Shown here: in pieces, positions 1 through 64,000 of the stretch | Position numbering within the stretch: the first letter of the stretch is position 1 | Layout of the letters: every line of letters starts with the position of its first letter | Source of the DNA: Halomonas elongata | GTDB taxonomy: Bacteria; Pseudomonadota; Gammaproteobacteria; Pseudomonadales; Halomonadaceae | Reading direction: 5' to 3' | Assembly: GCF_029081005.1 (NCBI RefSeq) | Contig: NZ_JAJQTQ010000001.1 | Span: 1-64,000 of the forward strand | DNA: 64,000 nucleotides | Program-made: the position numbers and the translations under genes | Notes under the pieces: generated by a model | Told to the model about the DNA's origin: nothing | Seen by the model: only the letters and a program-made list of their open reading frames with translations | The model's database searches: none

Positions 1-1640
1 TCGGCACTCACGAAGCCATCATCGGCTTCGGCAATGGTCAGCGTCGGCGCATCGGTACCGTCATCGCCTCCGGGACTAGAGGCATCCACCGTCACCGCGC
101 CCAGCTCACCGTTGTCGCTGGTATTGCCGGCTTCGTCGGTCTGACGGGCGAGTACGTCGCCCGTGGCATAATCACCCTCCGGCACGGTGAAGCTGCTGCC
201 ACTACCGACCGTCCAGGAGCTGCCACCATCGGTGGAATACTCCCAGGTGGCACCGTCTTCCAGGTTCCCTACATTCACGGTGCCATCGCTGGTGATACCG
301 TCACCATCCGTACCGGTATCGTTGGCGAGCACGAGAACCGGTGCCTCGGGAGCGATGGTATCGGTATATTCCACTACAGCGGGATCGCTTTCGTTACCTG
401 CCGCGTCCGTGGCGGTAGCACTGACCTCACCACTCGGCTGAGCACCATCCGAGGTCGCTTCGAAGCTGCCGTCATCTCCCGCCACGACCTCGCCGGTCGT
501 GCCATCCGGGAAGGCCACCGTCACGGTACTGCCAGCCTCGGATTCACCGCTGGCCGTGACCGTTCCGTCGTCATTGGCGACGACGTTCAGCGTCGGGGCC
601 TCGGGGGCGATAGTATCGGCATATTCCGCTACAGCGGGGTCGCTTTCGTTACCTGCCGCGTCCGTGGCGGTGGCGCTGACCTCACCGCTGGACTGAGAGG
701 CCTCGGATGTCGTCTCGAAACTGCCGTCTTCCCCGACCTCGACGTCAGTGGTAGTGCCGTCCGGGAAGGTGACCGTCACGTTGCTGCCAGGCTCTGCTTC
801 GCCGGATGCCGTCACCGTGCCGTCATCATTGGCGGAAAGCGTCAGTGTCGGCATTTCCGGCGCAGTAGTATCCGGCGCGGTGACCGATGTCGGGTCGGAT
901 TCGTTGCCCGCACCGTCGGTCAAGGCCACATCCAGGTTTTCGCCATTGCTCTGCGGCTCGTCCAGTTCGAACTCGAAGCTACCATCGTCATTGACGGTGC
1001 CGTCGCCAACCACTTCCCCGTCAGGGCCTGTCACGGTCACCGTAGTGCCGGGTTCCCCTCTCCCCTCGATCACTCGGCCTTCGCCACCGAGTGAAACATC
1101 GACAGGAGGCTCGGGCGGCGTCTCGTCCGGCCTACCACCTCCACCACTGCCGCCGCCACCAGCGGCGGCGGCCAGGCCAATGGCACCGGCACCACCCAGG
1201 ATGGCGATCGGCACGAAACTACCACCGCCGCCGCCACCCTCATCCACGGGTTCGGCGCCCATCATCTCGAAGCCCGCCATTTCTCCCTGGGGCACATACT
1301 GTGCCTGGACCAGGCCATCCGCACCGGCAGAAGATAACGAGACTTTCAGGAGCTCGCCCTCTTCATCGACCAGATAGAGTTCGTTTTGCACAGGGGTTTG
1401 CCCAGACGCCTGCCCGTCGCCAGTTTCACCAGTGTTGGCGTAAAAGTCCGAAAGTTTGAACGTCCGCCCATCCACGGTTTCGATGACAAGATCATTCCCT
1501 TCTCTTGTCATCGTCAAAACTTCTTCCGGCGTGAGTTGGATCGCCACCTTCCTCGGGGACGTCAGCACGAGTTCATCTTGAGCGTCCCAACCAGAAAACT
1601 GGGAAACCTCGTCATTCAAACTTGAAGTCTTGACAATCAT
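1..1640 (-). CDS. BapA/LapA-type giant adhesin, N-terminal part (runs off left edge)
   Basis: An open frame runs from an ATG at 1640 (preceded by AGGGGG) to the window edge without a stop, giving about 546 residues. Residues 1-105 resemble the BapA/LapF prefix domain (GNDLVIETVDGRTFKLSDF, then an ELYLVDEEGE strand). Residues 135-170 are a Gly-rich stretch around a hydrophobic Ala/Gly segment. From about residue 180 come Ig-like repeats with GEAEPGSNVTVTFPDGTT and SATATDAAGNESDP signatures, at about 85-residue (255-bp) spacing. This is the architecture of type I-secreted biofilm adhesins, which sit on the cell surface. The C-terminal secretion signal and any neighbouring transporter genes lie outside the window. 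Confidence 0.85.
   Translation of the reverse strand, partial: MIVKTSSLNDEVSQFSGWDAQDELVLTSPRKVAIQLTPEEVLTMTREGNDLVIETVDGRTFKLSDFYANTGETGDGQASGQTPVQNELYLVDEEGELLKVSLSSAGADGLVQAQYVPQGEMAGFEMMGAEPVDEGGGGGGSFVPIAILGGAGAIGLAAAAGGGGSGGGGRPDETPPEPPVDVSLGGEGRVIEGRGEPGTTVTVTGPDGEVVGDGTVNDDGSFEFELDEPQSNGENLDVALTDGAGNESDPTSVTAPDTTAPEMPTLTLSANDDGTVTASGEAEPGSNVTVTFPDGTTTDVEVGEDGSFETTSEASQSSGEVSATATDAAGNESDPAVAEYADTIAPEAPTLNVVANDDGTVTASGESEAGSTVTVAFPDGTTGEVVAGDDGSFEATSDGAQPSGEVSATATDAAGNESDPAVVEYTDTIAPEAPVLVLANDTGTDGDGITSDGTVNVGNLEDGATWEYSTDGGSSWTVGSGSSFTVPEGDYATGDVLARQTDEAGNTSDNGELGAVTVDASSPGGDDGTDAPTLTIAEADDGFVSA
349..870 (-). repeat. 255-bp tandem repeats coding for Ig-like domains
   Basis: Positions 349-441 recur almost unchanged at 604-696, and 492-610 recurs more diverged at 746-870, always 255 bp apart. 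Each unit codes for one Ig-like domain of the adhesin. High nucleotide identity between units suggests recent duplication or gene conversion. Confidence 0.85.
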
Positions 1641-2168
1641 GTCTACACCCCCTGCAAAAATCCCGTGCCACTGGGGTGACACTGGGAAAGCCGCAACCCA
1701 TGAGATACCGAGAACATGGCAAGCATCACGCACAACACACTATTTTATATGTTAACTTTTGTGTATCGCGCCACGTCATGTCTTATATAGAAGCCGTCGA
1801 CCCCCTCCTTCCTTGCATCAGCCTAAAGGCTATCCCCTCCATTCCTTTTAAAACTAGCCCTAAATCACCAATACTCAAAAAATTAAAAGTTACTGAATGT
1901 AAGCATCAACAAAATACCAAAAAACAACACCTTAAGACCACCTAAAAACTTAATTATAATTAACCAAAAATATTCAGGATTTGTATTTATAAAAAAACGA
2001 TGACATATCCATTTTTATTCTCAAGACAAAGGCTGGACACTTATCCATATCATGTGATCAGAATGGAAAGGCTCGCGTGACCGATACTAAATAACAGAAC
2101 GATATACCCTAGTACCGTTCTCGAATCGGCTGACGATGACCGCGCATCGGGAACCAAGACACGTAATG
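1641..2168. other. AT-rich intergenic region upstream of the adhesin
   Basis: About 530 bp without a convincing gene. Positions 1830-2080 are strikingly AT-rich (runs of TTAATTATAATTAA and AAAAAATTAAAAG type) compared with the GC-rich flanks. It must hold the adhesin promoter and is the kind of sequence that H-NS-like proteins silence. No specific operator was recognised. Confidence 0.5.
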
Positions 2169-2198
2169 AAAAAAGCCGGCGTGGGGAACGCCGGCCTT
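2169..2198 (-). terminator. Rho-independent terminator of the YghU-like gene
   Basis: A 7-bp stem, GCCGGCG/CGCCGGC (2175-2181 with 2189-2195), has a 7-nt loop. On the minus strand it is followed by six T residues (2174-2169). It lies 28 bp after the stop of the gene at 2226-3101. Confidence 0.85.
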
Positions 2199-2225
2199 GC
2201 GGAAAACGGAAGTCAGGTGACCCGA

Positions 2226-3101
2226 TCATGGCTGGGGAGCGAGTTTATCCTGCGTCTTGTGCTCGAAATCGCTGGCATCGTGGCGCTCGTGAAGCTGCAG
2301 CTCAGGCTCGCCGAAGGTTCGGTTGACCATACGGCCCCGCTGAACCGCCGGACGAGCATCGATCTCCCGCGCCCAGCGCACCACATGCTCGTAGGTGTGG
2401 ACCTGCAGGAACTCGGCCGCCTCATAGAGACGGCCCAGCACCAGCTGACCATACCAGGCCCAATTGGCCATGTCGGCGATGCTGTACTCGTCGCCCGCCA
2501 GGTAGCGATGCTCCGCCAGGTGGCGATCGAGAACATCGAGCTGACGCTTGGTCTCCATGGCATAGCGGTCGATGGGGTACTCGAGCTTCACCGGCGCATA
2601 GGCGTAAAAGTGACCGAAGCCGCCGCCCAGGAAAGGCGCGCTGCCCATCTGCCAGAATAGCCAGTTGAGCGCCTCGGTTCGGGCCTTGAAGTCCGCCGGC
2701 AGGAACGCACCGAACTTCTCGGCCAGGTAGAGCAGGATCGCGCCCGACTCGAAGACCCGGGTCGGTTCTTCGGTACCGTGATCCATCAGCGCCGGAATCT
2801 TGGAGTTCGGGTTCACCTCGACGAACCCGCTGCCGAACTGATCGCCGTCGCCGATCTTGATCGGCCAGGCATCGTATTCCGCGCCTTCGTGGCCCTGCGC
2901 CAGCAGCTCCTCGAACATCACCGTGACCTTGACGCCATTGGGAGTGGCCAGCGAATAAAGCTGGAAGGGATGCTGGCCGACCGGCAGCTCTTTATCGTGG
3001 GTCGGCCCGGCGATGGGGCGATTGATGCTGGCGAACTGACCACCGCTCTCCTGGCGCCAGGTCCAGACCTTCGGCGGGGTGTACTCGGTATCTTGGCTCA
3101 T
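2226..3101 (-). CDS. yghU: Glutathione-dependent disulfide-bond oxidoreductase (YghU-like GST)
   Basis: A 291-residue cytosolic GST of the Nu class. The first 45 residues (PPKVWTWRQESGG, then the INRPIAGPTHDKELPVG block) are the long N-terminal extension typical of YghU. A thioredoxin fold follows, with the cis-proline in NPNSKIPALMDH (about 97-108) and ESGAI (118-122), then the helical domain. Family members bind two glutathiones and reduce disulfides or organic peroxides. It stands alone, with its own terminator downstream. Length and motifs match the E. coli protein closely. Confidence 0.93.
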   Translation of the reverse strand: MSQDTEYTPPKVWTWRQESGGQFASINRPIAGPTHDKELPVGQHPFQLYSLATPNGVKVTVMFEELLAQGHEGAEYDAWPIKIGDGDQFGSGFVEVNPNSKIPALMDHGTEEPTRVFESGAILLYLAEKFGAFLPADFKARTEALNWLFWQMGSAPFLGGGFGHFYAYAPVKLEYPIDRYAMETKRQLDVLDRHLAEHRYLAGDEYSIADMANWAWYGQLVLGRLYEAAEFLQVHTYEHVVRWAREIDARPAVQRGRMVNRTFGEPELQLHERHDASDFEHKTQDKLAPQP

Positions 3102-3292
3102 GGGAATTCCTGTACGAGTGCGTTGCGGGCGCGACGATGCGTTCGGTCCACATCGCCGATCACCTCTGACAGGGAAAAGATAGCCTGTTAAAGGTTACCT
3201 TTCGACCCCTCGACACAAACAACGCCCACTCACTCATCGCATCCTCGGCGGCAGAGGATCGGGCCCTCGAAAAGACAGCCCGTACATGCCAG

Positions 3293-4567
3293 TCAGGACT
3301 TGCAAGCCGAACCGGTATCCGCGCTTCTCGGCTCGCCGATACGCTCTCCCTCGCTGCGGCCGATCAGCGCGGTGCCGACCAGATCGCCCGTCACGTTGAG
3401 CGCCGTGCAACCCATGCCGACCAGGGCATCGATGGCGGTGAGCAGTGCCACGGCCTGGATGGGCAATCCCACCTGGGAGAACACCGTGGCGATCATCACG
3501 ATGCCGGCACCGGGCACCCCGGCGGTGCCCACCGAGATCAGCGTGCCGACCACCACGATCTGCAGCATGCTCGCAAAGTCCAGCGGCGCGCCTGCCACGT
3601 TGGCAGCGAACACCGCCGAGATGGCAATGCGGATCGCCGCACCATCCATGTTGAGGGTCGCGCCCAGCGGCAGACTGAAGCCATAGAGGCCACGCGACAG
3701 GCCAAGACGGCGAGCGGCGTCCAGCGTCAGCGGCAGAGTCCCGGAACTGCTCTGAGTGGCGAAGGCCGTCGCCATGGGCGTGCGTGCTTCGCGGAAGAAG
3801 GCTCGCACCGGCACGCCGAAGCCCTTCAACAGACCGATATAGACCAGCAAGTGCACGCCCAGTGCCACATAGAGCACCACGACCATGTCGCCGAGCGACA
3901 GCAGGGTGCCGATGCCCTGCTCGGCGACGGTCCCGGTAACGATGGCGAACACCCCGACCGGCACGACGTGCAGGATGCCGCCCATCACCTTGAGGGTCAC
4001 GGCATTGAGCGCCTCGATCAGGCCGGCCAGTCGCTCGCCCAGTTCACCGTGCGTCTCGGACTGGCGCAGCCGGGCCACCGCGAGGCCGAATACCATGGCA
4101 GTGAAGATGATCCCGAGCAGATCCTGCCCGGCGAAGGCGCCGACGATGTTGGTCGGCACGATGCCGAGCACCACCGAGAGGATGCCGGGGTTCTCGGGCA
4201 CCGACACCGAGGCGGCCCCTTCCAGCGACATCCCCTCCCCCGGCGACAGCAGACTGGCGACCGTCAGCCCGACGATGATCGCCAGTCCCGAGGTCACCAG
4301 ATAGTAGAGGAACACCTTGCGGCCGATCCGCCCCAGGCTCCCGGCTCGGCCCTGATTGATGCCGGCCATCAGGGTGAACAGCACGATGGGCAGGATGATG
4401 AATTTCAGAAGCCGCATCAGCAGCTCGCCCAGCGGCGCCAGCGCCTCGCCGACAGCCGGCCCGCCGACCAGGCCGACCACGGCGCCCAGCACCAGGGCAA
4501 TCGTGACCCGCAGGATCAGCGAGGCATCGCGATAGCCGCGCCACAGGGATGTCAAAGGCGTGGACAT
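3293..4567 (-). CDS. Dicarboxylate/amino acid:cation symporter (DAACS/SDF family)
   Basis: A 424-residue inner-membrane protein with many hydrophobic segments. It carries the signatures of the GltP/DctA family: the re-entrant loop QSSSGTLPLT (about 272-281) and NMDGAA (306-311). The family couples uptake of glutamate, aspartate or C4-dicarboxylates to H+ or Na+. The exact substrate cannot be read from the sequence. The start is preceded by GGAGACCCC. It lies downstream of the fusion gene at 4642-6654 on the same strand, with a GC-rich hairpin between them. Confidence 0.9.
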   Translation of the reverse strand: MSTPLTSLWRGYRDASLILRVTIALVLGAVVGLVGGPAVGEALAPLGELLMRLLKFIILPIVLFTLMAGINQGRAGSLGRIGRKVFLYYLVTSGLAIIVGLTVASLLSPGEGMSLEGAASVSVPENPGILSVVLGIVPTNIVGAFAGQDLLGIIFTAMVFGLAVARLRQSETHGELGERLAGLIEALNAVTLKVMGGILHVVPVGVFAIVTGTVAEQGIGTLLSLGDMVVVLYVALGVHLLVYIGLLKGFGVPVRAFFREARTPMATAFATQSSSGTLPLTLDAARRLGLSRGLYGFSLPLGATLNMDGAAIRIAISAVFAANVAGAPLDFASMLQIVVVGTLISVGTAGVPGAGIVMIATVFSQVGLPIQAVALLTAIDALVGMGCTALNVTGDLVGTALIGRSEGERIGEPRSADTGSACKS

Positions 4568-4587
4568 GGGGTCTCCTCAAAATGAAC

Positions 4588-4618
4588 AGGCGCCGCGAAC
4601 CATAGGCCCGCGGCGCCT
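4588..4618 (-). terminator. Hairpin between the fusion oxidoreductase and the symporter gene
   Basis: A 10-bp stem, AGGCGCCGCG/CGCGGCGCCT (4588-4597 with 4609-4618), lies 24 bp past the stop of the gene at 4642-6654. On the minus strand it is followed only by GTTCATTTTG, so it is a weak intrinsic terminator or an attenuator. Confidence 0.5.
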
Positions 4619-4641
4619 TTCATGCAACGGATGCGCTCACC

Positions 4642-6654
4642 TCACAGGTCGACCTCGACCCGTCCATTCATGGGAACCGCGCAGCAGGTCAGCACATGGT
4701 CCTCGCCCGGGTTGACCAGCGGCCTGCGCGTATAATGCACGTCTCCAGAAAGCAGTCGTGTGGCACAAGTACCGCACTTGCCCGAGCGGCAGTTGTGGGA
4801 GGGGCTCAGACCGGCCGCCTCGGCGGTTTCCAGCAACGTGCCACTCTGCTCGGTCCATTCAGCCTGGGTCCCGGAATGGACGAAGGAAACCGTGGCACGC
4901 GTCGGCAGCACCACGGCCGAGGCCACCTCTTCAGGCTCATCGAGCTCGCCCGCACCGAAGAATTCATGGTGGATATGAGAACGATCGACCCCCACGTCGC
5001 GCAATCCCTTGTAAAGCGCTCGCATGAAGCCTTCGGGGCCGCACAGGTAAAACTGGTAACCGCCGAAGGGAAGCAGTTCAGCGAGAACCTCCATGCTCAG
5101 CCGCGCCTCGGTATCGTGCGTGTCGCCCAGCCTATCTCCCGCCCCCGGGGCCGAAAAGGCAGTGAAGAGATGCAGCCAGTCATGCTCGCGAGCGAGGGTC
5201 TCCAGATCGCCGCGAAACGCCCGGCTGGCGCTGTTCCGGGTGGCATGAATGAAATACACCTCGCGCCGAGGCGCACCGTTGCCCACCGCAGCCACTAGCC
5301 CATCGAGCATGGCCATCATCGGCGTGATGCCGACACCGCCGGAGAGCATGACGATAGGCTGAGTGCTGTCGTCCAGGACAAAATCGCCCGCGGGTGAGCC
5401 GATCTCGATGACATCCCCCTTGGCGAACCGGTCGTGCAATCGCCGGGATACCAGGCCGCCTTCTTCCCGCTTGATGGACAAGCGATAATCGCGCCCATTC
5501 GGACCCTGGGAGATCGTGTAGCTGCGCAGGATCGGACCGTCCTCGCCCCACAGCCGGAGCGGCAGGAACTGACCCGCAATATGCGGTTCGAGCGGCCCTC
5601 CGTCCGCAGGAGTCAGATAGAAGGAAGTAATGTCGTCGCTTTCCTGCTGTTTCGATGCGACCTGAAAACGGCGATATCCGTCGTTCTTGAGAGCAGCCAA
5701 CTGCGCTTCATCCCAGGTGCCGGTATCCTCGAGCGCGGGCCACGGCTCGGCAAGTGGGGCGGTTACCGGCAAGGTGTCGGTCGCATGCTGGACCTCTTCC
5801 GGCACCACATCGACGATGCGTTCGGCCCCTTTGAAAGCGCTGGTGCGCCCCGGGCTCCAGTCGATGGTGGCTCGGCCGGTCAGCACGACCGCTTCACCGC
5901 TGACAAAGTCCGCGATGAAGAGCCCTACGCGACCATCGCTTTCGATGTTGCCAAGCGTGTTGAAGAAACGATTGCCGGAGAAATCCGGGAAGGAAAGCGA
6001 GCCGTCCTCGTTGATGCCGAGAAACCCCGGCCGCCCACCTCGGTGCGACGCGTCGAGTCCGGCGCTTCCCCCCTCGAGCGGACCGGCAGTACGGGACGCG
6101 ATAAAGAAAGTATCGGCGGATTCGACGATGCGCCGAACCGCCGGGTCGTCCATGTTGCTGCACCGACTGGTGGCTACCGAGGGCTCGTCCCCGGCAGAGT
6201 CCATGGAGCGGACCTGAATGTATTGCGGGCAGTTCCCGAAGCTCTGGTCGACCGCGATGGTCATGGCGTCATCCGAGGCCTGTCGTACCCGGCCATTCAA
6301 CCGATTGCGGCGCCGGTTGGACAGATTGACCCCCACGATACCCACGCTCGCTCCGGGCCCCCACTCCAGATTCAGCTCGTCCGATAGAATCGGGACACGT
6401 TGCAATGCCAGCGTATCCGGTGAGGGGGACGTCGAGTAGCCAGGCGGGCCGAAGACGGGAACGCACCAGGGACGCCCCGCCGAATCGAGCAGCCCGAGAA
6501 ACAGCATCGGCAGGCTCTCGAAGAAATCGCGATGCTGCTGCGGCATCTCCGAACGCACGAAACCTTCCACCTTCTCGAGCCAGTCGCCGGGCACCTCGGC
6601 ACGCGCCTGCACGGCTCGCTCGCCGGCATGAAAGACTGGACCGTCCTGTGCCAT
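4642..6654 (-). CDS. Fusion: PNPOx-like domains + FAD/NAD(P)H reductase + 2Fe-2S ferredoxin
   Basis: About 670 residues if started at MAQDGPVFHAGE (6654), chosen because GAGAGGAA precedes it and it falls 17 bp after the upstream GST stop. An in-frame start at 6744 is possible but lies inside that GST gene. The N-terminal half has two pyridoxamine-phosphate-oxidase-like split barrels. A ferredoxin-reductase module follows, with the FAD motif RSYTIS and the NAD(P) motif GGVGITPMMAM. The C-terminus is a plant-type ferredoxin (CRSGKCGTC and a later Cys in HVLTCC). It probably moves electrons from NAD(P)H through FAD and Fe-S to a flavin or small substrate. The substrate is unknown. Confidence 0.88.
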   Translation of the reverse strand: MAQDGPVFHAGERAVQARAEVPGDWLEKVEGFVRSEMPQQHRDFFESLPMLFLGLLDSAGRPWCVPVFGPPGYSTSPSPDTLALQRVPILSDELNLEWGPGASVGIVGVNLSNRRRNRLNGRVRQASDDAMTIAVDQSFGNCPQYIQVRSMDSAGDEPSVATSRCSNMDDPAVRRIVESADTFFIASRTAGPLEGGSAGLDASHRGGRPGFLGINEDGSLSFPDFSGNRFFNTLGNIESDGRVGLFIADFVSGEAVVLTGRATIDWSPGRTSAFKGAERIVDVVPEEVQHATDTLPVTAPLAEPWPALEDTGTWDEAQLAALKNDGYRRFQVASKQQESDDITSFYLTPADGGPLEPHIAGQFLPLRLWGEDGPILRSYTISQGPNGRDYRLSIKREEGGLVSRRLHDRFAKGDVIEIGSPAGDFVLDDSTQPIVMLSGGVGITPMMAMLDGLVAAVGNGAPRREVYFIHATRNSASRAFRGDLETLAREHDWLHLFTAFSAPGAGDRLGDTHDTEARLSMEVLAELLPFGGYQFYLCGPEGFMRALYKGLRDVGVDRSHIHHEFFGAGELDEPEEVASAVVLPTRATVSFVHSGTQAEWTEQSGTLLETAEAAGLSPSHNCRSGKCGTCATRLLSGDVHYTRRPLVNPGEDHVLTCCAVPMNGRVEVDL

Positions 6655-6671
6655 GACAGCGTTCCTCTCGA

Positions 6672-7320
6672 TCAGCTGGTTTCGGGAAGAGGCGTACGCG
6701 CCATGCCGACAAAGCCCGGCTGCGCCTCGATTCGTGTCAGCCACGCCCGAATCGACGGGTAAGCATCGAGACCGACACCGCCCTCGGGCGCATGGGCGAT
6801 GTAGCTGTAGCCGGCCACATCGGCGATCGTGATCGTTGATCCGGTCAGGAAATCGCGGCTTTCCAGAATCGGTTCCATGATCGCAAGCAACCGGTGCGAC
6901 GCCGCCTTGGTCCCCTCGTGATCCAGTGGCGCATCAAAGACCGTCACCAATCGTGCCGCGCAGGGGCCATGAGCGATCTCGCCGGCGGCCACCGACAACC
7001 AGCGCTGCACTTCGGCGGCGGTCTCGGGATGTTCGGGCAGCCAGCCATGGCCGGTAGGGTAGGATTTCACCAGATAGATCAGAATGGCGTTGGAATCCGA
7101 CAACGTCACGCCATTGTCATCAATGGCGGGGACCTGCCCGAAAGGACTGATAGCAAGAAACTCGGGCGTCTTGTGTTCGCCGTTCGGGACATCGAGATCG
7201 ATCGGCTCATAGGGCAGATCAAGCAGCGCCATCATGAGTTCGACGCGATGGCAATGGCCGGATTTCGGGTGCCGATACAGCTTGATCGGGGTGGCGTGAG
7301 TCGGGAAATGCGAATTCATG
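6672..7320 (-). CDS. Glutathione S-transferase family protein
   Basis: 216 residues from the ATG at 7320, preceded by AGGAGCT. Longer upstream readings would run into the divergent regulator's promoter. The thioredoxin fold starts at IKLYRHPKSGHCHRVE, has the cis-Pro loop GQVPAIDDNG and the SDSNAIL glutathione-contact motif, then a helical C-terminal domain. It is cytosolic. The next gene, the PNPOx-reductase-ferredoxin fusion, starts 17 bp later, so the two form an operon. A LysR gene diverges upstream. A detoxification role is likely but the substrate is unknown. Confidence 0.9.
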
Positions 7321-7427
7321 CTTGAGCTCCTGTGTACGGGGGCTGAACACTCTCGCTTGACACGGAGAGCTGTCATCGAGGGTAAGGTGTTCCAGAAACA
7401 CGCAGAAGATGGCAAAGTTGGAATCCT

Positions 7428-7448
7428 GGCTTCCATTTTACGGAAGCC
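7428..7448. promoter_or_regulatory. Inverted repeat, candidate LysR operator
   Basis: A perfect 7-bp inverted repeat, GGCTTCC-N7-GGAAGCC, lies between the divergent GST (starts 7320) and LysR (starts 7480) genes. Size and position fit a LysR-type binding site controlling both promoters. This is inference from symmetry and location only. Confidence 0.55.
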
Positions 7449-7479
7449 CTGTTCCTTATCCGCGATTCCCTGGTGGTCC

Positions 7480-8394
7480 ATGCCCGACAGACTCAAGACC
7501 ATGGCCATGCTCGTCCGAGTCATCGACGAGGGCAGTATCACGGCCGGCGCCCGAGCCCTGGGAATGCCCACCGCAACCGTGAGCCGCCGAATTTCCGAGC
7601 TGGAAGCCGGCCTGAACGCCGAACTGGTCATGCGCTCGCCCAGGGGGCTGACCTTGACCGAGGCAGGAACGGCTTACGTGGCGGCTTGCCGACGCATTCT
7701 GGAAGAGGTCAACGAAGCCGAACGGAGCGCTTCGGGCGAATTTTCATCGCCACGCGGCACCCTGACCCTGACGGCACCGATCGTCTTCGGGCGCCTGCAT
7801 GTGCTGCCGGTCGTCACGGCGTTTCTGCAATGCCATCCCGACGTCAATGTTCGGCTGCAACTCGTCGACCGCCTGGTGAGCCTCGGTGAAGAGCATATCG
7901 ACATGGCCGTCCGTATCGGCCCACTACCGGATAGCGGCCTGATCGCCCGCCAGGTCGGTGAAATACGTCAGGTGGTCTGTGCCAGTCGCGCCTACCTCGA
8001 CGAACACGGCAGACCCGACACGCCGCACGAGCTCAAGGACGCCTCTTGCATCACCCACGATCAATTTCTGGCCGATCAAGACTGGCATTTCGAAGCGGAG
8101 GGAACGTCTCTGCGGATTCCTGTTCATCCGCGCCTGTCAGTGAACACGGCCGAAGCGGCTCTGGATGCAGCGGAGGCGGGTATCGGCTTCACCCGCGTGC
8201 TCTCCTATCAGGCCGCGCCCGGAATCCAGGCCGGCCGCCTGGAAACAGTGCTGGAGGCGTGGGAACCAGCGCCCTGGCCGATTCATCTAGTTTACGAACG
8301 CCGGATGCTGATCCCGCAGAAGTTGCGAGCCTTCATCGACTTCGCCGTGCCCTGCATCGAGCACCGCGCCGCATCAATGTGGCGCACGCCATGA
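7480..8394 (+). CDS. LysR-family transcriptional regulator
   Basis: 305 residues from MPDRLKTMAMLVRV at 7480. The frame is open further upstream but that part has no LysR homology. The N-terminal winged HTH (SITAGARALGMPTATVSRRISELEAGL, in part) is followed by a periplasmic-binding-protein-like effector domain. It belongs to the CrgA/DsdC-like branch with the RSPRGLTLTEAG linker. It diverges from the GST/fusion operon and probably regulates it through the inverted repeat at 7428-7448. The effector is unknown. Confidence 0.9.
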   Translation: MPDRLKTMAMLVRVIDEGSITAGARALGMPTATVSRRISELEAGLNAELVMRSPRGLTLTEAGTAYVAACRRILEEVNEAERSASGEFSSPRGTLTLTAPIVFGRLHVLPVVTAFLQCHPDVNVRLQLVDRLVSLGEEHIDMAVRIGPLPDSGLIARQVGEIRQVVCASRAYLDEHGRPDTPHELKDASCITHDQFLADQDWHFEAEGTSLRIPVHPRLSVNTAEAALDAAEAGIGFTRVLSYQAAPGIQAGRLETVLEAWEPAPWPIHLVYERRMLIPQKLRAFIDFAVPCIEHRAASMWRTP

Positions 8395-8516
8395 CGGTGC
8401 CACTGGCGTAGACGGTGATTCGCTACGTACAGCGCGCCCAGACTGCTGTGATTGAAAACAGTCTCCAGCAGATTAGGACAGCGTCACCCACCGAGCGGCC
8501 ATGACGTCGATGTTCT

Positions 8517-9386
8517 TCACGATCCGACGGACACAGCATCGCGATACAGACGCGTCAGCCGCACGTCCAGGGTGAGAGAAAGCGACGTCAGCGCCGCGGC
8601 CTTCTCGCGCCCCTCGGCGCTGGCGCGGTGCAGGTGCGGGGTCATGGCCAACAGGTCGGCGATGGGCTCGGCGCCCTCGAGCTCGATGGTATAGCGCAGC
8701 GTCTCGCCGGGCCGCCGCGTGAACCCCTCGGGCACAGCATCGTCGCCCTCACGTGACGGCCTCAGGGAAGGATAGATAATCTCGCGCAGCTCACGCAGGT
8801 GATCGGGACCAGCCTCGACCATCAGCAGCTCGCCGCCCGGCTTCAGCACACGCGCGAACTCCGAGTAGACGGGAAAGCCGAACAGGCACAACACGCGATC
8901 CAGGCTGTTTGCCTGTACCGGCAGGTGGGCGTTGGTGCCCACCACCCAAGTGGCGGCCTTCTGGCGCTTGGCGGCGGCGAGCACCGCCCACTTGGAGATA
9001 TCCACGCCCAGCAAGGCCAGCGTCGACGCCCCGCCCTTCCCTTCGGCGGCCTCGGCCAGTTCGCGCAGATAGTAGCCTTCGCCGCAGCCGGCATCGAGGC
9101 AGCTCAGCGTGCCGCCGGCGGGCGCCTCGGCCAGCACGGAGCGGCTCACCGCCTCGGCGATGGGCCGATAGTGGCCGGCCTCGAGGAAGCGCCGCCGCGC
9201 CGCCACCATCGCCTTGCTGTCGCCGGGATCGCGAGAGCGCTTGTTCTGCACCGGCAGCAGGTGCACATAGCCCTGGCGGGCGATATCGAAGCTGTGCCCG
9301 GCCGCACAGCGCCAGGCGCCGTCATGTCGCTGAAGCGGGTCGCCATCCAGCGGGCAGGCGAGCGCCTCGAATGGTGTGGTGCTCAT
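8517..9386 (-). CDS. rlmA: 23S rRNA (guanine-N1)-methyltransferase RlmA-like
   Basis: 289 residues from MSTTPFEALACPLDG (9386, with AAGGGATGG upstream). A start at 9431 is also open. The N-terminal zinc-finger region is followed by the family block GYVHLLPVQNKRSRDPGDS and a Rossmann methyltransferase fold (LDAGCGEGYYLREL). RlmA methylates G745 of 23S rRNA from SAM. One oddity: the first zinc pair, normally CPLC, reads CPLD here, so one of the four usual ligands (Cys, Cys, Cys, His) is missing while the later RCAAGH pair remains. Confidence 0.9.
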   Translation of the reverse strand: MSTTPFEALACPLDGDPLQRHDGAWRCAAGHSFDIARQGYVHLLPVQNKRSRDPGDSKAMVAARRRFLEAGHYRPIAEAVSRSVLAEAPAGGTLSCLDAGCGEGYYLRELAEAAEGKGGASTLALLGVDISKWAVLAAAKRQKAATWVVGTNAHLPVQANSLDRVLCLFGFPVYSEFARVLKPGGELLMVEAGPDHLRELREIIYPSLRPSREGDDAVPEGFTRRPGETLRYTIELEGAEPIADLLAMTPHLHRASAEGREKAAALTSLSLTLDVRLTRLYRDAVSVGS

Positions 9387-9504
9387 GGGGCGGCCATCCC
9401 CTTCCGTTCCTGCATTCGTTCCGCGATTCATGACGCTCTCATGCCGCTGCTGTGTTCATGGCCGAACCAACGGGCCACGCCCGAGGCCGCACCGTGGAAC
9501 GACA

Positions 9505-10410
9505 TTATACATCGGCGGCCAGCCGCCCGACGGCGGCGATGGTCTCGTCGCGCTGCTCCCCGGTCGCACTGGGCATCAAGGTATAGGCGACGGCGATCAC
9601 CGCGCCGCGGTCGCCCGGCCAGCCGATGCCGATATCGCTGGCGTTGCCCTCGCCGTTGGTGCCGGTCTTCTCGCCGACCAACCACGACGACGGCATGCCG
9701 GCGCGCAGCCGGGCGTCGCCGACCTTGCCCTCGATCATCCAGGACGCGAGCTGGTGCCGCGAAGACGGCGTCAGGGCATCGCCGAGCATCAGGGTGCGTA
9801 GTGTCGACATCATGGCCAGCGGGGTCGTGGTGTCGCGCTCGTCCCCTTCGTGATCGTGAGTGTTCAGGTCGGGCTCGACGCGGTCCATCCGGGTGGTGTC
9901 GTCGCCGATGGAACGCAGAAAGGCGGTGACCGTCTCGGGACCGCCGACGCTCTCGATCAGCGCGTTCGCCGCCGCGTTGTCGCTCCAGGCCACCGCCGCC
10001 TGGCACAACTCGGCGATGGTCAGGCCGGGCTCGCCCAGCCGCTTCTCGGTGATCGGCGTCCAGCCAACGAGATCGCCCTCCTCGATCACGATGCGGCGAT
10101 CCAGCGTCTCGCTGCCCTCGTCCACTCGGGCCAGAACCGCCGCGGCGATGAAGAACTTGCCGGTGCTGTTGAACAGGAACCGCTCATTGCCGCGATGGCT
10201 CGCTACCGCACCGGTGGCGACGTTCATCAGCGCCACGCCCACGCGGTCGTCATCCGAGCGCTCCAGTTCCGCCAACCGCTGATCGAGGTTGGAAGTGGCG
10301 GCGGAAGCGGTTGAGGTCGAGGTGGCGGCGAACGCCGGCTGGCCCGCGGCGAGCATGGCACCGGCGGCGGTCATGGTCCCGAGGACCTGGCGGCGTGAGA
10401 GGTTAGGCAT
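9505..10410 (-). CDS. Class A beta-lactamase with Tat signal peptide
   Basis: 301 residues. The N-terminus has a twin-arginine motif (SRRQVLG) and a hydrophobic Ala-rich stretch ending near AFA-AT, so folded export by Tat to the periplasm is expected. Catalytic motifs are complete: STGK (82-85, nucleophile Ser and Lys), SDN (143-145), EPDLN (179-183, the Glu166/Asn170 pair) and KTG (248-250). Class A serine enzymes hydrolyse penicillins and some cephalosporins; the spectrum cannot be read here. The start has AGGAG 7 nt upstream. There is no mobile element directly attached apart from a 53-bp mini-element upstream, so it looks like a resident gene. Confidence 0.92.
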   Translation of the reverse strand: MPNLSRRQVLGTMTAAGAMLAAGQPAFAATSTSTASAATSNLDQRLAELERSDDDRVGVALMNVATGAVASHRGNERFLFNSTGKFFIAAAVLARVDEGSETLDRRIVIEEGDLVGWTPITEKRLGEPGLTIAELCQAAVAWSDNAAANALIESVGGPETVTAFLRSIGDDTTRMDRVEPDLNTHDHEGDERDTTTPLAMMSTLRTLMLGDALTPSSRHQLASWMIEGKVGDARLRAGMPSSWLVGEKTGTNGEGNASDIGIGWPGDRGAVIAVAYTLMPSATGEQRDETIAAVGRLAADV

Positions 10411-10476
10411 GGGAGGCTCCTGAACAAGATAAGCAGAATCGGATCAAGCAGAGTAGCCGGGAGGGAACGCCGGCGC

Positions 10477-10560
10477 AAAAAAGAACCCGCCGTATGTACT
10501 GCACCCCGAAGGTTGGATTGGGTGTCCAACTTTCGGGGTGCAGTTCACTGATGGCGGGCT
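10477..10560 (-). terminator. Terminator of the DUF808 gene, with a 53-bp element in its loop
   Basis: On the minus strand the stem AGCCCGCC (10560-10553) pairs with GGCGGGTT (10491-10484), followed by a T-tract opposite 10482-10477. It lies 35 bp past the DUF808 stop. The loop is occupied by the 53-bp inverted-repeat element at 10495-10547. Confidence 0.75.
10495..10547. repeat. 53-bp mini-element made of two facing IS-like ends
   Basis: Two 23-bp arms (10495-10517 and 10525-10547) match at 21 of 23 positions as an inverted repeat around a 7-nt spacer. The arm TGTACTGCACCCCGAA resembles terminal repeats of IS3-family (IS150-like) elements. No transposase is left between the ends. No clear target duplication was found. 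Confidence 0.7.
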
Positions 10561-10594
10561 CTGAGAGGTCTGATACGTACTTCGCGGTTCGTAC

Positions 10595-11542
10595 CTATTC
10601 GGCCTGCGCCTTCTTGGAGGGAATGAAGTGCAACACGCCCACAACGACCGAGCCCACCAAAAAGCCAATCAACGCAGAGCACAGCGTATTGAAGCTCCAG
10701 CCCAGCATGCCACCCAGGCCACCGGTTGCCTCGCCGATGCCCTGCTCGACATGGTGTACCCACGCATAGGGCGCGTTGAACCAGCCCGTGCCATCGGCCC
10801 CCAGGTTGACCAGTAGGATATGCCCACCCACCCAGAGCATGGCGACGGTACCCACGACCGAGATGGCCGTTAGCACCTTGGGCATGGCAGTCACCAGGCT
10901 TCGGCCCAGCTTCTTCATTCCCGAACTATCCCGCTGGGCGAGCTTCAGGCCGAGATCATCCATCCTGATCAACAGGGCCACCACGCCATACACCAGAATG
11001 GTGATGAAAAACGCGACCACCACCAGGCTCGCCAGCTGTGACCAGAATCCCTGATGGGAGACGGCGGAAAGCGCAATCACCATGATCTCGGCGGACAGAA
11101 TCAGGTCGGTCCGAATGGCACCACTGACGATCTTTTTCTCGGCCTCCGGCCCCTTTTCTACCGACGGCTTTTCGTCATCATGCCTGCCGGAGAGCTTGTG
11201 CCAGACCTTCTCCGCGCCCTCAAAGGCCAGGTAGGTTCCCCCCACCATCAGGATGATCGGCAATAGCGCGGGCAAGAAGTGATTCAGCAGCAAGGCCACC
11301 GGCAGGATAAAAATCAGCTTGTTACGGATCGACCCCATCGCGATCTTCTTCACGAGCGAGAGTTCTCGCTCCGCCGTCACTCCCTGCAAGTACTGCGGGG
11401 TCACCGCCGCATCATCGACCACCACCCCGACCGCCTTCGCCGTCGCACGCCCAGCGGCGGCACTCACATCATCCAGTGATGCTGCGGACAACTTCGCCAA
11501 CGCGGCGATGTCATCCAGTAGTCCTATCAAGCCGCCGATCAT
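10595..11542 (-). CDS. DUF808 inner-membrane protein (YedI-like)
   Basis: 315 residues from MIGGLIGLLDDIAALAKL (11542), chosen because AGGAGG lies 6 nt upstream. The N-terminal block (DDVSAAAGRATAKAVGVVVDDAAVTPQYL) is the DUF808 signature. Several membrane segments follow (about 95-135, 165-215, 240-310). The function of the family is not established. Its terminator at 10477-10560 carries a mini-element. A decayed second copy of part of this gene lies at 12525-12615. Confidence 0.88.
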   Translation of the reverse strand: MIGGLIGLLDDIAALAKLSAASLDDVSAAAGRATAKAVGVVVDDAAVTPQYLQGVTAERELSLVKKIAMGSIRNKLIFILPVALLLNHFLPALLPIILMVGGTYLAFEGAEKVWHKLSGRHDDEKPSVEKGPEAEKKIVSGAIRTDLILSAEIMVIALSAVSHQGFWSQLASLVVVAFFITILVYGVVALLIRMDDLGLKLAQRDSSGMKKLGRSLVTAMPKVLTAISVVGTVAMLWVGGHILLVNLGADGTGWFNAPYAWVHHVEQGIGEATGGLGGMLGWSFNTLCSALIGFLVGSVVVGVLHFIPSKKAQAE

Positions 11543-11956
11543 GGAAGCCTCCTGCATCAATAAAAGGTAAAGATAGTAAAGCACACGACTGCCGCCGAGG
11601 AGGATTACCACTTTTGCCCCAAGGGCACCGCCGACAATTTCTCACCGGCGGTTTCATCATCAAGGCACCTGAGTAATTGCGCTAGCCAGTATCAGCAGGG
11701 GCCTGGCTCCCACTCAATCGTGGCGAGCGGTCATGAAGTCGAAGGTTTCGACGGCACGCTTTAGGTCGAACGCCGCGCGCCGCACACGCGCCTTTGCGCA
11801 TGACGGGCTTCGCCGGGGGTCTCAGGGACGTTAATACCGCATGGCCTGGCGTTAGGGAAGAAAGTTCATAATGTGCGGTGGAAGGTGGGTGTGGCAGGTA
11901 GTAAATATCGATGCTGGAAACTCAACACCAGGCGAAATCTCACGTTTTTGGCACGC
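11543..11956. other. Intergenic region between the DUF808 and cold-shock genes
   Basis: No intact gene. It holds the promoter side of the DUF808 gene and, at 11705-11760, a decayed fragment of the guaA 3' end. The rest shows nothing recognisable. Confidence 0.6.
11705..11760 (-). pseudogene. Remnant of the guaA 3' end with an internal deletion
   Basis: 11708-11725 matches the last codons of guaA (13875-13893, CTCCCACTC core). Directly after it, 11728-11759 matches guaA 14002-14034 at all but about three positions (GCGGTCATGAAGTCGA core). The roughly 110 bp between these in intact guaA are deleted. It is oriented like guaA, on the minus strand, 2.2 kb away from it. Confidence 0.75.
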
Positions 11957-11991
11957 AGAAACACCAAAGCCCGCCGAAGCGGGCTTTGGTG
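11957..11991 (-). terminator. Terminator of the cold-shock gene
   Basis: A perfect 13-bp stem, CACCAAAGCCCGC (11962-11974 with 11979-11991), is closed by a TTCG tetraloop on the minus strand and followed by TTT. It lies about 40 bp past the csp stop at 12033. Confidence 0.8.
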
Positions 11992-12032
11992 CTCGAAGCC
12001 TTGTGGCTCGAAAGCGCAGACTAACCCAGAGG

Positions 12033-12236
12033 TTAGGCAGCCTGGACGCTTGAAGCCTGAAGGCCTTTCTTGCCCTGAGTCACGTCAAACGAGACTTGTT
12101 GACCATCCTGCAGGGATTTAAAGCCGTCAGCTTGAATTTCGGAGAAATGGACGAATAGATCGTCACCACCATCGGCGGGAGAAATGAAGCCAAAACCTTT
12201 AGCGTCGTTAAACCACTTAACTGTACCAGTTGCCAT
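12033..12236 (-). CDS. Cold-shock protein, CspA family
   Basis: 67 residues, the usual family length, from the ATG at 12236 with AAGGAA upstream. The single OB-fold carries RNP1 KGFGFISP and RNP2 DLFVHFSEI. Such proteins bind single-stranded RNA and DNA and act as RNA chaperones during cold or stationary phase. The roughly 100-nt leader upstream contains an AGCG-CTTT-CGCT hairpin, in line with the post-transcriptional control known for csp genes. It lies between duplicated gene remnants, so it may have been carried along by the local duplication. Confidence 0.95.
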
Positions 12237-12524
12237 GTTCGAATTCCTTAGCGCGAAAGCGCTTTTACTACGATTGCCGGGTACTACCCCAGATGAAGTG
12301 GGAAAAACAAGGGGATATAACCAGACTACCGAATGATTCGAGTACAACTGACATATGCGACTTGCTAACCAACTGAATGCATCGTGTCATGTTAGCCATG
12401 GGATAGTCAATGGGGTTATCGCTATAAAGCCCCACGAGGCGATATGGCATGTTACAGCCTTGGATAACCTGGAGGCAGCAATCACTCACTCAACCATCGC
12501 GGGCAGCTTCCTACTCATCATATT
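12237..12524. other. Upstream region of the cold-shock gene
   Basis: Leader and promoter side of csp. On the minus strand a TTATAT -10-like box lies about 40 bp before the leader hairpin. No other gene is visible. Confidence 0.45.
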
Positions 12525-12615
12525 CACAATCGAGAGTTCACGCTCCGCTGCCCCCTGCAAGTATACGGCGTCACCGCCGTATCATCGACCACTACCCCAG
12601 CCGCCTTCACCGTCG
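12525..12615 (-). pseudogene. DUF808 gene remnant cut by the IS element
   Basis: Aligns with 11349-11444 inside the intact DUF808 gene (shared CTGCAAGTA, GTCACCGCCG, ATCATCGACCAC and CCGCCTTC blocks) with scattered changes and small gaps. The match ends exactly at the left end of the IS element (12616). Confidence 0.75.
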
Positions 12616-12722
12616 TGAAGTGCCCCCTCCATAGCTGCACAGGTTATAGTGCAGTCATCAGGAAGACAGGATGAGCGGCGACAACCCCATCAAACGATGG
12701 ACCGCGAAACGCAAGGCGCGCC

Positions 12723-12983
12723 GTGGTCATGGACATCTTCAAGGGCAAGACCACGACGGCTGAAGTGGCTCGCCAGTACGATCTCACTGTCTCTGAGGTC
12801 GAGGGCTGGATCGATGAGGCCCAGCGCAGCATGGAAAACGGGCTCAAGGCCCGCCCCAAGGATATCCGTGAGCAGTATGAGTCCGAGCTCCGAGAGACCA
12901 AGGAGGCACTGGGCGAGGCTCATCTGCAGATCTATGCACTAAAAAAATTCAAGCGCCTGCTCGACGAGGACGAGAACTCGTAA
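12723..12983 (+). CDS. IS3-family OrfA (HTH protein), probably N-terminally frameshifted
   Basis: The frame starts at a GTG (12723) or ATG (12729) and codes for a helix-turn-helix region (TTAEVARQYDLTVSEVEGW) and a Leu-rich coiled coil. A better start lies at 12671 (MSGDNPIKRWTAKRKA), but it is in another frame, as if one base had been gained near 12719. A slippery A7 heptamer at 12941-12947 (A AAA AAA in frame) would shift ribosomes by -1 into orfB and yield the OrfAB transposase. Confidence 0.75.
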   Translation: MVMDIFKGKTTTAEVARQYDLTVSEVEGWIDEAQRSMENGLKARPKDIREQYESELRETKEALGEAHLQIYALKKFKRLLDEDENS

Positions 12984-13018
12984 GGTCGCTGCAGGCGCAA
13001 CTGGCCGAGGAAGGCCAT

Positions 13019-13798
13019 GTGGTATCGCTCGTCAAGCTCTGCCACTGGCTGGGGTTCCCCCGGCGCAGCCTGTATTACCGGCCCAAGTCGCGGAAGCGGG
13101 TCATCAATGCCGACTTGGCGGTGCGGGTGAAACTGGCCCTGGAGCGGTTCCCCACCTATGGCTATCGCCGCCTGGCGTGCGTCCTGGGAGAGAACCGCAA
13201 GCCGATCCAGCGCATCCTGCAAATGAAAGGCTGGCAGGTGCGCAAGCGGCCACAAGGCTTCCGACCGCGTGCCAGGAGCTTACCGTCAGTCACGTCACGG
13301 CCTGATGAACGCTGGGCGACGGATCTCACCCACGTGTGGTGTGGAAAGGATCGGCGAGCCAGCCTGGCGGTGATCATCGACTGCTGCACACGAGAGATTC
13401 TTGGTTGGCGATTATCGGACAATGGCAGCAGCAAGACAGCGGAGGCCGCGCAGGAGGAAGCACTGATCTATCGGCTGGGAGCGCTGGGACGTGTTCAGCA
13501 ACCGTTGGCCCTTCGGTCAGATAACGGGCTCGTTTTCAGCAGTCGCCACTACACCGGCACGGTGAAGGCCTATGGCCTCACGCAGGAGTTCACGACGCCG
13601 TATACCCCGGAACAGAACGGGCTTGTTGAGCGCTTTTTCCGGTCCTTGAAGGAAGAGTGCATCTGGCTCCATCGCTTCGAGTCGCTGGGCCAAGCCAGGA
13701 TCGTGATCGATCGCTGGATTCGGTACTACAACGAAGAACGGCCACATCAGTCTCTGGACTATGTGACACCCCGAGCACACCCTGCATTAGCTGCGTAG
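13019..13798 (+). CDS. IS3-family transposase OrfB (DDE integrase)
   Basis: 259 residues with an N-terminal HTH_21 region (FPTYGYRRLACVL) and an rve integrase core. The acidic triad is intact: Asp in WATDLTHVW, Asp in LRSDNGLVF and Glu in EQNGLVERFF, with YNEERPHQSL at the end. It is read in the -1 frame relative to OrfA, and the frame continues upstream to the slippery site at 12941. The catalytic part looks functional. Whether the element still moves depends on the OrfA start. Confidence 0.9.
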   Translation: MVSLVKLCHWLGFPRRSLYYRPKSRKRVINADLAVRVKLALERFPTYGYRRLACVLGENRKPIQRILQMKGWQVRKRPQGFRPRARSLPSVTSRPDERWATDLTHVWCGKDRRASLAVIIDCCTREILGWRLSDNGSSKTAEAAQEEALIYRLGALGRVQQPLALRSDNGLVFSSRHYTGTVKAYGLTQEFTTPYTPEQNGLVERFFRSLKEECIWLHRFESLGQARIVIDRWIRYYNEERPHQSLDYVTPRAHPALAA

Positions 13799-13872
13799 GG
13801 TGTGCAGAAACCAGGGGGTCACTACATTGGCGGGTTTTTTTCAGCTTTATGTAGGAAATAACTTACAAGCCA

Positions 13873-15450
13873 TCACTCCCACTCGATGGTAGCAGGCGGC
13901 TTGCTGCTGACGTCGTAGGTGACGCGGGAGACACCGGAGAGCTCGTTGATGATGCGGTTGGAGACGGTTTCCAGCAGCTCGTAGGGCAGGTGCGCCCAGC
14001 GGGCGGTCATGAAGTCGATGGTCTCCACGGCACGCAGGGCGATGACCCATTCGTAGCGGCGGCCGTCACCGACCACGCCAACCGACTTGACCGGCAGGAA
14101 GACGGCGAAGGCCTGGCTGGTCTTGTGGTACCAGTCGGCCTTGTGCAGTTCCTCGATGAAGATGGCGTCGGCCTCGCGCAGGATGTCGGCGTATTCCTTC
14201 TTCACCTCGCCGAGGATGCGCACCCCGAGGCCCGGCCCCGGGAAGGGGTGGCGATAGACCATGTCGTAGGGCAGGCCGAGTTCGACGCCGAGCTTGCGCA
14301 CCTCGTCCTTGAACAGCTCGCGCAGGGGCTCGACGAGCTGGAGCTTCATGGTCTCGGGCAGGCCGCCCACGTTGTGGTGGGACTTGATGACGTGCGCCTT
14401 GCCGGTCTTGGCGGCGGCGGATTCGATCACGTCCGGGTAGATGGTGCCCTGGGCGAGGAATTCCACCCCCTCGATCTTGGCCGCCTCGGCATCGAAGACG
14501 TCGATGAAGGTATTGCCGATGATCTTGCGCTTGGCCTCGGGGTCGTGCACGTCTTCGAGGCGCGACAGGAACTGCTCCTCGGCGTCGACGCGGATCACCC
14601 GCACGCCCTTGTGGCTGGCGAAGGTCTTCATCACCTGGTCGCCTTCATCCTTGCGCAGCAGGCCGTTGTCGACGAACACGCAGGTCAGCTGGTCGCCGAT
14701 GGCCTTGTGCAGCAGCGCGGCCACTACCGAGGAGTCGACACCACCGGACAGGCCCAGCAGCACATGACGATCGCCCACCTGTTCGCGCACCCGGGCGACC
14801 TGGTCCTCGATGATCTGCGCCGGTGTCCACCAGCGTTCCGCCTGGCAGATGCCCAGCACGAAGTGTTCGAGGATGCGCTGGCCCTGCAGGGTATGCGTCA
14901 CCTCGGGGTGGAATTGAACGCCGTAGAAGCGCTTCTCTTCCCAGGCCATGGCGGCGATCGGGCAGCTCTCGGTGGAGGCAATCACGCTGAAGGCGTCCGG
15001 TACCCGGGCGACCTTGTCACCATGGCTCATCCACACATCGAGCAGGCGCTTGCCGCTCTCGGCCTCGATGTGGTCGGCGATGTCCTCGAACAGGGCGTTC
15101 TCACCGTCCAGGCGGATCTGCGCATAGCCGAATTCACGCTTCTGCGAGCCTTCCACGCCACCGCCGAGCTGCTCGGCCATGGTCTGCATGCCGTAGCAGA
15201 TGCCGAGCACCGGCAGGCCCATCTCGAAGACGCACTGCGGCGCACGGGGAGAATCGAGCTCGGTGACGGACTCCGGCCCCCCGGCGAGAATGATGCCGTT
15301 GGGGTTGTAGTCGCGAATCTCGTCTTCGGTGATATCGAAGGCGCGGATCTCGGAATAGACCCCGATGTCGCGGACCCGACGGGCGATCAGTTGGGTGTAC
15401 TGGGAGCCGAAATCGAGGATCAGGATCTTGTGGGCGTGAATGTCGGTCAT
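13873..15450 (-). CDS. guaA: GMP synthase (glutamine-hydrolysing)
   Basis: 525 residues from [19 protein letters not shown] (15450), the same length as E. coli GuaA. The class I glutamine amidotransferase domain has the nucleophile in GICYG (Cys85). The PP-loop ATP pyrophosphatase domain has LSGGVDSSV, and the C-terminal dimerisation domain ends PATIEWE. It converts XMP to GMP. guaB lies 198 bp upstream on the same strand with a structured repeat between. The 3' end of guaA is a known integration target for genomic islands, which matters for the remnant at 11705. Confidence 0.97.
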
Positions 15451-15547
15451 CGGGTGCTCTCTAAATAAGCAACGGCGCTTCATCAGCGCCGCTGAACAAC
15501 GGTGTCCCTCGAACGGGGCGATTCGCTCGAGAATCTTTCGAGCAACA

Positions 15548-15640
15548 CTCAGGCGAGGCGAATCGTGGCGAGACAGCGGAGTTTACATGCCGGTAAATGA
15601 GCACGTTGAGCCACGATTCAACACTGCCTGAGCGAGCGCA
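15548..15640 (-). repeat. Structured intergenic repeat between guaB and guaA
   Basis: A 10-bp stem, GAATCGTGGC/GCCACGATTC (15560-15569 with 15610-15619), encloses a 40-nt loop. The loop carries AGCGGAGTTTAC, six variable bases, then GTAAATGAGCA. An outer CTCAGGC/GCCTGAG pair (15548-15554 with 15626-15632) closes it. The 40-nt core matches the 140-bp elements at 35.3 and 56.2 kb while the stem sequence differs in a compensatory way. Placed between guaB and guaA, it may affect guaA expression. Confidence 0.75.
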
Positions 15641-15648
15641 GATGATTC

Positions 15649-17118
15649 TTACCCTGCCCGGTAGTTGGGGGCTTCCTTGGTGATCTGCACGTCATGGACG
15701 TGGGATTCGTTGAAGCCGGCGCCAGTGATCTTCACGAACTCCGGCTTGGTGCGCATCTCCTCGATGTCGCGGCAGCCGGTGTAGCCCATGGAGGCCCGCA
15801 GCCCGCCCATCATCTGGTGCACGATGGCACCCATCACGCCCTTGTAGGGTACGCGGCCTTCGATGCCTTCCGGCACGAGCTTCTCGACGCCTTCGCTCTT
15901 GTCCTGGAAGTAACGGTCGCTGGAGCCCTGGGTCTGCGACATCGCGCCCATGGAGCCCATGCCGCGATAGGCCTTGTAGGTCCGGCCCTGGTAGAGCTCG
16001 ACCTCGCCCGGGGCTTCCTCGGTGCCGGCCAGCAGGCCACCTACCATCACGCAGCTGGCACCGGCGGCCACGGCCTTGGCCAGGTCGCCCGAGAAGCGCA
16101 CGCCGCCATCGGCGATCAGCGGCACGTCATAGGGCTTGAGTGCCTCGGCCACGTTGGAAACGGCGGTGATCTGCGGCACGCCGACGCCGGCCACCACGCG
16201 AGTGGTGCAGATCGAGCCCGGGCCGATGCCTACCTTGACGCCGTCGGCGCCCGCCTCGGCCAGCGCCTTCGCCGCCTCCGCCGTGGCGATGTTGCCGCCG
16301 ACCACCTGAATCTGCGGATAGTGTTCCTTCACCCAGGCCACCCGGTCGATCACGCCCCTGGAGTGGCCATGGGCCGTATCGACGATGACCGCATCGACAC
16401 CGGCCTCGGCCAGTGCGGCAATACGATCCGGCGTCTCGGGGCCGGTGCCCACGGCGGCGCCGACCAGCAGGCGACCGTCGCTGTCCTTGGCGGCGTAGGG
16501 GAAGGTGCGCGCCTTTTCGATGTCCTGGAAGGTGATCAGGCCACGCAGCCGGAAGTCGTCATCCACCGCCAGCATCTTCTCGACGCGGTGCTCCTGCATC
16601 TTGCCCTTGATGACGGACAGCTCGGTGCCTTCGGCCACGGTGACCAGCTTCTCGCGGGGCGTCATGATATCGGCCACGCTGTCGCCGTGATTGGGCTGGA
16701 AGCGCATATCGCGCTCGGTGACGATGCCGACCAGGGTTTCTCCCTCCACCACCGGGAAGCCCGAGAAGCCGTATTCCTTGGCCATGGCCAGCAGGTCGGC
16801 CAGCTTGGCCTTGGGTCCGACGGTCACTGGATCCTTGACGATCACGCTCTCGTGTTTCTTGACCTTGCGCACCTCGGCGGCCTGCTGCGCGATGGACATG
16901 CTCTTGTGGATGATCCCGATACCGCCTTCCTGCGCCATGGCGATGGCCAGGCGGGCTTCGGTCACGGTGTCCATGGCGGCGGAAACGAGCGGGATATTCA
17001 GGAAGAGGTTGCGAGTCAGGCGAGTCCTGAGGCTGACGTCCTTGGGCAAGACATCGGAGTAGCCGGGTAGGAGTAATACGTCATCGAACGTAAGAGCTTC
17101 TTGGGCCATACGTAACAT
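15649..17118 (-). CDS. guaB: Inosine-5'-monophosphate dehydrogenase
   Basis: 489 residues from [22 protein letters not shown] (17118), aligned with the E. coli start. A GTG 12 bp upstream is possible. It is a TIM barrel with the catalytic Cys loop [15 protein letters not shown], interrupted by two CBS domains (about residues 90-210). It oxidises IMP to XMP with NAD+, the first step of GMP synthesis, followed by GuaA. The divergent gene upstream starts 200 bp away. Confidence 0.97.
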
Positions 17119-17316
17119 AGTCGGCAACACCCAGTGAGCTGTGGAGGAGGGAGTGAAGTTAATCCACCATTATAACGCGGGCCACCGAATTCGGGCAATG
17201 TGAGTCGCGACCGGCGCTGCTGGGCAGCCCCATGTCGCTCGAGCGGGACAAGGCCGGTATACTTAGCCCCCTCACGACTCTCGTCGTTCCGTCGGGTCGG
17301 CAACACTACAGGAGCC

Positions 17317-18387
17317 TCCTTGCCCCCCATCATCGCTTCCCTGCTTCGCTTCCTGCCCACCCTGGCACTGGGGCTGGCCGGCGGTGCGGCGGCCTTCGCC
17401 GTGAACCTGCCGCTGCCCTGGCTGCTCGGCGCCATGATCGCCACCACCGTGGCGAGCCTTTGCGGCGCGCGTCTGCGTTCTCCGGGACGCGGCCGCAAGG
17501 GCGTGCTGGTAGTGATCGGGGTGATGCTGGGCTCGGCCTTCACCCCGCAGATGTCCGGCGACCTGGGGCTGTGGAGCCTGAGCCTGGCGGTGATGCTGGT
17601 GGCCACGGCGGCGATGATGGCCTTCTCGGTGTGGTTCTCGCAGCGCATCGCCGGCCACTCGCGGGAGACCGCGCTGTATGCCGGGGTGCCGGGCGGCGTC
17701 TCCACGATCACGGTGATGGCGATGGCCTCCGGCGCCGACCTGCGAGTGGTGGGCATGACCCATGCGGTGCGCATCCTGGTGCTGCTGGTGGCGATACCAC
17801 CGGTGCTCCAGGCGATCGGCCACGTCGACCTGGCCGGCGCCACACCGGATCCGTCGCGCTGGCTGTGGCTGCCCGGCCCGGTGGATGCAGCCTGGCTCGT
17901 TGCCGCAGGGCTCGGTGGCCTGTGGCTGGCACGCCTGCTGCGCCTGCCCAACGCCCTGCTGTTCGGCCCGGCGCTGATCTCGGCGGCCCTGCACCTGACT
18001 GGCATCACCCACGCCGCGGTGCCACCGACGCTGCTTGCCTTGGCCCAGGTGCTGATCGGCGTCTCGGTGGGCGTGCGCTTCGCCGGCACCTCGCTGGCCC
18101 GGGTGGGCCACGCCCTGGTCATGGCCGCCGCCCAGGCACTGGTACTGCTGGCGATTGCCGTGCTCGCCGCCTGGTTCGGCCATCTGCTGACCGGTTATTC
18201 GGCCGCCGCGGCACTGCTCGCCTACATGCCCGGCGGCGCCCCCGAACTGAGTCTGGTGGCGCTGACGCTGGGCATCGACCCGGCCTTCGTGACCACCCAC
18301 CACCTGCTGCGCATCAGCGTGCTGGTGTTGATCCTGCCGGCGCTGCTGCGCCGACTGGTGCCCAACGGGCGGCCGCCTCGGCACTGA
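17317..18387 (+). CDS. AbrB-family membrane protein (AmoA-like, PF05145)
   Basis: About 356 residues from a TTG at 17317, chosen because AGGAG lies 5 nt upstream and the first membrane segment follows at once. An ATG-initiated reading at 17200 would add residues without homology. About ten hydrophobic segments hold two duplicated blocks (LPLPWLLGAMIATTVASL, AGVPGGVSTITVMA, and later LLAYMPGGAPELSLVAL). The family is annotated as putative ammonia monooxygenase or AbrB duplication proteins. Its real role is not established, and transport is as likely as enzymology. Confidence 0.82.
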   Translation, partial: SLPPIIASLLRFLPTLALGLAGGAAAFAVNLPLPWLLGAMIATTVASLCGARLRSPGRGRKGVLVVIGVMLGSAFTPQMSGDLGLWSLSLAVMLVATAAMMAFSVWFSQRIAGHSRETALYAGVPGGVSTITVMAMASGADLRVVGMTHAVRILVLLVAIPPVLQAIGHVDLAGATPDPSRWLWLPGPVDAAWLVAAGLGGLWLARLLRLPNALLFGPALISAALHLTGITHAAVPPTLLALAQVLIGVSVGVRFAGTSLARVGHALVMAAAQALVLLAIAVLAAWFGHLLTGYSAAAALLAYMPGGAPELSLVALTLGIDPAFVTTHHLLRISVLVLILPALLRRLVPNGRPPRH

Positions 18388-18426
18388 AGGAGTTGATTCG
18401 GGAGACGATCTGATACCGCCACATGA

Positions 18427-19527
18427 CTACCCGGCGTTTTCCATGAGGAAGCGTTTCAAACGCGGGAAGATATCTTCGTGGATCCGGTTGCCCATGAACA
18501 CGTCCTGGTGGCCGTAGTCCTCGAAGATCGCCAGTTGGTGGCGCCCCGGTACCACTTCCTCCAGGGCCCGGTGGCAATGAAGGTTGCTGTCGGTGAAGAC
18601 CCGGTTGGCGTCGCCGGTCATGAACAGGCAGGGCGTCTCGATGGCTTCCGCCCCGGCGATATAGTCGTCGGGCAGGTTGGCGTAGCGGGGATCGTCGGGC
18701 TTCATGCGCACCGTGCGGTGGCCGCGCCCCAGCATCTTCAGCACGTGCTTGTGGTAGTTGAGCCCCACCGGGCCATAGAGATCGCCGCCCCGGCGGTGGG
18801 TGATCTCGGCGAGGTTCTCGTGGCGGTAGAGCGCCGGCCAGCCGGTGCCCCACATCAGCGACAGCATGTGGCAGGCGGGCACGTCGCACTCGCGATGGAA
18901 CAGCGACACTAGCTTCGACAGCAGCTTGCCGATGGTCAACCGCGGATCTTCGCTCCAGCGCGGACTGACATAGGGCTGCTGGAGGATGCGCTCGATGATG
19001 AAGGGGAAGACGAGTCCCTTGATCCGCGACCAGGTGGGCACGTGCGGCGTCAGCGCCACGCTGTTGGCGATGCACGAGCGGATGCCGGTGACGGTGCCGG
19101 CGAACAGCGCCATGGTGAAGCTCATGGCCCCCAGGCAGTGGCAGATGACGTGGAGGTTGACGTCGTCGCCGGACACCTCGCGGACCTTGGCCACGGCCGC
19201 GGGATGGTCGAAGAGCGCGCAATCGTCCATCGACCAGTCGCTGGGCTGGAGGTTGTAGGCATGGCGGTTGCTCATGCGGAAGTCCAGGGTCCAGACATCG
19301 GTGAAGCCGGCATCCAGCAGGCAGGAGACCAGGTTGTCGTGCTCGGGCTGGATGAACATGTCCGAGGAGGTGGTCAGGCCATGGATGATCATTACCACGT
19401 CACGGCACGGCGCCCGGCAGAAGCGCAGCAACGACAGCCCCAGGCCATCCTCGGTGGTGAAGTGATGAGTGCTGGTCTCGGCGTTCTGAACGCCTTCCAG
19501 GGTGTAGAGCGGTATCTCCCGACTCAT
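18427..19527 (-). CDS. Alpha/beta hydrolase with a Cys in the nucleophile elbow
   Basis: 366 residues from MSREIPLYTLEG (19527), with AAGGAGGG upstream. The fold is visible: oxyanion strand VVMIIHGLTTSS (45-56), nucleophile elbow VICHCLGAM (Cys131), acid in FMTGDANRVF and His in FEDYGHQDVF near the end. A Cys where esterases have Ser recalls PHA synthases. It follows a GMC oxidoreductase, a small beta-domain protein and a PhoD-like phosphatase on the same strand. In some bacteria the hydrolase, GMC and beta domains are fused in one large protein (recalled, not checked). The substrate is unknown, probably a hydrophobic ester. Confidence 0.8.
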   Translation of the reverse strand: MSREIPLYTLEGVQNAETSTHHFTTEDGLGLSLLRFCRAPCRDVVMIIHGLTTSSDMFIQPEHDNLVSCLLDAGFTDVWTLDFRMSNRHAYNLQPSDWSMDDCALFDHPAAVAKVREVSGDDVNLHVICHCLGAMSFTMALFAGTVTGIRSCIANSVALTPHVPTWSRIKGLVFPFIIERILQQPYVSPRWSEDPRLTIGKLLSKLVSLFHRECDVPACHMLSLMWGTGWPALYRHENLAEITHRRGGDLYGPVGLNYHKHVLKMLGRGHRTVRMKPDDPRYANLPDDYIAGAEAIETPCLFMTGDANRVFTDSNLHCHRALEEVVPGRHQLAIFEDYGHQDVFMGNRIHEDIFPRLKRFLMENAG

Positions 19528-19843
19528 GGTGCCCTCCTTGATCGGTATGTCGCGGCCCCCCTGACTTGGTGCTTCTTGCGCAACCAGGCCAGAAAGATGA
19601 GCTTTTCCGGCGACAAGCCTGCGCGAGGGCGCTGTGACCCCCTCCTTGGGCGCTACCTTTGCCCTGCGGCGCTTTAACATCCTGCGCCGCTTGCAGGGCC
19701 TGGGTTGGCCATCCATGGCCAACCCGCTCGGCGGGAAGAACATCCACCGGATGTTCTTCTCCTTCCGCCTCGCCCATGGCAAAGGACCCTCGCTCCGCCT
19801 TGTCCCCGGAGCCCATCATCACCGGGCTTAGGGGAACGAGCTC
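19528..19843. other. 316-bp spacer between the GMC and hydrolase genes
   Basis: No gene is supported. It contains the two palindromes at 19702-19759 and the ribosome-binding site of the hydrolase. It breaks an otherwise tightly packed operon. Confidence 0.5.
19702..19759. repeat. Two adjacent palindromes
   Basis: 19702-19725 is a perfect 11-bp inverted repeat (GGGTTGGCCAT arm) with a 2-nt loop. 19735-19759 is a perfect 11-bp inverted repeat (GAAGAACATCC arm) with a 3-nt loop. Neither is followed by a T-tract, so they are not standard terminators. Confidence 0.7.
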
Positions 19844-21418
19844 TTAATCGAGGATCTCGGCCATGGCCCGCTCGGCCAGGGCAGCGATGGTGCGAGAGGG
19901 ATTGAGCCCCAGGGCCCGGGGCACGATGGCGCCGTCCAGCACGTGCAGGCCCGGGTAGCCGAACACCTCGCCCTTGTGATCCACCACGCCGTCCTCGGCG
20001 CTGGTGCCCATGTTGCAGCCGCCCAGCGGGTGCGGGGTCAGCAGGTAGTCGAACAATGACCAGGAGGGCGGCTCCAGCGCCAGCCCGCCGGTAGCCGAGG
20101 AGAGGCGCTTGTGGCGCTCGATAAGCGCCTGGACGACGGGCCGCGAGCGGCGCACGTCGTAGTCGAGTTCGAGCGCCAGGTCGCGATCGAACCAGCCACG
20201 CTCCAGACGCATCACCCCGTCACTGACGTCCACGCCCTGGCCGAACCAGGGCATCAGGTGGGCATGGGCGTCGCGACCACGCAGCAAGCCGTCGAGCAGC
20301 AGCCGCCAGCCTTCGAAGAGCCGCTCGCCGTTGACGTGGCGTTCGAGGGCGGCGCGCAGGGCGTTGCCGACCATGTCGGGAAAGCCACCGTCCTCGACGA
20401 AATAGCGCGCACCGCCATCCATGCCGTCCAGATAGTCGATGGCGCAGGTGATGGTCGGCCCCCGGGTCGGCGAGACCTCGCGTTCGGCGTAGAGCGCCGG
20501 GGTCAGGAAGTCGCCGTTGGCGCACCAGCCATGGCCGAGCCGGGGAGACAGCGCCGGCAGCGTGCGGTACTGGTCGCGACAGCGCAGCAGCAGCTCGGTG
20601 GAGCCCAGCGAGCCCGCGGCCACGACCACCCGGCGGGCGCTTTCGCTGGCCTCGTCGCCGCCGTCCAGGCGCCGGTAGCGCACGCGGTAGCCGTCTCCTT
20701 CCGGCTCGATGGCGAATACCTGGCACAACGGCCGAATCTCGGCGCCGCGGTCCTCGGCCCGTGCCAGATAGTTGAGGTCCAGGGTGTTGCGGGCCCCCAC
20801 CGGACAGCCCAGGTCGCACTCGCCACAATGCACGCAGGTCCCCTGGGCGCGGCCGGCGACATTGGTCTCGGAACGGCTGTGGCGCGGATCGAGGGGATCA
20901 TCAAGGCCGTAGTGCCAGGCGTTGTCGAAGCGTACCGCCAGCGGCAGATCACGGAAGCGATCGGCGGCGTCGGTGGCCTCGGCGGCCTCGTGCATCAGTC
21001 GATGGCGCGCGGTGCGCTGGCCCTCGGGCAGGGTCTGGACTTCGAGCATGCGACCGGCGGTGGCGTAGTGCGGCGCCAGCGCCTCGGCATCGATCTGCTC
21101 GGGCCAGCCATGATCGAAGACGAAGCGCTCGGCCTCGACGAAGACGTTGGCGTAGATCAGCGAGCCGCCACCGACGCCCGCGCCCTGGGCCACGCCGACC
21201 CCGGGAAAGAGCCGCAGGTCTAGCCAGCCATGGTGGCGCTGCGGGTCCTGCGCATCGAAGACCCAGTCGTCGTCGGGGCCACGGGGAAGGTCCTCGGTGC
21301 TCCAGCGCCGACCACGCTCGAGCACCAAGACCCGCTCGCCGGCCTCGGCCATCCGGCAGGCCGAGACCGCGCCGCCAAAGCCGGAGCCGATGACGATGGC
21401 ATCGAAGCTCGCGCTCAT
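19844..21418 (-). CDS. GMC-family oxidoreductase (cholesterol-oxidase-like) with a Cys cluster
   Basis: 524 residues. The FAD-binding GSGFGGAVSA (11-20) opens the protein, followed by GAGVGGGSLIYANV (79-92) and the C-terminal PHPLGGCNMG and NPSRTIAALAERA blocks typical of the cholesterol oxidase branch. Residues 195-205 hold CVHCGECDLGC, a ferredoxin-like 4-Cys motif that suggests an Fe-S cluster or structural metal. Its start overlaps the stop of the preceding gene by 4 bp (ATGA), so the two are translationally coupled. It probably oxidises a hydrophobic alcohol; the substrate is unknown. Confidence 0.85.
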   Translation of the reverse strand: MSASFDAIVIGSGFGGAVSACRMAEAGERVLVLERGRRWSTEDLPRGPDDDWVFDAQDPQRHHGWLDLRLFPGVGVAQGAGVGGGSLIYANVFVEAERFVFDHGWPEQIDAEALAPHYATAGRMLEVQTLPEGQRTARHRLMHEAAEATDAADRFRDLPLAVRFDNAWHYGLDDPLDPRHSRSETNVAGRAQGTCVHCGECDLGCPVGARNTLDLNYLARAEDRGAEIRPLCQVFAIEPEGDGYRVRYRRLDGGDEASESARRVVVAAGSLGSTELLLRCRDQYRTLPALSPRLGHGWCANGDFLTPALYAEREVSPTRGPTITCAIDYLDGMDGGARYFVEDGGFPDMVGNALRAALERHVNGERLFEGWRLLLDGLLRGRDAHAHLMPWFGQGVDVSDGVMRLERGWFDRDLALELDYDVRRSRPVVQALIERHKRLSSATGGLALEPPSWSLFDYLLTPHPLGGCNMGTSAEDGVVDHKGEVFGYPGLHVLDGAIVPRALGLNPSRTIAALAERAMAEILD

Positions 21419-22023
21419 GGCCGACCTCCCCGGGCCAGGGGGGCATAGAGGTTCCAGAGTTCACCGAAGAAGAAGCCGCCGAAGGTGGCCAGGGTGCGGG
21501 CGTCACCGTCGCCGGTGACACGCAGCGTCGAGAGCAGCGCCGTCAACTGGGGCACGCCGAGCTCGAGAATACCGGCGCCGACCACCTCGCCGTCGGCGTC
21601 CTCGCCCCGGTGCAATCGGGTATAGAGGGTGGTGGTGTCACGCCACAGATCGGGCCCCGGATCGTCGAACACTCGTTTCTCCCCGGCCAGGTAGTAGGCA
21701 GTGCCATCGACCGTGAACCCCAGCTCATAGACCATGCGCCGGCCCGTGCCGTCGCCCCCGGCCGGCGAGAACAGCCGGAAGGCGCCGTCGGGCGCCACCA
21801 GATCGACGCCGAGCGGCGGAAAGTCGAGTCGTCCGCTCAGCCGCCCCGAATGCTCGGGGTCGGCCAGGAAGGCCGCCAGGTCGTCGATGGCCACCCCGGC
21901 ATGCATGGCCAGCCGGGTGCCGTCCCGGCGTCCTGCCTCGGCGCCGACGGCCGGATCGGTCTCGCCCAGGGCGAAGCCGCCCAGCATAGTTTCCTCGAAG
22001 ACAATGCCCGCCGTCATGGCCAT
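21415..22023 (-). CDS. Uncharacterised beta-rich protein linked to the GMC oxidoreductase
   Basis: 202 residues with no signal peptide or membrane segment. The pattern (FEETMLGGFALG at the start, then IDDLAAFLADPEHSGRLSGRLDFPPLGVD in part, later DTTTLYTRLHRG) resembles a domain that in larger GMC/hydrolase proteins lies between the oxidoreductase and hydrolase parts. Its stop overlaps the GMC start by 4 bp and it starts 6 bp after the PhoD stop. It is probably a structural or lipid-contacting partner of the GMC enzyme. This is inference from co-occurrence. Confidence 0.75.
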   Translation of the reverse strand: MAMTAGIVFEETMLGGFALGETDPAVGAEAGRRDGTRLAMHAGVAIDDLAAFLADPEHSGRLSGRLDFPPLGVDLVAPDGAFRLFSPAGGDGTGRRMVYELGFTVDGTAYYLAGEKRVFDDPGPDLWRDTTTLYTRLHRGEDADGEVVGAGILELGVPQLTALLSTLRVTGDGDARTLATFGGFFFGELWNLYAPLARGGRP

Positions 22024-22029
22024 CCTCCG

Positions 22030-23760
22030 TCAGTCCCAGGGCGCCAGTGGCAGGTCGTTGGCCTGCACCGGCCGGCCCTCGGAATCGGTGACCTTCACCG
22101 GTTCGCCCCGGTCGTCAAGCACCCGCACGCGCAACCGATGACGGGCCTTGTCGAGTTCGAGCCGGCAGAAGTTGTCCTCCTGGCTGAACCCCCAGGCGCG
22201 GTAATGCATCACCGGCCCGCGGCGATCATTCTCCCCGCCATCCAGGGGAAAGCCATCGTACTGCTCGTCCTCTCGGGAATCGTGCACGAAGCCGTTGGGA
22301 TCGCCATCGGCGAACGGGAAAGGCCAGTAGAGCGCCGACGAGGTGACGTCATAGGCGACCAGGTCACTCTCCCCCTGCTCGTGCTCGAAGCTGAGCCGGG
22401 CGATATTGGCACAGTGCACATCGCCGCTCAGGAAGACCACGTTCTGGATCCTGTTATCGAAGATGTGCTGGAGGATCGCCAGACGGGTACGCGGATAGGC
22501 CGGCCAGGCGTCGCTGGCCTCGCGCTTTTCGAGATTGGCCTCCAGGCGCTGCCTCTCGGGCTCGTCACGGAGCTCGTTGCCGAGGCGTTCGTCGATGGGG
22601 CTGGGAGCGAAGACGCTGGCGGTGACCAGGAACTTGGGCACGTTGCCGTGCTCGCGCTGCTGCTCGCTCAGCCACTCGAGCAGCCGGTCGAGCTGACTGA
22701 AATGCTTGGGATCGGCATCGAGGCTGGGGCGGCCCAGCAGGTGATTGTCGTGGAGGCCCGCCCGCTGGCGATGGCGCTGGGTGCGGGTATCGACCACGAA
22801 GAACGGATAGCCGGCGCAGGTGAAGCGATAATAGAGCCGCCGGCCGAAATTGCGCGGGCCATGGCTCCACTGATAGCTCATGTAGGCGCCGATGGCGATG
22901 TTGAAGAGGTGGTGATTGTCGCGCAGCCGGTCCTGGCTCCAGTTGTCCTCGATCTCGTGGTCGTCGAGGATCATGTAGACCGGCGAGCGACGCAGCAGGC
23001 GACGCATGTTGGGAGCGCCGAAAGCCTCATGGTAGCGCGACTGCATTTCCTCGAAGGTGTCGGCCCGGCCGAGCGGCAGGTGGCGGTTGAATTTGTCGGC
23101 ATAGATCTGGTCGCCCATCAACAATGTGAAGCGCGCCGGCCGTCGCCCGCCCTGTCGCTGAAACTGCGCCGCCATGGGCGCGAAGATGCGGTCTGCCTCC
23201 TTGATCTTCCACAACAGGCCCGGGTAGCGGCAGGAGCCGATCAGGAAGCTCAGCTCGTCCGCCGGACCGGCATCGGGATCGGGGAAGGTCCGGAAACGTG
23301 CCTCGCAGTCCGCCGAGTCGAAGCCCTCGAGCAGCTCCCCCATGGTGGCGAGCGGCGGCAGGCGTTCGGCCAGATCAGCATCGGCCAGGGATTCGGCATC
23401 CGGCAGCGGATCGTCCACGGTGAGCGTCGCCAGGCGCACCCGATACTCGGTGTCCGGTTCCAACGGAAAGAGGCCGGGACCATCCTCGCCGCCAAGGCTC
23501 GTCTCCTGGCCGAGCACGAAGGTGCCGGTACGGTCGAACTCGCGATGCAGGCGGAAATAGTAGCCCCAGGGCCGGCCCGCCTCGTCGGTTCGCAGCCGGC
23601 CTCGCTCGTCGACGACCCCCAACAGCCCTACCGTGCGCATCTCCGCACCGAGATGGGCGCCTTCGTCCCGGGGCGCGCAGCCACGGATCCAGAGCCGGCA
23701 ACGATCATGGGAGGTATGCCCGACGATGGGCCCGAGCTGAGGCGCACGCAGTCCCGACAT
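22030..23760 (-). CDS. PhoD-like metallophosphatase
   Basis: 576 residues. The metal-binding blocks are LIGSCRYPGLL, LLMGDQIYAD, ILDDHEIEDNW, FFVVDTRTQRH and LSGDVHCANI, as in the PhoD family of Ca/Fe-dependent phosphatases and phosphodiesterases. Unlike classical PhoD there is no Tat signal at the N-terminus (MSGLRAPQLGPIVGHTS), so it is probably cytoplasmic. It is the first gene of a four-gene minus-strand set with the beta-domain protein, GMC oxidoreductase and hydrolase. Its physiological substrate is unknown. Confidence 0.85.
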   Translation of the reverse strand: MSGLRAPQLGPIVGHTSHDRCRLWIRGCAPRDEGAHLGAEMRTVGLLGVVDERGRLRTDEAGRPWGYYFRLHREFDRTGTFVLGQETSLGGEDGPGLFPLEPDTEYRVRLATLTVDDPLPDAESLADADLAERLPPLATMGELLEGFDSADCEARFRTFPDPDAGPADELSFLIGSCRYPGLLWKIKEADRIFAPMAAQFQRQGGRRPARFTLLMGDQIYADKFNRHLPLGRADTFEEMQSRYHEAFGAPNMRRLLRRSPVYMILDDHEIEDNWSQDRLRDNHHLFNIAIGAYMSYQWSHGPRNFGRRLYYRFTCAGYPFFVVDTRTQRHRQRAGLHDNHLLGRPSLDADPKHFSQLDRLLEWLSEQQREHGNVPKFLVTASVFAPSPIDERLGNELRDEPERQRLEANLEKREASDAWPAYPRTRLAILQHIFDNRIQNVVFLSGDVHCANIARLSFEHEQGESDLVAYDVTSSALYWPFPFADGDPNGFVHDSREDEQYDGFPLDGGENDRRGPVMHYRAWGFSQEDNFCRLELDKARHRLRVRVLDDRGEPVKVTDSEGRPVQANDLPLAPWD

Positions 23761-23895
23761 GATGGGCCTCCTCCGTTTGCATGATGTTCGGGGGGATGCG
23801 CCGGCATGACGATGGCGCCCCTGGATAAGCGTAGTCGCGCCTCATGCAATCACGCTACAGTACGGAGCGCCGCACACCCCCGACGAGGATGCCCC

Positions 23896-25260
23896 ATGCC
23901 CAGCGCCGACGACACTGCCCTTTCCGTCAGCGAGCTCAACCGCGACGCTCGCCAGCTTCTCGAGAGCGGGATCGGCGAGGTCTGGGTGGAGGCCGAGCTT
24001 TCCGGTGTCTCGCGGCCGGCCTCGGGGCATGTCTACTTCACGCTCAAGGACGAACGCGCCCAGTTGCGCTGTGCACTGTTCCGCAATCGCGCACGTTTCG
24101 TGACCGCGCCGATGCGCGATGGCGACCGGGTCAAGGTGCGCGGCCGGGTATCACTGTTCGAACCTCGCGGCGACTTCCAGCTCATCGCCGAGGCCGTGCA
24201 ACCAGCCGGCGAAGGGGAACTCCTGGCGGCCTTCGAGCGGCTCAAGGCCAAGCTGGACGCCGAGGGCGTGTTCACCAATGCCCGCGCCCTGCCCTTTCCG
24301 CCTCGGCACCTGCTGGTACTCACCTCGCCCACCGGCGCGGCGATTCGCGATGTGCTCGCGGTGCTTGCCGCACGCTGGCCAATGTCTCAGGTCACGCTGA
24401 TTCCGGTGCCGGTCCAGGGCCGGGAGGCGGCCCCGGCACTTATCGCCGCACTCGGGCTGCTCAACCGCCAGTCGACCCTGGAGCCGGAACGCGATGCCAT
24501 CCTGGTCACTCGAGGAGGCGGTAGCCTCGAGGATCTCTGGGCCTTCAACGATGAGCACCTGGCCCGGGCCATTTTCCACTCTCGTCTGCCGGTCATGTCG
24601 GCGGTGGGTCATGAAGTCGACGTCACCCTGGCGGATTTCGCCGCCGACAGTCGTGCGCCCACCCCATCGGCGGCCGCCGAACGATTGGTACCGGATGCCG
24701 CCGCCCTGCGCCAGCGTCTGGTCCAGCTCGAGGAACGCCTGACACGCTCGCAGCGGGCTCGCCTGGACACCCAGGGCCAGCGGCTCGACCACTTGAGGGC
24801 CAGACTGCGACACCCGGGTGAAGTGCTCGCCTACCGCCGACGCCAGCTCGAACAGCTGCAAGGCCGGCTGCGTCGTGCCATGAACGCTCGACTGGCCGAA
24901 CGACGGGAGGGGGAGCGCCATCTTCGACAACGCCTGACGCTGCGTTCGCCGCAATGGCAGGTGGAGCAGGCCGAACAGCGCCTGACGCTGGCCGCCCGGC
25001 GACTGCGTCGGAGCATGCCCCGCTCGCTGGCCCGTCACCGCGAACGCCTTGCCGCCGTGTCGCGGGAACTCCAGGCGGTCAGCCCCCTGGCGATACTGGG
25101 CCGCGGCTACTCGATTCTCGAGACGTCCGAAGGGCACGTGGTCAAGCGTGCCGACGATACTCGCCCAGGCGAACGGCTGGCGGCCAGGCTAGGTGAGGGA
25201 CATCTGACACTCGAGGTGCTGTCCCCCGTCACCGATCCCTCGGCGCCCGACCACAACTGA
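23896..25260 (+). CDS. xseA: Exodeoxyribonuclease VII large subunit
   Basis: 454 residues from MPSADDTALSVSELNRDARQ (23896), close to the 456 of E. coli. The N-terminal OB fold (VWVEAELSGVSRPASGHVYF) is followed by the catalytic core with LTSPTGAAIRDV, VTRGGGSLEDLWAFND and VGHEVDVTLADFAAD, and then a long Arg-rich coiled-coil region. With XseB it degrades single-stranded DNA. xseB is not in the window. It diverges from the PhoD-like gene. Confidence 0.96.
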   Translation: MPSADDTALSVSELNRDARQLLESGIGEVWVEAELSGVSRPASGHVYFTLKDERAQLRCALFRNRARFVTAPMRDGDRVKVRGRVSLFEPRGDFQLIAEAVQPAGEGELLAAFERLKAKLDAEGVFTNARALPFPPRHLLVLTSPTGAAIRDVLAVLAARWPMSQVTLIPVPVQGREAAPALIAALGLLNRQSTLEPERDAILVTRGGGSLEDLWAFNDEHLARAIFHSRLPVMSAVGHEVDVTLADFAADSRAPTPSAAAERLVPDAAALRQRLVQLEERLTRSQRARLDTQGQRLDHLRARLRHPGEVLAYRRRQLEQLQGRLRRAMNARLAERREGERHLRQRLTLRSPQWQVEQAEQRLTLAARRLRRSMPRSLARHRERLAAVSRELQAVSPLAILGRGYSILETSEGHVVKRADDTRPGERLAARLGEGHLTLEVLSPVTDPSAPDHN

Positions 25261-25388
25261 TAACAAATATTATTTACATTTCTACCGATTTCGTTACCAT
25301 ACCGCCCTGCATGGCAGGCTGACGGTGCCGATCGGCGAGTGGCCTCCACGACGCGACAGCACTGTAGGCATCATCCAATGTTCGCCTT

Positions 25389-25417
25389 GTCTGCGCCCGC
25401 CTCGGGCGCAGACTTTT
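25389..25417 (+). terminator. Rho-independent terminator downstream of xseA
   Basis: A 10-bp stem, GTCTGCGCCC/GGGCGCAGAC (25389-25398 with 25404-25413), has a 5-nt loop and TTTT after it. It lies 128 bp past the xseA stop. Confidence 0.8.
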
Positions 25418-25516
25418 ATCGACCGAGACGAATTCGCGAATCACTCGTCGGGGGGGCGGGACATCGCACAGAACCCTCGACATCCCCTACCGATCCATTC
25501 CCTGGAACAGCGCGTC

Positions 25517-26926
25517 TCAAGCCCGATTTGAGTGGGCAACGTTGGGCTTGAAGGTCGAAGGCTCGAGTTCGTGACGGGCCAGCAACTTGTAGAAATCCGT
25601 TCGGTTGCGGCCGGCGATCCGCGCCGCCTGAGTGACATTGCCCTCGGTGATCTTGAGGACCTTGATCAGATAGCTGCGCTCGAACCCCGCCCGGGCGTCG
25701 TTGAAGGTCGGCAGGGCGTTTTCCTCGGCCACCAGTGCCTGAGCCACCAGCGCCTCGGGAATGATCGGTGAACTGGTCAGGGCCACGCATTGCTCCACCA
25801 CATTGACCAGCTGACGCACATTGCCCGGCCAGGCGCTCGAGGCCAGCAGGTTGATGGCCTCCTTGGAGAAGCCCTTGACGAAGGGCTTGTGGCGTTCGGC
25901 GGCCTGGGTCACCAGATACTTGGCGAGCAGCGGTACGTCCTCGGCACGCTCCTTGAGCGGCGGCAGCTTCAGGTTCACCACATTGAGGCGATAGAAGAGG
26001 TCCTCACGGAACTCCCCATCGTGCATGGCCTGGCCCAGATCACGATGCGTCGCCGAGATCAGACGCACATCCACGGATACCGAAGCGGTCGATCCGAGGG
26101 GACGAATCTGACGCTCCTGCAAGGCACGCAGCAGCTTGACCTGCAGGGCCAGCGGCATGTCACCGATCTCGTCGAGAAACAGGGTGCCCCCATCGGCAGC
26201 CTGGAACAGGCCCCGGTGATCACTGATCGCCCCGGTGAAGGCTCCCTTGGCGTGGCCGAACAGTTCGCTCTCGAGGAGTTGCTCGGGCAAGGCGCCACAA
26301 TTGATGGCGATGAAAGGCTTGTCGGCACGCCGGCTGGCCTTGTGGATGGCGCCGGCCAGCAGTTCCTTGCCGGAGCCGGAGGCCCCGGTCACCAGAACGC
26401 TGACATCGGAGCTCGCCACCATCCTGGCCTGCTCGAGGATGCGTTCCATTTCCGGACTACGGGTAATGATCGCCTCGCGCCAGCTGTCATCCTCGCCGGC
26501 CGCCGCCGAGGTATGGGCCAGGGCATCGTCGATGGTAGTGAACAGCTCGTCCCGATCCACCGGCTTGGTGAGAAAGCCGAAGACCCCCTGGCGCGTGGCG
26601 CTGACGGCATCGGGGATCGAGCCATGGGCGGTGAGGATGATGACCGGCAACCCCGGCAGGCGTCGCTGGATTTCCTGGAACAACGCCAGGCCATCCATCT
26701 CGTCCATGCGCATGTCGGACAGCACCAGATCCGGGCGCCCGGTATCCAGATGCTTGAGGGCCTCCCGGCCGCTCTCGGCAGTGGTCACGCGGTAGCCACG
26801 GCTCTCCAGCCGCATTCCCAGCAGCTTCAACAGGCTGACGTCATCGTCCACCAGCAGGATGTGGGCCGTCTGATCGGCATTGGCTCGGGAGTGTCCGCTC
26901 GGGGTCATGTCGTGTCTCCGCGTCAT
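25517..26926 (-). CDS. glrR: Sigma-54-dependent response regulator GlrR (QseF)
   Basis: 469 residues from the ATG at 26926, which overlaps the qseG stop (ATGA). A second ATG at 26908 has the better ribosome site (CGGAG). The receiver domain has phospho-acceptor Asp71 in [12 protein letters not shown]. The AAA+ domain has GASGSGKE (Walker A), GAFTGA (sigma-54 contact) and [10 protein letters not shown] (Walker B). The C-terminus is a Fis-type HTH ([20 protein letters not shown]). In enterobacteria it activates glmY and rpoE. It is the last gene of the glrK-qseG-glrR operon. Confidence 0.94.
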
Positions 26927-27468
26927 TCGGTACGCTGTCGCGAATTGATGTTTCGCTCGATGTCGGTCAAGGCATCGAGCTTTTCGGTCAGTGCCTCCTT
27001 CTCCTCCGCCAGGGCACCACGTGCCTGCTCACTGCTGACCAGGCGGTGCTGCTGATCGCGACGTCGCTCGATCTCGTTGAGCCAGTAGCGCAACAAGGGT
27101 TGCAAGCGCGGCGGCGCCGCGTGCAGGTCGGCCTTGAACAATTCGGACGCCTGCTTCCATTGCGATGGCGGCCCCCAGGCCAGCACCACGGCCCTGGCCA
27201 GACGTGTCTCGGTCTGGGTGCCGACGAGACGCTCCCGCATGCGTTCACGCCATTCGCCATCGCCACGCTGAGACGCCAGGCCGAAGGCCACCCAGTCACG
27301 CAACAGGCAGGTTTCGTCAGCGAAGCCGGGCACTTCGGCGTAGCAGTTCGGCGTCTCGACCTTGGCCACCGTGGTCTCCGCCACGTCATCCCGGGATTGC
27401 GCGGGCAACCACTGGCAACCGGCCAGCCAGGCGGCGGCCAGGCAGACCATCAGGGCTCGTGCGTTCAT
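26923..27468 (-). CDS. qseG: QseG-like outer-membrane lipoprotein
   Basis: 181 residues with a lipoprotein signal peptide ending in LAGC (Cys18), a small central domain and a C-terminal coiled coil (about 135-180, EALTEKLDALTDIERNINS). Family proteins are outer-membrane lipoproteins that tune the GlrK kinase. It lies between glrK (1 bp gap) and glrR (4-bp overlap), the same order as in E. coli. Identification rests mainly on context and on the lipobox, since the sequence family is divergent. Confidence 0.85.
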   Translation of the reverse strand: MNARALMVCLAAAWLAGCQWLPAQSRDDVAETTVAKVETPNCYAEVPGFADETCLLRDWVAFGLASQRGDGEWRERMRERLVGTQTETRLARAVVLAWGPPSQWKQASELFKADLHAAPPRLQPLLRYWLNEIERRRDQQHRLVSSEQARGALAEEKEALTEKLDALTDIERNINSRQRTE

Positions 27469-27469
27469 A

Positions 27470-28954
27470 TCATCCGCTCCTTGCGTGCGTTCCCGCCAGT
27501 GCGGGTAATGTTTCTATTGCGTCGTCATCCATGACGGGCGCCGGCAGCGTCAGGCGGAAACACACCGACAGCCGATCCTCGACCAATTCCAGTGTACCCT
27601 GCTGCAGGCGCGCGCAGTCGGCGGCCACCGAGAGGCCGATGCCCGACCCCTTCAGCGCCCCCTTGCGGCGTATACGGCCCTGGTAGAAGGCCTCGAAGAG
27701 ATGATCGCGGTCCTCATCGGGAATCGACTCTCCGCTGTTGGCGACCTCGATTACCAACGATGTCGAGGTGGTACGGGCACGGATATCCAGTTCTCCCCCG
27801 TCCTCGCCATAGGCGACGGCGTTGGAAATGAGGTTATCGAGGATGCGCCCCGTCGCGGTGCGGTCGATCCGCCAGGTCACGGGACCATCGAAACATGCGA
27901 TCCGCATCTCCTTCTGCTGCAGCGCCAGCCGATGCTTGGCCAGCACCTCCTTGGCCACCGTTGCCAGATCCAGACATTCGAGCTCGAGGCGTCGGTTGTG
28001 CTGCAGCAGGTTATAGTCGAGCAACTGTTCGATGAGCTGCTGCAATTCACTGCCACTGGCATCGATCAGCTCGAGTATCTCGCGCTGGTGCTCGGTGATC
28101 TCGCCAGCCACGCCATCGGTGAGCAGCGCCGACCCCTCGCGCACGCTGGCCAACGGTGTCTTCAGTTCATGGGACATGTGGCGCAGGAATTGCTGTTTCT
28201 GCTCCTCCAGCTCGTCGAGCCGTGAAGAGAGCCAGTCCAGTCGTTCATCCAGCCGGACCAGTTCGGCGGGGCCCTGGACGGGCGTCACGCTCTGCTGTTG
28301 GCTACCGCTACCGATGCCCAGGATATGCCGTTCGAGCTGGCGGATCGGACGGATGATCAGGCGCGTGAACAACAACATCAGCAGCAGACTGGCCGATACC
28401 AGCGCCGCCGTCTGCCACCATAGTCGCGTCTGCACCGATTCGGCCCGGGCGCGAATATCATCGAGCCGCTCATCGATGCGCCGATTGGTGGCCTGCCGCA
28501 TGGCCTCGGTATGCCGGGCAAACGGCAGGAAGGCCGACAGGCTATCCCGAAACGCCTCGACCGGCAGGTCCGGCAGCTCGGCGAGCTCGTCCAGCTGTTC
28601 GCTGAGCGCTGCGACATCCGGATCATCGGGCAACAGCTCGCGTTGCCTGGCCAGCAACTGGCGGAATTCCACCAGGCGCTCATCGTAGATATCGAGCAGA
28701 CTCTCCTGCTCGACCACCGCGTACTGACGGGCCGAACGTTCCAGCTCCAGGGCCAGGGCCCCCAGGGTCCGGGCTCGCCGGGTCTCCTCCACCGCCTGAC
28801 GGGCACTGACATCGGCCAGGCGCGACAGTTCGGAGAGCGCCTGGCCGGCCTGGAACATCAGTACGGCCAGCGGCAACATCACCATGAGAAAGGCCAGCAA
28901 CACCAGCTGCAGCAAGGAGCGTGGGCGCCAGCGACGGGAAACGGCTGAAGTCAT
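27470..28954 (-). CDS. glrK: Sensor histidine kinase GlrK (QseE)
   Basis: 494 residues from MTSAVSRRWRPRSLLQLVLL (28954), chosen by alignment with the E. coli N-terminus. The frame stays open far upstream. There are two membrane helices (about 14-36 and near 190) around a helical periplasmic domain, then HAMP, the HisKA box RHMSHELKTPLASVREG and a HATPase with NLISNAVAYGEDGG and GSGIGLS. It phosphorylates GlrR. The signal is uncertain. The small-RNA candidate ends about 105 bp upstream. Confidence 0.94.
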   Translation of the reverse strand: MTSAVSRRWRPRSLLQLVLLAFLMVMLPLAVLMFQAGQALSELSRLADVSARQAVEETRRARTLGALALELERSARQYAVVEQESLLDIYDERLVEFRQLLARQRELLPDDPDVAALSEQLDELAELPDLPVEAFRDSLSAFLPFARHTEAMRQATNRRIDERLDDIRARAESVQTRLWWQTAALVSASLLLMLLFTRLIIRPIRQLERHILGIGSGSQQQSVTPVQGPAELVRLDERLDWLSSRLDELEEQKQQFLRHMSHELKTPLASVREGSALLTDGVAGEITEHQREILELIDASGSELQQLIEQLLDYNLLQHNRRLELECLDLATVAKEVLAKHRLALQQKEMRIACFDGPVTWRIDRTATGRILDNLISNAVAYGEDGGELDIRARTTSTSLVIEVANSGESIPDEDRDHLFEAFYQGRIRRKGALKGSGIGLSVAADCARLQQGTLELVEDRLSVCFRLTLPAPVMDDDAIETLPALAGTHARSG

Positions 28955-29058
28955 GGCCAGCGTTCTATCGAAAAAATTGAAAGGAAGCACCATCGCTCTT
29001 GCTCGAGAATACCAGAGTTTCGCCGGCCAGCCTGCAAACCATCGTGCACGAGAATGTG

Positions 29059-29395
29059 CAGCAAAAAAAAAGGCCGGCAGGGCCGGCCCAATACGCAGGG
29101 AACTGAAGGGTTGGAAAGCCGCTCGATCGACTGGCCTGGTCCCGTCCGTCGATCGACTCTCCATGGGCCTGAAAAGGCCCTCGAAGCCACCCGAAGCCGT
29201 CTGCCACCAGGGGCCGGACTCGAGTGTCGGGTGGCGAACCACCCTTGCTTCGATCCTGGCAACGTCGCCTCTCGAGGCGCCGCTGCGCGATTCGTCCCCC
29301 GTCTCGGGGGAGAGGCATCCTTGCCAGAGCATCCTTGCCCTTTTCGGTACACGTCCTTGACGTCGTCGGTACCGTCTCATCGCAACCTAAAGTCA
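29059..29395 (-). ncRNA. Candidate CsrB/RsmZ-like small RNA
   Basis: The minus strand ends in a strong intrinsic terminator (GGCCGGC/GCCGGCC stem at 29072-29088, then nine T opposite 29071-29063). No gene precedes it on that strand. Upstream are short hairpins whose loops show GGA: GGCA-AGGA-TGCC and GCA-AGGA-TGC in tandem (29311-29338), an ACGT pair around CAAGG (29350-29362), and an 8-bp CGATCGAC/GTCGATCG stem (29122-29157) whose loop holds GGAC and GGGAC. Loop-exposed GGA repeats are the mark of RNAs that sequester CsrA/RsmA. The 5' end is a guess. GlmY-type RNA, which precedes glrK in E. coli, is the alternative. Confidence 0.55.
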
Positions 29396-29471
29396 CACAT
29401 CGCTGGAGCAGACATTGGTCGCTTCGAGGCCGGGCACACAGGGCAGTGATGTCGCATGCCCCGCAGCGACC

Positions 29472-29504
29472 GGAGAACGATTCGAGCCGTATGAATCGTT
29501 TTCC
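29472..29504. repeat. 12-bp inverted repeat upstream of the RNA candidate
   Basis: GGAGAACGATTC (29472-29483) pairs with GAATCGTTTTCC (29493-29504), with one G-T pair and a 9-nt loop. It lies about 80 bp before the proposed RNA start and has no T-tract. It could be an upstream regulatory site. Confidence 0.5.
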
Positions 29505-29697
29505 GTTTGCTCACCCTTAACTGCTGCCATATGCATGCCATAAAAACAAAAGTCGATTATTATCAGGTAATTAAAAACCGGCCTTGTGACCAAATCTCCC
29601 CAGCCCGGACACAATCGCCTCATTGAACGCCAAAAAACGTCGCTATATCGAGACGCCTATCGAACGAAGAAAGAAAAGCGCTTTTATAACAACAAGA
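29505..29697. other. Intergenic AT-richer stretch
   Basis: No gene or clear signal was seen. It lies between the inverted repeat at 29472-29504 and the argA terminator and may carry the promoter of the small-RNA candidate. Confidence 0.4.
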
Positions 29698-29725
29698 TAA
29701 AATGTCGCCCTTGGGCGACATTTTA
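29698..29725 (-). terminator. Terminator downstream of argA
   Basis: A 12-bp stem, TAAAATGTCGCC/GGCGACATTTTA (29698-29709 with 29714-29725), has a CTTG loop. A/T at the stem ends allows function on both strands. It lies 34 bp past the argA stop. Confidence 0.85.
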
Positions 29726-29758
29726 GATCTCGATGAACAAGGAAAAGCGCCGAGACTC

Positions 29759-31072
29759 TCAGGAAATCGACTTGACCAGCACCTTCGACTGCCTGGCGTG
29801 ATTGTAGGTATCGCGCTTGAGAGGCGGCAGATCGGCAAGTTCAGCGGTACCGAAGCCATGCTCGAAGAACCAGTGCGCCGTATGAGTCGTCAAGGCAAAC
29901 AACGAGTCCAGTCCCAGCCGACGGGCACGGCGCTCGACTTCACCCAGCAACAGGTCGCCCCGGGCGCCGCCACGATAATCGACATGTACCGCCACACAGG
30001 CGAGCTCGCCCATGCTGGCTTCGGGGAAGGTATGCAGGGCGGCACAGCCGATGACCATGCCATCGCGCTCGATGACCACATAATCATCGATCTCGTACTC
30101 CAGCCGTTCCCTGGAGCGCGGCACCAGCATGCCACGCCGCTCCAACGGCTCGAGCAATTCCAGCAGGCCCCCGACGTCCGCGACCTGGGCGGCGCGCAAC
30201 TGTTCGTAGCGGTGGCGGGAAATCATGGTGCCCACGCCATCGCGGGTGAACAGTTCGCCGAGCAGGGCATCGTGATCGCGCCACGACAGCAGGTGAGTAC
30301 GCGCCACCCCATGACGAGCGGCGGCACAGGCCGCCCTCAGGTGACGATAGGCTTCGTCGCCGGGGGAGGCGTCATCGAGCCAAGTGCTTGCCTCATCCGG
30401 CGTCAACTGGCGTTGCAGCTGCCCCCGGGCATCGCACAGGCCACTGGCCTCGCCGAGCAGGATCAGCTTGTCGGCGGTCAGTGCCGTGGCGACCTTCTGG
30501 GCCACCTCGGCGGCATCCAGATCGAAGACCTCACCGGTGCTGGAATACCCCAACGGTGGCAGCAGCACCAACGAGCCTTGTTCCAGCAAGCCGGTGATCG
30601 CCGTCTCGCGAACCCGGCGCACTTCGCCGCTCCGCGCGAAATCGACACCATCCCGCACGCCCAGCGGCTTGGCCATCACCAGATTGCCGGACACGGCAGT
30701 CATTTCGACACCGTGCAACGGCGAGTTGGGGAGTCCCAGGGAAAGCCGCGACTCCAGCCACAGACGCTGCTCGGCGGCGACCCGCTCGACCCGTGCCATG
30801 ATCGCCTCATCGGCGACCCAGCGACCATGATGACGGCGTGGCGTGATCGAGGCCGCCTCGAGGGCACCGTTCACCTGGGGGCGGATCCCCAGCACCACCA
30901 CCAGGCGAACCCCCAGGGTGTGCAACAGCGCCAGATCCTGGATGAGCTGCTCGCCACGCCCCTCGGACACCGCCTCACCCTCGATCAGGATGACGAAGGT
31001 TCGCCCTCGATGCGCATTGATATAAGGCGAGGAATTGCGAAACCAGTCGACGAAGGGAAAGCGAGTATCCAA
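29759..31072 (-). CDS. argA: N-acetylglutamate synthase
   Basis: 437 residues, close to E. coli ArgA (443). The N-terminal amino-acid-kinase-like domain (FVILIEGEAV, then LVVVLGIRPQV) is the arginine-sensing part. The C-terminal GNAT domain (about 300-437, CVAVHVDYRGGARGDLLL in part) transfers acetyl from acetyl-CoA to glutamate, the first step of arginine synthesis. Feedback inhibition by arginine is known for this type. It is monocistronic with its own terminator. Confidence 0.96.
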   Translation of the reverse strand: MDTRFPFVDWFRNSSPYINAHRGRTFVILIEGEAVSEGRGEQLIQDLALLHTLGVRLVVVLGIRPQVNGALEAASITPRRHHGRWVADEAIMARVERVAAEQRLWLESRLSLGLPNSPLHGVEMTAVSGNLVMAKPLGVRDGVDFARSGEVRRVRETAITGLLEQGSLVLLPPLGYSSTGEVFDLDAAEVAQKVATALTADKLILLGEASGLCDARGQLQRQLTPDEASTWLDDASPGDEAYRHLRAACAAARHGVARTHLLSWRDHDALLGELFTRDGVGTMISRHRYEQLRAAQVADVGGLLELLEPLERRGMLVPRSRERLEYEIDDYVVIERDGMVIGCAALHTFPEASMGELACVAVHVDYRGGARGDLLLGEVERRARRLGLDSLFALTTHTAHWFFEHGFGTAELADLPPLKRDTYNHARQSKVLVKSIS

Positions 31073-31133
31073 GGCCGCACTCCGGCAGCAGGTGAAAGGG
31101 GAAGATGAGCCTTGACTATATCAGACACGCGAG

Positions 31134-31182
31134 CTGGAAGCTGGAAGCTGGAAGCTGGAAGCTGGAAGCTGGAAGCTGGAAG
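31134..31182. repeat. Heptanucleotide tandem repeat (CTGGAAG) x7
   Basis: Seven perfect head-to-tail copies of CTGGAAG lie in the 297-bp gap between argA and the phosphate transporter gene. It is about 60 bp upstream of the argA start, so it may sit in the argA promoter or leader region. Confidence 0.9.
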
Positions 31183-31218
31183 GCAGCATGAACCCCGACA
31201 ACATGGGGTCAAGGTTTT

Positions 31219-31368
31219 TTCTTCCAGCTTCAAGCTTACGACTTCAAGCTCCCGGCGGAGCCGGGGACTTCCAGCTTCAAGCTTACGGCCGCGAAGCGGA
31301 CGATCTTCCAGCTCCCGGCGGAGCCGGGGACTTCCATGGCTTCAAGCTCCGGGCGAAGCCCGGGCGGG
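31219..31368. repeat. Degenerate repeat block between argA and pit
   Basis: CTTCCAGCTTCAAGCTTACG occurs at 31226 and again about 50 bp on. CAGCTCCCGGCGGAGCCGGGGA-type hairpins occur twice, and CCGGGCGAAGCCCGG closes the block. CTTCCAGC is the reverse complement of the heptamer repeat upstream. The block ends at the stop of the phosphate transporter gene. Confidence 0.7.
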
Positions 31369-31369
31369 C

Positions 31370-32635
31370 TCAGCCGAACATGCCCTTGAACATGAAGAAG
31401 AACATGATCGCCAGGCCCGCACCCGCCGGTAGCGTGATCAGCCAGGACATCACGATGGTGCCGATCACCCTCAGATTGAGTGCCGCCATGCCGCGCGCCA
31501 GGCCCACGCCGAGCACCGCGCCGACCAGGGTATGCGTGGTGGAGATCGGCAGGCCGGTGCCCGAAGCCAGCACCACGGTGGTGGCTGCGGCCAGCGTCGC
31601 GGCGAAACCGCGGCTCGGCGTCAACTCGGTGATGCCGGTACCCACGGTCGCGATGACCTTGTGGCCATAGGTCACCAGCCCGATGACGATGCCGCCGCCG
31701 CCGAGCACCAGTACCCACCAGGGCACCAGGGCCTCGCCGCCGACAGTGCCGCCACTTTCCACGACGCTGATGACCGCAGCCAGAGGGCCGACGGCGTTGG
31801 CCACGTCGTTGGAGCCGTGGGCAAATGCCATGGCACAGGCGGTGAACAGCATCAGCACCCCGAAGACACGTTCCACGCCACCGAAGCCGAAGGCATCGTC
31901 CTGGCGCTGCCCGGCGCCCACTCGGCGTTCGCGCACCACGCCCAGTACCATCAGGGCCAGCCCCATCAAGATGGAATACAGGAAACTGCTACCGAAGCCG
32001 AGCTCGAGGCCGACGTGCTTGAGTCCCTTGGTAAAGGTCACCATGGCGACAATGAAGCCGACCAGGAAGACATACATCGGGACATAGCGCTTGGCGGCGG
32101 CGAAGGGGTCGCGATTTTCGAAGATCAGGTGCTGGACGGACTTGAACAGCATGAAGGCGATGGAGCCGGACATCAGCGGCGAAACCACCCAACTGGCGGC
32201 GATCTGACCGACCTTGGTCCAGCCAATGGCATCGAGCCCCAGCCCGGCCATGGCGAAGCCGACGATGGCGCCGACGATGGAGTGGGTCGTGGAGACCGGC
32301 CAGCCACGCATCGAGGCGATCAGCAACCAAGTGGCCGCCGCCAGCAAGGCGGCCATCATGCCATAGACCAGCAATTGGGGATCGCCCTGCAGCATGGTCG
32401 GGTCGATGATGCCCTTGCGGATGGTGTTGGTGACCTCGCCCCCGGCCAACCAGGCGCCGAGAAACTCGAAGATCACGGCGATGATGATCGCCTGCTTGAT
32501 GGTGATCGCCTTGGAGCCCACCGAGGTCCCCATGGCATTGGCAACATCGTTGGCCCCGACGCCCCAGGCCATGAAGAGGCCGAAGAGACAAGCGAGGATG
32601 ATGAAGATGTCGCCATGTTGCGCGATGATCGACAT
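31370..32635 (-). CDS. Low-affinity inorganic phosphate transporter (Pit family)
   Basis: 421 residues with ten or more membrane segments and the duplicated family signatures GANDVANAMGTSVGSKAIT (27-45) and GSNDVANAVGPLAAV (about 269-283). It imports metal-phosphate complexes with H+ or Na+ across the inner membrane. It lies 55 bp downstream of a DUF47 (PhoU-like) gene, the usual Pit partner, and the two form an operon. No Pho box was recognised upstream. Confidence 0.93.
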   Translation of the reverse strand: MSIIAQHGDIFIILACLFGLFMAWGVGANDVANAMGTSVGSKAITIKQAIIIAVIFEFLGAWLAGGEVTNTIRKGIIDPTMLQGDPQLLVYGMMAALLAAATWLLIASMRGWPVSTTHSIVGAIVGFAMAGLGLDAIGWTKVGQIAASWVVSPLMSGSIAFMLFKSVQHLIFENRDPFAAAKRYVPMYVFLVGFIVAMVTFTKGLKHVGLELGFGSSFLYSILMGLALMVLGVVRERRVGAGQRQDDAFGFGGVERVFGVLMLFTACAMAFAHGSNDVANAVGPLAAVISVVESGGTVGGEALVPWWVLVLGGGGIVIGLVTYGHKVIATVGTGITELTPSRGFAATLAAATTVVLASGTGLPISTTHTLVGAVLGVGLARGMAALNLRVIGTIVMSWLITLPAGAGLAIMFFFMFKGMFG

Positions 32636-32690
32636 AGGACGGTGTCCTTCTGCGGTCAGAGTGTGGCGGATGGTGTTCGGGAGTTCCCGA

Positions 32691-33371
32691 TCAGTTGGCC
32701 GTCATGATCTGAAGGCGACTGCCGACGCGCTCGGCGCGATCGGACAGCTCACCGACCCAGTCGATGATCTTGTAGAGGAACATCACCTCCACCGGCGGCA
32801 GGCTGTCTTCCAGCGCGAACAGTTGGCGACGGATCGCGATCTGCTGGCTGTCGGCCTGTTGCTCCAGGGTGTGAAGCTCGCGAATCAGGTTCTGCATGAC
32901 ATCGGAGACGTTGCGTCCGAAGCCGGATTCGAGCAGGTCCTTGAGCTCCTCCAATGCCTGGCGCGCCTGACCCACGCAGGCCACGGAGGTCTGCATATAG
33001 TTGCGCATGGGCTCGGCCAGCGCTTCCGGCACCTGCATGCTGCGACCGAGCATGATGCCGGTGATGTCGCGAACCTTGTTGGCGATCTTGTCCTGGACGC
33101 TGATCAGGTCCAGCAGATCGGACCGCGACACCGGCAGGAACATGGTATTGGGGAGGTTGAGGCGCAGCTCGGTCTTGAGCTCATCAGCCTCGTGTTCGAG
33201 ACGCGTGATGGTCTCGCGGTGAACGCCGGCTTCCTGCCAATCGCCGTTGAGCGTGGCCTCGAAGAACGGCAGCAACTGTTCCGCGCAGTCGTTGACCTTG
33301 ACGATGTGCGCCAGCAACGGCTGGAATGGCGAGCGGCCAAACATCGCGGAGAAAGGGTTGGATGTCACCAT
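32691..33371 (-). CDS. DUF47/TIGR00153 PhoU-like protein, Pit accessory
   Basis: 226 residues, all-helical, with the start NPFSAMFGRSPFQPLLAH and LEHEADELKTELRLNLPNT typical of TIGR00153. Such proteins resemble PhoU and occur next to Pit transporters, probably tuning their activity. It is cytosolic. It is the first gene of the two-gene phosphate operon and diverges from the CYTH gene 108 bp away. Confidence 0.92.
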   Translation of the reverse strand: MVTSNPFSAMFGRSPFQPLLAHIVKVNDCAEQLLPFFEATLNGDWQEAGVHRETITRLEHEADELKTELRLNLPNTMFLPVSRSDLLDLISVQDKIANKVRDITGIMLGRSMQVPEALAEPMRNYMQTSVACVGQARQALEELKDLLESGFGRNVSDVMQNLIRELHTLEQQADSQQIAIRRQLFALEDSLPPVEVMFLYKIIDWVGELSDRAERVGSRLQIMTAN

Positions 33372-33479
33372 GGGCAGCTGAACACTTGGAAAATGGCGGC
33401 GTCAGTATAGTGATTGACCATCCCGACGTCATGAAAAATTCATCTATCTTTCATCATCCCCCTACAAGGCAGGCACTTC

Positions 33480-34346
33480 ATGGCAAGTGAAATCGAACTC
33501 AAGCTGGCCCTGGGCGAATCGGGGCCGGACGCCCTGCGCCGTCACCCTCGACTCGCCGCCCTGTCCTCTCGGGTCGGCCGACTGGGCAACACCTATTTCG
33601 ATACCCCAGAGGGCGATCTGGAACGCTCGCGGAGTGCCCTGCGCCTGCGCCGCGATGGCGAGCGATTGCTGCAGACCGTGAAGACCCGGGGCCAGGGCGG
33701 TGGCGGCCTCTCGAGCCGTGGCGAATGGGAGTGGCCGGTGGATGGCCCCGGACTGGATTTCGAGGGACTCGCCGACATTCCCCCCATGGCCGCCTTCGGC
33801 CGGGACACCCTGTCGCGCCTCGTGCCACGCTTCTCCACCGACTTCACCCGTGAGACCTGGTGGGTGGAGGACGGTGATGCCGTCATCGAGGTGGCACTGG
33901 ATACCGGGGAGATATACGCCGGCGAGCGCACGGCGACGATCCGCGAGCTGGAGCTCGAGCTCAAGGGCGGCACAGAGAGCGCCTTGCACGACCTCGCCGC
34001 CATCCTGGCCGAGCGCGTGCCCTTGCGCCCCGCGGACACCAGCAAGGCCGCCCGAGGCGGTGCCCTGCTCCTCGGACACTGGCACCTCCCCGAAGGCGGC
34101 ACGCCCGCCGCCTGGCTGCATCGCGCCGGTGTCGCCCTGGATGCCCTGTGCGACACCGGCGACCCGGCCTGGCGTCGCGAGGCACAGGAAGCCTTTCAAC
34201 ACCTGGCAGAACTGGGCGATGATACCGCGAACGACGCCCGTTGGCTGGCTGGAGCCCTGGATGACGCTGCCTGGCTGACCGAGGCCTTCGGCGTACGCGC
34301 CCTGTCCCTGTCACGCCATCTGCCCGGGGACGCCGCACTCGGCTGA
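33480..34346 (+). CDS. CYTH-domain inorganic triphosphatase
   Basis: 288 residues. The CYTH signature EIELKL (4-9) starts the tunnel fold, followed by the basic and acidic strand motifs YFDTPEGDL, ALRLRRDGE, LQTVKTRG, RELELELKGG. CYTH proteins of this kind hydrolyse inorganic triphosphate with Mg. The C-terminal third (about 190-288) is shorter than a full CHAD domain, so this is a reduced YgiF-like form. Its position next to the phosphate transport operon suggests a polyphosphate or triphosphate role. It is followed 30 bp later by an ion channel gene. Confidence 0.88.
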   Translation: MASEIELKLALGESGPDALRRHPRLAALSSRVGRLGNTYFDTPEGDLERSRSALRLRRDGERLLQTVKTRGQGGGGLSSRGEWEWPVDGPGLDFEGLADIPPMAAFGRDTLSRLVPRFSTDFTRETWWVEDGDAVIEVALDTGEIYAGERTATIRELELELKGGTESALHDLAAILAERVPLRPADTSKAARGGALLLGHWHLPEGGTPAAWLHRAGVALDALCDTGDPAWRREAQEAFQHLAELGDDTANDARWLAGALDDAAWLTEAFGVRALSLSRHLPGDAALG

Positions 34347-34376
34347 GCCTCGACAACGACAAGGACGACACTCACC

Positions 34377-35261
34377 GTGAGCCACCTCAAGCCTGCCACT
34401 GGAAATCTGCGTACCCGGATATTCCAGCTCATCTTCGAATCCGATACGCCCTCGGCCAAGGCCTTCGACATCGTCTTGATCGGGGTGATCCTGTTCAGTG
34501 TGCTGGTGGTGATGCTGGAGAGTGTCGTGCCGCTGCGCGAGCGCCATGGGGCGCTGTTCCACTGGCTGGAGTGGGGCTTTACCCTGCTCTTCACCTTCGA
34601 GCTGGCACTACGCCTCTATTGCCTGGAGCGACCCTGGCAGTATCTGCGCGGCTTCTACGGCGTCATCGATCTGCTGGCCATTCTGCCCACCTGGCTGGCC
34701 CTGTTGCTGCCGGGTGCCCAGTCACTGGTGGTGGTGCGCCTGCTGCGTACCCTGCGTATCTTCCGCGTGCTGCGACTGATGGAATTCGTCGGCGAGGGAC
34801 GCCTGCTGCTCGATGCCCTGAAGCGCAGCGCCCGGCAGATCTTCCTGTTTCTGTTCACCGTCTGCATGCTGATCACCATCTTCGCCTCGGTGGTCTATCT
34901 GATCGAGCCCGCCGAGGCCGGTTTCACCAGCATTCCCATGTCGATCTACTGGGCGGCGGTTACCCTGACCACCGTCGGCTACGGCGACATCACGCCGGTG
35001 ACGCCGCTCGGCCAGGCCATCTCGGTGATGATGATGCTGACCGGCTACTCGATCATCGCCGTGCCCACCGGGGTCTTCTCCGCCGAAGTGATCCGCTCGA
35101 TCCGCGCCGATCGCTATTCCGACGAAGCCTGTCCCGGCTGCGGGCATGATCGACACGAGAGGCGTGCCAGCTACTGCCTGCACTGCGGCACCTGGCTGGA
35201 CGAAGAGACCCCGGATCCCAGGGCCGAAAACGACGATGCGCCTCATGTCGATGAGACATGA
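34377..35261 (+). CDS. Voltage-gated-type potassium channel with C-terminal zinc ribbon
   Basis: 294 residues from a GTG (34377) with AAGGA upstream. It has six membrane segments: a voltage-sensor-like S4 with regularly spaced Arg (RLLRTLRIFRVLR, 121-133), a pore helix and the K+ filter TVGYGD (199-204). After S6 the tail carries CPGCGHDRHERRASYCLHCG (252-271), a two-knuckle zinc ribbon not part of the basic channel family. It is an inner-membrane protein and could be gated by voltage and by metal or redox state through the tail (inference). A hairpin overlaps its stop codon. Confidence 0.9.
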   Translation: MSHLKPATGNLRTRIFQLIFESDTPSAKAFDIVLIGVILFSVLVVMLESVVPLRERHGALFHWLEWGFTLLFTFELALRLYCLERPWQYLRGFYGVIDLLAILPTWLALLLPGAQSLVVVRLLRTLRIFRVLRLMEFVGEGRLLLDALKRSARQIFLFLFTVCMLITIFASVVYLIEPAEAGFTSIPMSIYWAAVTLTTVGYGDITPVTPLGQAISVMMMLTGYSIIAVPTGVFSAEVIRSIRADRYSDEACPGCGHDRHERRASYCLHCGTWLDEETPDPRAENDDAPHVDET

Positions 35262-35267
35262 GGCGCA
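35237..35267 (+). terminator. Hairpin overlapping the stop of the channel gene
   Basis: A perfect 13-bp inverted repeat (TGCGCCTCATGTC arm, 35237-35249 with 35255-35267) has a 5-nt loop and contains the TGA stop at 35259-35261. There is no T-tract, so it may protect the mRNA end rather than terminate. Confidence 0.6.
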
Positions 35268-35289
35268 CCTTGGCCGAGATTTCTCGACT

Positions 35290-35459
35290 GGCGTTTCAGA
35301 GGGTGTTTACAAACTACTGCGCTCGACCATGCGGCGTTGAAATCAGCCTCAAAATGCTCATTTACCAGCTCGTAAACTCCGCTTTTTCGGCTGATTTCGC
35401 CTGGCCTGGCCGTCGCTCGTAACTTTTGTAAACACCCTCTCAGTCTTGACTGAAACGCC
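35290..35459. terminator. Terminator-like hairpin split by the 140-bp element
   Basis: GGCGTTTCAG (35290-35299) and CTGAAACGCC (35450-35459) are perfect 10-bp complements. If the 140-bp element and one TCAG copy are removed, they form a hairpin with a 6-nt TCTTGA loop, between the channel gene and the convergent phosphatase gene. Confidence 0.7.
35300..35439 (-). mobile_element. 140-bp MITE-like element, copy A
   Basis: It begins AGGGTGTTTACAAA and ends TTTGTAAACACCCTC, so the ends are inverted repeats. TCAG direct repeats flank it (35296-35299 and 35440-35443), as expected for a target duplication. Inside is a 10-bp GAAATCAGCC/GGCTGATTTC stem around a 40-nt loop with AGCGGAGTTTAC and GTAAATGAGCA. 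It differs from copy B (56209-56348) at a single base and lies in the opposite orientation. It has no coding capacity. Confidence 0.88.
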
Positions 35460-35498
35460 GGCGAGCGCAGCATTCAAGCAGCGCTTCCCGGGTGTGGA

Positions 35499-36275
35499 TC
35501 ACTCCACCTCGAGCGTCGCCTCCCAGGCGTTGAGTTCGGCCTCGCTCCAGTCGCCATAGCCGGCGTTGGGGAAGACGATCCAGTCGTCGCCGAATCGCTC
35601 GGCGTTTTCCTCGACCAGGCGGCGCTGTCCTTCGAGATCCGCGTCGGCGAACTCGCCGGAGAAGTCATGCAGGGAGTCGCCGAGCTGCATCACCAGGGTG
35701 TGGTTCTCGACGACCTCGGCCCGACGCTCCGCCTTGGGCGGCCCGAGCAGCATGACGCTGTCCTTCGATACCTGGGGCAGTTCGAGGGCTTCGAGGCTCG
35801 CGATGGTATCGGCCTCGTTCTCCTGATAGCGGTCGGAGACATAGAAGATATCCACGCCCTGCTCGTCGGCGAATTCCAGGAAGTCCGCGGCGCCGGGGAT
35901 CAGGCGCGGCTCGCCCTCGCGTTCCCAGTGCTTCCAGGTATCCCAGGTGGTGTAGTCATGGCATGCCTGCATGTCGCGGGCCAGCAAGGCGCTGTTATCG
36001 AGCACCGTCTCGTCCAGGTCGGTGATGATCGCCAGGTTCGCGTTCTCGTCATGATCGGCGATGGCCTGCTCGAGACGCAGGGTGGCCAGCGCATAGCCCT
36101 GACGCTGCAAGGCCGCGACTTCGGCGGAACGCTGTTGATAGCGAAGCCCCATGGAATAGGCGGCCTGGGCACAGAGTGCTTCACCATCGGTGCCATCGGT
36201 CGCGGCGTTGGCGAACGGCGTCACGCCGGCAAACAGCGCGGCGGCGAGCAGTGTATGGCGGCTGAACGTCATCAT
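35499..36275 (-). CDS. HAD-superfamily acid phosphatase / 5'-nucleotidase (e(P4)-like)
   Basis: 258 residues from the ATG at 36275 (AGGAG 6 nt upstream; other ATGs at 36272 and 36281). A Sec signal peptide ends near FANA-AT, without a lipobox Cys, so it is periplasmic and not a lipoprotein as in Haemophilus e(P4). The HAD motif I is TDLDETVLDNS (Asp86, Asp88), followed by YVSDRYQ and LQLGDSLHDF-type motifs (MQLGDSLHDFSGEF). It releases phosphate from nucleotides or other esters. It stands alone and converges with the channel gene. Confidence 0.9.
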   Translation of the reverse strand: MMTFSRHTLLAAALFAGVTPFANAATDGTDGEALCAQAAYSMGLRYQQRSAEVAALQRQGYALATLRLEQAIADHDENANLAIITDLDETVLDNSALLARDMQACHDYTTWDTWKHWEREGEPRLIPGAADFLEFADEQGVDIFYVSDRYQENEADTIASLEALELPQVSKDSVMLLGPPKAERRAEVVENHTLVMQLGDSLHDFSGEFADADLEGQRRLVEENAERFGDDWIVFPNAGYGDWSEAELNAWEATLEVE

Positions 36276-36540
36276 GAACATCTCCTGCTTGGTGATCGGA
36301 AGGGCACTGCCTGAATGCTCAGGCTCAGCATTTTCTTTGATCACGCTTTGTTATCGAAAATCAGCCATATGATCATATTTTATTTTTATTACACGTTCAA
36401 ATTAATATCTAGGCCGGGCCGGGTTATCACCATGTCATCTCACGGTAGCGCCGGGACACAGAGCGCCGGGGACAAGGGAAGCGGGGACAAGCCGATGAGA
36501 CGGGGGCCGAACGTGCCGGCCGTGGGTGGTGCGGAGAAGA

Positions 36541-37047
36541 TTACAGTCGACGGCAGGCACCGTCGTCCTGTTCCGGCCAGCTCAGGCAATCACCGGTCTC
36601 GATCCCCTTCGCCTCGAAATAGCCGGCATTGACCTCCAGGGCGGCATGATAGGGCGCCGAGGGGCGCGTCACCGGGCAATCGCTCGGCGACGTCGCTCGG
36701 CAGGGCTGCATGCGATGGATGTCGTTGATCCGGCCCTCGGCATCGAGAAAGGCGATATCCAGGGCAATACGCGTGCGGTACATCCAGAAGCCGTTATGGG
36801 CGGGCTGGGCGGTCCCATAGAGGAACAGCATGCCGGCATCCTCGGCCAGGGTGTCGCGCTCCATCAGCCCCCGGCTGCGCTCGGCGGCGCTGCGCGCCAG
36901 CTCCACCGTCAACCGATGCGGCCCCCGTGCGCTGTGAATCGTCAGCGTCGTGGCAGGCAGCGCCGAGGCCCCGACAGCGGGGCACCACAACGCCAGCAAC
37001 GGTAACGACGCCATGCCACGGAGCAATCGACGACGGGTCGGGTTCAT
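36541..37047 (-). CDS. DUF192 secreted protein
   Basis: 168 residues from MNPTRRRLLRGMASLPLL (37047, GAGAGGA upstream). The N-terminus is a signal peptide with a Tat-like RRRLLRG. The DUF192 core runs from LTIHSARGPHRLTVELARS to the end, with ERSRGLMERDTL, AGMLFLYG, FWMYRT, DIAFLDAEGRI and ALEVNAGYFEAKGI. The family has no firm function and proteins are periplasmic. No operon partner is visible. An 83-bp repeat (37180-37264) lies upstream. Confidence 0.88.
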   Translation of the reverse strand: MNPTRRRLLRGMASLPLLALWCPAVGASALPATTLTIHSARGPHRLTVELARSAAERSRGLMERDTLAEDAGMLFLYGTAQPAHNGFWMYRTRIALDIAFLDAEGRINDIHRMQPCRATSPSDCPVTRPSAPYHAALEVNAGYFEAKGIETGDCLSWPEQDDGACRRL

Positions 37048-37430
37048 GAGGGTCCTCTCGATGGCTGGTGATGGGGAAACACTGCTAAAATGCCTGCGCA
37101 TGCAAATCGCTGCGTTGCGCGGTGCTCGAAAGCTCGCCTAACCCCTCGTTATGTCTCGCTTTCTGTGCTCCGTGCGCCTCGCGTGACCCACATGGATGTG
37201 GGAAATGCGATGGCCCGTCGGGAACGGGCCTAGCCTTCACTATGCTCGGCGATTTATTCAGCGTTTCCATAGCCGGGACGAACGCTCGGACAGAACGCCA
37301 GTCACTGTCCGCCGGCCCCGAGTGGATCGAGCGATGCAAGGTTCCAGAAAGCATCACAGTAGTCGACGACAAGGCTGCCTGGAAGATATGCCGTCTCTGT
37401 CCCTGCGGTCGGCTCCCCTCGCCCGTTCAT
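37048..37430. other. Intergenic region with repeat, between DUF192 and LysR genes
   Basis: 383 bp without a gene. Contains the repeat at 37180-37264. The rest is not recognised. Confidence 0.5.
37180..37264 (+). repeat. About 84-bp dispersed repeat, copy 1
   Basis: Shares GTGACC-ACATGGA-GTGG-AAATGCG-TGGCCCG and CGGGCCTAGCC blocks with the reverse complement of 39181-39264, at roughly 80 percent over 60 bp. An internal GGCCCG/CGGGCC hairpin is conserved in both. The two copies flank the LysR and azoreductase genes in inverted orientation. Confidence 0.75.
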
Positions 37431-38324
37431 TCAACACAGGCCGCCCGCCACCTGCATCACCCAGTCGCGAATGGCGAGAATGATCGGGTCATCTCGTCGG
37501 CCTTCCGGGTGGACCAGATAGAACGGCTTGCCTTCCAGTTCCGGCCCGAAGGGCTGTACCAGCCGCCCTTCTTCCAGTTCATCGGCAATCAGCGGACGGC
37601 TCATCAGCGCGACTCCCTGCCCACCGACGGCAGCGGAGATGGCATGGGTTTCATCGGAAAACACCAGCCCAGCACTGACATCGAGATCCGGTACGACGGC
37701 CCGCTTTTGCCAGCCAGCCCAGTTCAGCGGCGCCACCGAGCCTCCCTGGGGACGGAAGTGAATCAGCGAATGGGTGGGCAGTTCCTCCCGGCTCTTCAAG
37801 TCCAGGTGCGGACTGCAGGCGGGAATGAAAACATTATCGAAGAGTTTCTCCGCCACCAGCCCCGGCCAATGGCCATCTCCGTAGCGAATGGCCAGGTCTG
37901 CCGTGACGCCATCCAGCGCGACGGGATCGTGGGAGGCGTGGATGCGCAAATCGATGTCCGGATGCGAGTCGCGCAGCAGGCATACCCAGGGCAACAGCCA
38001 GCGCACCGCCACCGCCGGCGTCGTGGAGAGCGTTACCGCCTGGCGGACAGGCACCGTTTTCAAGCGCTCGACGACACCGCCGATGCTGTCGAACGCGCTC
38101 TCCAGTGTCTGGAACAGCTCGTCCCCCTGCCGGGTAAGCACCAGTTGCCGGGGCTTGCGAACGAACAGCGCCACACCGAGCGCGTCTTCCAGGCCGCGGA
38201 TATGGTGGCTGATGGCCGTGGCGGTCACGGACAGTTCCTCTGCCGCCCGTTTGGCGCTCTCGTGACGGGCGGCCGCTTCAAATGCCCTCAAGGAGGACAG
38301 AGAGGGTAATCGGCGAGGACTCAT
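37431..38324 (-). CDS. LysR-family regulator, GcvA-like
   Basis: 297 residues. The HTH (SLSSLRAFEAAARHESAKRAAEELSVTATAISHHIRGLED, in part) is typical of the GcvA/AmpR branch (ATAISHHIRGLE), followed by a substrate-binding effector domain. It diverges from the azoreductase gene at 38447 with 122 bp between. It probably controls that gene in response to a quinone or azo compound, as in similar pairs (inference). Confidence 0.88.
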   Translation of the reverse strand: MSPRRLPSLSSLRAFEAAARHESAKRAAEELSVTATAISHHIRGLEDALGVALFVRKPRQLVLTRQGDELFQTLESAFDSIGGVVERLKTVPVRQAVTLSTTPAVAVRWLLPWVCLLRDSHPDIDLRIHASHDPVALDGVTADLAIRYGDGHWPGLVAEKLFDNVFIPACSPHLDLKSREELPTHSLIHFRPQGGSVAPLNWAGWQKRAVVPDLDVSAGLVFSDETHAISAAVGGQGVALMSRPLIADELEEGRLVQPFGPELEGKPFYLVHPEGRRDDPIILAIRDWVMQVAGGLC

Positions 38325-38446
38325 GGCTGAACTCAGCTCATCTCAACACGCAAGAAAAGATCGTTTGTTGCCTATATACCGTGATTCTAGGCTGATCTGG
38401 CCACTGAAAGATACCTGAAGCCAACTCACATCATGAGGTAACAATC

Positions 38447-39148
38447 ATGACCCACATCCTGCAACTCGACGCCAGTGCCCGCCCCGGCCGCGCCGGTACC
38501 GACGACCACGGTTCCATCAGCCGTCGGTTGACGCACCGCTTCGTCTCCGGCTGGCAGAACCGTCGACCCGACGATAGCGTCACCTACCGGGATATCGGTG
38601 GCCATCCCCCCTCCTTCATCGACCAGCCATGGATTCAGGCCGCCTTCACGCCATCGGCGCAGCGGTCCGCCTGGATGACAGACACGCTCGCCGAAAGCGA
38701 CCAGCTGGTCGACGAGCTGGTCGCCGCGGACATCCTGGTCATCGGTGCACCGCTCTATAACTTCGGCATGCCGGCAACCCTGAAAGCCTGGGTAGATCAG
38801 GTGGTACGTCTCGGCCGCACCGTGGATTACGAGCCGAACCAGCCGGAGGACCCGTTCATCACCCTGCTGGCCGACCGCCCCCGCCACGCCATCATTCTGT
38901 CGTCCCGGGGCGAATCCGGCCTCGGTCCAGGCGGGCCCATGGCCCACATGAATCACCTGGAGCCCAACCTGACCACGGTGCTGGAATTCGTCGGCATCAC
39001 CCGGATCCACCGGATTGCCGTTGAACATCAGGAAGAAGGCGGCGCCTTGCTGGCAGCGTCCATCGAGGCGGCGGAACGCGACGTGGACGCACTGATCGCC
39101 CACCTCTCGCAGACCGTCCATGCCGTGGAACAGGCAGAGCCCGCCTGA
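38447..39148 (+). CDS. FMN-dependent NAD(P)H:quinone oxidoreductase / azoreductase (AzoR-like)
   Basis: 233 residues with the flavodoxin-like fold: LQLDASARPG at the start (phosphate-binding loop), VIGAPLYNFGMPATLKAWVDQV (FMN contact, in part) and LSSRGESGLGPGG. AzoR-type enzymes reduce quinones and azo bonds in the cytosol by two-electron steps. It is divergent from a GcvA-like LysR gene, and the pair lies between two inverted copies of an 84-bp repeat. The exact substrate is unknown. Confidence 0.9.
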   Translation: MTHILQLDASARPGRAGTDDHGSISRRLTHRFVSGWQNRRPDDSVTYRDIGGHPPSFIDQPWIQAAFTPSAQRSAWMTDTLAESDQLVDELVAADILVIGAPLYNFGMPATLKAWVDQVVRLGRTVDYEPNQPEDPFITLLADRPRHAIILSSRGESGLGPGGPMAHMNHLEPNLTTVLEFVGITRIHRIAVEHQEEGGALLAASIEAAERDVDALIAHLSQTVHAVEQAEPA

Positions 39149-39180
39149 CAGCCTCTTGGCCGGAAAGGCACAAGGGTTTG

Positions 39181-39264
39181 CCTGAAAAGTCGGCGAGCAA
39201 AGATCAGGGCTAGGCCCGCTCCCAGCGGGCCAACGCATTTTCCACGTCCATGTAGGTCACAAGG
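39181..39264 (-). repeat. About 84-bp dispersed repeat, copy 2
   Basis: Reverse-complement partner of 37180-37264. The hairpin GGCCCGC/GCGGGCC (39213-39230) is the conserved centre. It lies 32 bp past the azoreductase stop and could also serve as its transcript end. Confidence 0.75.
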
Positions 39265-39277
39265 CAAAAATCAGCGA

Positions 39278-39362
39278 CAAATCGTCAGGAGTGACGATTT
39301 GGGCAGCTCCGCTGCTCGAAGAGCGAGTGACAAGGATGTCACGAGTCAAAAAGCGGAGTTTA
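39278..39362 (+). repeat. Hairpin cluster with GGA loops and AAAAAGCGGAGTTTA core
   Basis: A perfect 10-bp stem (CAAATCGTCA arm, 39278-39287 with 39292-39301) shows a GGAG loop. A second, GTGACA-AGGA-TGTCAC (39327-39342), shows an AGGA loop. The end, AAAAAGCGGAGTTTA (39348-39362), is the same core found in the 140-bp elements. It lies between the azoreductase and the GntR gene stops. Confidence 0.7.
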
Positions 39363-39367
39363 AAAAC

Positions 39368-40099
39368 CTAGGTCTGTTCGGCGGTGCGCCCCAGAATCGA
39401 CATCAAATCGATGCTGTTCTCGCGGGGGCGCAGGTCGAGCAATGCCTCGAGGCTGTGGAGGTGGTCGTTGACACAGGCGCGGGCGGCCTCGCCGTCGCCC
39501 TTGCCGAGCCGGTCGAGCAGACGCGGGTGGTCGTTCTCCAGATAGCAGGAGGCGAGGCTCGGACGCTTGTAGAGGGCGATGACGATGGAGGTACGCAGCA
39601 CCAGGTCGGTGAGCATCGCGCCCAGCACCCGGTTGGGCGAATGCTCGGCCAGCAGGTGATGGATGGTCAGGGAGTGCTCGATGCGTGCCGGCTCGTCACC
39701 ACGCTCGTAGGCGTCGGTTTCCAGGCGTGCCTGGGTTTCCAGGGTCGACATGACCTCGGCGTCGAGCCGGCCGGCCAATTGTGCGGCCACCTCGCCCTCG
39801 ACCAGACGACGCGCCTCGAACGTCTCACGGGTTTCCTCGATGCTCGGTGCACGCACCCGGGCCACCTGGTTGGGCCGCTGATCGACGACATGCTCGGACG
39901 CCAGACGCGTCAACGCCTTGCGTACCACCGAGCGACTGACACCGAACACCTCGCCCAGCGTCACTTCCGGCAGCTTGGTATCCGGCGGCAGACGCTGCGT
40001 CAATACCGCGCGTCTGACCTTCTCGACGATATCCTGGTCGCTGATGCGACCGCCGGCCTTGACCTCGGCCAGCATCTCCTTGTGCCAGGCGTTATTCAT
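39368..40099 (-). CDS. GntR-family (FCD) transcriptional regulator 1
   Basis: 243 residues from MNNAWHKEMLAEV (40099, GGGGAG upstream). The N-terminal winged HTH has LGEVFGVSRSVVRKALTRL, and the C-terminal FCD domain is all-helical with metal or effector-binding His (HSLTIHHLLAEH, NDHLHSLEALL). It lies at the end of the glyoxylate/ureide block. A TGTATACA palindrome 75 bp upstream suggests autoregulation. The effector is probably a ureide, glyoxylate or related acid (inference). Confidence 0.9.
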   Translation of the reverse strand: MNNAWHKEMLAEVKAGGRISDQDIVEKVRRAVLTQRLPPDTKLPEVTLGEVFGVSRSVVRKALTRLASEHVVDQRPNQVARVRAPSIEETRETFEARRLVEGEVAAQLAGRLDAEVMSTLETQARLETDAYERGDEPARIEHSLTIHHLLAEHSPNRVLGAMLTDLVLRTSIVIALYKRPSLASCYLENDHPRLLDRLGKGDGEAARACVNDHLHSLEALLDLRPRENSIDLMSILGRTAEQT

Positions 40100-40173
40100 G
40101 GACTGTCTCCCCGGGATTGCCTGTCGAGACCTTCGCATGTTTCACGCCTGCTGACCACACTCCAACCCCACTT

Positions 40174-40181
40174 TGTATACA
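40174..40181. promoter_or_regulatory. TGTATACA palindrome upstream of GntR regulator 1
   Basis: TTTGTATACAG lies between the pyruvate kinase stop (40194) and the GntR start (40099). It matches the sites before gcl, puuE, the racemase, uraH/uraD and GntR regulator 2. Confidence 0.65.
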
Positions 40182-40193
40182 GTTCTCCATCAT

Positions 40194-41681
40194 TCAATCG
40201 ATGCGATGGCCATCGCCCACATCGAGGATCTTCAGGGTATTGGTGCCGCCGTGGGCGTTCATGTGATCCCCTCGGGTCAGGATCACGTGGTCGCCCGGCT
40301 CGGCGATGCCCTGGGCCACCAGGCGCTCCAGCGCGCGATCGTTGAGCTCGCCGGCCGACATCGCGCTGGTGTCGAAGGGCAGGGATATCACCCCACGATA
40401 CAACGCCATGCGGCGCTGGGCGACGGGGTTGTGGGCCAGGCCGACGATCGGCAGTCCCGAACGGATCCGCGAGGCGATCAGCGGCGTATAGCCGGTGGCC
40501 GTCATGCAGGCGATGGCCGCCACGCCGGAAAGGTGATTGGCGGCGTACATCGCCGACAGGGCGATGGTCTCGTCGATCCGCGAGAAGCCCTCGTGGATGC
40601 GGTGCCCGGATTCCTGGGCGATGCGCTCGCGCTCGGCGCCCAGGCAGACCCGTGCCATGGCCTCCACGGTCTCCGTCGGGAAGTCGCCGGCGGCGGTCTC
40701 GGCGGAGAGCATCACCGCATCGGTGGCATCGAGCACGGCATTGGCCACGTCGAACACCTCGGCGCGGGTCGGCAGCGGCGACTCGATCATCGACTCCATC
40801 ATCTGGGTCGCGGTGATCACCGCCCGGTTGTGGCTGCGGGCATGCTTGATGATGCGCTTCTGAGTGCCGATCAGCGCTTCGTCGCCGATTTCCACACCGA
40901 GATCGCCGCGGGCCACCATCACCGCCTGGCTGGCCTCGATGATGCCGTCCAGGGTGGCGTCATCGGCCACGGCTTCGGCGCGCTCGAGCTTGGCCACCAG
41001 GCCGATCTCGGCGCCGGCCTCGCCGAGCCGCTCGCGGGCCTCGTGCATGTCGGCGGCGCTGCGCGGGAAGGACACCGCCAGGTAGTCGACACCGATGTCG
41101 ATGGCGGTCTCCAGATCGGCCTTGTCCTTGTCGGTCAGCGCCGGGGCGGAGAGCCCGCCGCCCTGCTTGTTGATGCCCTTGTTGTTGGAGAGCCGGCCGC
41201 CCTGCACCACGGTGGTGTGAATCTCGCTGCCGGCCACGCGCACGACGTCGAGCACCAGACGGCCATCGTCGAGCAGCAGGCGATCCCCGGCCACGACATC
41301 TTCGGCCAGGGCCTTGTAGTCGCAGCCGACCCGACCGGCGTCGCCGGCCTCGCCGTCCAGGGCGACATCGAGCACGAAGGCCTGGCCTTCCTCGAGGTCC
41401 ACGACACCGTCGCGGAAGCGGGCGATGCGGATCTTGGGGCCTTGCAGGTCGCCCAGGGCGGCGACGCTGCGGCCGAGGCGCGTGGCGATCTCGCGCACCT
41501 CGGTGAGCCGGCGGCGGTGGTCGTCGGGGGCGCCATGGGAGAAGTTGAGGCGTACCACATCGACGCCGGCGGCGATCATCCGTTCGAGCACGCCGGGCCT
41601 GTCACTGGCGGGCCCGAGGGTGGCGACGATCTTGGTGCGGCGAATCGGCTCGTGGATCGGAGCATGGGGGGGCAGCGTCAT
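40194..41681 (-). CDS. pyk: Pyruvate kinase
   Basis: 495 residues. Motifs: RRTKIVATLGPAS (14-26), VVRLNFSHGA, LGDLQGPKIR, the catalytic block VMVARGDLGVEIG and ATQMMESMIESPLPTRAEVFDVANA (in part). The C-terminal domain (ACMTATGYTPLIASRIR) is the effector-binding part. It converts PEP and ADP to pyruvate and ATP. Its start overlaps the stop of the glycerate kinase gene by 4 bp (ATGA), so it is translationally coupled and completes the glyoxylate-to-pyruvate route. Confidence 0.96.
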   Translation of the reverse strand: MTLPPHAPIHEPIRRTKIVATLGPASDRPGVLERMIAAGVDVVRLNFSHGAPDDHRRRLTEVREIATRLGRSVAALGDLQGPKIRIARFRDGVVDLEEGQAFVLDVALDGEAGDAGRVGCDYKALAEDVVAGDRLLLDDGRLVLDVVRVAGSEIHTTVVQGGRLSNNKGINKQGGGLSAPALTDKDKADLETAIDIGVDYLAVSFPRSAADMHEARERLGEAGAEIGLVAKLERAEAVADDATLDGIIEASQAVMVARGDLGVEIGDEALIGTQKRIIKHARSHNRAVITATQMMESMIESPLPTRAEVFDVANAVLDATDAVMLSAETAAGDFPTETVEAMARVCLGAERERIAQESGHRIHEGFSRIDETIALSAMYAANHLSGVAAIACMTATGYTPLIASRIRSGLPIVGLAHNPVAQRRMALYRGVISLPFDTSAMSAGELNDRALERLVAQGIAEPGDHVILTRGDHMNAHGGTNTLKILDVGDGHRID

Positions 41682-42988
41682 GAAGTCCTCGGTAATACCA
41701 GAATGGCACGAAAGTCGTTGACGTTGGTGCGCGTCGGACCGGTCACGATCAGGTCATCCAGCGCATCAAAGAAAGTATAGGCGTCATTACGTGACAGATA
41801 GTCGTCGGGATCAAGACCGAGTTCGCGCATGCGCTCCCAGCAGGGTGGCCCGAAGATGGCCCCGGCGTTGTCCTCGGAGCCATCGATGCCGTCGGTGTCG
41901 ATGGCCAGAGCGTGAATGCCGGGCGCCCCCTTGAGGGTCGTGAAGAGCCCCAGCAGATACTCGACATTACGCCCGCCACGCCCATCGCCACGAACGGTCA
42001 CACTGGTCTCGCCGCCGGAGAGAATCAGCAAGGGCCGGGACAGATCATCCTGGGCGGACAGCGCCATTCGCCCCTGGGCCCGCCCGAGCTCTCGCGCCTC
42101 GCCTTCGAGATCATCGCCCAGCAGACGCACCTCGATCCCCTCGGCCTCGGCGGCTGCGTTGGCTGCGGACAGGGCATCCCGGGCCCGGGCGAGGATCTCG
42201 CTCTCGTCCCGGGCGAAGCCTGGATCCTCGGGATGTGGTGCCTCGGTATTGGTCTCGAGGTGATGGCGCACCGACTCGGAAACCTCGATACCGTAACGTT
42301 CGAGGATCGCCAGGGCATCGGCCGGCGTGGTGGCATCGGGCAGGGTCGGGCCGGAAGCGATCAAGGAGGCTTCATCGCCGGGCACATCCGAGATGAGCCA
42401 GGTCAGCACCCGCGCCGGGTGCGCGGCGGCAGCCAGTCGCCCGCCCTTGATGGCGGACAGATGCCGACGCACCGTGTTGATCTCGCGGATCGGCGCTCCG
42501 CAGCGCAACAATGCCTTGTTGAGGGCCTGCTTCTCATCCAGGCCGACGCCAGGCGCCGGCAGCGTCATCAGCGCCGATCCTCCGCCGGACACCAGGGCAA
42601 TCACCAGGTCGTCCTCGCCCAGCCCCTCGATGGACTCGAGCATGCGGCGGGCAGCACGTTCACTCAGGTCGTCGGGCATCGGGTGGGAGGCCTCGAGTAC
42701 CTCGATGTCACGACACTCGGCGCCATGGCCATAGCGCGTCACCACCAGGCCCTCGAGGGGCGCATCAGGATGACGGGCCTGCCAGGCACGCTCCAGCGCC
42801 GCCGCCATGGCGGCCGCCGCCTTGCCGGCTCCCACCACCAGGGTGCGACCGGCCGGGGGTGTCGGCAACCTGTCGGGCAACAGCGAATCCGGGTGAACGG
42901 CCGCCACGGCGGTCTCACCGAGGCGGGTCAGCCAACTGCGCACGGCCTCGGGCCGGTCGGAGGAAAGCAACGGAGAAAGGGCATTCAT
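41678..42988 (-). CDS. ttuD: Glycerate 2-kinase (MOFRL/TtuD family)
   Basis: 436 residues, AGGAG upstream. Family blocks: RTLVVGAGKAAAAMAAALE, LVSGGGSALM, INTVRRHLSAIKGGRLA, TWLISDVPGDEASLIASGP and the C-terminal ALAIDTDGIDGSEDNAGA. Older annotations call it hydroxypyruvate reductase (TtuD), but enzymes of this type phosphorylate glycerate to 2-phosphoglycerate. It is coupled to pyk and follows glxR, whose product it uses. Confidence 0.9.
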   Translation of the reverse strand: MNALSPLLSSDRPEAVRSWLTRLGETAVAAVHPDSLLPDRLPTPPAGRTLVVGAGKAAAAMAAALERAWQARHPDAPLEGLVVTRYGHGAECRDIEVLEASHPMPDDLSERAARRMLESIEGLGEDDLVIALVSGGGSALMTLPAPGVGLDEKQALNKALLRCGAPIREINTVRRHLSAIKGGRLAAAAHPARVLTWLISDVPGDEASLIASGPTLPDATTPADALAILERYGIEVSESVRHHLETNTEAPHPEDPGFARDESEILARARDALSAANAAAEAEGIEVRLLGDDLEGEARELGRAQGRMALSAQDDLSRPLLILSGGETSVTVRGDGRGGRNVEYLLGLFTTLKGAPGIHALAIDTDGIDGSEDNAGAIFGPPCWERMRELGLDPDDYLSRNDAYTFFDALDDLIVTGPTRTNVNDFRAILVLPRTS

Positions 42989-43124
42989 CGGAAAGTCTCC
43001 TTTACGCAGGAAAGTACTGCCTAAATCGGCGAGCTCCTCGCCGTAACCGCTCCGCTCGCGCGGCCTTCACGGTTATCATGCGGGTGGCGCAAGGTACACC
43101 GGGATTTACGCAGGACCTCCCCAA

Positions 43125-43173
43125 AAAAGGGCCCGGTGACGAGGGGTGCTTCAGGGGAAGTTCGTCACCGGGC
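43125..43173 (-). terminator. Terminator downstream of glxR
   Basis: A perfect 12-bp stem (GCCCGGTGACGA arm, 43131-43142 with 43162-43173) is followed on the minus strand by CCTTTTTT. It separates glxR from the ttuD-pyk operon. Confidence 0.85.
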
Positions 43174-43278
43174 AATGGCCGTGGAAACGGCCTGGCAGAC
43201 GACGACCCGACGCCTGCCATTAGGGAGCAGTCACCTCCCTGTCCCCCGCCGGCCGCCACGACGGCCGACGGGAAGGAC

Positions 43279-44166
43279 TCAGCGGCTACCGACTTCGTGG
43301 TCGGCGAGCCGTTCGAGGGCACGCAGGATGCCGGCGTGGTCCCAGTCGGCGCCACCATTCGCGGCGCAGGCCTGGAACAGCTGCTGGGCATTGGCGGTAC
43401 CGGGCAGTGCCAGGTCGAGGCTTCGTGCCCCTTCCAGTGCCAGGTTGAGATCCTTCTGGTGCAGCTTGATCTTGAAACCCGGATCGAAGGTGCGGTCGAT
43501 CATGCGCTGACCGTGCACGTCGAGGATCTTCGACTGGGCCAGGCCACCGAGCAGCGATTCACGCACCTTGGACACGTCGGCCCCCGCCTTGGAGGCAAAC
43601 AGCAGCCCCTCGGACACTGCCTCGATGGTCAGCGCCACGACGATCTGGTTGGCCACCTTGCAAGTCTGGCCGGCGCCGTGACCGCCGATGTGGGTAATGG
43701 TCTTGCCCATGATCTCGAGCAGCGGGTTGGCACGCTCGAAACCTTCCTGAGTGGCACCGACCATGATGGTCAGGGCAGCATTGATCGCACCGCCCTCACC
43801 GCCGGACACCGGAGCATCGACGTACTCACCGCCGGCATCGTGGATGCGCTTGGCGAACTCCTGGGTGGCCAGCGGTGCGATGGAGCTCATGTCGATCACC
43901 AGGGTGCCGGGCTTGAGCCCTTCGACGACACCGCCTTCGCCGAACAGCACCTCTTCGACGTCGGGGGTATCCGGCACCATGGTGATGACCACCTCGGAAG
44001 CCTCGGCCACCGCCTTGGGATTATCGAGCTCCTTCATGCCCTTGGAGGCCAGGGTCTCGTCCAGGCTGCCACGCTTGACGGTGGTCAGCTCGTGGCCGGC
44101 GTCCAGCAGATGGCCCGCCATGGGACGCCCCATGATGCCAAGGCCAATAAAACCGATCTTGCTCAT
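43279..44166 (-). CDS. glxR: Tartronate semialdehyde reductase (2-hydroxy-3-oxopropionate reductase)
   Basis: 295 residues from MSKIGFIGLGIMGRPMAGHL (44166, AAGGAG upstream). Rossmann N-terminus with GLGIMG, substrate motif DAPVSGGEGGA and the catalytic Lys region GAGQTCKVANQIVV (in the GxxGxGxxxKxxxN motif). It reduces tartronate semialdehyde from Gcl to D-glycerate with NAD(P)H. The next enzyme, glycerate kinase, is downstream behind a terminator. Confidence 0.95.
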   Translation of the reverse strand: MSKIGFIGLGIMGRPMAGHLLDAGHELTTVKRGSLDETLASKGMKELDNPKAVAEASEVVITMVPDTPDVEEVLFGEGGVVEGLKPGTLVIDMSSIAPLATQEFAKRIHDAGGEYVDAPVSGGEGGAINAALTIMVGATQEGFERANPLLEIMGKTITHIGGHGAGQTCKVANQIVVALTIEAVSEGLLFASKAGADVSKVRESLLGGLAQSKILDVHGQRMIDRTFDPGFKIKLHQKDLNLALEGARSLDLALPGTANAQQLFQACAANGGADWDHAGILRALERLADHEVGSR

Positions 44167-44346
44167 GATATTTCTCCTTGCGGAATACGAGCCCCTTTTC
44201 TTGGCCACGCTGATATTGGAGGGACTTGCCCGTCAGCGATGGAGTCTGGAAAACGAGCTCTCTATGTCTTCTGTTATCAATATCCATGTATCGAAACGCG
44301 TGACGAGTGATGGCAGGTCGGTCGCCGCCGGAGCGGAGGAGCCGGA

Positions 44347-44364
44347 ATGTACTTGACAGTACAT
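44347..44364. promoter_or_regulatory. ATGTACT-N4-AGTACAT inverted repeat upstream of glxR
   Basis: A perfect 7-bp inverted repeat lies in the 247-bp gap between hyi and glxR. It shares the TGTA/TACA ends of the TGTATACA sites but has a wider centre. It could be an operator or the hyi transcript end. Confidence 0.4.
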
Positions 44365-44413
44365 GAGGACTCCGAGCACCGCCGGCGATCGAGATGCCGA
44401 GCGCAGTCGCGTT

Positions 44414-45190
<777 letters not shown>

Positions 45191-45281
45191 GTGAATCTCC
45201 CCGTGTCTTCTCGTGTATGTCAGCGTACGTCTCGGGCCGCCCGGCCGCCGGTCCCCACCGCTGGCCGAGCGACGACCGTGC

Positions 45282-47060
<1,779 letters not shown>

Positions 47061-47090
47061 GACGATTCCTCCGGTAACGGGTTTTATTCT

Positions 47091-47106
47091 TTGGAAATAA
47101 TTTCTG
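47091..47106. promoter_or_regulatory. TTGGAAA-type palindrome at the gcl promoter
   Basis: TTGGAAATAATTTCTG lies 31 bp before the gcl start and overlaps the TGTATACA site. It resembles the symmetric sites recalled for the IclR-family ureide regulator AllR. No IclR gene is in the window. Confidence 0.45.
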
Positions 47107-47112
47107 TATACA
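47105..47112. promoter_or_regulatory. TGTATACA palindrome upstream of gcl
   Basis: CTGTATACAG is a 10-bp perfect palindrome 45 bp before the gcl start. It is one of the repeated candidate GntR sites in the island. Confidence 0.65.
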
Positions 47113-47151
47113 GAGACTAGGCTCACCCGCCGGGAGCCGTCAATACGTAGT

Positions 47152-47217
47152 GAAAAATATTTCCAGCCATTACATCACCGAAAATTCAATAGGTTGCTAA
47201 AAATGGAAAAATTTCCC
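47152..47217. promoter_or_regulatory. Two further GGAAA/TTTCC-type palindromes between allE and gcl
   Basis: GAAAAATATTTCC (47152-47164) and GGAAAAATTTCC (47205-47216) lie upstream of the first TTGGAAA site before gcl. Together with 48955-48969 they make four related AT-centred palindromes. Some may be chance in this AT-rich gap. Confidence 0.35.
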
Positions 47218-47304
47218 GAAAAATCATGATTAAAGATATCAGCCGTGCTCCGCCACCTCATCAAGCCAGTTCTGGGCGCTGGAGAATTGCATTCTGGATA
47301 CATG

Positions 47305-47343
47305 AAAAAGACCCTGCATGGCACAGGTGCCGAACAGGGTCTT
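47305..47343 (-). terminator. Terminator downstream of allE
   Basis: The 9-bp stem AAGACCCTG/CAGGGTCTT (47308-47316 with 47335-47343) is followed on the minus strand by TTTTTC. It lies 70 bp past the allE stop, ending the allA-allE transcript before gcl. Confidence 0.8.
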
Positions 47344-47412
47344 GCAGGGATATCGCGGCTGAGTCCGGCGAGGGGCGCCGGATTGCTCGAGCGCCCCGGC
47401 AGGCAGCGCCGA

Positions 47413-48249
47413 TCAGCGACGCTTGCTGTAGGGCAGCGCCATGTGCCGATTGACGTCCTTGTACAGCAGGTAGCGGAAGGGACCGGGACCACCCGCATAG
47501 CAGGCCTGGGGGCAGAAGGCGCGCAGCCACATGTAGTCCCCGGCCTCGACCTCCACCCACTGCTGATTGAGATGGTAGACCGCCTTGCCCTCGAGCACGT
47601 AGAGGCCGTGCTCCATGACGTGGGTCTCGTCGAAGGGGATCACGCCACCAGGCTGGAAGGTGACGATGGTGACGTGCATGTCATGACGCATGTCATCCGG
47701 GTCGACGAAGCGCGTGGTGGCCCAGACCTCGTTGCAGTCCGGCATCACCGTCGGTTCGATGTCGTTCTCATTGACCACGAAGGGCTCGGGCACATCGATG
47801 CCGTCGACGAACTCGTAGGCCTTGCGGATCCAGTGGAAACGCACCGGCGCATCGGCTTCGTTACGCAGTTGCCAGTCACTGCCCGGTGGGATGAAGGCGT
47901 AACCGCCCGGCACCATGCGATGCGCCTCGCCGGCGATGGTCAGCATCATCTCGCCTTCCACCACGAACAGCACGCCTTCGGCCCCCGGGTCGGACTCGGG
48001 CCGTTCGCTGCCGCCACCCGGCGAGACTTCCATGATGTACTGGGAGAAGGTCTCCGCGAAGCCGGACAGCGGCCGGGACAGAATCCAGAGCCGGGTATTC
48101 TCCCAGTGGGGCAACTTGCTGGTGACGATGTCGCGATAGACGCCCCTGGGGATCACCGCGAAGGCCTCGGTGAACATGGCACGGTCGGTGGTCATGACCT
48201 TCTGCCCCGGGTGGCCACCGTGGGGGGCGTAGTACTGTCTCTGGGTCAC
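47413..48249 (-). CDS. allE: (S)-ureidoglycine aminohydrolase
   Basis: 278 residues with two cupin barrels. The first has FVVEGEMMLTIAGEAHRMVPGG (in part) and the second HVMEHGLYVLEGKAVYHLN, with the Mn-binding His/Glu set of AllE (YlbA). It hydrolyses (S)-ureidoglycine to (S)-ureidoglycolate and ammonia. Its start overlaps the allA stop by 4 bp (ATGA), so the last two steps of allantoate use are translationally coupled. Confidence 0.94.
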   Translation of the reverse strand: MTQRQYYAPHGGHPGQKVMTTDRAMFTEAFAVIPRGVYRDIVTSKLPHWENTRLWILSRPLSGFAETFSQYIMEVSPGGGSERPESDPGAEGVLFVVEGEMMLTIAGEAHRMVPGGYAFIPPGSDWQLRNEADAPVRFHWIRKAYEFVDGIDVPEPFVVNENDIEPTVMPDCNEVWATTRFVDPDDMRHDMHVTIVTFQPGGVIPFDETHVMEHGLYVLEGKAVYHLNQQWVEVEAGDYMWLRAFCPQACYAGGPGPFRYLLYKDVNRHMALPYSKRR

Positions 48250-48779
48250 GGGGTTTCCTCTTGTTCGCGTGGGGACGTGACGGCCTCGCCATGGGGCAGG
48301 GTCACGCGGATATCGATCGGATGCTCGTCGCAGTTGTTGCCCTGGCCGCCGCGATCCACCACCAGGAATTCGCCCTCGCGCTCCAGAACGGACTGGATGG
48401 CATGCCAGGTACCGGCGCGATAGTTGACCCCCTGGCGGCCATCGGTGACGAAGGCTTGCACGCTCTCGGGGTCGATTTGCTCGCCGGGGGGCGCCACCAC
48501 GATGATGAAGCGCTCTTCGTGCATCGGCACGAACGCCTGGCTGCCCTGGGGATGTCGCTCCAGGAACGACAGGTCCAGCGGCACGCTGATGGGCTGGCTG
48601 ACGAAGATGCTGATCAGCGCCCGCGCCTCCTCGCCCAGCGTCTCGACGCGCGCCAGATCATGGTAACGCCGGGTTCGGCCGGCGTTGATATGAAAGTAAT
48701 CGGAGACTCGCGTATCGATCACCTCGCCGAAGGGAGCGAACGCCTCCGGGGTAAGCGGACGCGCCTCGAGTTCAAGCAT
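48246..48779 (-). CDS. allA: Ureidoglycolate lyase
   Basis: 177 residues from MLELEARPLTPEAFAPFGEV (48779), chosen because AGGAGG lies just upstream. A cupin-like fold with RRYHDLARVE, HPQGSQAFVPM and the NYRAGTWHA block near the end, as in AllA. It splits ureidoglycolate into glyoxylate and urea. It is the first gene of the allA-allE operon. Its product feeds Gcl immediately downstream. Confidence 0.95.
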   Translation of the reverse strand: MLELEARPLTPEAFAPFGEVIDTRVSDYFHINAGRTRRYHDLARVETLGEEARALISIFVSQPISVPLDLSFLERHPQGSQAFVPMHEERFIIVVAPPGEQIDPESVQAFVTDGRQGVNYRAGTWHAIQSVLEREGEFLVVDRGGQGNNCDEHPIDIRVTLPHGEAVTSPREQEETP

Positions 48780-49158
48780 ATAACCTCCTGCATGAGAGAT
48801 GGGCCATCTCTCGGACATTACAAACGGCTACGGCACCTCGGGCACCGCCACCCTCTTATCGAGATTTTCGGTTCATCGAGCGTCTGTGGCTGCCATACCT
48901 GCGGCCCAGTACCAACGTGACCCTCGGCCTGCGGCAGTCGCCTGAAAAAAATTATGGAAATCTTTTCCAGATTAAGCTTCAATCGAAACCGTGGCAATAC
49001 CGAGAAGGAGATGACGCTCCTCTCTCGCTTCAGCCACCAGGCAGCAATTCGCCATGTCTTGTTTCAAATCACGCCCATACGCAAGTCTCAAGCCTTCGAG
49101 CGTACCTGTCCCAAGCAAGGCACCCGTGCCACATCTCAACAACAACCCGAGGTACTGC
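48780..49158. other. Divergent promoter region between allA and the YfcC-like gene
   Basis: 379 bp without a gene. It contains the TGGAAA-TTTCCA palindrome at 48955-48969 and the ribosome-binding sites of both flanking genes. Confidence 0.5.
48955..48969. promoter_or_regulatory. TGGAAA-N3-TTTCCA palindrome in the allA/YfcC divergent region
   Basis: A perfect 6-bp inverted repeat with a TCT centre, related to the TTGGAAA palindrome before gcl. It lies about 175 bp upstream of allA and 190 bp upstream of the transporter gene. Confidence 0.5.
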
Positions 49159-50607
49159 ATGTCCCAACAGCCTCAGACCACTGATAGCCGAGCATCCCGA
49201 AAAAGCCATAAAAGCTCGTTTCAGATACCCCATATCTATGTGATTCTCTTCATTTTTATCGCTCTCGCCTCGGTTGCCACGTACTTCGTGCCGGCAGGCA
49301 CTTACGAGCGTATTCCCGGGCCAGACGGTCGCACCACCATCGATGCGGCGTCCTTCCAGTTCGTCGAATCGACCCCTGTCAGTCCGGTCGACTTCATGCT
49401 GGCGATTCCCAATGGGCTGATGAGCGCCGGTCAGGTCGTGTTCTTCACCTTCATGATCGGCGGCATGTTCATGGTGCTGCGACGAACCGGCATCATCGAG
49501 ATCGGGGTCGACAAGCTGAGCCGACGCTTCGCCAACCGAAGCTTGCTGATGATTCCGGTTCTCATGACCACCTTTGCCGTGGTGGCCACACTGATCGGTA
49601 CGCAAGAACTGTCGCTGGTCTATGTGCCGGTCATCCTGCCATTGATGATCGCCCTGCGCTTTGACTCGGTGACCGCCGCCGCCGTGGCGCTCTGCGCCAC
49701 GACAGCAGGTTTCACCACGGGCGTGCTCAATCCCATCAACACCGGACTGGGCCAGCAGCTCGCCGGACTGCCGCTCTATTCGGGCTTCGTACTGCGCGCG
49801 ATCATTTTCGTCATCATCTTGTGCGTCGGCATCTTTTTCGTCATGCGCTATGCGCGCAAGGTCCACAACGACCCTTCGCTGAGCCTGATGGCCGACGATG
49901 AAGCCGAGGCGGAGAAGCGCGCCTCCTACCAGCACGCCACCGACGAAGGTGCCCTGGTCGCCAATTCCCGCCAGAAGCTCGCCGCTCTTGCCGCCTTCGG
50001 CTTCTTCGCCCTGTTGGTGTACGGCGTACTCGCTCAGGGCTGGTTCATGATGGAAATGGCCGGCCTGTTCATCATCATGGGGATCGTCGTCGGCCTGATA
50101 GCCGGACTGAACGGCGAAGAAATCTGTGAAGGATTCAACCAGGGCTTTCGGGATGTCCTGGTTGGCGCCATGATCGCCGGTATCGCCCGAGGTGTCGCCG
50201 TGGTGCTCGAGGATGGCCAGATAATGGACACGCTGGTCTATGGTCTGGGCAACCTGGTCGGGGAGCTCCCCAGCCTGCTGTCGGCCATCGGCATGTACCT
50301 CGCCCAGCTCGGCTTCAATTTCGTGGTGCCTTCCGGCAGTGGCCAAGCCCTGGTCACCATGCCGATCATGGCGCCATTGGCCGACCTCATCGGCGTTACC
50401 CGACAGACCGCCGTCCTCGCCTATCAACTCGGCGACGGTATCGGCAACATCCTCTACCCCACCTCCGGCTACTTCATGGCGACCCTGGCATTGGCGGGTG
50501 TGCCCTGGCAGAAATGGATCAAGTTCTTCTTCCCGCTGTTCTGCACCTGGGTCCTGATCTCGCTGTGTCTGCTGACCTTTGCACAGGCCACTCAGTGGAC
50601 CGGCTAA
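49159..50607 (+). CDS. YfcC-family inner-membrane transporter
   Basis: 482 residues from MSQQPQTTDSRASRKSHKSS (49159, GAGG upstream). About 12 membrane segments; YfcC/DcuC-like blocks include AGTYERI, IGGMFMVLRRTGII, TTAGFTTGVLNPINTGLGQ and the re-entrant VVPSGSGQALVTMPIMAPLAD (in part). The family includes carriers for amino acids and carboxylates. Placed between allA and puuE, it probably takes up allantoate, ureidoglycolate or a related nitrogen compound (inference). Confidence 0.85.
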   Translation: MSQQPQTTDSRASRKSHKSSFQIPHIYVILFIFIALASVATYFVPAGTYERIPGPDGRTTIDAASFQFVESTPVSPVDFMLAIPNGLMSAGQVVFFTFMIGGMFMVLRRTGIIEIGVDKLSRRFANRSLLMIPVLMTTFAVVATLIGTQELSLVYVPVILPLMIALRFDSVTAAAVALCATTAGFTTGVLNPINTGLGQQLAGLPLYSGFVLRAIIFVIILCVGIFFVMRYARKVHNDPSLSLMADDEAEAEKRASYQHATDEGALVANSRQKLAALAAFGFFALLVYGVLAQGWFMMEMAGLFIIMGIVVGLIAGLNGEEICEGFNQGFRDVLVGAMIAGIARGVAVVLEDGQIMDTLVYGLGNLVGELPSLLSAIGMYLAQLGFNFVVPSGSGQALVTMPIMAPLADLIGVTRQTAVLAYQLGDGIGNILYPTSGYFMATLALAGVPWQKWIKFFFPLFCTWVLISLCLLTFAQATQWTG

Positions 50608-50672
50608 GCCTTTCCGCAACTGACTGGCACCTGTCAGCCTGACACTGTCAATCCGCCACGACTCGCCCCATC

Positions 50673-50719
50673 GCAGCACCTGATTCTCGAGGCCATATCG
50701 AGGATCAGGTGCTGCAACG
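50673..50719 (+). terminator. Terminator between the YfcC-like gene and puuE
   Basis: The 12-bp stem GCAGCACCTGAT/ATCAGGTGCTGC (50673-50684 with 50704-50715) has an inner CTCGAG-containing loop and is followed by AACGCTTTT. It serves the plus-strand transporter gene and may also end puuE. Confidence 0.75.
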
Positions 50720-50756
50720 CTTTTCACCATGGAATCGAGACGCTGCATCGAGCGAG

Positions 50757-51692
50757 TTACCCGCGTGCCGGGTGACGCTCGGCCCAGTGCCGGGCGATAT
50801 CCACGCGCCGGGTGACCCAGACGCGGTCATGAGCTTCGATGTGGTCGAGGAACCGCTGCAGGGCGCGGAAGCGCCCGGGGCGACCGATCAGGCGGCAGTG
50901 CAGCCCCACCGACAGCATCTTCGGTGTTTCCTCGCCCTCGGCATAGAGGACGTCGAAGGCATCACGCAGATAGGTGAAGAAGTGGTCCGCGGTGTTGAAC
51001 CCCTGGGGAGCAGCGAAACGCATGTCGTTGCTGTCCAGGGTGTAGGGCACCACCAGATGGTCGTGCTCGCGGCCCTGGCTGTCGGCCTCGCGCGTCCAGA
51101 ACGGCAGGTCGTCGCCATAATAGTCGCTGTCGTAGAGGAAGCTTCCCTCGTCGAGTACCAGACGACGGGTATTGGGGCTGTCACGACCGGTGTACCAGCC
51201 CAGCGGCGTCTCGCCATACAGCGACTGGAAGATCTCGATCGCCTTGCGCATGTGCTCACGCTCGATATGCTCGGGCATTTTCTGGTAATGGATCCAGCGA
51301 TAGCCGTGACAGGCGACCTCGTGCCCCAGTTCCTTGAAGGCCTGCGCCACATCGGGGTTGCGTTCCAGGGCCATCGCCACGCCGAAGACGGTCAACGGCA
51401 GGCCGCGGCGCTCGAACTCGCGCAGCACTCGCCAGACGCCTGCCCGTGACCCGTACTCGTAGATCGATTCCATGCTCAGATGGCGGTCCGGGTAGGACTC
51501 GGCACCGATGATCTCGGACAGGAATTGCTCCGAACCGCTGTCACCGTGCAACACGCAGTTCTCGCCGCCTTCCTCGTAGTTGAGCACGAACTGGACGGCG
51601 ATGCGTGCCCGGCCCGGCCAGTCGGCATGAGGCGGCGTGCGACCATAGCCGATCAGATCCCGGGGATAGTCGCGTCGAGTCGATGATGTCAT
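50757..51692 (-). CDS. puuE: Allantoinase PuuE (polysaccharide-deacetylase type)
   Basis: 311 residues (AAGGAAG upstream). It has the NodB-like fold of metal-independent allantoinases, with RDLIGYGRTPPHADWPG, NYEEGGENC, GHEVACHGYRWIHYQ and GWYTGRDSPNTRRL as in Pseudomonas PuuE. It hydrolyses (S)-allantoin to allantoate. It diverges from the racemase/permease operon, and the 599-bp divergent region has several TGTATACA-like sites. Confidence 0.95.
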   Translation of the reverse strand: MTSSTRRDYPRDLIGYGRTPPHADWPGRARIAVQFVLNYEEGGENCVLHGDSGSEQFLSEIIGAESYPDRHLSMESIYEYGSRAGVWRVLREFERRGLPLTVFGVAMALERNPDVAQAFKELGHEVACHGYRWIHYQKMPEHIEREHMRKAIEIFQSLYGETPLGWYTGRDSPNTRRLVLDEGSFLYDSDYYGDDLPFWTREADSQGREHDHLVVPYTLDSNDMRFAAPQGFNTADHFFTYLRDAFDVLYAEGEETPKMLSVGLHCRLIGRPGRFRALQRFLDHIEAHDRVWVTRRVDIARHWAERHPARG

Positions 51693-52291
51693 GACGAAGC
51701 TTCCTTCTTGTTTTCGCGACGCTCGTGTTGCGGCCCGGCATCATCGCCACGAGCCTCGGCGCATGGCGGCCGCATTTTGAGCGACATTAAATGTATACAA
51801 TAAAATACTAGTGTGTACCCACTGCGGATGCAAGTCCCGTTGCCTTGCCCACACCGGCGCAAGCGCCTCCCGCAAAGGGGCATCTTCGTCGGCGGACGAA
51901 TTTTCAGGCTCCACTTTTGTATACAAAAAATCAAGTCCGGTATCCCGGCCTTGCCGTCGTTCTCGATTTCCGCTCCTCGGCCTTGCCTCATCCACACGCG
52001 AGCATACCCGGCATCAGCCCGCTTCAGGGGGGCGGACCGATCGGCCAATAAAGGAGTATACAGATAAGAAAGGCGCAGTCAGTCCAGGATGGAAAGGCAA
52101 TTGGACACAAAAATTGTACACACCAGTTGGACACAACAACACTATCGGAATAGTGCAGTAACTCATTGTTTATCAATGATAAATATCGCCTACCGAGAGA
52201 AGGAAAAACTCCTTGCCTTCGGTATTATTCAATCCTATTTTGTGTACAACACTTCAATATTTTGTTCACAAAAACAACACCGGGAGCCGCC
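51693..52291. promoter_or_regulatory. Divergent regulatory region puuE / racemase with repeated sites
   Basis: About 600 bp, AT-richer than the flanks, with no supported gene. TGTATACA lies at 51792-51799 and within a perfect 14-bp palindrome TTTTGTATACAAAA at 51915-51928. Variants lie at 52055-52062 (AGTATACA) and 52241-52248 (TGTGTACA). The first two lie within a direct duplication 125 bp apart (GGCGG-CG-ATTTT at 51766 and 51891). Confidence 0.65.
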
Positions 52292-53032
52292 ATGCGCCTC
52301 AATGTCATCAATCCCAACACGACCCGCGGCATGACCGACACCATCGCTGCCGCCGCACAGCGCATTGCCGCCTCGGACACACGCATCATGGCCACCCAGC
52401 CGGCACATGGCCCGGTTTCCATCGAGAGCCACTTCGACGAGGCGATCAGTGCCGTGGGTGTGCTCGAAGAGGTGGCAGCCGGTGACCGTGAAGGCGCCGA
52501 TGCCCATATCATTGCCTGCTTCGGCGATCCCGGTCTGCTGGCGGCGCGCGAACTGACACGCGCACCGGTGATCGGCATCGCCGAAGCCGCCTTCCATATG
52601 GCCACCCTGATCAGCACACGCTTCTCGGTCGTCACCACCCTGGGACGCACCGGCATCATCGCCGAGCACCTGCTCGAACAATATGGCTTTCGCCATCACT
52701 GCCGTCGAGTACGCGCCGCCGAAATTCCTGTTCTCGATCTCGAGAACGATGGCGATGCCGCCCTGGTGCGAATCATCGAGGAATGCCGACAAGCGCGCGA
52801 TGAGGATGGCGTCGGCGCCATCGTGCTGGGATGCGGCGGCATGGCCGACCTCACCGACGAGATTGCCGAAGCGGTCGGACTACCGGTGGTCGAGGGCGTG
52901 ACCGCCGCCGTCAAGCTGGCCGAGGCGCTCGTCGGCCTGGGGCTCGGTACCAGCAAGCATGGCGATCTAGCCTTTCCACGCCCCAAGACCTTCGTCGGTC
53001 GTTTTGAGCACCTTTCCAGTTCAACCGAATAA
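52292..53032 (+). CDS. Asp/Glu/hydantoin racemase family protein, probable allantoin racemase
   Basis: 246 residues from MRLNVINPNTTRGMTDTI (52292, GGGAG upstream). The family has two catalytic Cys, seen here in IIACFGDPGL and VLGCGGMADL. Members racemise hydantoins or allantoin (HpxA). Next to puuE, which accepts one allantoin enantiomer, it would make the other form usable. It is followed 112 bp later by an NCS1 permease. Confidence 0.88.
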   Translation: MRLNVINPNTTRGMTDTIAAAAQRIAASDTRIMATQPAHGPVSIESHFDEAISAVGVLEEVAAGDREGADAHIIACFGDPGLLAARELTRAPVIGIAEAAFHMATLISTRFSVVTTLGRTGIIAEHLLEQYGFRHHCRRVRAAEIPVLDLENDGDAALVRIIEECRQARDEDGVGAIVLGCGGMADLTDEIAEAVGLPVVEGVTAAVKLAEALVGLGLGTSKHGDLAFPRPKTFVGRFEHLSSSTE

Positions 53033-53144
53033 TCACGCCAAAGCCACCTGACATCGCGTCAGGACACAGACCGCAAGCCTCACCGTTTTCCCGCAGGAAA
53101 CCGGCAACAACGACAATCAGCGAACCACTTGCGAGGACACCACC

Positions 53145-54533
53145 ATGGCACCTTCCCCCACGGGCGCCCCGAATGGCGCCAAGACCGCCACCGATCCCAC
53201 GACACCCCCCACTCCCGAATCCGGCACCAAGGCGGCAGGCAACGAATCCCTGGCGCCACAGAAGACACGCATCATGGGGCGGACTTCCTACCTGCTGGCA
53301 TGGTTCGGTGGCTGCGTCTCGATCGGCACCTTCACCATGGGCTCCAGCGTCGTCGGAAGCCTCAACCTCATCCAGGCGACCCTGGCCATCGCCATCGGCT
53401 GCTTCGTGATCGGCCTTGCCCTGGCCCTGAATGGCGCGCCCGGCTACAAGTACGGCATTCCTTTCATGGTCCAGGCGCGCAGCGCCTTCGGCTTTTCCGG
53501 CACCCGCCTGCCGGGCCTCGTGCGCGCCGTGCCCGCCATCGTCTGGTACGGCTTCCAGAGCTGGATCGGCGCCGGGGCCCTGAACATGGTCTCGGCGACC
53601 CTGTTCGGTTTCGACAATCTGGTCTTCTTCTTCATCACCTTCCAGCTGCTGCAGATCGCCCTGTCGGTGCTGGGCTTCCAGGGCATCAAGTGGCTGGAGA
53701 ACATCGGCAGTGCCTTCATCCTGTGCTCGCTGGTCTACATGTTCTACAGCACGGTGCAGCGCTATGGCGACGAGCTCTCCGCCAGCATGCTGACCATGGA
53801 AGGTTCCTGGGGCATGCCCTTCTGGGGGGCCACCATGCTGTTCCTGGGCATCTACAGCACCATGATGCTCAACGTCAGCGACTACTCCCGTGAACACAAG
53901 GAAGGCACCGGACCAGGCCTGCTGACCACGATCTATGCCATGTCGATCCTGCCCTGCACGATGTTCATGGGACTGATCGGCTACATGGTATCCGAGGCCA
54001 CCGGCGTGGCGGATCCGATCAAGGTCTTCGCCAACGCCGTGGACAACACCCCGCTGCTGATGACCACCCTGCTGTTCATCGCCTTCGCTCAGGTCACCAC
54101 CAATGTGCTCAACAATGTGGTGCCGCCGACCTATGTGCTGATGGATGCCTTCAAGCTGAAATTCCGCACGGCCACCGTAATCGTCGGTCTGCTGGCCTTC
54201 GCTACCTTCCCCTGGGAGCTGGTCAAGGACGAGTCCGCCGCCGGCCTGCAGATGTTCGTCCAGACCTATTCGGCCTTTCTCGGTCCGATCTTCGCGGTGC
54301 TGGTGGTGGACTACTACCTGATTCGCCGCCGCACCCTGGATCTCGGCAAGCTGTACGACGAGAACGGCCCCTATCGCGGCGTCAATGTCGCCGCCCTGGT
54401 GGCCACCGCGGTGGGCGTGATCGCCGCCTTCAGCATTTCCACCGTGTCCTGGTACGCCAGCCTGATCCCGGCGGGCCTGACCTATTACCTGCTGATGCGC
54501 TACTGGGCCCCCTGCCAGCGCTTTCGTGACTGA
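53145..54533 (+). CDS. NCS1-family permease 1 (probable allantoin or purine permease)
   Basis: 462 residues with 12 membrane helices and a Pro/Thr-rich cytoplasmic N-terminus of about 45 residues. NCS1 signatures: GYKYGIPFMVQARSAFG, VPAIVWYGFQSWIGAGALN and NVSDYSRE (in TMMLNVSDYSREHKEG). The family imports nucleobases, hydantoins and allantoin with H+ or Na+. Operon context with the racemase points to allantoin. A hairpin at 54551 separates it from the next permease gene. Confidence 0.9.
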   Translation: MAPSPTGAPNGAKTATDPTTPPTPESGTKAAGNESLAPQKTRIMGRTSYLLAWFGGCVSIGTFTMGSSVVGSLNLIQATLAIAIGCFVIGLALALNGAPGYKYGIPFMVQARSAFGFSGTRLPGLVRAVPAIVWYGFQSWIGAGALNMVSATLFGFDNLVFFFITFQLLQIALSVLGFQGIKWLENIGSAFILCSLVYMFYSTVQRYGDELSASMLTMEGSWGMPFWGATMLFLGIYSTMMLNVSDYSREHKEGTGPGLLTTIYAMSILPCTMFMGLIGYMVSEATGVADPIKVFANAVDNTPLLMTTLLFIAFAQVTTNVLNNVVPPTYVLMDAFKLKFRTATVIVGLLAFATFPWELVKDESAAGLQMFVQTYSAFLGPIFAVLVVDYYLIRRRTLDLGKLYDENGPYRGVNVAALVATAVGVIAAFSISTVSWYASLIPAGLTYYLLMRYWAPCQRFRD

Positions 54534-54550
54534 GCCTTCCGGCCACCCAT

Positions 54551-54575
54551 GGCCCTCCTGACGGGGAGGGCCTTC
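54551..54575 (+). terminator. Hairpin between the two NCS1 permease genes
   Basis: The 8-bp stem GGCCCTCC/GGAGGGCC (54551-54558 with 54565-54572) has a 6-nt loop and TTCGTT after it. It may attenuate transcription into the second permease gene. Confidence 0.6.
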
Positions 54576-54607
54576 GTTCGCCCAACAAGACCAAAAGGCA
54601 CACCTTC

Positions 54608-56053
54608 ATGACGGACCAAGAACTGGACATCCAGCACCGTGATCCCCGCCTGTACAACGACGACCTTGCGCCAATCACGTCGGAACGGCGTACCTGGGGC
54701 TGGTTCGAGATCTTCAATGTCTGGTCGAACGATATCCAGAGCCTGTTCGGCTATACGCTCGCGGCCTCGCTGTTCATCTCCTATGGCCTCAATGGCTGGG
54801 CCGTCATGGCAGCGATCATTCTTGCCGGCTTCGTGGTGATGGTACTGGTCAACCTGACCGGCAAGCCGAGCGTCAAGTATGGTATTCCCTTCCCGGTAAT
54901 GATCCGCGCCAGCATGGGCGTCCACGGCGCCAATTTCCCGGCCATGCTGCGCGCTGTCATCGGCATCTTCTGGTACGGCGTGCAGACCTATTTCGCCTCC
55001 ACGGCAGTATCGCTGCTGCTTACCTCGCTGTTCGGCGACCCCGGTGGCCAGTGGCTCGGCATGACAGCCCTCGACTGGCTTTCCTTCGTGATCGTCTGGT
55101 GCTTCCAGATCGCCCTGTTCTGGCAGGGGATCGAGCGCATCAAGCACTTTCTCAACTGGGCGGGGCCGCTCGTCTATGTGGTAATGATCGCGCTGATGGT
55201 CATCGTCTGGTTCAAGGCCGGCAGCGATCTCCTGCCGGCGGTGAGCACCATCTTCAGCGGCGCCAGTGACTACGAGGGCAATGCCCTGACTGCCTTCATG
55301 GCGATTACCGGCACCATGATCGCCTACTTCGCCGCGGTGGTGATCAACTTCGGCGACTTCACCCGCTTCGTGAAGAGCGAGAAGCAGATGAAGCTCGGCA
55401 ACCTGCTGGGCCTGCCCCTCAATGTCGCCTTCTTCTCCTTCATTGCCCTGATCATCACGGCCGGCACCCTGGCCCTGTTCGGCGAAACGCTGACCAACCC
55501 CTCGGACATCATCGACCGGGTCGATTCCCTGCCGCTGACCATCGTCGCCGCCATCACCTTCTTCGCCGCCACCGTGGGTATCAATCTGGTCGCCAACTTC
55601 ATTCCGCCGGCCTATGACCTGGCCAATCTCTTTCCACGCCGCATCAGCTTTCGCATAGGTGGCCTGATCACCGCCGTGATCGCCTTCTTCGTCGGCGCCC
55701 TGTGGATGTCGGTCATCAGCAAGATCGGTATCGCCGGCTTCGTCAACGCCCTCGGCGCCGTGGTGGCCCCCTTCTACGGCATCATCGTGGTCGACTACTA
55801 CCTGCTGAAGCGCCAGCGCCTGAACATCCAGGACATCTTCTCCGCCGACCCGGATGGCGCCTACCACTACATCAAGGGCTGGAACCACCGCGCCCTGATC
55901 GCCTTCGCGATGGCCGCGCTGTTTTCGGTGTCATCGGTCTGGGTTCCGGCCCTCGAAGCACTGGGCGGCTATGCCTGGCTGATCGGCGCCGCCCTGGGCG
56001 GGCTCTTCCATTACCTGCTGATGCGAGGGCAACACCAGCCCGTTACCGAATAG
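54608..56053 (+). CDS. NCS1-family permease 2 (nucleobase/ureide)
   Basis: 481 residues, 12 membrane helices. NCS1 motifs: WNDIQSLFGYTLA-like (VWSNDIQSLFGYT), KYGIPFPVMIRASMGVHGA, IGIFWYGVQTYFAST and the NFGDFTRFV block. It is only distantly similar to permease 1, so the two probably differ in substrate (for example allantoin against urate, uracil or hydantoin). It is 74 bp downstream of permease 1. Inner membrane. Confidence 0.9.
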   Translation: MTDQELDIQHRDPRLYNDDLAPITSERRTWGWFEIFNVWSNDIQSLFGYTLAASLFISYGLNGWAVMAAIILAGFVVMVLVNLTGKPSVKYGIPFPVMIRASMGVHGANFPAMLRAVIGIFWYGVQTYFASTAVSLLLTSLFGDPGGQWLGMTALDWLSFVIVWCFQIALFWQGIERIKHFLNWAGPLVYVVMIALMVIVWFKAGSDLLPAVSTIFSGASDYEGNALTAFMAITGTMIAYFAAVVINFGDFTRFVKSEKQMKLGNLLGLPLNVAFFSFIALIITAGTLALFGETLTNPSDIIDRVDSLPLTIVAAITFFAATVGINLVANFIPPAYDLANLFPRRISFRIGGLITAVIAFFVGALWMSVISKIGIAGFVNALGAVVAPFYGIIVVDYYLLKRQRLNIQDIFSADPDGAYHYIKGWNHRALIAFAMAALFSVSSVWVPALEALGGYAWLIGAALGGLFHYLLMRGQHQPVTE

Positions 56054-56386
56054 CGTATCGCGGCACAAGGACGTGCCGCCGCCGGACGGTAGACCGGCGC
56101 GAGCCCGCCCACGCCAGCAGATTCCCACATCTGCGCCAGCGTGGAGCGGGCGACAATCAACGGGATCAGGAGGATCGTGTTGATTGCCTTATAAACAGTA
56201 GCGCTCAGAGGGTGTTTACAAAAGTCACGAGCGACGGCCAGGCCAGGCGAAATCAGCCGAAAAAGCGGAGTTTACGAGCTGGTAAATGAGCATTTTGAGG
56301 CTGATTTCAACGCCGCATGGTCGAGCGCAGTAGTTTGTAAACACCCTCTCAGTTGCCAAAGGCGGTGTCGAAGGAAGGGGCTGCCT
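56054..56386. other. Intergenic region holding the second 140-bp element
   Basis: 333 bp between convergent genes (permease 2 and GntR regulator 2). Contains the 140-bp element and, at 56090-56150, GC-rich inverted repeats that may end the permease transcript. No gene. Confidence 0.5.
56209..56348 (+). mobile_element. 140-bp MITE-like element, copy B
   Basis: Same ends, length and TCAG flanks (56205-56208 and 56349-56352) as copy A, opposite orientation, with one base different (C at 56226 where copy A has T). The inner stem GAAATCAGCC/GGCTGATTTC is at 56249-56258 and 56299-56308 with a 40-nt loop. No coding capacity, so a transposase from elsewhere would be needed. Confidence 0.88.
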
Positions 56387-57127
56387 TCAGGCAGAGAAGA
56401 TCTGATACAGATCCGGCGTTTCCTCTTCCTCCTCGTGGATGGAGAGGGACGCCTCGATGGCCTTGAGATGCCGGCCCATGAAGGCCTGGGCACGTTCGCC
56501 GTTGCCCTGCTCGAGAAAACTCAGCAGGTCATCGTGATCATGGGATTCGCAGCCCAGATGGCCGGCATTGCCATAGACGGCGAGGATCAGCGAGGAGCGC
56601 GAGCAGAGTCGCTCGACGAATTCCGCCAGGGTGGCATTGCCCGACAGACGTGCCAGGCGGCCGTGGAAAGCGGCGGACATCTTGATGGCGGCACTCTGCT
56701 CGCCACCCTTGAGCGCCTCGCGTTCGCGGCGCGCCATGTCGCGCAGCTCCTGGGCCGCCTCGGGGGTCATGCGCCGGGCGACCTCCGGCATCAGGCCGCA
56801 TTCGATCATCTGACGGGCATCGAAGACATCCTTGGCCTCGGCGGCAGTGGGCCGCGTGACACTCGCCCCCCGTCGAGGGGTCAGCGTCACCAACTGCTCC
56901 AGGGCCAAGCGTTGCAGGATCTTGCGGATGCCGGTGCGGCTGACGCCGAACACCTCGGACAGGGCATCCTCGCGAAGCCTGGCGCCGGGTTTCAGGCGAT
57001 GCTCGATGATGGCATCGCTGATGGCATGATAGATCGACTCATGACGTTCGGGACCGTCCCCATTCTTGCCGGGACGCCCCACCCTCTCGTTGGCCTTGCG
57101 CTCGGTTGCGGCCCGACGCTGGTTCAT
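56387..57127 (-). CDS. GntR-family (FCD) transcriptional regulator 2
   Basis: 246 residues from MNQRRAATERKANERVGRPG (57127). HTH: LSEVFGVSRTGIRKILQRLALEQL; FCD domain from about residue 100, with metal or effector-binding His (FHGRLARLSGN, HDHDDLLSFLEQG). It follows puuD on the same strand. A TGTATACG site lies 40 bp upstream. It probably regulates urate or allantoin genes. A division of labour with regulator 1 cannot be read from sequence. Confidence 0.9.
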   Translation of the reverse strand: MNQRRAATERKANERVGRPGKNGDGPERHESIYHAISDAIIEHRLKPGARLREDALSEVFGVSRTGIRKILQRLALEQLVTLTPRRGASVTRPTAAEAKDVFDARQMIECGLMPEVARRMTPEAAQELRDMARREREALKGGEQSAAIKMSAAFHGRLARLSGNATLAEFVERLCSRSSLILAVYGNAGHLGCESHDHDDLLSFLEQGNGERAQAFMGRHLKAIEASLSIHEEEEETPDLYQIFSA

Positions 57128-57166
57128 GGATCGTTCATCTCCCTGAAAACCCGATACAAGGTCCAT

Positions 57167-57174
57167 TGTATACG
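57167..57174. promoter_or_regulatory. TGTATACG site upstream of GntR regulator 2
   Basis: ATTGTATACGTAT matches the TGTATACA family at seven of eight positions and lies 40 bp before the regulator start, fitting autoregulation. Confidence 0.55.
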
Positions 57175-57191
57175 TATTCCTGTCGTCAACA

Positions 57192-57227
57192 CGACCGCCG
57201 CCCGCCGAATTCGGCGGGCGGCGGTCG
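57192..57227. terminator. 36-bp perfect palindrome between puuD and GntR regulator 2
   Basis: All 18 base pairs of the arms match with no spacer, centred on GAATTC at 57209/57210. It is very GC-rich and lies 24 bp past the puuD stop. There is no T-tract. It could end the puuD mRNA, form a cruciform or be a protein site. Confidence 0.7.
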
Positions 57228-57250
57228 GGACATGGTAGCGTCTGTCAGGT

Positions 57251-58537
57251 TCAGGGCGACCAGTTGGCGATCTCGGTACGCTCCTCGTCGGTCATCTGGG
57301 TGACGTTGCCGAGCGGCATGTAGCCACTCGCCACCACCTGCTTGATCTGATCGACCTGGCGCAGTACCTGTTCGGGCGTCTCCAGTGCCACACCGGCCGG
57401 TGCTGCCGAGAAGCCCTCGTGGGACGGATTCTCGGCGTGGCACTGGGCACACCGATCGATGACGATCTGCTCGGCGTGTCCGGCCGCCTCGGTACCGGAA
57501 GCCGCCACGGACTCGTCCATCTCGGAGGCCTCGGCGTCGGAGGTTTCGGTCTCCGAAACGGCGCTGGACGGCTCGGCGGAAGCGGTCTCGGCGTCGCCGC
57601 CACCGCTGCCGGCCGGCGCACCGACCCACACCGCCACCAGGATCAGGACCACCCCGGCGGCCGGATAGGCCGGCTTGATCTGACCCGCATGCATCAGTAC
57701 GAAGAACTGACGGATCAGGGCCCCGGCGAAGATGAACAACGTCATGATCACCCAGGCCAGGTCATGGGAATACGCGAAGGAATAGTGGTTGCTGATCATC
57801 AGCAACACCACCGGCAGCGTAAAGTAGGTGTTGTGCACCGAGCGCTGCTTGCCTCGCTTGCCATCCAGCGGATTCGGCGTCTCACCGGCCTTCATCGCCT
57901 TCACCATGCGGCTCTGGCCGGGGATGATCCAGAAGAAGACGTTCGCCGACATGGCAGTGGCCATGACCGCGCCGGTCAACAGGAAGGCGGCCCGGCCGGA
58001 GAAGATCTGGGTGCTCAGGTAGGCGACCACCACCATCATCACGGCCACGGCGAGGCTCAGGATGCCATCGCGATCCATGTTGGGGCTGATGCGCTTGCAC
58101 AGCTCGTTATAGACCACCCAGCCACCGAGCAGGAACAGCAGTGCCACCACATTGGCCTGCCAGCCGGTCAGATTGGCGGCCCAGGCCCAGTCGCTTCCCG
58201 GATTGACCAGATAGAAGCTCGGGTTGACCATGTACAGCAACACGAACAGCCCGAAACCGGACAGCCAGGTGGCATAGGATTTCCAGAACGACCAGTGCAG
58301 ATCCTCAGGCAACTTGGCCGGCGCACTGGCGTACTTCTGGTTGTGGTAGAAACCGCCACCATGCACGGCCCACATCTCGCCGAACACGCCCTTCTCCTTG
58401 TCCTCGTCCGCCTTGGGAGGACGCAGGCCATTATCCAGCATCACGAAATAGATCGATTCGCCGATCCAGGCAATGGCGGCGATCACATGCAGCCACCTCA
58501 ACAGGAGGTTGGCGAAATCCAGTAGGTAGGCTTCCAT
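57251..58537 (-). CDS. puuD: Urate hydroxylase PuuD (membrane-bound, cytochrome c domain)
   Basis: 428 residues. The N-terminal part (about 1-310) has eight or so membrane helices, with WLHVIAAIAWIGESIYFV and RSVHNTYFTLPVVLLMISNHYSF (in part). A Ser/Glu-rich linker leads to a c-type cytochrome domain with CAQCH as heme site and Met in SGYMPLGN as ligand. PuuD oxidises urate to 5-hydroxyisourate, passing electrons to the respiratory chain and avoiding H2O2. uraH is 115 bp upstream in the same direction. Confidence 0.95.
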   Translation of the reverse strand: MEAYLLDFANLLLRWLHVIAAIAWIGESIYFVMLDNGLRPPKADEDKEKGVFGEMWAVHGGGFYHNQKYASAPAKLPEDLHWSFWKSYATWLSGFGLFVLLYMVNPSFYLVNPGSDWAWAANLTGWQANVVALLFLLGGWVVYNELCKRISPNMDRDGILSLAVAVMMVVVAYLSTQIFSGRAAFLLTGAVMATAMSANVFFWIIPGQSRMVKAMKAGETPNPLDGKRGKQRSVHNTYFTLPVVLLMISNHYSFAYSHDLAWVIMTLFIFAGALIRQFFVLMHAGQIKPAYPAAGVVLILVAVWVGAPAGSGGGDAETASAEPSSAVSETETSDAEASEMDESVAASGTEAAGHAEQIVIDRCAQCHAENPSHEGFSAAPAGVALETPEQVLRQVDQIKQVVASGYMPLGNVTQMTDEERTEIANWSP

Positions 58538-58652
58538 CGGTCAGGCCTCGTTGGAATTATGCGATTGTTGTCTCGATACTTGGGCAGGGTGAGCACTGCT
58601 GATTGATGTCGCGGAGGCTGATCGTCGAGCGCAGCAATGACTCAGTGTTCCC

Positions 58653-59006
58653 TCAGCTTCCCCGATAGGTGGAATAGCTGTAGGGCGACAGCAGCAGCGG
58701 CACATGATAATGCTGGGACGCATCGGCCACCCCGAACCGCAGGGGAATCACATCCAGAAAGCGCGGAGCGTCACCGGCCACGCCCTGTCGGTCCAGATAC
58801 TCGCCAGCATGGAAGACCAGCTCGTATTCGCCGACACTGAAGGCCTCGCCTTCCAGGATGGGTGAATCACAACGACCATCGTCGTTGGTGACGACCTCGC
58901 TCAGCCGGGTGCGCTCATTGCCTTCGAGGCGATAGACCTCGATGCGGATGCCCTTGCCCGGGAGCCCCGATGATGTATCCAGCACATGTGTCGTCAGGTA
59001 TCCCAT
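58653..59006 (-). CDS. uraH: 5-Hydroxyisourate hydrolase
   Basis: 117 residues from [20 protein letters not shown] (59006, GGAGGAG upstream). Transthyretin-like: HVLDTSSG near the N-terminus, central Arg in IPLRFGV and the C-terminal YRGS tetrapeptide that forms the active site of HIU hydrolase. It converts 5-hydroxyisourate to OHCU. It diverges from uraD and leads into puuD, so three consecutive steps are adjacent. Confidence 0.96.
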
Positions 59007-59129
59007 GTGTTTCTCCTCCAGTCGATGGAACCGACGTGCCCGTGGTCTGCCAGGCGCTCGCCTCTCGACGGACACGCTGCTCTTGAAGACATTTTTAGTA
59101 CCAATAAGGGTACATTTCAAAACATTTTT

Positions 59130-59137
59130 TGTATACA
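59130..59137. promoter_or_regulatory. TGTATACA palindrome in the uraH/uraD divergent region
   Basis: TTTGTATACAGTT lies 58 bp before uraD and 124 bp before uraH. Same sequence as the sites at 40174, 47105, 51792 and 51918. Confidence 0.65.
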
Positions 59138-59194
59138 GTTTATCGAGGCACGATAACGCGAACCTGTTTCCCGACTCGCAAGGAGACTCCCATC

Positions 59195-59719
59195 ATGAGT
59201 GACAAGCTGCTCTCTCCCCGTCCCAGCACACTGGATCGGGCCGCCTTCATCGACCAGTATGGCGATATTTACGAGCACTCACCCTGGGTGGCCGAACTCG
59301 CCTGGGAGCGTGGCCTGGAAACGGCACAGGACACGCCGGAAGGACTCGCCGCGGCCATGGGCGAGGTACTCACGTCAGCCGACGCCGAACGTCAGCTGGA
59401 AGTGATTCGCGCCCACCCCGATCTGGCCGGCAAGGCCGCGGTCGCCGGCGAGCTTACCGATGACTCCACCCGGGAACAGGCCGGCGCCGGCCTCGACCAG
59501 TGCACGCCGGAGGAGATGGCCCGCTTCGAGCGCCTGAACGAGGCCTACAAGGCCCGTTTCGGCTTCCCCTTCGTGATGGCCGTCAAGGGCAGCGACCGCC
59601 ACGCCATCCTGGACGCCTTCGAGACACGTCTGAAGAACGACCTCGCCGAGGAACGCCGTACCGCGATCGAACAGATCAACCGGATCGCGGCCTTTCGTCT
59701 GCACGACCGGGTCGCCTGA
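59195..59719 (+). CDS. uraD: OHCU decarboxylase
   Basis: 174 residues from MSDKLLSPRPSTLDRAAFID (59195, AAGGAG upstream). All-helical UraD fold with IYEHSPWVAELAW, VIRAHPDLAGKAA (catalytic His) and FGFPFVMAVKG. It decarboxylates OHCU to (S)-allantoin. It is followed 59 bp later by a phosphoribosyltransferase gene. Confidence 0.96.
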   Translation: MSDKLLSPRPSTLDRAAFIDQYGDIYEHSPWVAELAWERGLETAQDTPEGLAAAMGEVLTSADAERQLEVIRAHPDLAGKAAVAGELTDDSTREQAGAGLDQCTPEEMARFERLNEAYKARFGFPFVMAVKGSDRHAILDAFETRLKNDLAEERRTAIEQINRIAAFRLHDRVA

Positions 59720-59778
59720 AGGCTCGGCTCAGGACCACTATACTGACGGAACGGCAAGCGGCATTTGAGGAAAACGCG

Positions 59779-60402
59779 ATGTTCCGTCATCGACAGGAAG
59801 CCGCCGAGTCGCTGGCCCGGCGGCTCACCCACCTGAAGGGCCAGAATCCGTTGATTCTCGCCATTCCCCGGGGTGGCGTGCCCATGGGTCGACGCATCGC
59901 CGATATTCTGGAAGGTGAGCTGGATGTCGTGCTGGTACGCAAGCTTGGCGCGCCGGGCAACCCGGAGTTCGCCATCGGTGCGGTCGGCGAGGGAGACCGA
60001 ATCTGGCTGGAAGACGCCGCCAACCACTTCGGCGAGGCCGCGATCACTCGGGAAATCGAACGACAGCGCGCCCTGATCGCAGAACGCCGCCAGCGCTATA
60101 CGCCGGTGCGTGCCCCCATCGATCCCGCCGAACGCCTCGTCGTCGTCGTGGATGATGGCAGTGCCACCGGCGCGACCATGACGACGGCCCTGGAAAGCCT
60201 GCGCCCCCGCGGGCCCGTTCGTCTGATCGCCGCCCTGGGGGTTGCGCCGCCGGAGACCCTGGCACGACTGGAACGCCTCGCCGACGAGGTCGCTTGCCTC
60301 GAGGCGCCGGCGTACTTTCGTGCCGTCGGTCAGTTCTACGCCGACTTCTCGCCGGTCGACGACGATGAGGTGATTCGCTTACTGGGGAGCCAACCGGGAT
60401 AA
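59779..60402 (+). CDS. Phosphoribosyltransferase-family protein
   Basis: 207 residues from MFRHRQEAAESLARRL (59779, GAGG upstream). Type I PRTase fold: LAIPRGGVPMGRRIAD, LVRKLGAPGNPEFAIG and the PRPP loop VVVVDDGSATGATM. The substrate is not identifiable. The group includes uncharacterised PRTases next to stress or salvage genes. Position after uraD suggests, but does not show, a purine link. The stop is 19 bp from the convergent GST stop. Confidence 0.85.
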   Translation: MFRHRQEAAESLARRLTHLKGQNPLILAIPRGGVPMGRRIADILEGELDVVLVRKLGAPGNPEFAIGAVGEGDRIWLEDAANHFGEAAITREIERQRALIAERRQRYTPVRAPIDPAERLVVVVDDGSATGATMTTALESLRPRGPVRLIAALGVAPPETLARLERLADEVACLEAPAYFRAVGQFYADFSPVDDDEVIRLLGSQPG

Positions 60403-60421
60403 GCCCTTCAGAACACCCTCT

Positions 60422-61129
60422 TCACCGGTAAGCGCCCTCGATGTCCGTCACCCGCGTCGCCTGACGCCCGAGCCCACCATAAAGGTCGAGCATGCGCTCG
60501 AGCCAGGCGTAGACGGGGTCGGCATTGGACACCAGGTCGGCACTGGAGACACAACGCGCCCACATGAAATTGCCGAAAACGATGTAGTCGGCCCCGCCCG
60601 GCGCCTCGCCGTCAAGATATGTCGACTCTTCGAGGCGTCCGCGCAACGGCCCCAGGGCGGTATCGAGCTGCGACAGCCCCCTCACCGGCGAATGCACCTC
60701 CTCCAGGGTACGGCCGAAGCGCTTCTCGCGAGTTTCGCGGAAATAGGCCCGATCATCCGGATGAATGGCGTTGAGCAGATCCATGATGATGATGTGCAGC
60801 ATCGCCGGCGCCAGGGAGCGTTCGGCATAGTGCGCCATGAAGCGCCCGCGAGCATCCGCCATGCTGTCCCCCAGCAGCGGCGCTTCCGGGTAGGTGCGAT
60901 CCAGATAGCGCAGGATCTCGTAGCTGTCGGCCACCACCGTCTCGCCATCGACGAGCACCGGGACCTTGTCATGGTTGGCGAAGGCCAGGGCCTGCTTCTC
61001 GCTGAAGCGCCAGGGACGCGTCTCGACGTCGAGCCCCTTGTGGGCAAGGGCGTAGCGAACCCGCCAGCAGTAGGGAGAGAAGCGCAGCGCTTCGTCGATA
61101 CCACAGAGATCGTAGAGCACCCGTGTCAT
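60422..61129 (-). CDS. Glutathione S-transferase family protein
   Basis: 235 residues from MTRVLYDLCGIDEALRFSPY (61129, GAGGAG upstream). Thioredoxin-like N-terminus with SPYCWRVRYALAHKGLD (a Cys near the active-site position), cis-Pro in KVPVLVDG, then VADSYEILRYLD, and a helical C-terminus. It resembles the beta-etherase/GstB-type branch. The substrate is unknown, and it is not clearly part of the ureide or glycolate pathways beside it. Confidence 0.88.
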   Translation of the reverse strand: MTRVLYDLCGIDEALRFSPYCWRVRYALAHKGLDVETRPWRFSEKQALAFANHDKVPVLVDGETVVADSYEILRYLDRTYPEAPLLGDSMADARGRFMAHYAERSLAPAMLHIIIMDLLNAIHPDDRAYFRETREKRFGRTLEEVHSPVRGLSQLDTALGPLRGRLEESTYLDGEAPGGADYIVFGNFMWARCVSSADLVSNADPVYAWLERMLDLYGGLGRQATRVTDIEGAYR

Positions 61130-61610
61130 GCCGACTCCTCGCATTCGATAAAGGAAAGGGAAGTGCCGATAGTGCCAGCAGTCATCGTCTATCGCCAATG
61201 CACCGAGACTTGCCCCGGGCTCTTGCCGTCGAGCCTGTCGAGGGTTGCCCCCTCCTTGTCCATTGGTATAGCCATTCGATCGTCACGGCGTCCTTGCCGT
61301 GTTGGCCTCCATCGCCAACTCGTTGAATCGCCAGCCAAGTGAATCCAGCGAGGCTGGACTACCTGCGCACCTTGATTGGTAAAACCAATGATCCCTGGAT
61401 CGTCATGGCCGCCACCAGGGCCTATCGTGGTAGGGGTCTCGGCATCCTTGTCCAGACATGCCAGGACCGCCTGACGACTCCGCCCAACGCGGGTCGTCGT
61501 GATATCCACTCCATCGACCACAAAAAACGGAAAATAATTCCATAGATTTATGATGCGCTTTTCCCTAGCATCGAGATCAGTGGATGCCATTCCGTGACAC
61601 CGGAGCCGCC
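61130..61610. other. Upstream region of the glycolate oxidase operon
   Basis: 481 bp without a supported gene. It contains the perfect ATTGGT-AAA-ACCAAT operator at 61375 and a weak second ATTGGT-ATA-GCCATT at 61262-61276. No glcC-like regulator gene is present here. Confidence 0.5.
61375..61389. promoter_or_regulatory. ATTGGT-N3-ACCAAT operator (GlcC/PdhR/LldR type)
   Basis: A perfect 6-bp inverted repeat with AAA centre, the form recognised by PdhR and related GntR/FadR regulators, including the glycolate activator GlcC. It lies 222 bp before the glcD start. Confidence 0.6.
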
Positions 61611-63110
61611 ATGAACCTCCTCTTCGACGAGCGACTCGACGGCGAACTACCCCACCGCGACAAGACGGCAGTGCTCGCCGAGCTGCAAGCCACCTTGCCG
61701 ACCCTGACCCTGCTGCATCGCGAAGAGGACCTGCGTCCCTTCGAGTGCGACGGCCTGGCCGCCTATCGCGTGCTGCCCATGCTGGTGGCCCTGCCCGATG
61801 ACCTCGAGCAGGTCGCGACCCTGATGCGATGCTGCCATGAGCTCGGCGTTCCGGTGGTCACGCGTGGCGCCGGCACCGGACTGTCCGGCGGCGCCCTGCC
61901 GCTGGAACGCGGCGTGCTGCTGGTGATGTCGCGCTTCCAGCGCATCCTGGAACTGGATCCCGAGGCTCGCACCGCCCGCGTCCAGCCCGGCGTTCGCAAC
62001 CTGGCGATCACCGAGGCGGCGGCCCCCCATGGACTCTACTACGCCCCCGACCCCTCGTCGCAGATCGCCTGCTCCATCGGCGGCAACGTGGCCGAGAACG
62101 CCGGCGGCGTGCACTGCCTGAAATACGGCCTGACGGTACACAATGTGCTGGCCCTGGAGATCATCACCCTCGAGGGCGAGCGGATGCGACTCGGCGGTGA
62201 GGCCCTGGACGCCCCGGGCTTCGATCTGCTCGCCCTGTTCAACGGCTCCGAAGGCATGCTCGGCGTGGTGACCGAGGTCACCGTCAAGCTGCTGCCGAGC
62301 CCGGAGACCGCCAAGGTGCTGATGGCCAGTTTCGACGACGTCGGCAAGGCCGGCCAGGCGGTAGGCGACATCATCGCCGCCGGCATCGTCCCCGGCGGCC
62401 TGGAGATGATGGACAACCTGGCGATCCGCGCCGCCGAAGACTTCATCCACGCCGGCTATCCGGTGGACGCGGAGGCGATCCTGCTCTGCGAGCTGGACGG
62501 CGTGGAGGCCGACGTGGACGACGACTGCGACACGGTACGCGGCGTGCTCGAGAACGCCGGCGCCACCGATATCCGGCTCGCCCGGGACGAGGCCGAGCGC
62601 ACGCGCTTCTGGTCCGGACGCAAGAACGCCTTCCCGGCGGTGGGCCGCATCTCGCCGGACTATTACTGCATGGACGGCACCATTCCACGACGCGCCCTGC
62701 CCGAGGTCCTCGGCACCATCGCCTCGCTCTCGGCCGAATATGGCCTGCGGGTCGCCAATGTCTTCCACGCCGGCGACGGCAACATGCACCCGCTGATCCT
62801 GTTCGATGCCAATCGCGAAGGCGAACTCGAACGTGCCGAGGCGCTTGGGGGACGCATCCTGGAAGCCTGCGTGGCAGCCGGCGGTTCGATCACCGGCGAG
62901 CATGGCGTGGGGCGCGAGAAGATCAACCAGATGTGCGTCCAGTTTCCCACCGGCGAGCTGACCACCTTCCACGCCGTGAAGGCCGCCTTCGATCCGGTGG
63001 GCCTGCTCAACCCGGGCAAGAACATTCCCACCCTGGCCCGCTGCGCCGAGTTCGGTGCCATGCACGTGCATCACGGCGAGCTGCCGCACCCCGAACTGCC
63101 CCGTTTCTGA
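61611..63110 (+). CDS. glcD: Glycolate oxidase subunit GlcD
   Basis: 499 residues from MNLLFDERLDGELPHRDKTA (61611, GGAG upstream), the E. coli length. FAD-binding PCMH domain with RGAGTGLSGGALPLERGVL, SSQIACSIGGNVAENAGGVHCLKYGL (in part) and the C-terminal HAGDGNMHPLILFD and GSITGEHGVGREK. With GlcE and GlcF it oxidises glycolate to glyoxylate at the membrane. The product can enter the Gcl route encoded 14 kb away. Confidence 0.96.
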   Translation: MNLLFDERLDGELPHRDKTAVLAELQATLPTLTLLHREEDLRPFECDGLAAYRVLPMLVALPDDLEQVATLMRCCHELGVPVVTRGAGTGLSGGALPLERGVLLVMSRFQRILELDPEARTARVQPGVRNLAITEAAAPHGLYYAPDPSSQIACSIGGNVAENAGGVHCLKYGLTVHNVLALEIITLEGERMRLGGEALDAPGFDLLALFNGSEGMLGVVTEVTVKLLPSPETAKVLMASFDDVGKAGQAVGDIIAAGIVPGGLEMMDNLAIRAAEDFIHAGYPVDAEAILLCELDGVEADVDDDCDTVRGVLENAGATDIRLARDEAERTRFWSGRKNAFPAVGRISPDYYCMDGTIPRRALPEVLGTIASLSAEYGLRVANVFHAGDGNMHPLILFDANREGELERAEALGGRILEACVAAGGSITGEHGVGREKINQMCVQFPTGELTTFHAVKAAFDPVGLLNPGKNIPTLARCAEFGAMHVHHGELPHPELPRF

Positions 63111-63119
63111 GGAGGTATC

Positions 63120-64000
63120 ATGGCGTCACATCAAGGCTCCCTCCCGGATCGGGACATCAGCGAGGCGCTCGGCGAGCGCATCCGCCGTGCCGATGCCGAG
63201 GGCACGCCACTGCGCATCGTCGGTGGCGACACCAAGGCCTTCCTCGGCAACACCGTCGACAGCAAGCCACTCTCCACCCGCGAGCACCGCGGCATCACTC
63301 GCTATGATCCGGTGGAATTGATCGTCTCGGTACGCGCCGGCACGCCCCTGGCCGAGCTGGAGGCCCGCCTCGACGAGCAGGGCCAGCGTCTCCCCTTCGA
63401 GCCGCCCCACTTCGGCGACGCCGCTACCGTCGGCGGCATGGTCGCCACCGGCCTCTCCGGGCCGCGACGTCCCTGGGCCGGCGCCGTACGCGATTTCGTG
63501 CTCGGCATTCGCCTGATCGACCGACACGGCGCCTCCCTGCGCTTCGGCGGCGAAGTCATGAAAAACGTGGCCGGTTACGACCTGTCGCGGTTGATGGTCG
63601 GCGCCCAGGGCTGCCTCGGCCTGCTCGCCGAAGTCTCGCTCAAGGTACTGCCAAAGCCCGCGGCGCAGCACAGCCTGCGCCTCGAGATGCCCCTGGCCCA
63701 GGCGCGTCGCCACCTCATCGAATGGGGCCGGCAACCGCTGCCGATCACCGCCGCCGCCTGGTTGGACGGCGCCCTCCATCTACGCCTGGAAGGTGGCCCC
63801 GGTTCGGTCGACGCCACGGGTCGACACCTCGGCGGCGAGTCGCTGGACGCGACTTTCTGGTCGGCCCTGCGGGAACAGCACCTGACCTTCTTCACCCGGG
63901 AGGACGACTCGCGACCGCTGTGGCGACTCTCGCTTCCTCAGCAGGCGCCCGCGCCCGAGCTGGAGGACGTCGACGAGACCACCATGCTTCACGACTGGGC
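63120..64000 (+). CDS. glcE: Glycolate oxidase subunit GlcE (cut by right edge)
   Basis: About 293 residues are visible from MASHQGSLPDRDISEALGER (63120, GAGGAGG upstream), 9 bp after the glcD stop; the frame is open to the window end. Second FAD-binding subunit with TPLRIVGGDTKAFLG, GGMVATGLSGPRRPWAGAVRD and FGGEVMKNVAGYDLSRLM, as in GlcE. The remaining C-terminus and glcF should follow outside the window. Confidence 0.95.
   Translation, partial: MASHQGSLPDRDISEALGERIRRADAEGTPLRIVGGDTKAFLGNTVDSKPLSTREHRGITRYDPVELIVSVRAGTPLAELEARLDEQGQRLPFEPPHFGDAATVGGMVATGLSGPRRPWAGAVRDFVLGIRLIDRHGASLRFGGEVMKNVAGYDLSRLMVGAQGCLGLLAEVSLKVLPKPAAQHSLRLEMPLAQARRHLIEWGRQPLPITAAAWLDGALHLRLEGGPGSVDATGRHLGGESLDATFWSALREQHLTFFTREDDSRPLWRLSLPQQAPAPELEDVDETTMLHDW

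Follow-up and report, generated by a model that had tools for sequence, protein, structure and literature searches.

Gammaproteobacterial RNAs that titrate CsrA are described as being mastered by two-component systems of the GacS-GacA type (PMC7366521). SELEX with CsrA yields RUACARGGAUGU, and RsmE binds ANGGAN hexaloops; McaS and GadY are described in the same source as base-pairing RNAs that have at least two GGA motifs and bind CsrA (PMC7652899). In E. coli, GlrK/GlrR (QseE/QseF) and sigma-54 drive GlmY, a regulator of envelope homeostasis, and QseF binds three TGTN12ACA sites above the sigma-54 glmY promoter, helped by IHF (PMC6075780). Within Halomonas, one source lists the CsrA regulon of H. 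hydrothermalis as uncharacterized (PMC12889724).

We analyzed an RNA gene that lies directly before glrK in a Halomonas-type genome. On the evidence of its sequence and its relatives, the RNA very probably sequesters the global regulator CsrA, and it seems to be wired to GlrK/GlrR and not to the usual Gac-type sensor. It is likely to be a CsrA decoy that GlrK/GlrR would switch, with a 3' module that probably base pairs as well.

A noncoding RNA gene between argA and glrK

The window, the whole 64,000-nucleotide stretch of DNA that was analyzed, comes from a genome of 4.18 Mb in 170 contigs. Judged by glrK, its closest named relatives are H. eurihalina (92%) and H. caseinilytica (90%). The minus strand carries argA, an 800-bp gap, glrK, a small gene in the qseG position, and glrR, in that order (Table 1). 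No NCBIfam model scored above its cut-off for GlrK among the matches listed, and NCBIfam and Pfam searches with the small gene gave no match. The order in E. coli K-12 is purL, glmY, glrK, qseG, glrR, which agrees with the initial annotation that this is the place equivalent to that of glmY. The genome has a single csrA gene (94.6 bits against a cut-off of 27), with a nearly complete CsrA domain match (positions 1-52 of 53). A short tandem repeat, with units that read (S)WKLEAG / SSFQLPA, lies at 31112-31290 between argA and a transporter gene (32635-31370).

The nine-U terminator in the initial annotation is real, and by its G-C pairs and T run it is the strongest of five minus-strand terminator-like sites in 28600-29900. 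Upstream of it, the conserved part of the RNA accepts insertions and deletions of 1 to 2 nucleotides, such as T/TT/TTT in the 5' block, across 57 aligned sequences. Therefore, the region is noncoding, as had been proposed, and a protein-coding reading is ruled out. The range first given (29059-29395, or about 300 nt) was too short. Conservation and the location of a sigma-54 promoter place the 5' end near 29513, so that the RNA is about 450 nt long. The full 451-nt RNA folds with a minimum free energy z score of -4.37 compared with 100 shuffles.

An alignment of 55 sequences upstream of glrK, with rows picked by glrK and the terminator pattern, covered Halomonas, Litchfieldella, Billgrantia, Chromohalobacter, Salinicola, Modicisalibacter, Cobetia, and other genera; a weak Pseudomonas match (L085) was omitted. 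Four parts stand out in it as conserved: the -24/-12 promoter element, TGGCACG-N4-TCGCA; a 5' block that contains GCGATGTGTGACTTAGGTTGCGATGAGAC; the sites reading CANGGA; and ACCCTTCAGTTCCCTGCGTA together with the terminator. The 5' block is also nearly invariant in a 57-row alignment, whose rows were picked by a pattern containing TGCTC and GCGATGTGTGA.

Table 1. Features of the RNA gene and its neighbors in the window
Feature	Position	Strand	Basis or remark
sRNA gene, about 451 nt	29063..29513	-	Terminator and sigma-54 promoter spacing; 5' end estimated, +/- a few nt
Intrinsic terminator, nine U	29063..29089	-	GGGCCGGC-CCT-GCCGGCC, then nine T
3' module CCCTTCAGTTCCCTGCGTA, candidate base-pairing seed	29092..29110	-	Nearly invariant in 55-row alignment (rows not picked by module)
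H3, CsrA-type hexaloop hairpin GGC-AAGGAT-GCC	29314..29325	-	Conserved in 55-row alignment
H2, CsrA-type hexaloop hairpin AGGGC-AAGGAT-GCTCT	29326..29341	-	4/4 pairs changed on both sides (46 sequences)
H1, stem-loop with CAAGGA	29346..29373	-	5/8 pairs changed on both sides (46 sequences)
Conserved 5' block TCTGCTCCAGCGATGTGTGACTTTAGGTTGCGATGAGAC	29374..29412	-	Conserved in 55-row alignment (rows not picked by block)
Sigma-54 -24/-12 promoter TGGCATGCATATGGCA	29525..29540	-	GG-N10-GC spacing; conserved columns in 55-row alignment
Proximal GlrR-like enhancer site GTCTCGATATAGCGAC	29639..29654	-	GTC-N10-GAC at -114 relative to the -24 element
Distal GlrR-like enhancer site TGTCGCCCAAGGGCGACA	29703..29720	-	Second GTC-N10-GAC site; fits E. 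coli QseF TGTN12ACA (PMC6075780)
argA	31072-29759	-	Precedes the 800-bp gap that holds the sRNA gene
glrK (sensor kinase)	27470..28954	-	HisKA and HATPase_c domains; named for its place beside glrR, as in E. coli
Small gene	26923..27468	-	qseG name from position only
glrR (sigma-54 activator)	25517..26926	-	NF011695 GlrR equivalog, 809.6 bits against a cut-off of 763

Tandem CsrA-type hairpins

The tandem hairpins with GGA in the loop that the initial annotation proposed are real (H2 and H3). It also proposed other stems of this kind, of which a third site, CAAGGA in H1, held up. The remaining six of the nine GGA motifs in the 451-nt RNA are mostly paired or partly open in the predicted ensemble. 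The H1-H3 GGA sites themselves are predicted to be only partly open in the full-length ensemble. When 29417-29300 is folded locally, H2 and H3 form and their loops hold the GGA. For H1, the consensus fold of 57 rows places the GGA in an internal loop, on its 3' side, while the window's own sequence favors the hairpin ACGUC-AAG-GACGU, in which the last two letters of this GGA are paired. Across 57 aligned sequences, the sites read A-N-G-G-A with a free second letter. This is the same ANGGAN loop that RsmE binds (PMC7652899).

We counted ANGGAN hexaloop hairpins, with at least three pairs, in 59 related RNAs that were chosen by the 3' module and promoter regardless of GGA (the exception being the divergent L135-L137, found with the 5' core model, R1). 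At least one was present in 57 of the 59, and exactly two were present in 54. The mean was 1.95 per RNA compared with 0.11 in dinucleotide shuffles (maximum 0.24 of 200), a statistic that ignores relatedness. The background over the whole window was 0.23 per kb and strand.

Changes in the stems are stronger evidence than these shuffle counts. In the RNAalifold structure, 8 of 25 pairs have changed on both sides. We also drew a structure of our own on an alignment of 46 sequences and scored it there. This set held 41 of the 51 distinct main sequences, for which the H3 pattern had served as the selection criterion, and five divergent or second copies, with L142 and L146 left out by choice. In this set, 99.0% of cells were paired, and 9 of 15 pairs and 39 cells had changed on both sides. 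Shuffles had means of 2.8 pairs and 7.5 cells, and slid versions of the structure had at most 4 pairs and at most 6 cells. The double-sided changes in H2 came from 1 to 3 sequences per pair. The H3 stem was invariant, which is uninformative either way because the main rows were picked with H3's own pattern. Divergent relatives have the loop on other stems (CTCTCCC-ATGGAT-GGGAGAG in L146 and GGGGT-AAGGAT-ACCCC in L135), and L146 keeps two hexaloop hairpins and the third ANGGA site. The initial annotation had named a lack of conservation of the GGA hairpins in related genomes as refuting its reading; they are conserved there, with compensatory stem changes.

Promoter motifs, distribution, and copies at other loci

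Of the 61 units that carry the 3' module, 59 match the sigma-54 pattern, whereas shuffles gave 4.2 of 61 (maximum 10 of 200). These units came from 62 loci: L039 and L144 lacked the 3' pattern, and one locus gave two units. The two units without the promoter pattern were L042 (a cut contig) and L061. Within 260 bp above the promoter, GTC-N10-GAC was present in 45 of the 59 units that had one (1.5 in shuffles, maximum 7 of 100), and TGT-N12-ACA was present in 30 (2.2 in shuffles, maximum 5). The exact GTC-N10-GAC was absent from 14 of the 59. The enhancer-like sites cluster at about -114/-125 and -179/-190, with each pair one helical turn apart. QseF-type sites are also readable above E. coli glmY. 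The distal site, a perfect GlrR-type palindrome, sits in a hairpin at 29725-29698 that was listed as terminator-like behind argA. This hairpin may serve both as the end of argA and as an enhancer, or it may be no terminator.

Promoters that depend on GacA/UvrY carry a TGTAAG-N6-CTTACA box. A scan of the whole genome, allowing up to 2 mismatches, found 26 such sites, none of them at the sRNA gene. This is weak evidence because pattern controls gave higher counts than the real scan (48 versus 26 per strand). There is an exact Gac-type box at G000:C85:20732-20749 (L164), upstream of a gene that by eye resembles TssB (type VI secretion), and by eye no tandem ANGGA hairpin array lies beside it. Rfam found nothing at E <= 1 at three Gac-box loci. 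Other CsrA-binding RNAs may be encoded elsewhere in the genome.

A 561-base DNA query matched 88 of 90 genomes of the same genus, the source genome counted. We then used R1 and a model of the 3' module (R2) on 250 sampled genomes of the family. R1 matched 144 genomes (15 of 24 genera), R2 matched 157 (18 of 24), and a GlrR query at E <= 1e-130 matched 158 (18 of 24). By comparison of the lists by eye, R2 and GlrR were together in 156 genomes, and 91 had neither; this co-occurrence follows genus lines, and the 250 genomes are not independent events. Only G212 had R2 without GlrR (E 9e-4), and G033 and G140 had GlrR without R2 (G140 weakly, 3.9e-147). In G033, glrK and glrR are present, and the RNA was not found. 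Five genomes with a more distant GlrK (G091, G105, G106, G107, and G125) had no R1 or R2 match.

Searches of the order, in genome sets that included some family members, gave no convincing match outside the family. R1 matched 11 of 390 genomes, ten of them from the same family, with no convincing outsider; the single one (34.8 bits) has a sequence that reads by eye as coding. R2 matched 19 of 381, of which twelve were from the same family and seven scored at most 32.3 bits. Two of these seven were inspected, and both were without the CCCTGC[GA]TA core. In another family of the order (L156 in G271, 944-1400), GTCGCCATATAGCGAC and a sigma-54-like promoter precede glrK by eye, followed by a small gene for an EF-hand-like protein in place of the sRNA.

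At least two R2 matches, some of them weak, were found in 43 of the 157 R2-positive genomes. In genera g15 and g20 the sRNA family is expanding, with four to six 3' modules each in G103, G193, G199, and G202. One type of second copy is flanked by a HIT-domain gene and a GGDEF gene, as checked with Pfam in L086 and by eye in others where read. We cut 26 units to their last 240 nt (L142 and L188 were also submitted and had no pattern match). Four of these units, from L184 and L185, sit in tandem at the glrK/glrR locus (L185 and L064 have a 3' end in common). Leaving them aside gives 22 copies at other loci, among them the prophage-like L090. By pattern, 18 of the 22 have a sigma-54 promoter (that of L177 is poor), and for 13 of those 18, GTC-N10-GAC or TGT-N12-ACA lies upstream of the promoter. 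Hexaloop hairpins, at least one per copy and often built on different stems, are present in 14 of the 22; the other 8 have none in the last 240 nt. The 3' module is common to the copies at other loci in an alignment of 28 of 72 distinct 3' ends, whose rows were picked with a pattern containing AGTTCCCTGCGTA. Taken together, the copies show the 3' module and the ANGGA hairpins to be parts that recur and can occur separately.

At L064 and L184, two tandem RNA copies lie near glrK/glrR, and the second is short and without hexaloop hairpins. L090 (G084:C1:2996600-2998300, minus strand 698-748) is a region that looks prophage-like by eye, with AAGTTCCCTGCGTATTG, its own terminator, and no sigma-54 promoter by pattern; it is possibly a mimic of the 3' end of the sRNA. 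With the queries used, no element like it was found in viral contigs or phage records. A mobile origin of the RNA was rejected after the 511-base region had no match in plasmids, the 53-base 3' end had none in phage records, and the 3'-end pattern had none in viral contigs.

These copies bear on the idea that the RNA is a long leader or attenuator of glrK and not a separate RNA. It does lie directly upstream of glrK on the same strand. However, most of the copies elsewhere match the sigma-54 promoter pattern independently, the L086 copy sits between HIT and GGDEF genes, and in G110 the 3' module is downstream of glrK on the opposite strand. Because copies occur at other loci, the gene is independent, and the leader reading can hardly hold.

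Some members of genus g16 have fewer sites: G104 has one hexaloop hairpin and G124 has none, with the promoter and 3' module kept. Therefore, CsrA binding is not the sole conserved role, and the G124 case suggests a separate function for the 3' module. The RNA could then be mainly a base-pairing sRNA in which the 3' module does the work and CsrA binding is accessory (for stability, chaperoning, or McaS-like cross-talk). This is possible, if rather unlikely. Few parts are conserved as strongly as the 3' module, which persists in copies with the GGA hairpins reduced or absent, and McaS and GadY provide a precedent for RNAs that both base pair and bind CsrA through at least two GGA motifs (PMC7652899). 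However, nearly all main-set RNAs and the majority of the copies at other loci (14 of 22) retain the tandem ANGGA hairpins, with stems that have changed in a compensatory way. Sites with an accessory role would hardly need that conservation. The search for targets described below also argues against this reading. The CsrA decoy is the one we prefer.

Targets, known RNA families, and a proposed mechanism

We searched the window for complements of the two conserved elements. With seeds of 10 letters, the 3' module had 1 match (1.6 expected) and the 5' block had three (3.8 expected); with seeds of 9 letters, there were 3 (6.8 expected) and 21 (15.6 expected), respectively. We also tested pairing with the start region of glmS at ten loci, one of which had no recognizable start, leaving 9 genomes. 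For the 3' module, z ranged from -2.4 to 1.2, at different sites. For the 5' block, z ranged from -0.5 to 1.2. Among the window seeds and glmS, therefore, no base-pairing target was found: seed matches were at or near chance, and glmS had no consistent site.

The glmS data bear on another alternative, that the RNA and its copies are counterparts of GlmY and GlmZ and control glmS or envelope precursors through RapZ. The place before glrK and the sigma-54 promoter with QseF-type sites are as at E. coli glmY, many genomes have a second related RNA elsewhere, as with GlmY and GlmZ, and in two of the nine genomes, the source genome among them, pairing of the 3' module with the glmS start exceeds that of shuffled seeds (z below -2). 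Even so, pairing was not clearly above shuffled seeds in the other seven for the 3' module or in any of the nine for the 5' block. By eye in four rows, the glmS start is about 20-30 nt behind the upstream gene. R1 and R2 did not find E. coli glmY or glmZ, and the GlmY and GlmZ Rfam models had no match at E <= 10 in the window region and 8 related loci. We consider this alternative improbable. Short copies (GAGTTAGCAC) do resemble GlmY (GAGTTAGGCAC) by eye.

Rfam gave no match when the whole window was searched at gathering thresholds. At E <= 10, a search of 28950-29760 gave nothing relevant, with no match to CsrB, RsmX/Y/Z, GlmY, or TwoAYGGAY RNA; weak scores for suhB/mmgR, SorY, and RyhB stem from the terminator end. 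The RsmZ model (RF00166) had no match in the whole genome at E <= 0.001. The label "CsrB/RsmZ-like" in the initial annotation is partly supported. A conserved minus-strand RNA with CsrA-type hairpins is there, but the comparison with the Rfam models, which had been proposed as a check, came out negative. The RNA looks built to work like a CsrB/RsmZ RNA and matches none of those families' Rfam models. Searches of titles and abstracts in the open-access literature, which mostly excludes subscription journals, gave no report of this RNA and none on GlmY in Halomonas, and an earlier description may exist.

By mechanism, the closest kin are CsrB/RsmZ; by position and promoter, GlmY; and by possible double function, McaS. 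Like CsrB/CsrC and RsmX/Y/Z, the RNA is noncoding, ends at an intrinsic terminator, and has tandem ANGGA hairpins in a genome with CsrA. Unlike them, it has sigma-54/GlrR-type promoter motifs in place of Gac control, and to our knowledge its conserved 5' block and 3' module are not known from CsrB/RsmZ RNAs. It has three good ANGGA sites, whereas CsrB has 22 GGA motifs (PMC7652899). It shares with GlmY/GlmZ the place before glrK-qseG-glrR, the promoter and QseF-type motifs, and a second related RNA in many genomes. However, it is about 450 nt long with CsrA-type hairpins, whereas GlmY is 184 nt, and it has no consistent sign of glmS pairing. The TwoAYGGAY RNA motif of Rfam has two hairpins with AYGGAY loops, whereas this RNA and its relatives have ANGGAN loops in which N is usually A or U. 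McaS and GadY are alike in a plausible double function, with GGA hairpins and a possible pairing region. Their position and promoter type differ, and no Rfam match links them to this RNA.

We propose the following mechanism for the CsrA decoy. When GlrK/GlrR is active, GlrR would bind the upstream sites and drive sigma-54 transcription of the roughly 450-nt RNA that ends at 29063. The three tandem ANGGA sites, in two hexaloop hairpins and one further site, would bind CsrA dimers. As the main effect, this titration would lower free CsrA and release the mRNAs that CsrA controls. The nearly invariant C/U-rich element beside the terminator would probably provide a second, base-pairing activity.

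Tentatively, and with more doubt than for the RNA itself, we extend this to the Halomonadaceae. GlrK/GlrR (QseE/QseF) may feed directly into the Csr system there through a family of two-part RNAs, of which some genomes have several. In each, a sigma-54-driven CsrA decoy would be fused to the base-pairing 3' module that the family shares. GlmY/RapZ of enterobacteria and the decoy may be alternative RNA outputs of one two-component system, placed at the same promoter position.

If the proposal is true, CsrA would be tied to GlrK/GlrR and sigma-54, and one promoter position with its two-component system could drive quite different RNA outputs. Halomonas is used in biotechnology, and the RNA is a candidate handle on its Csr system.
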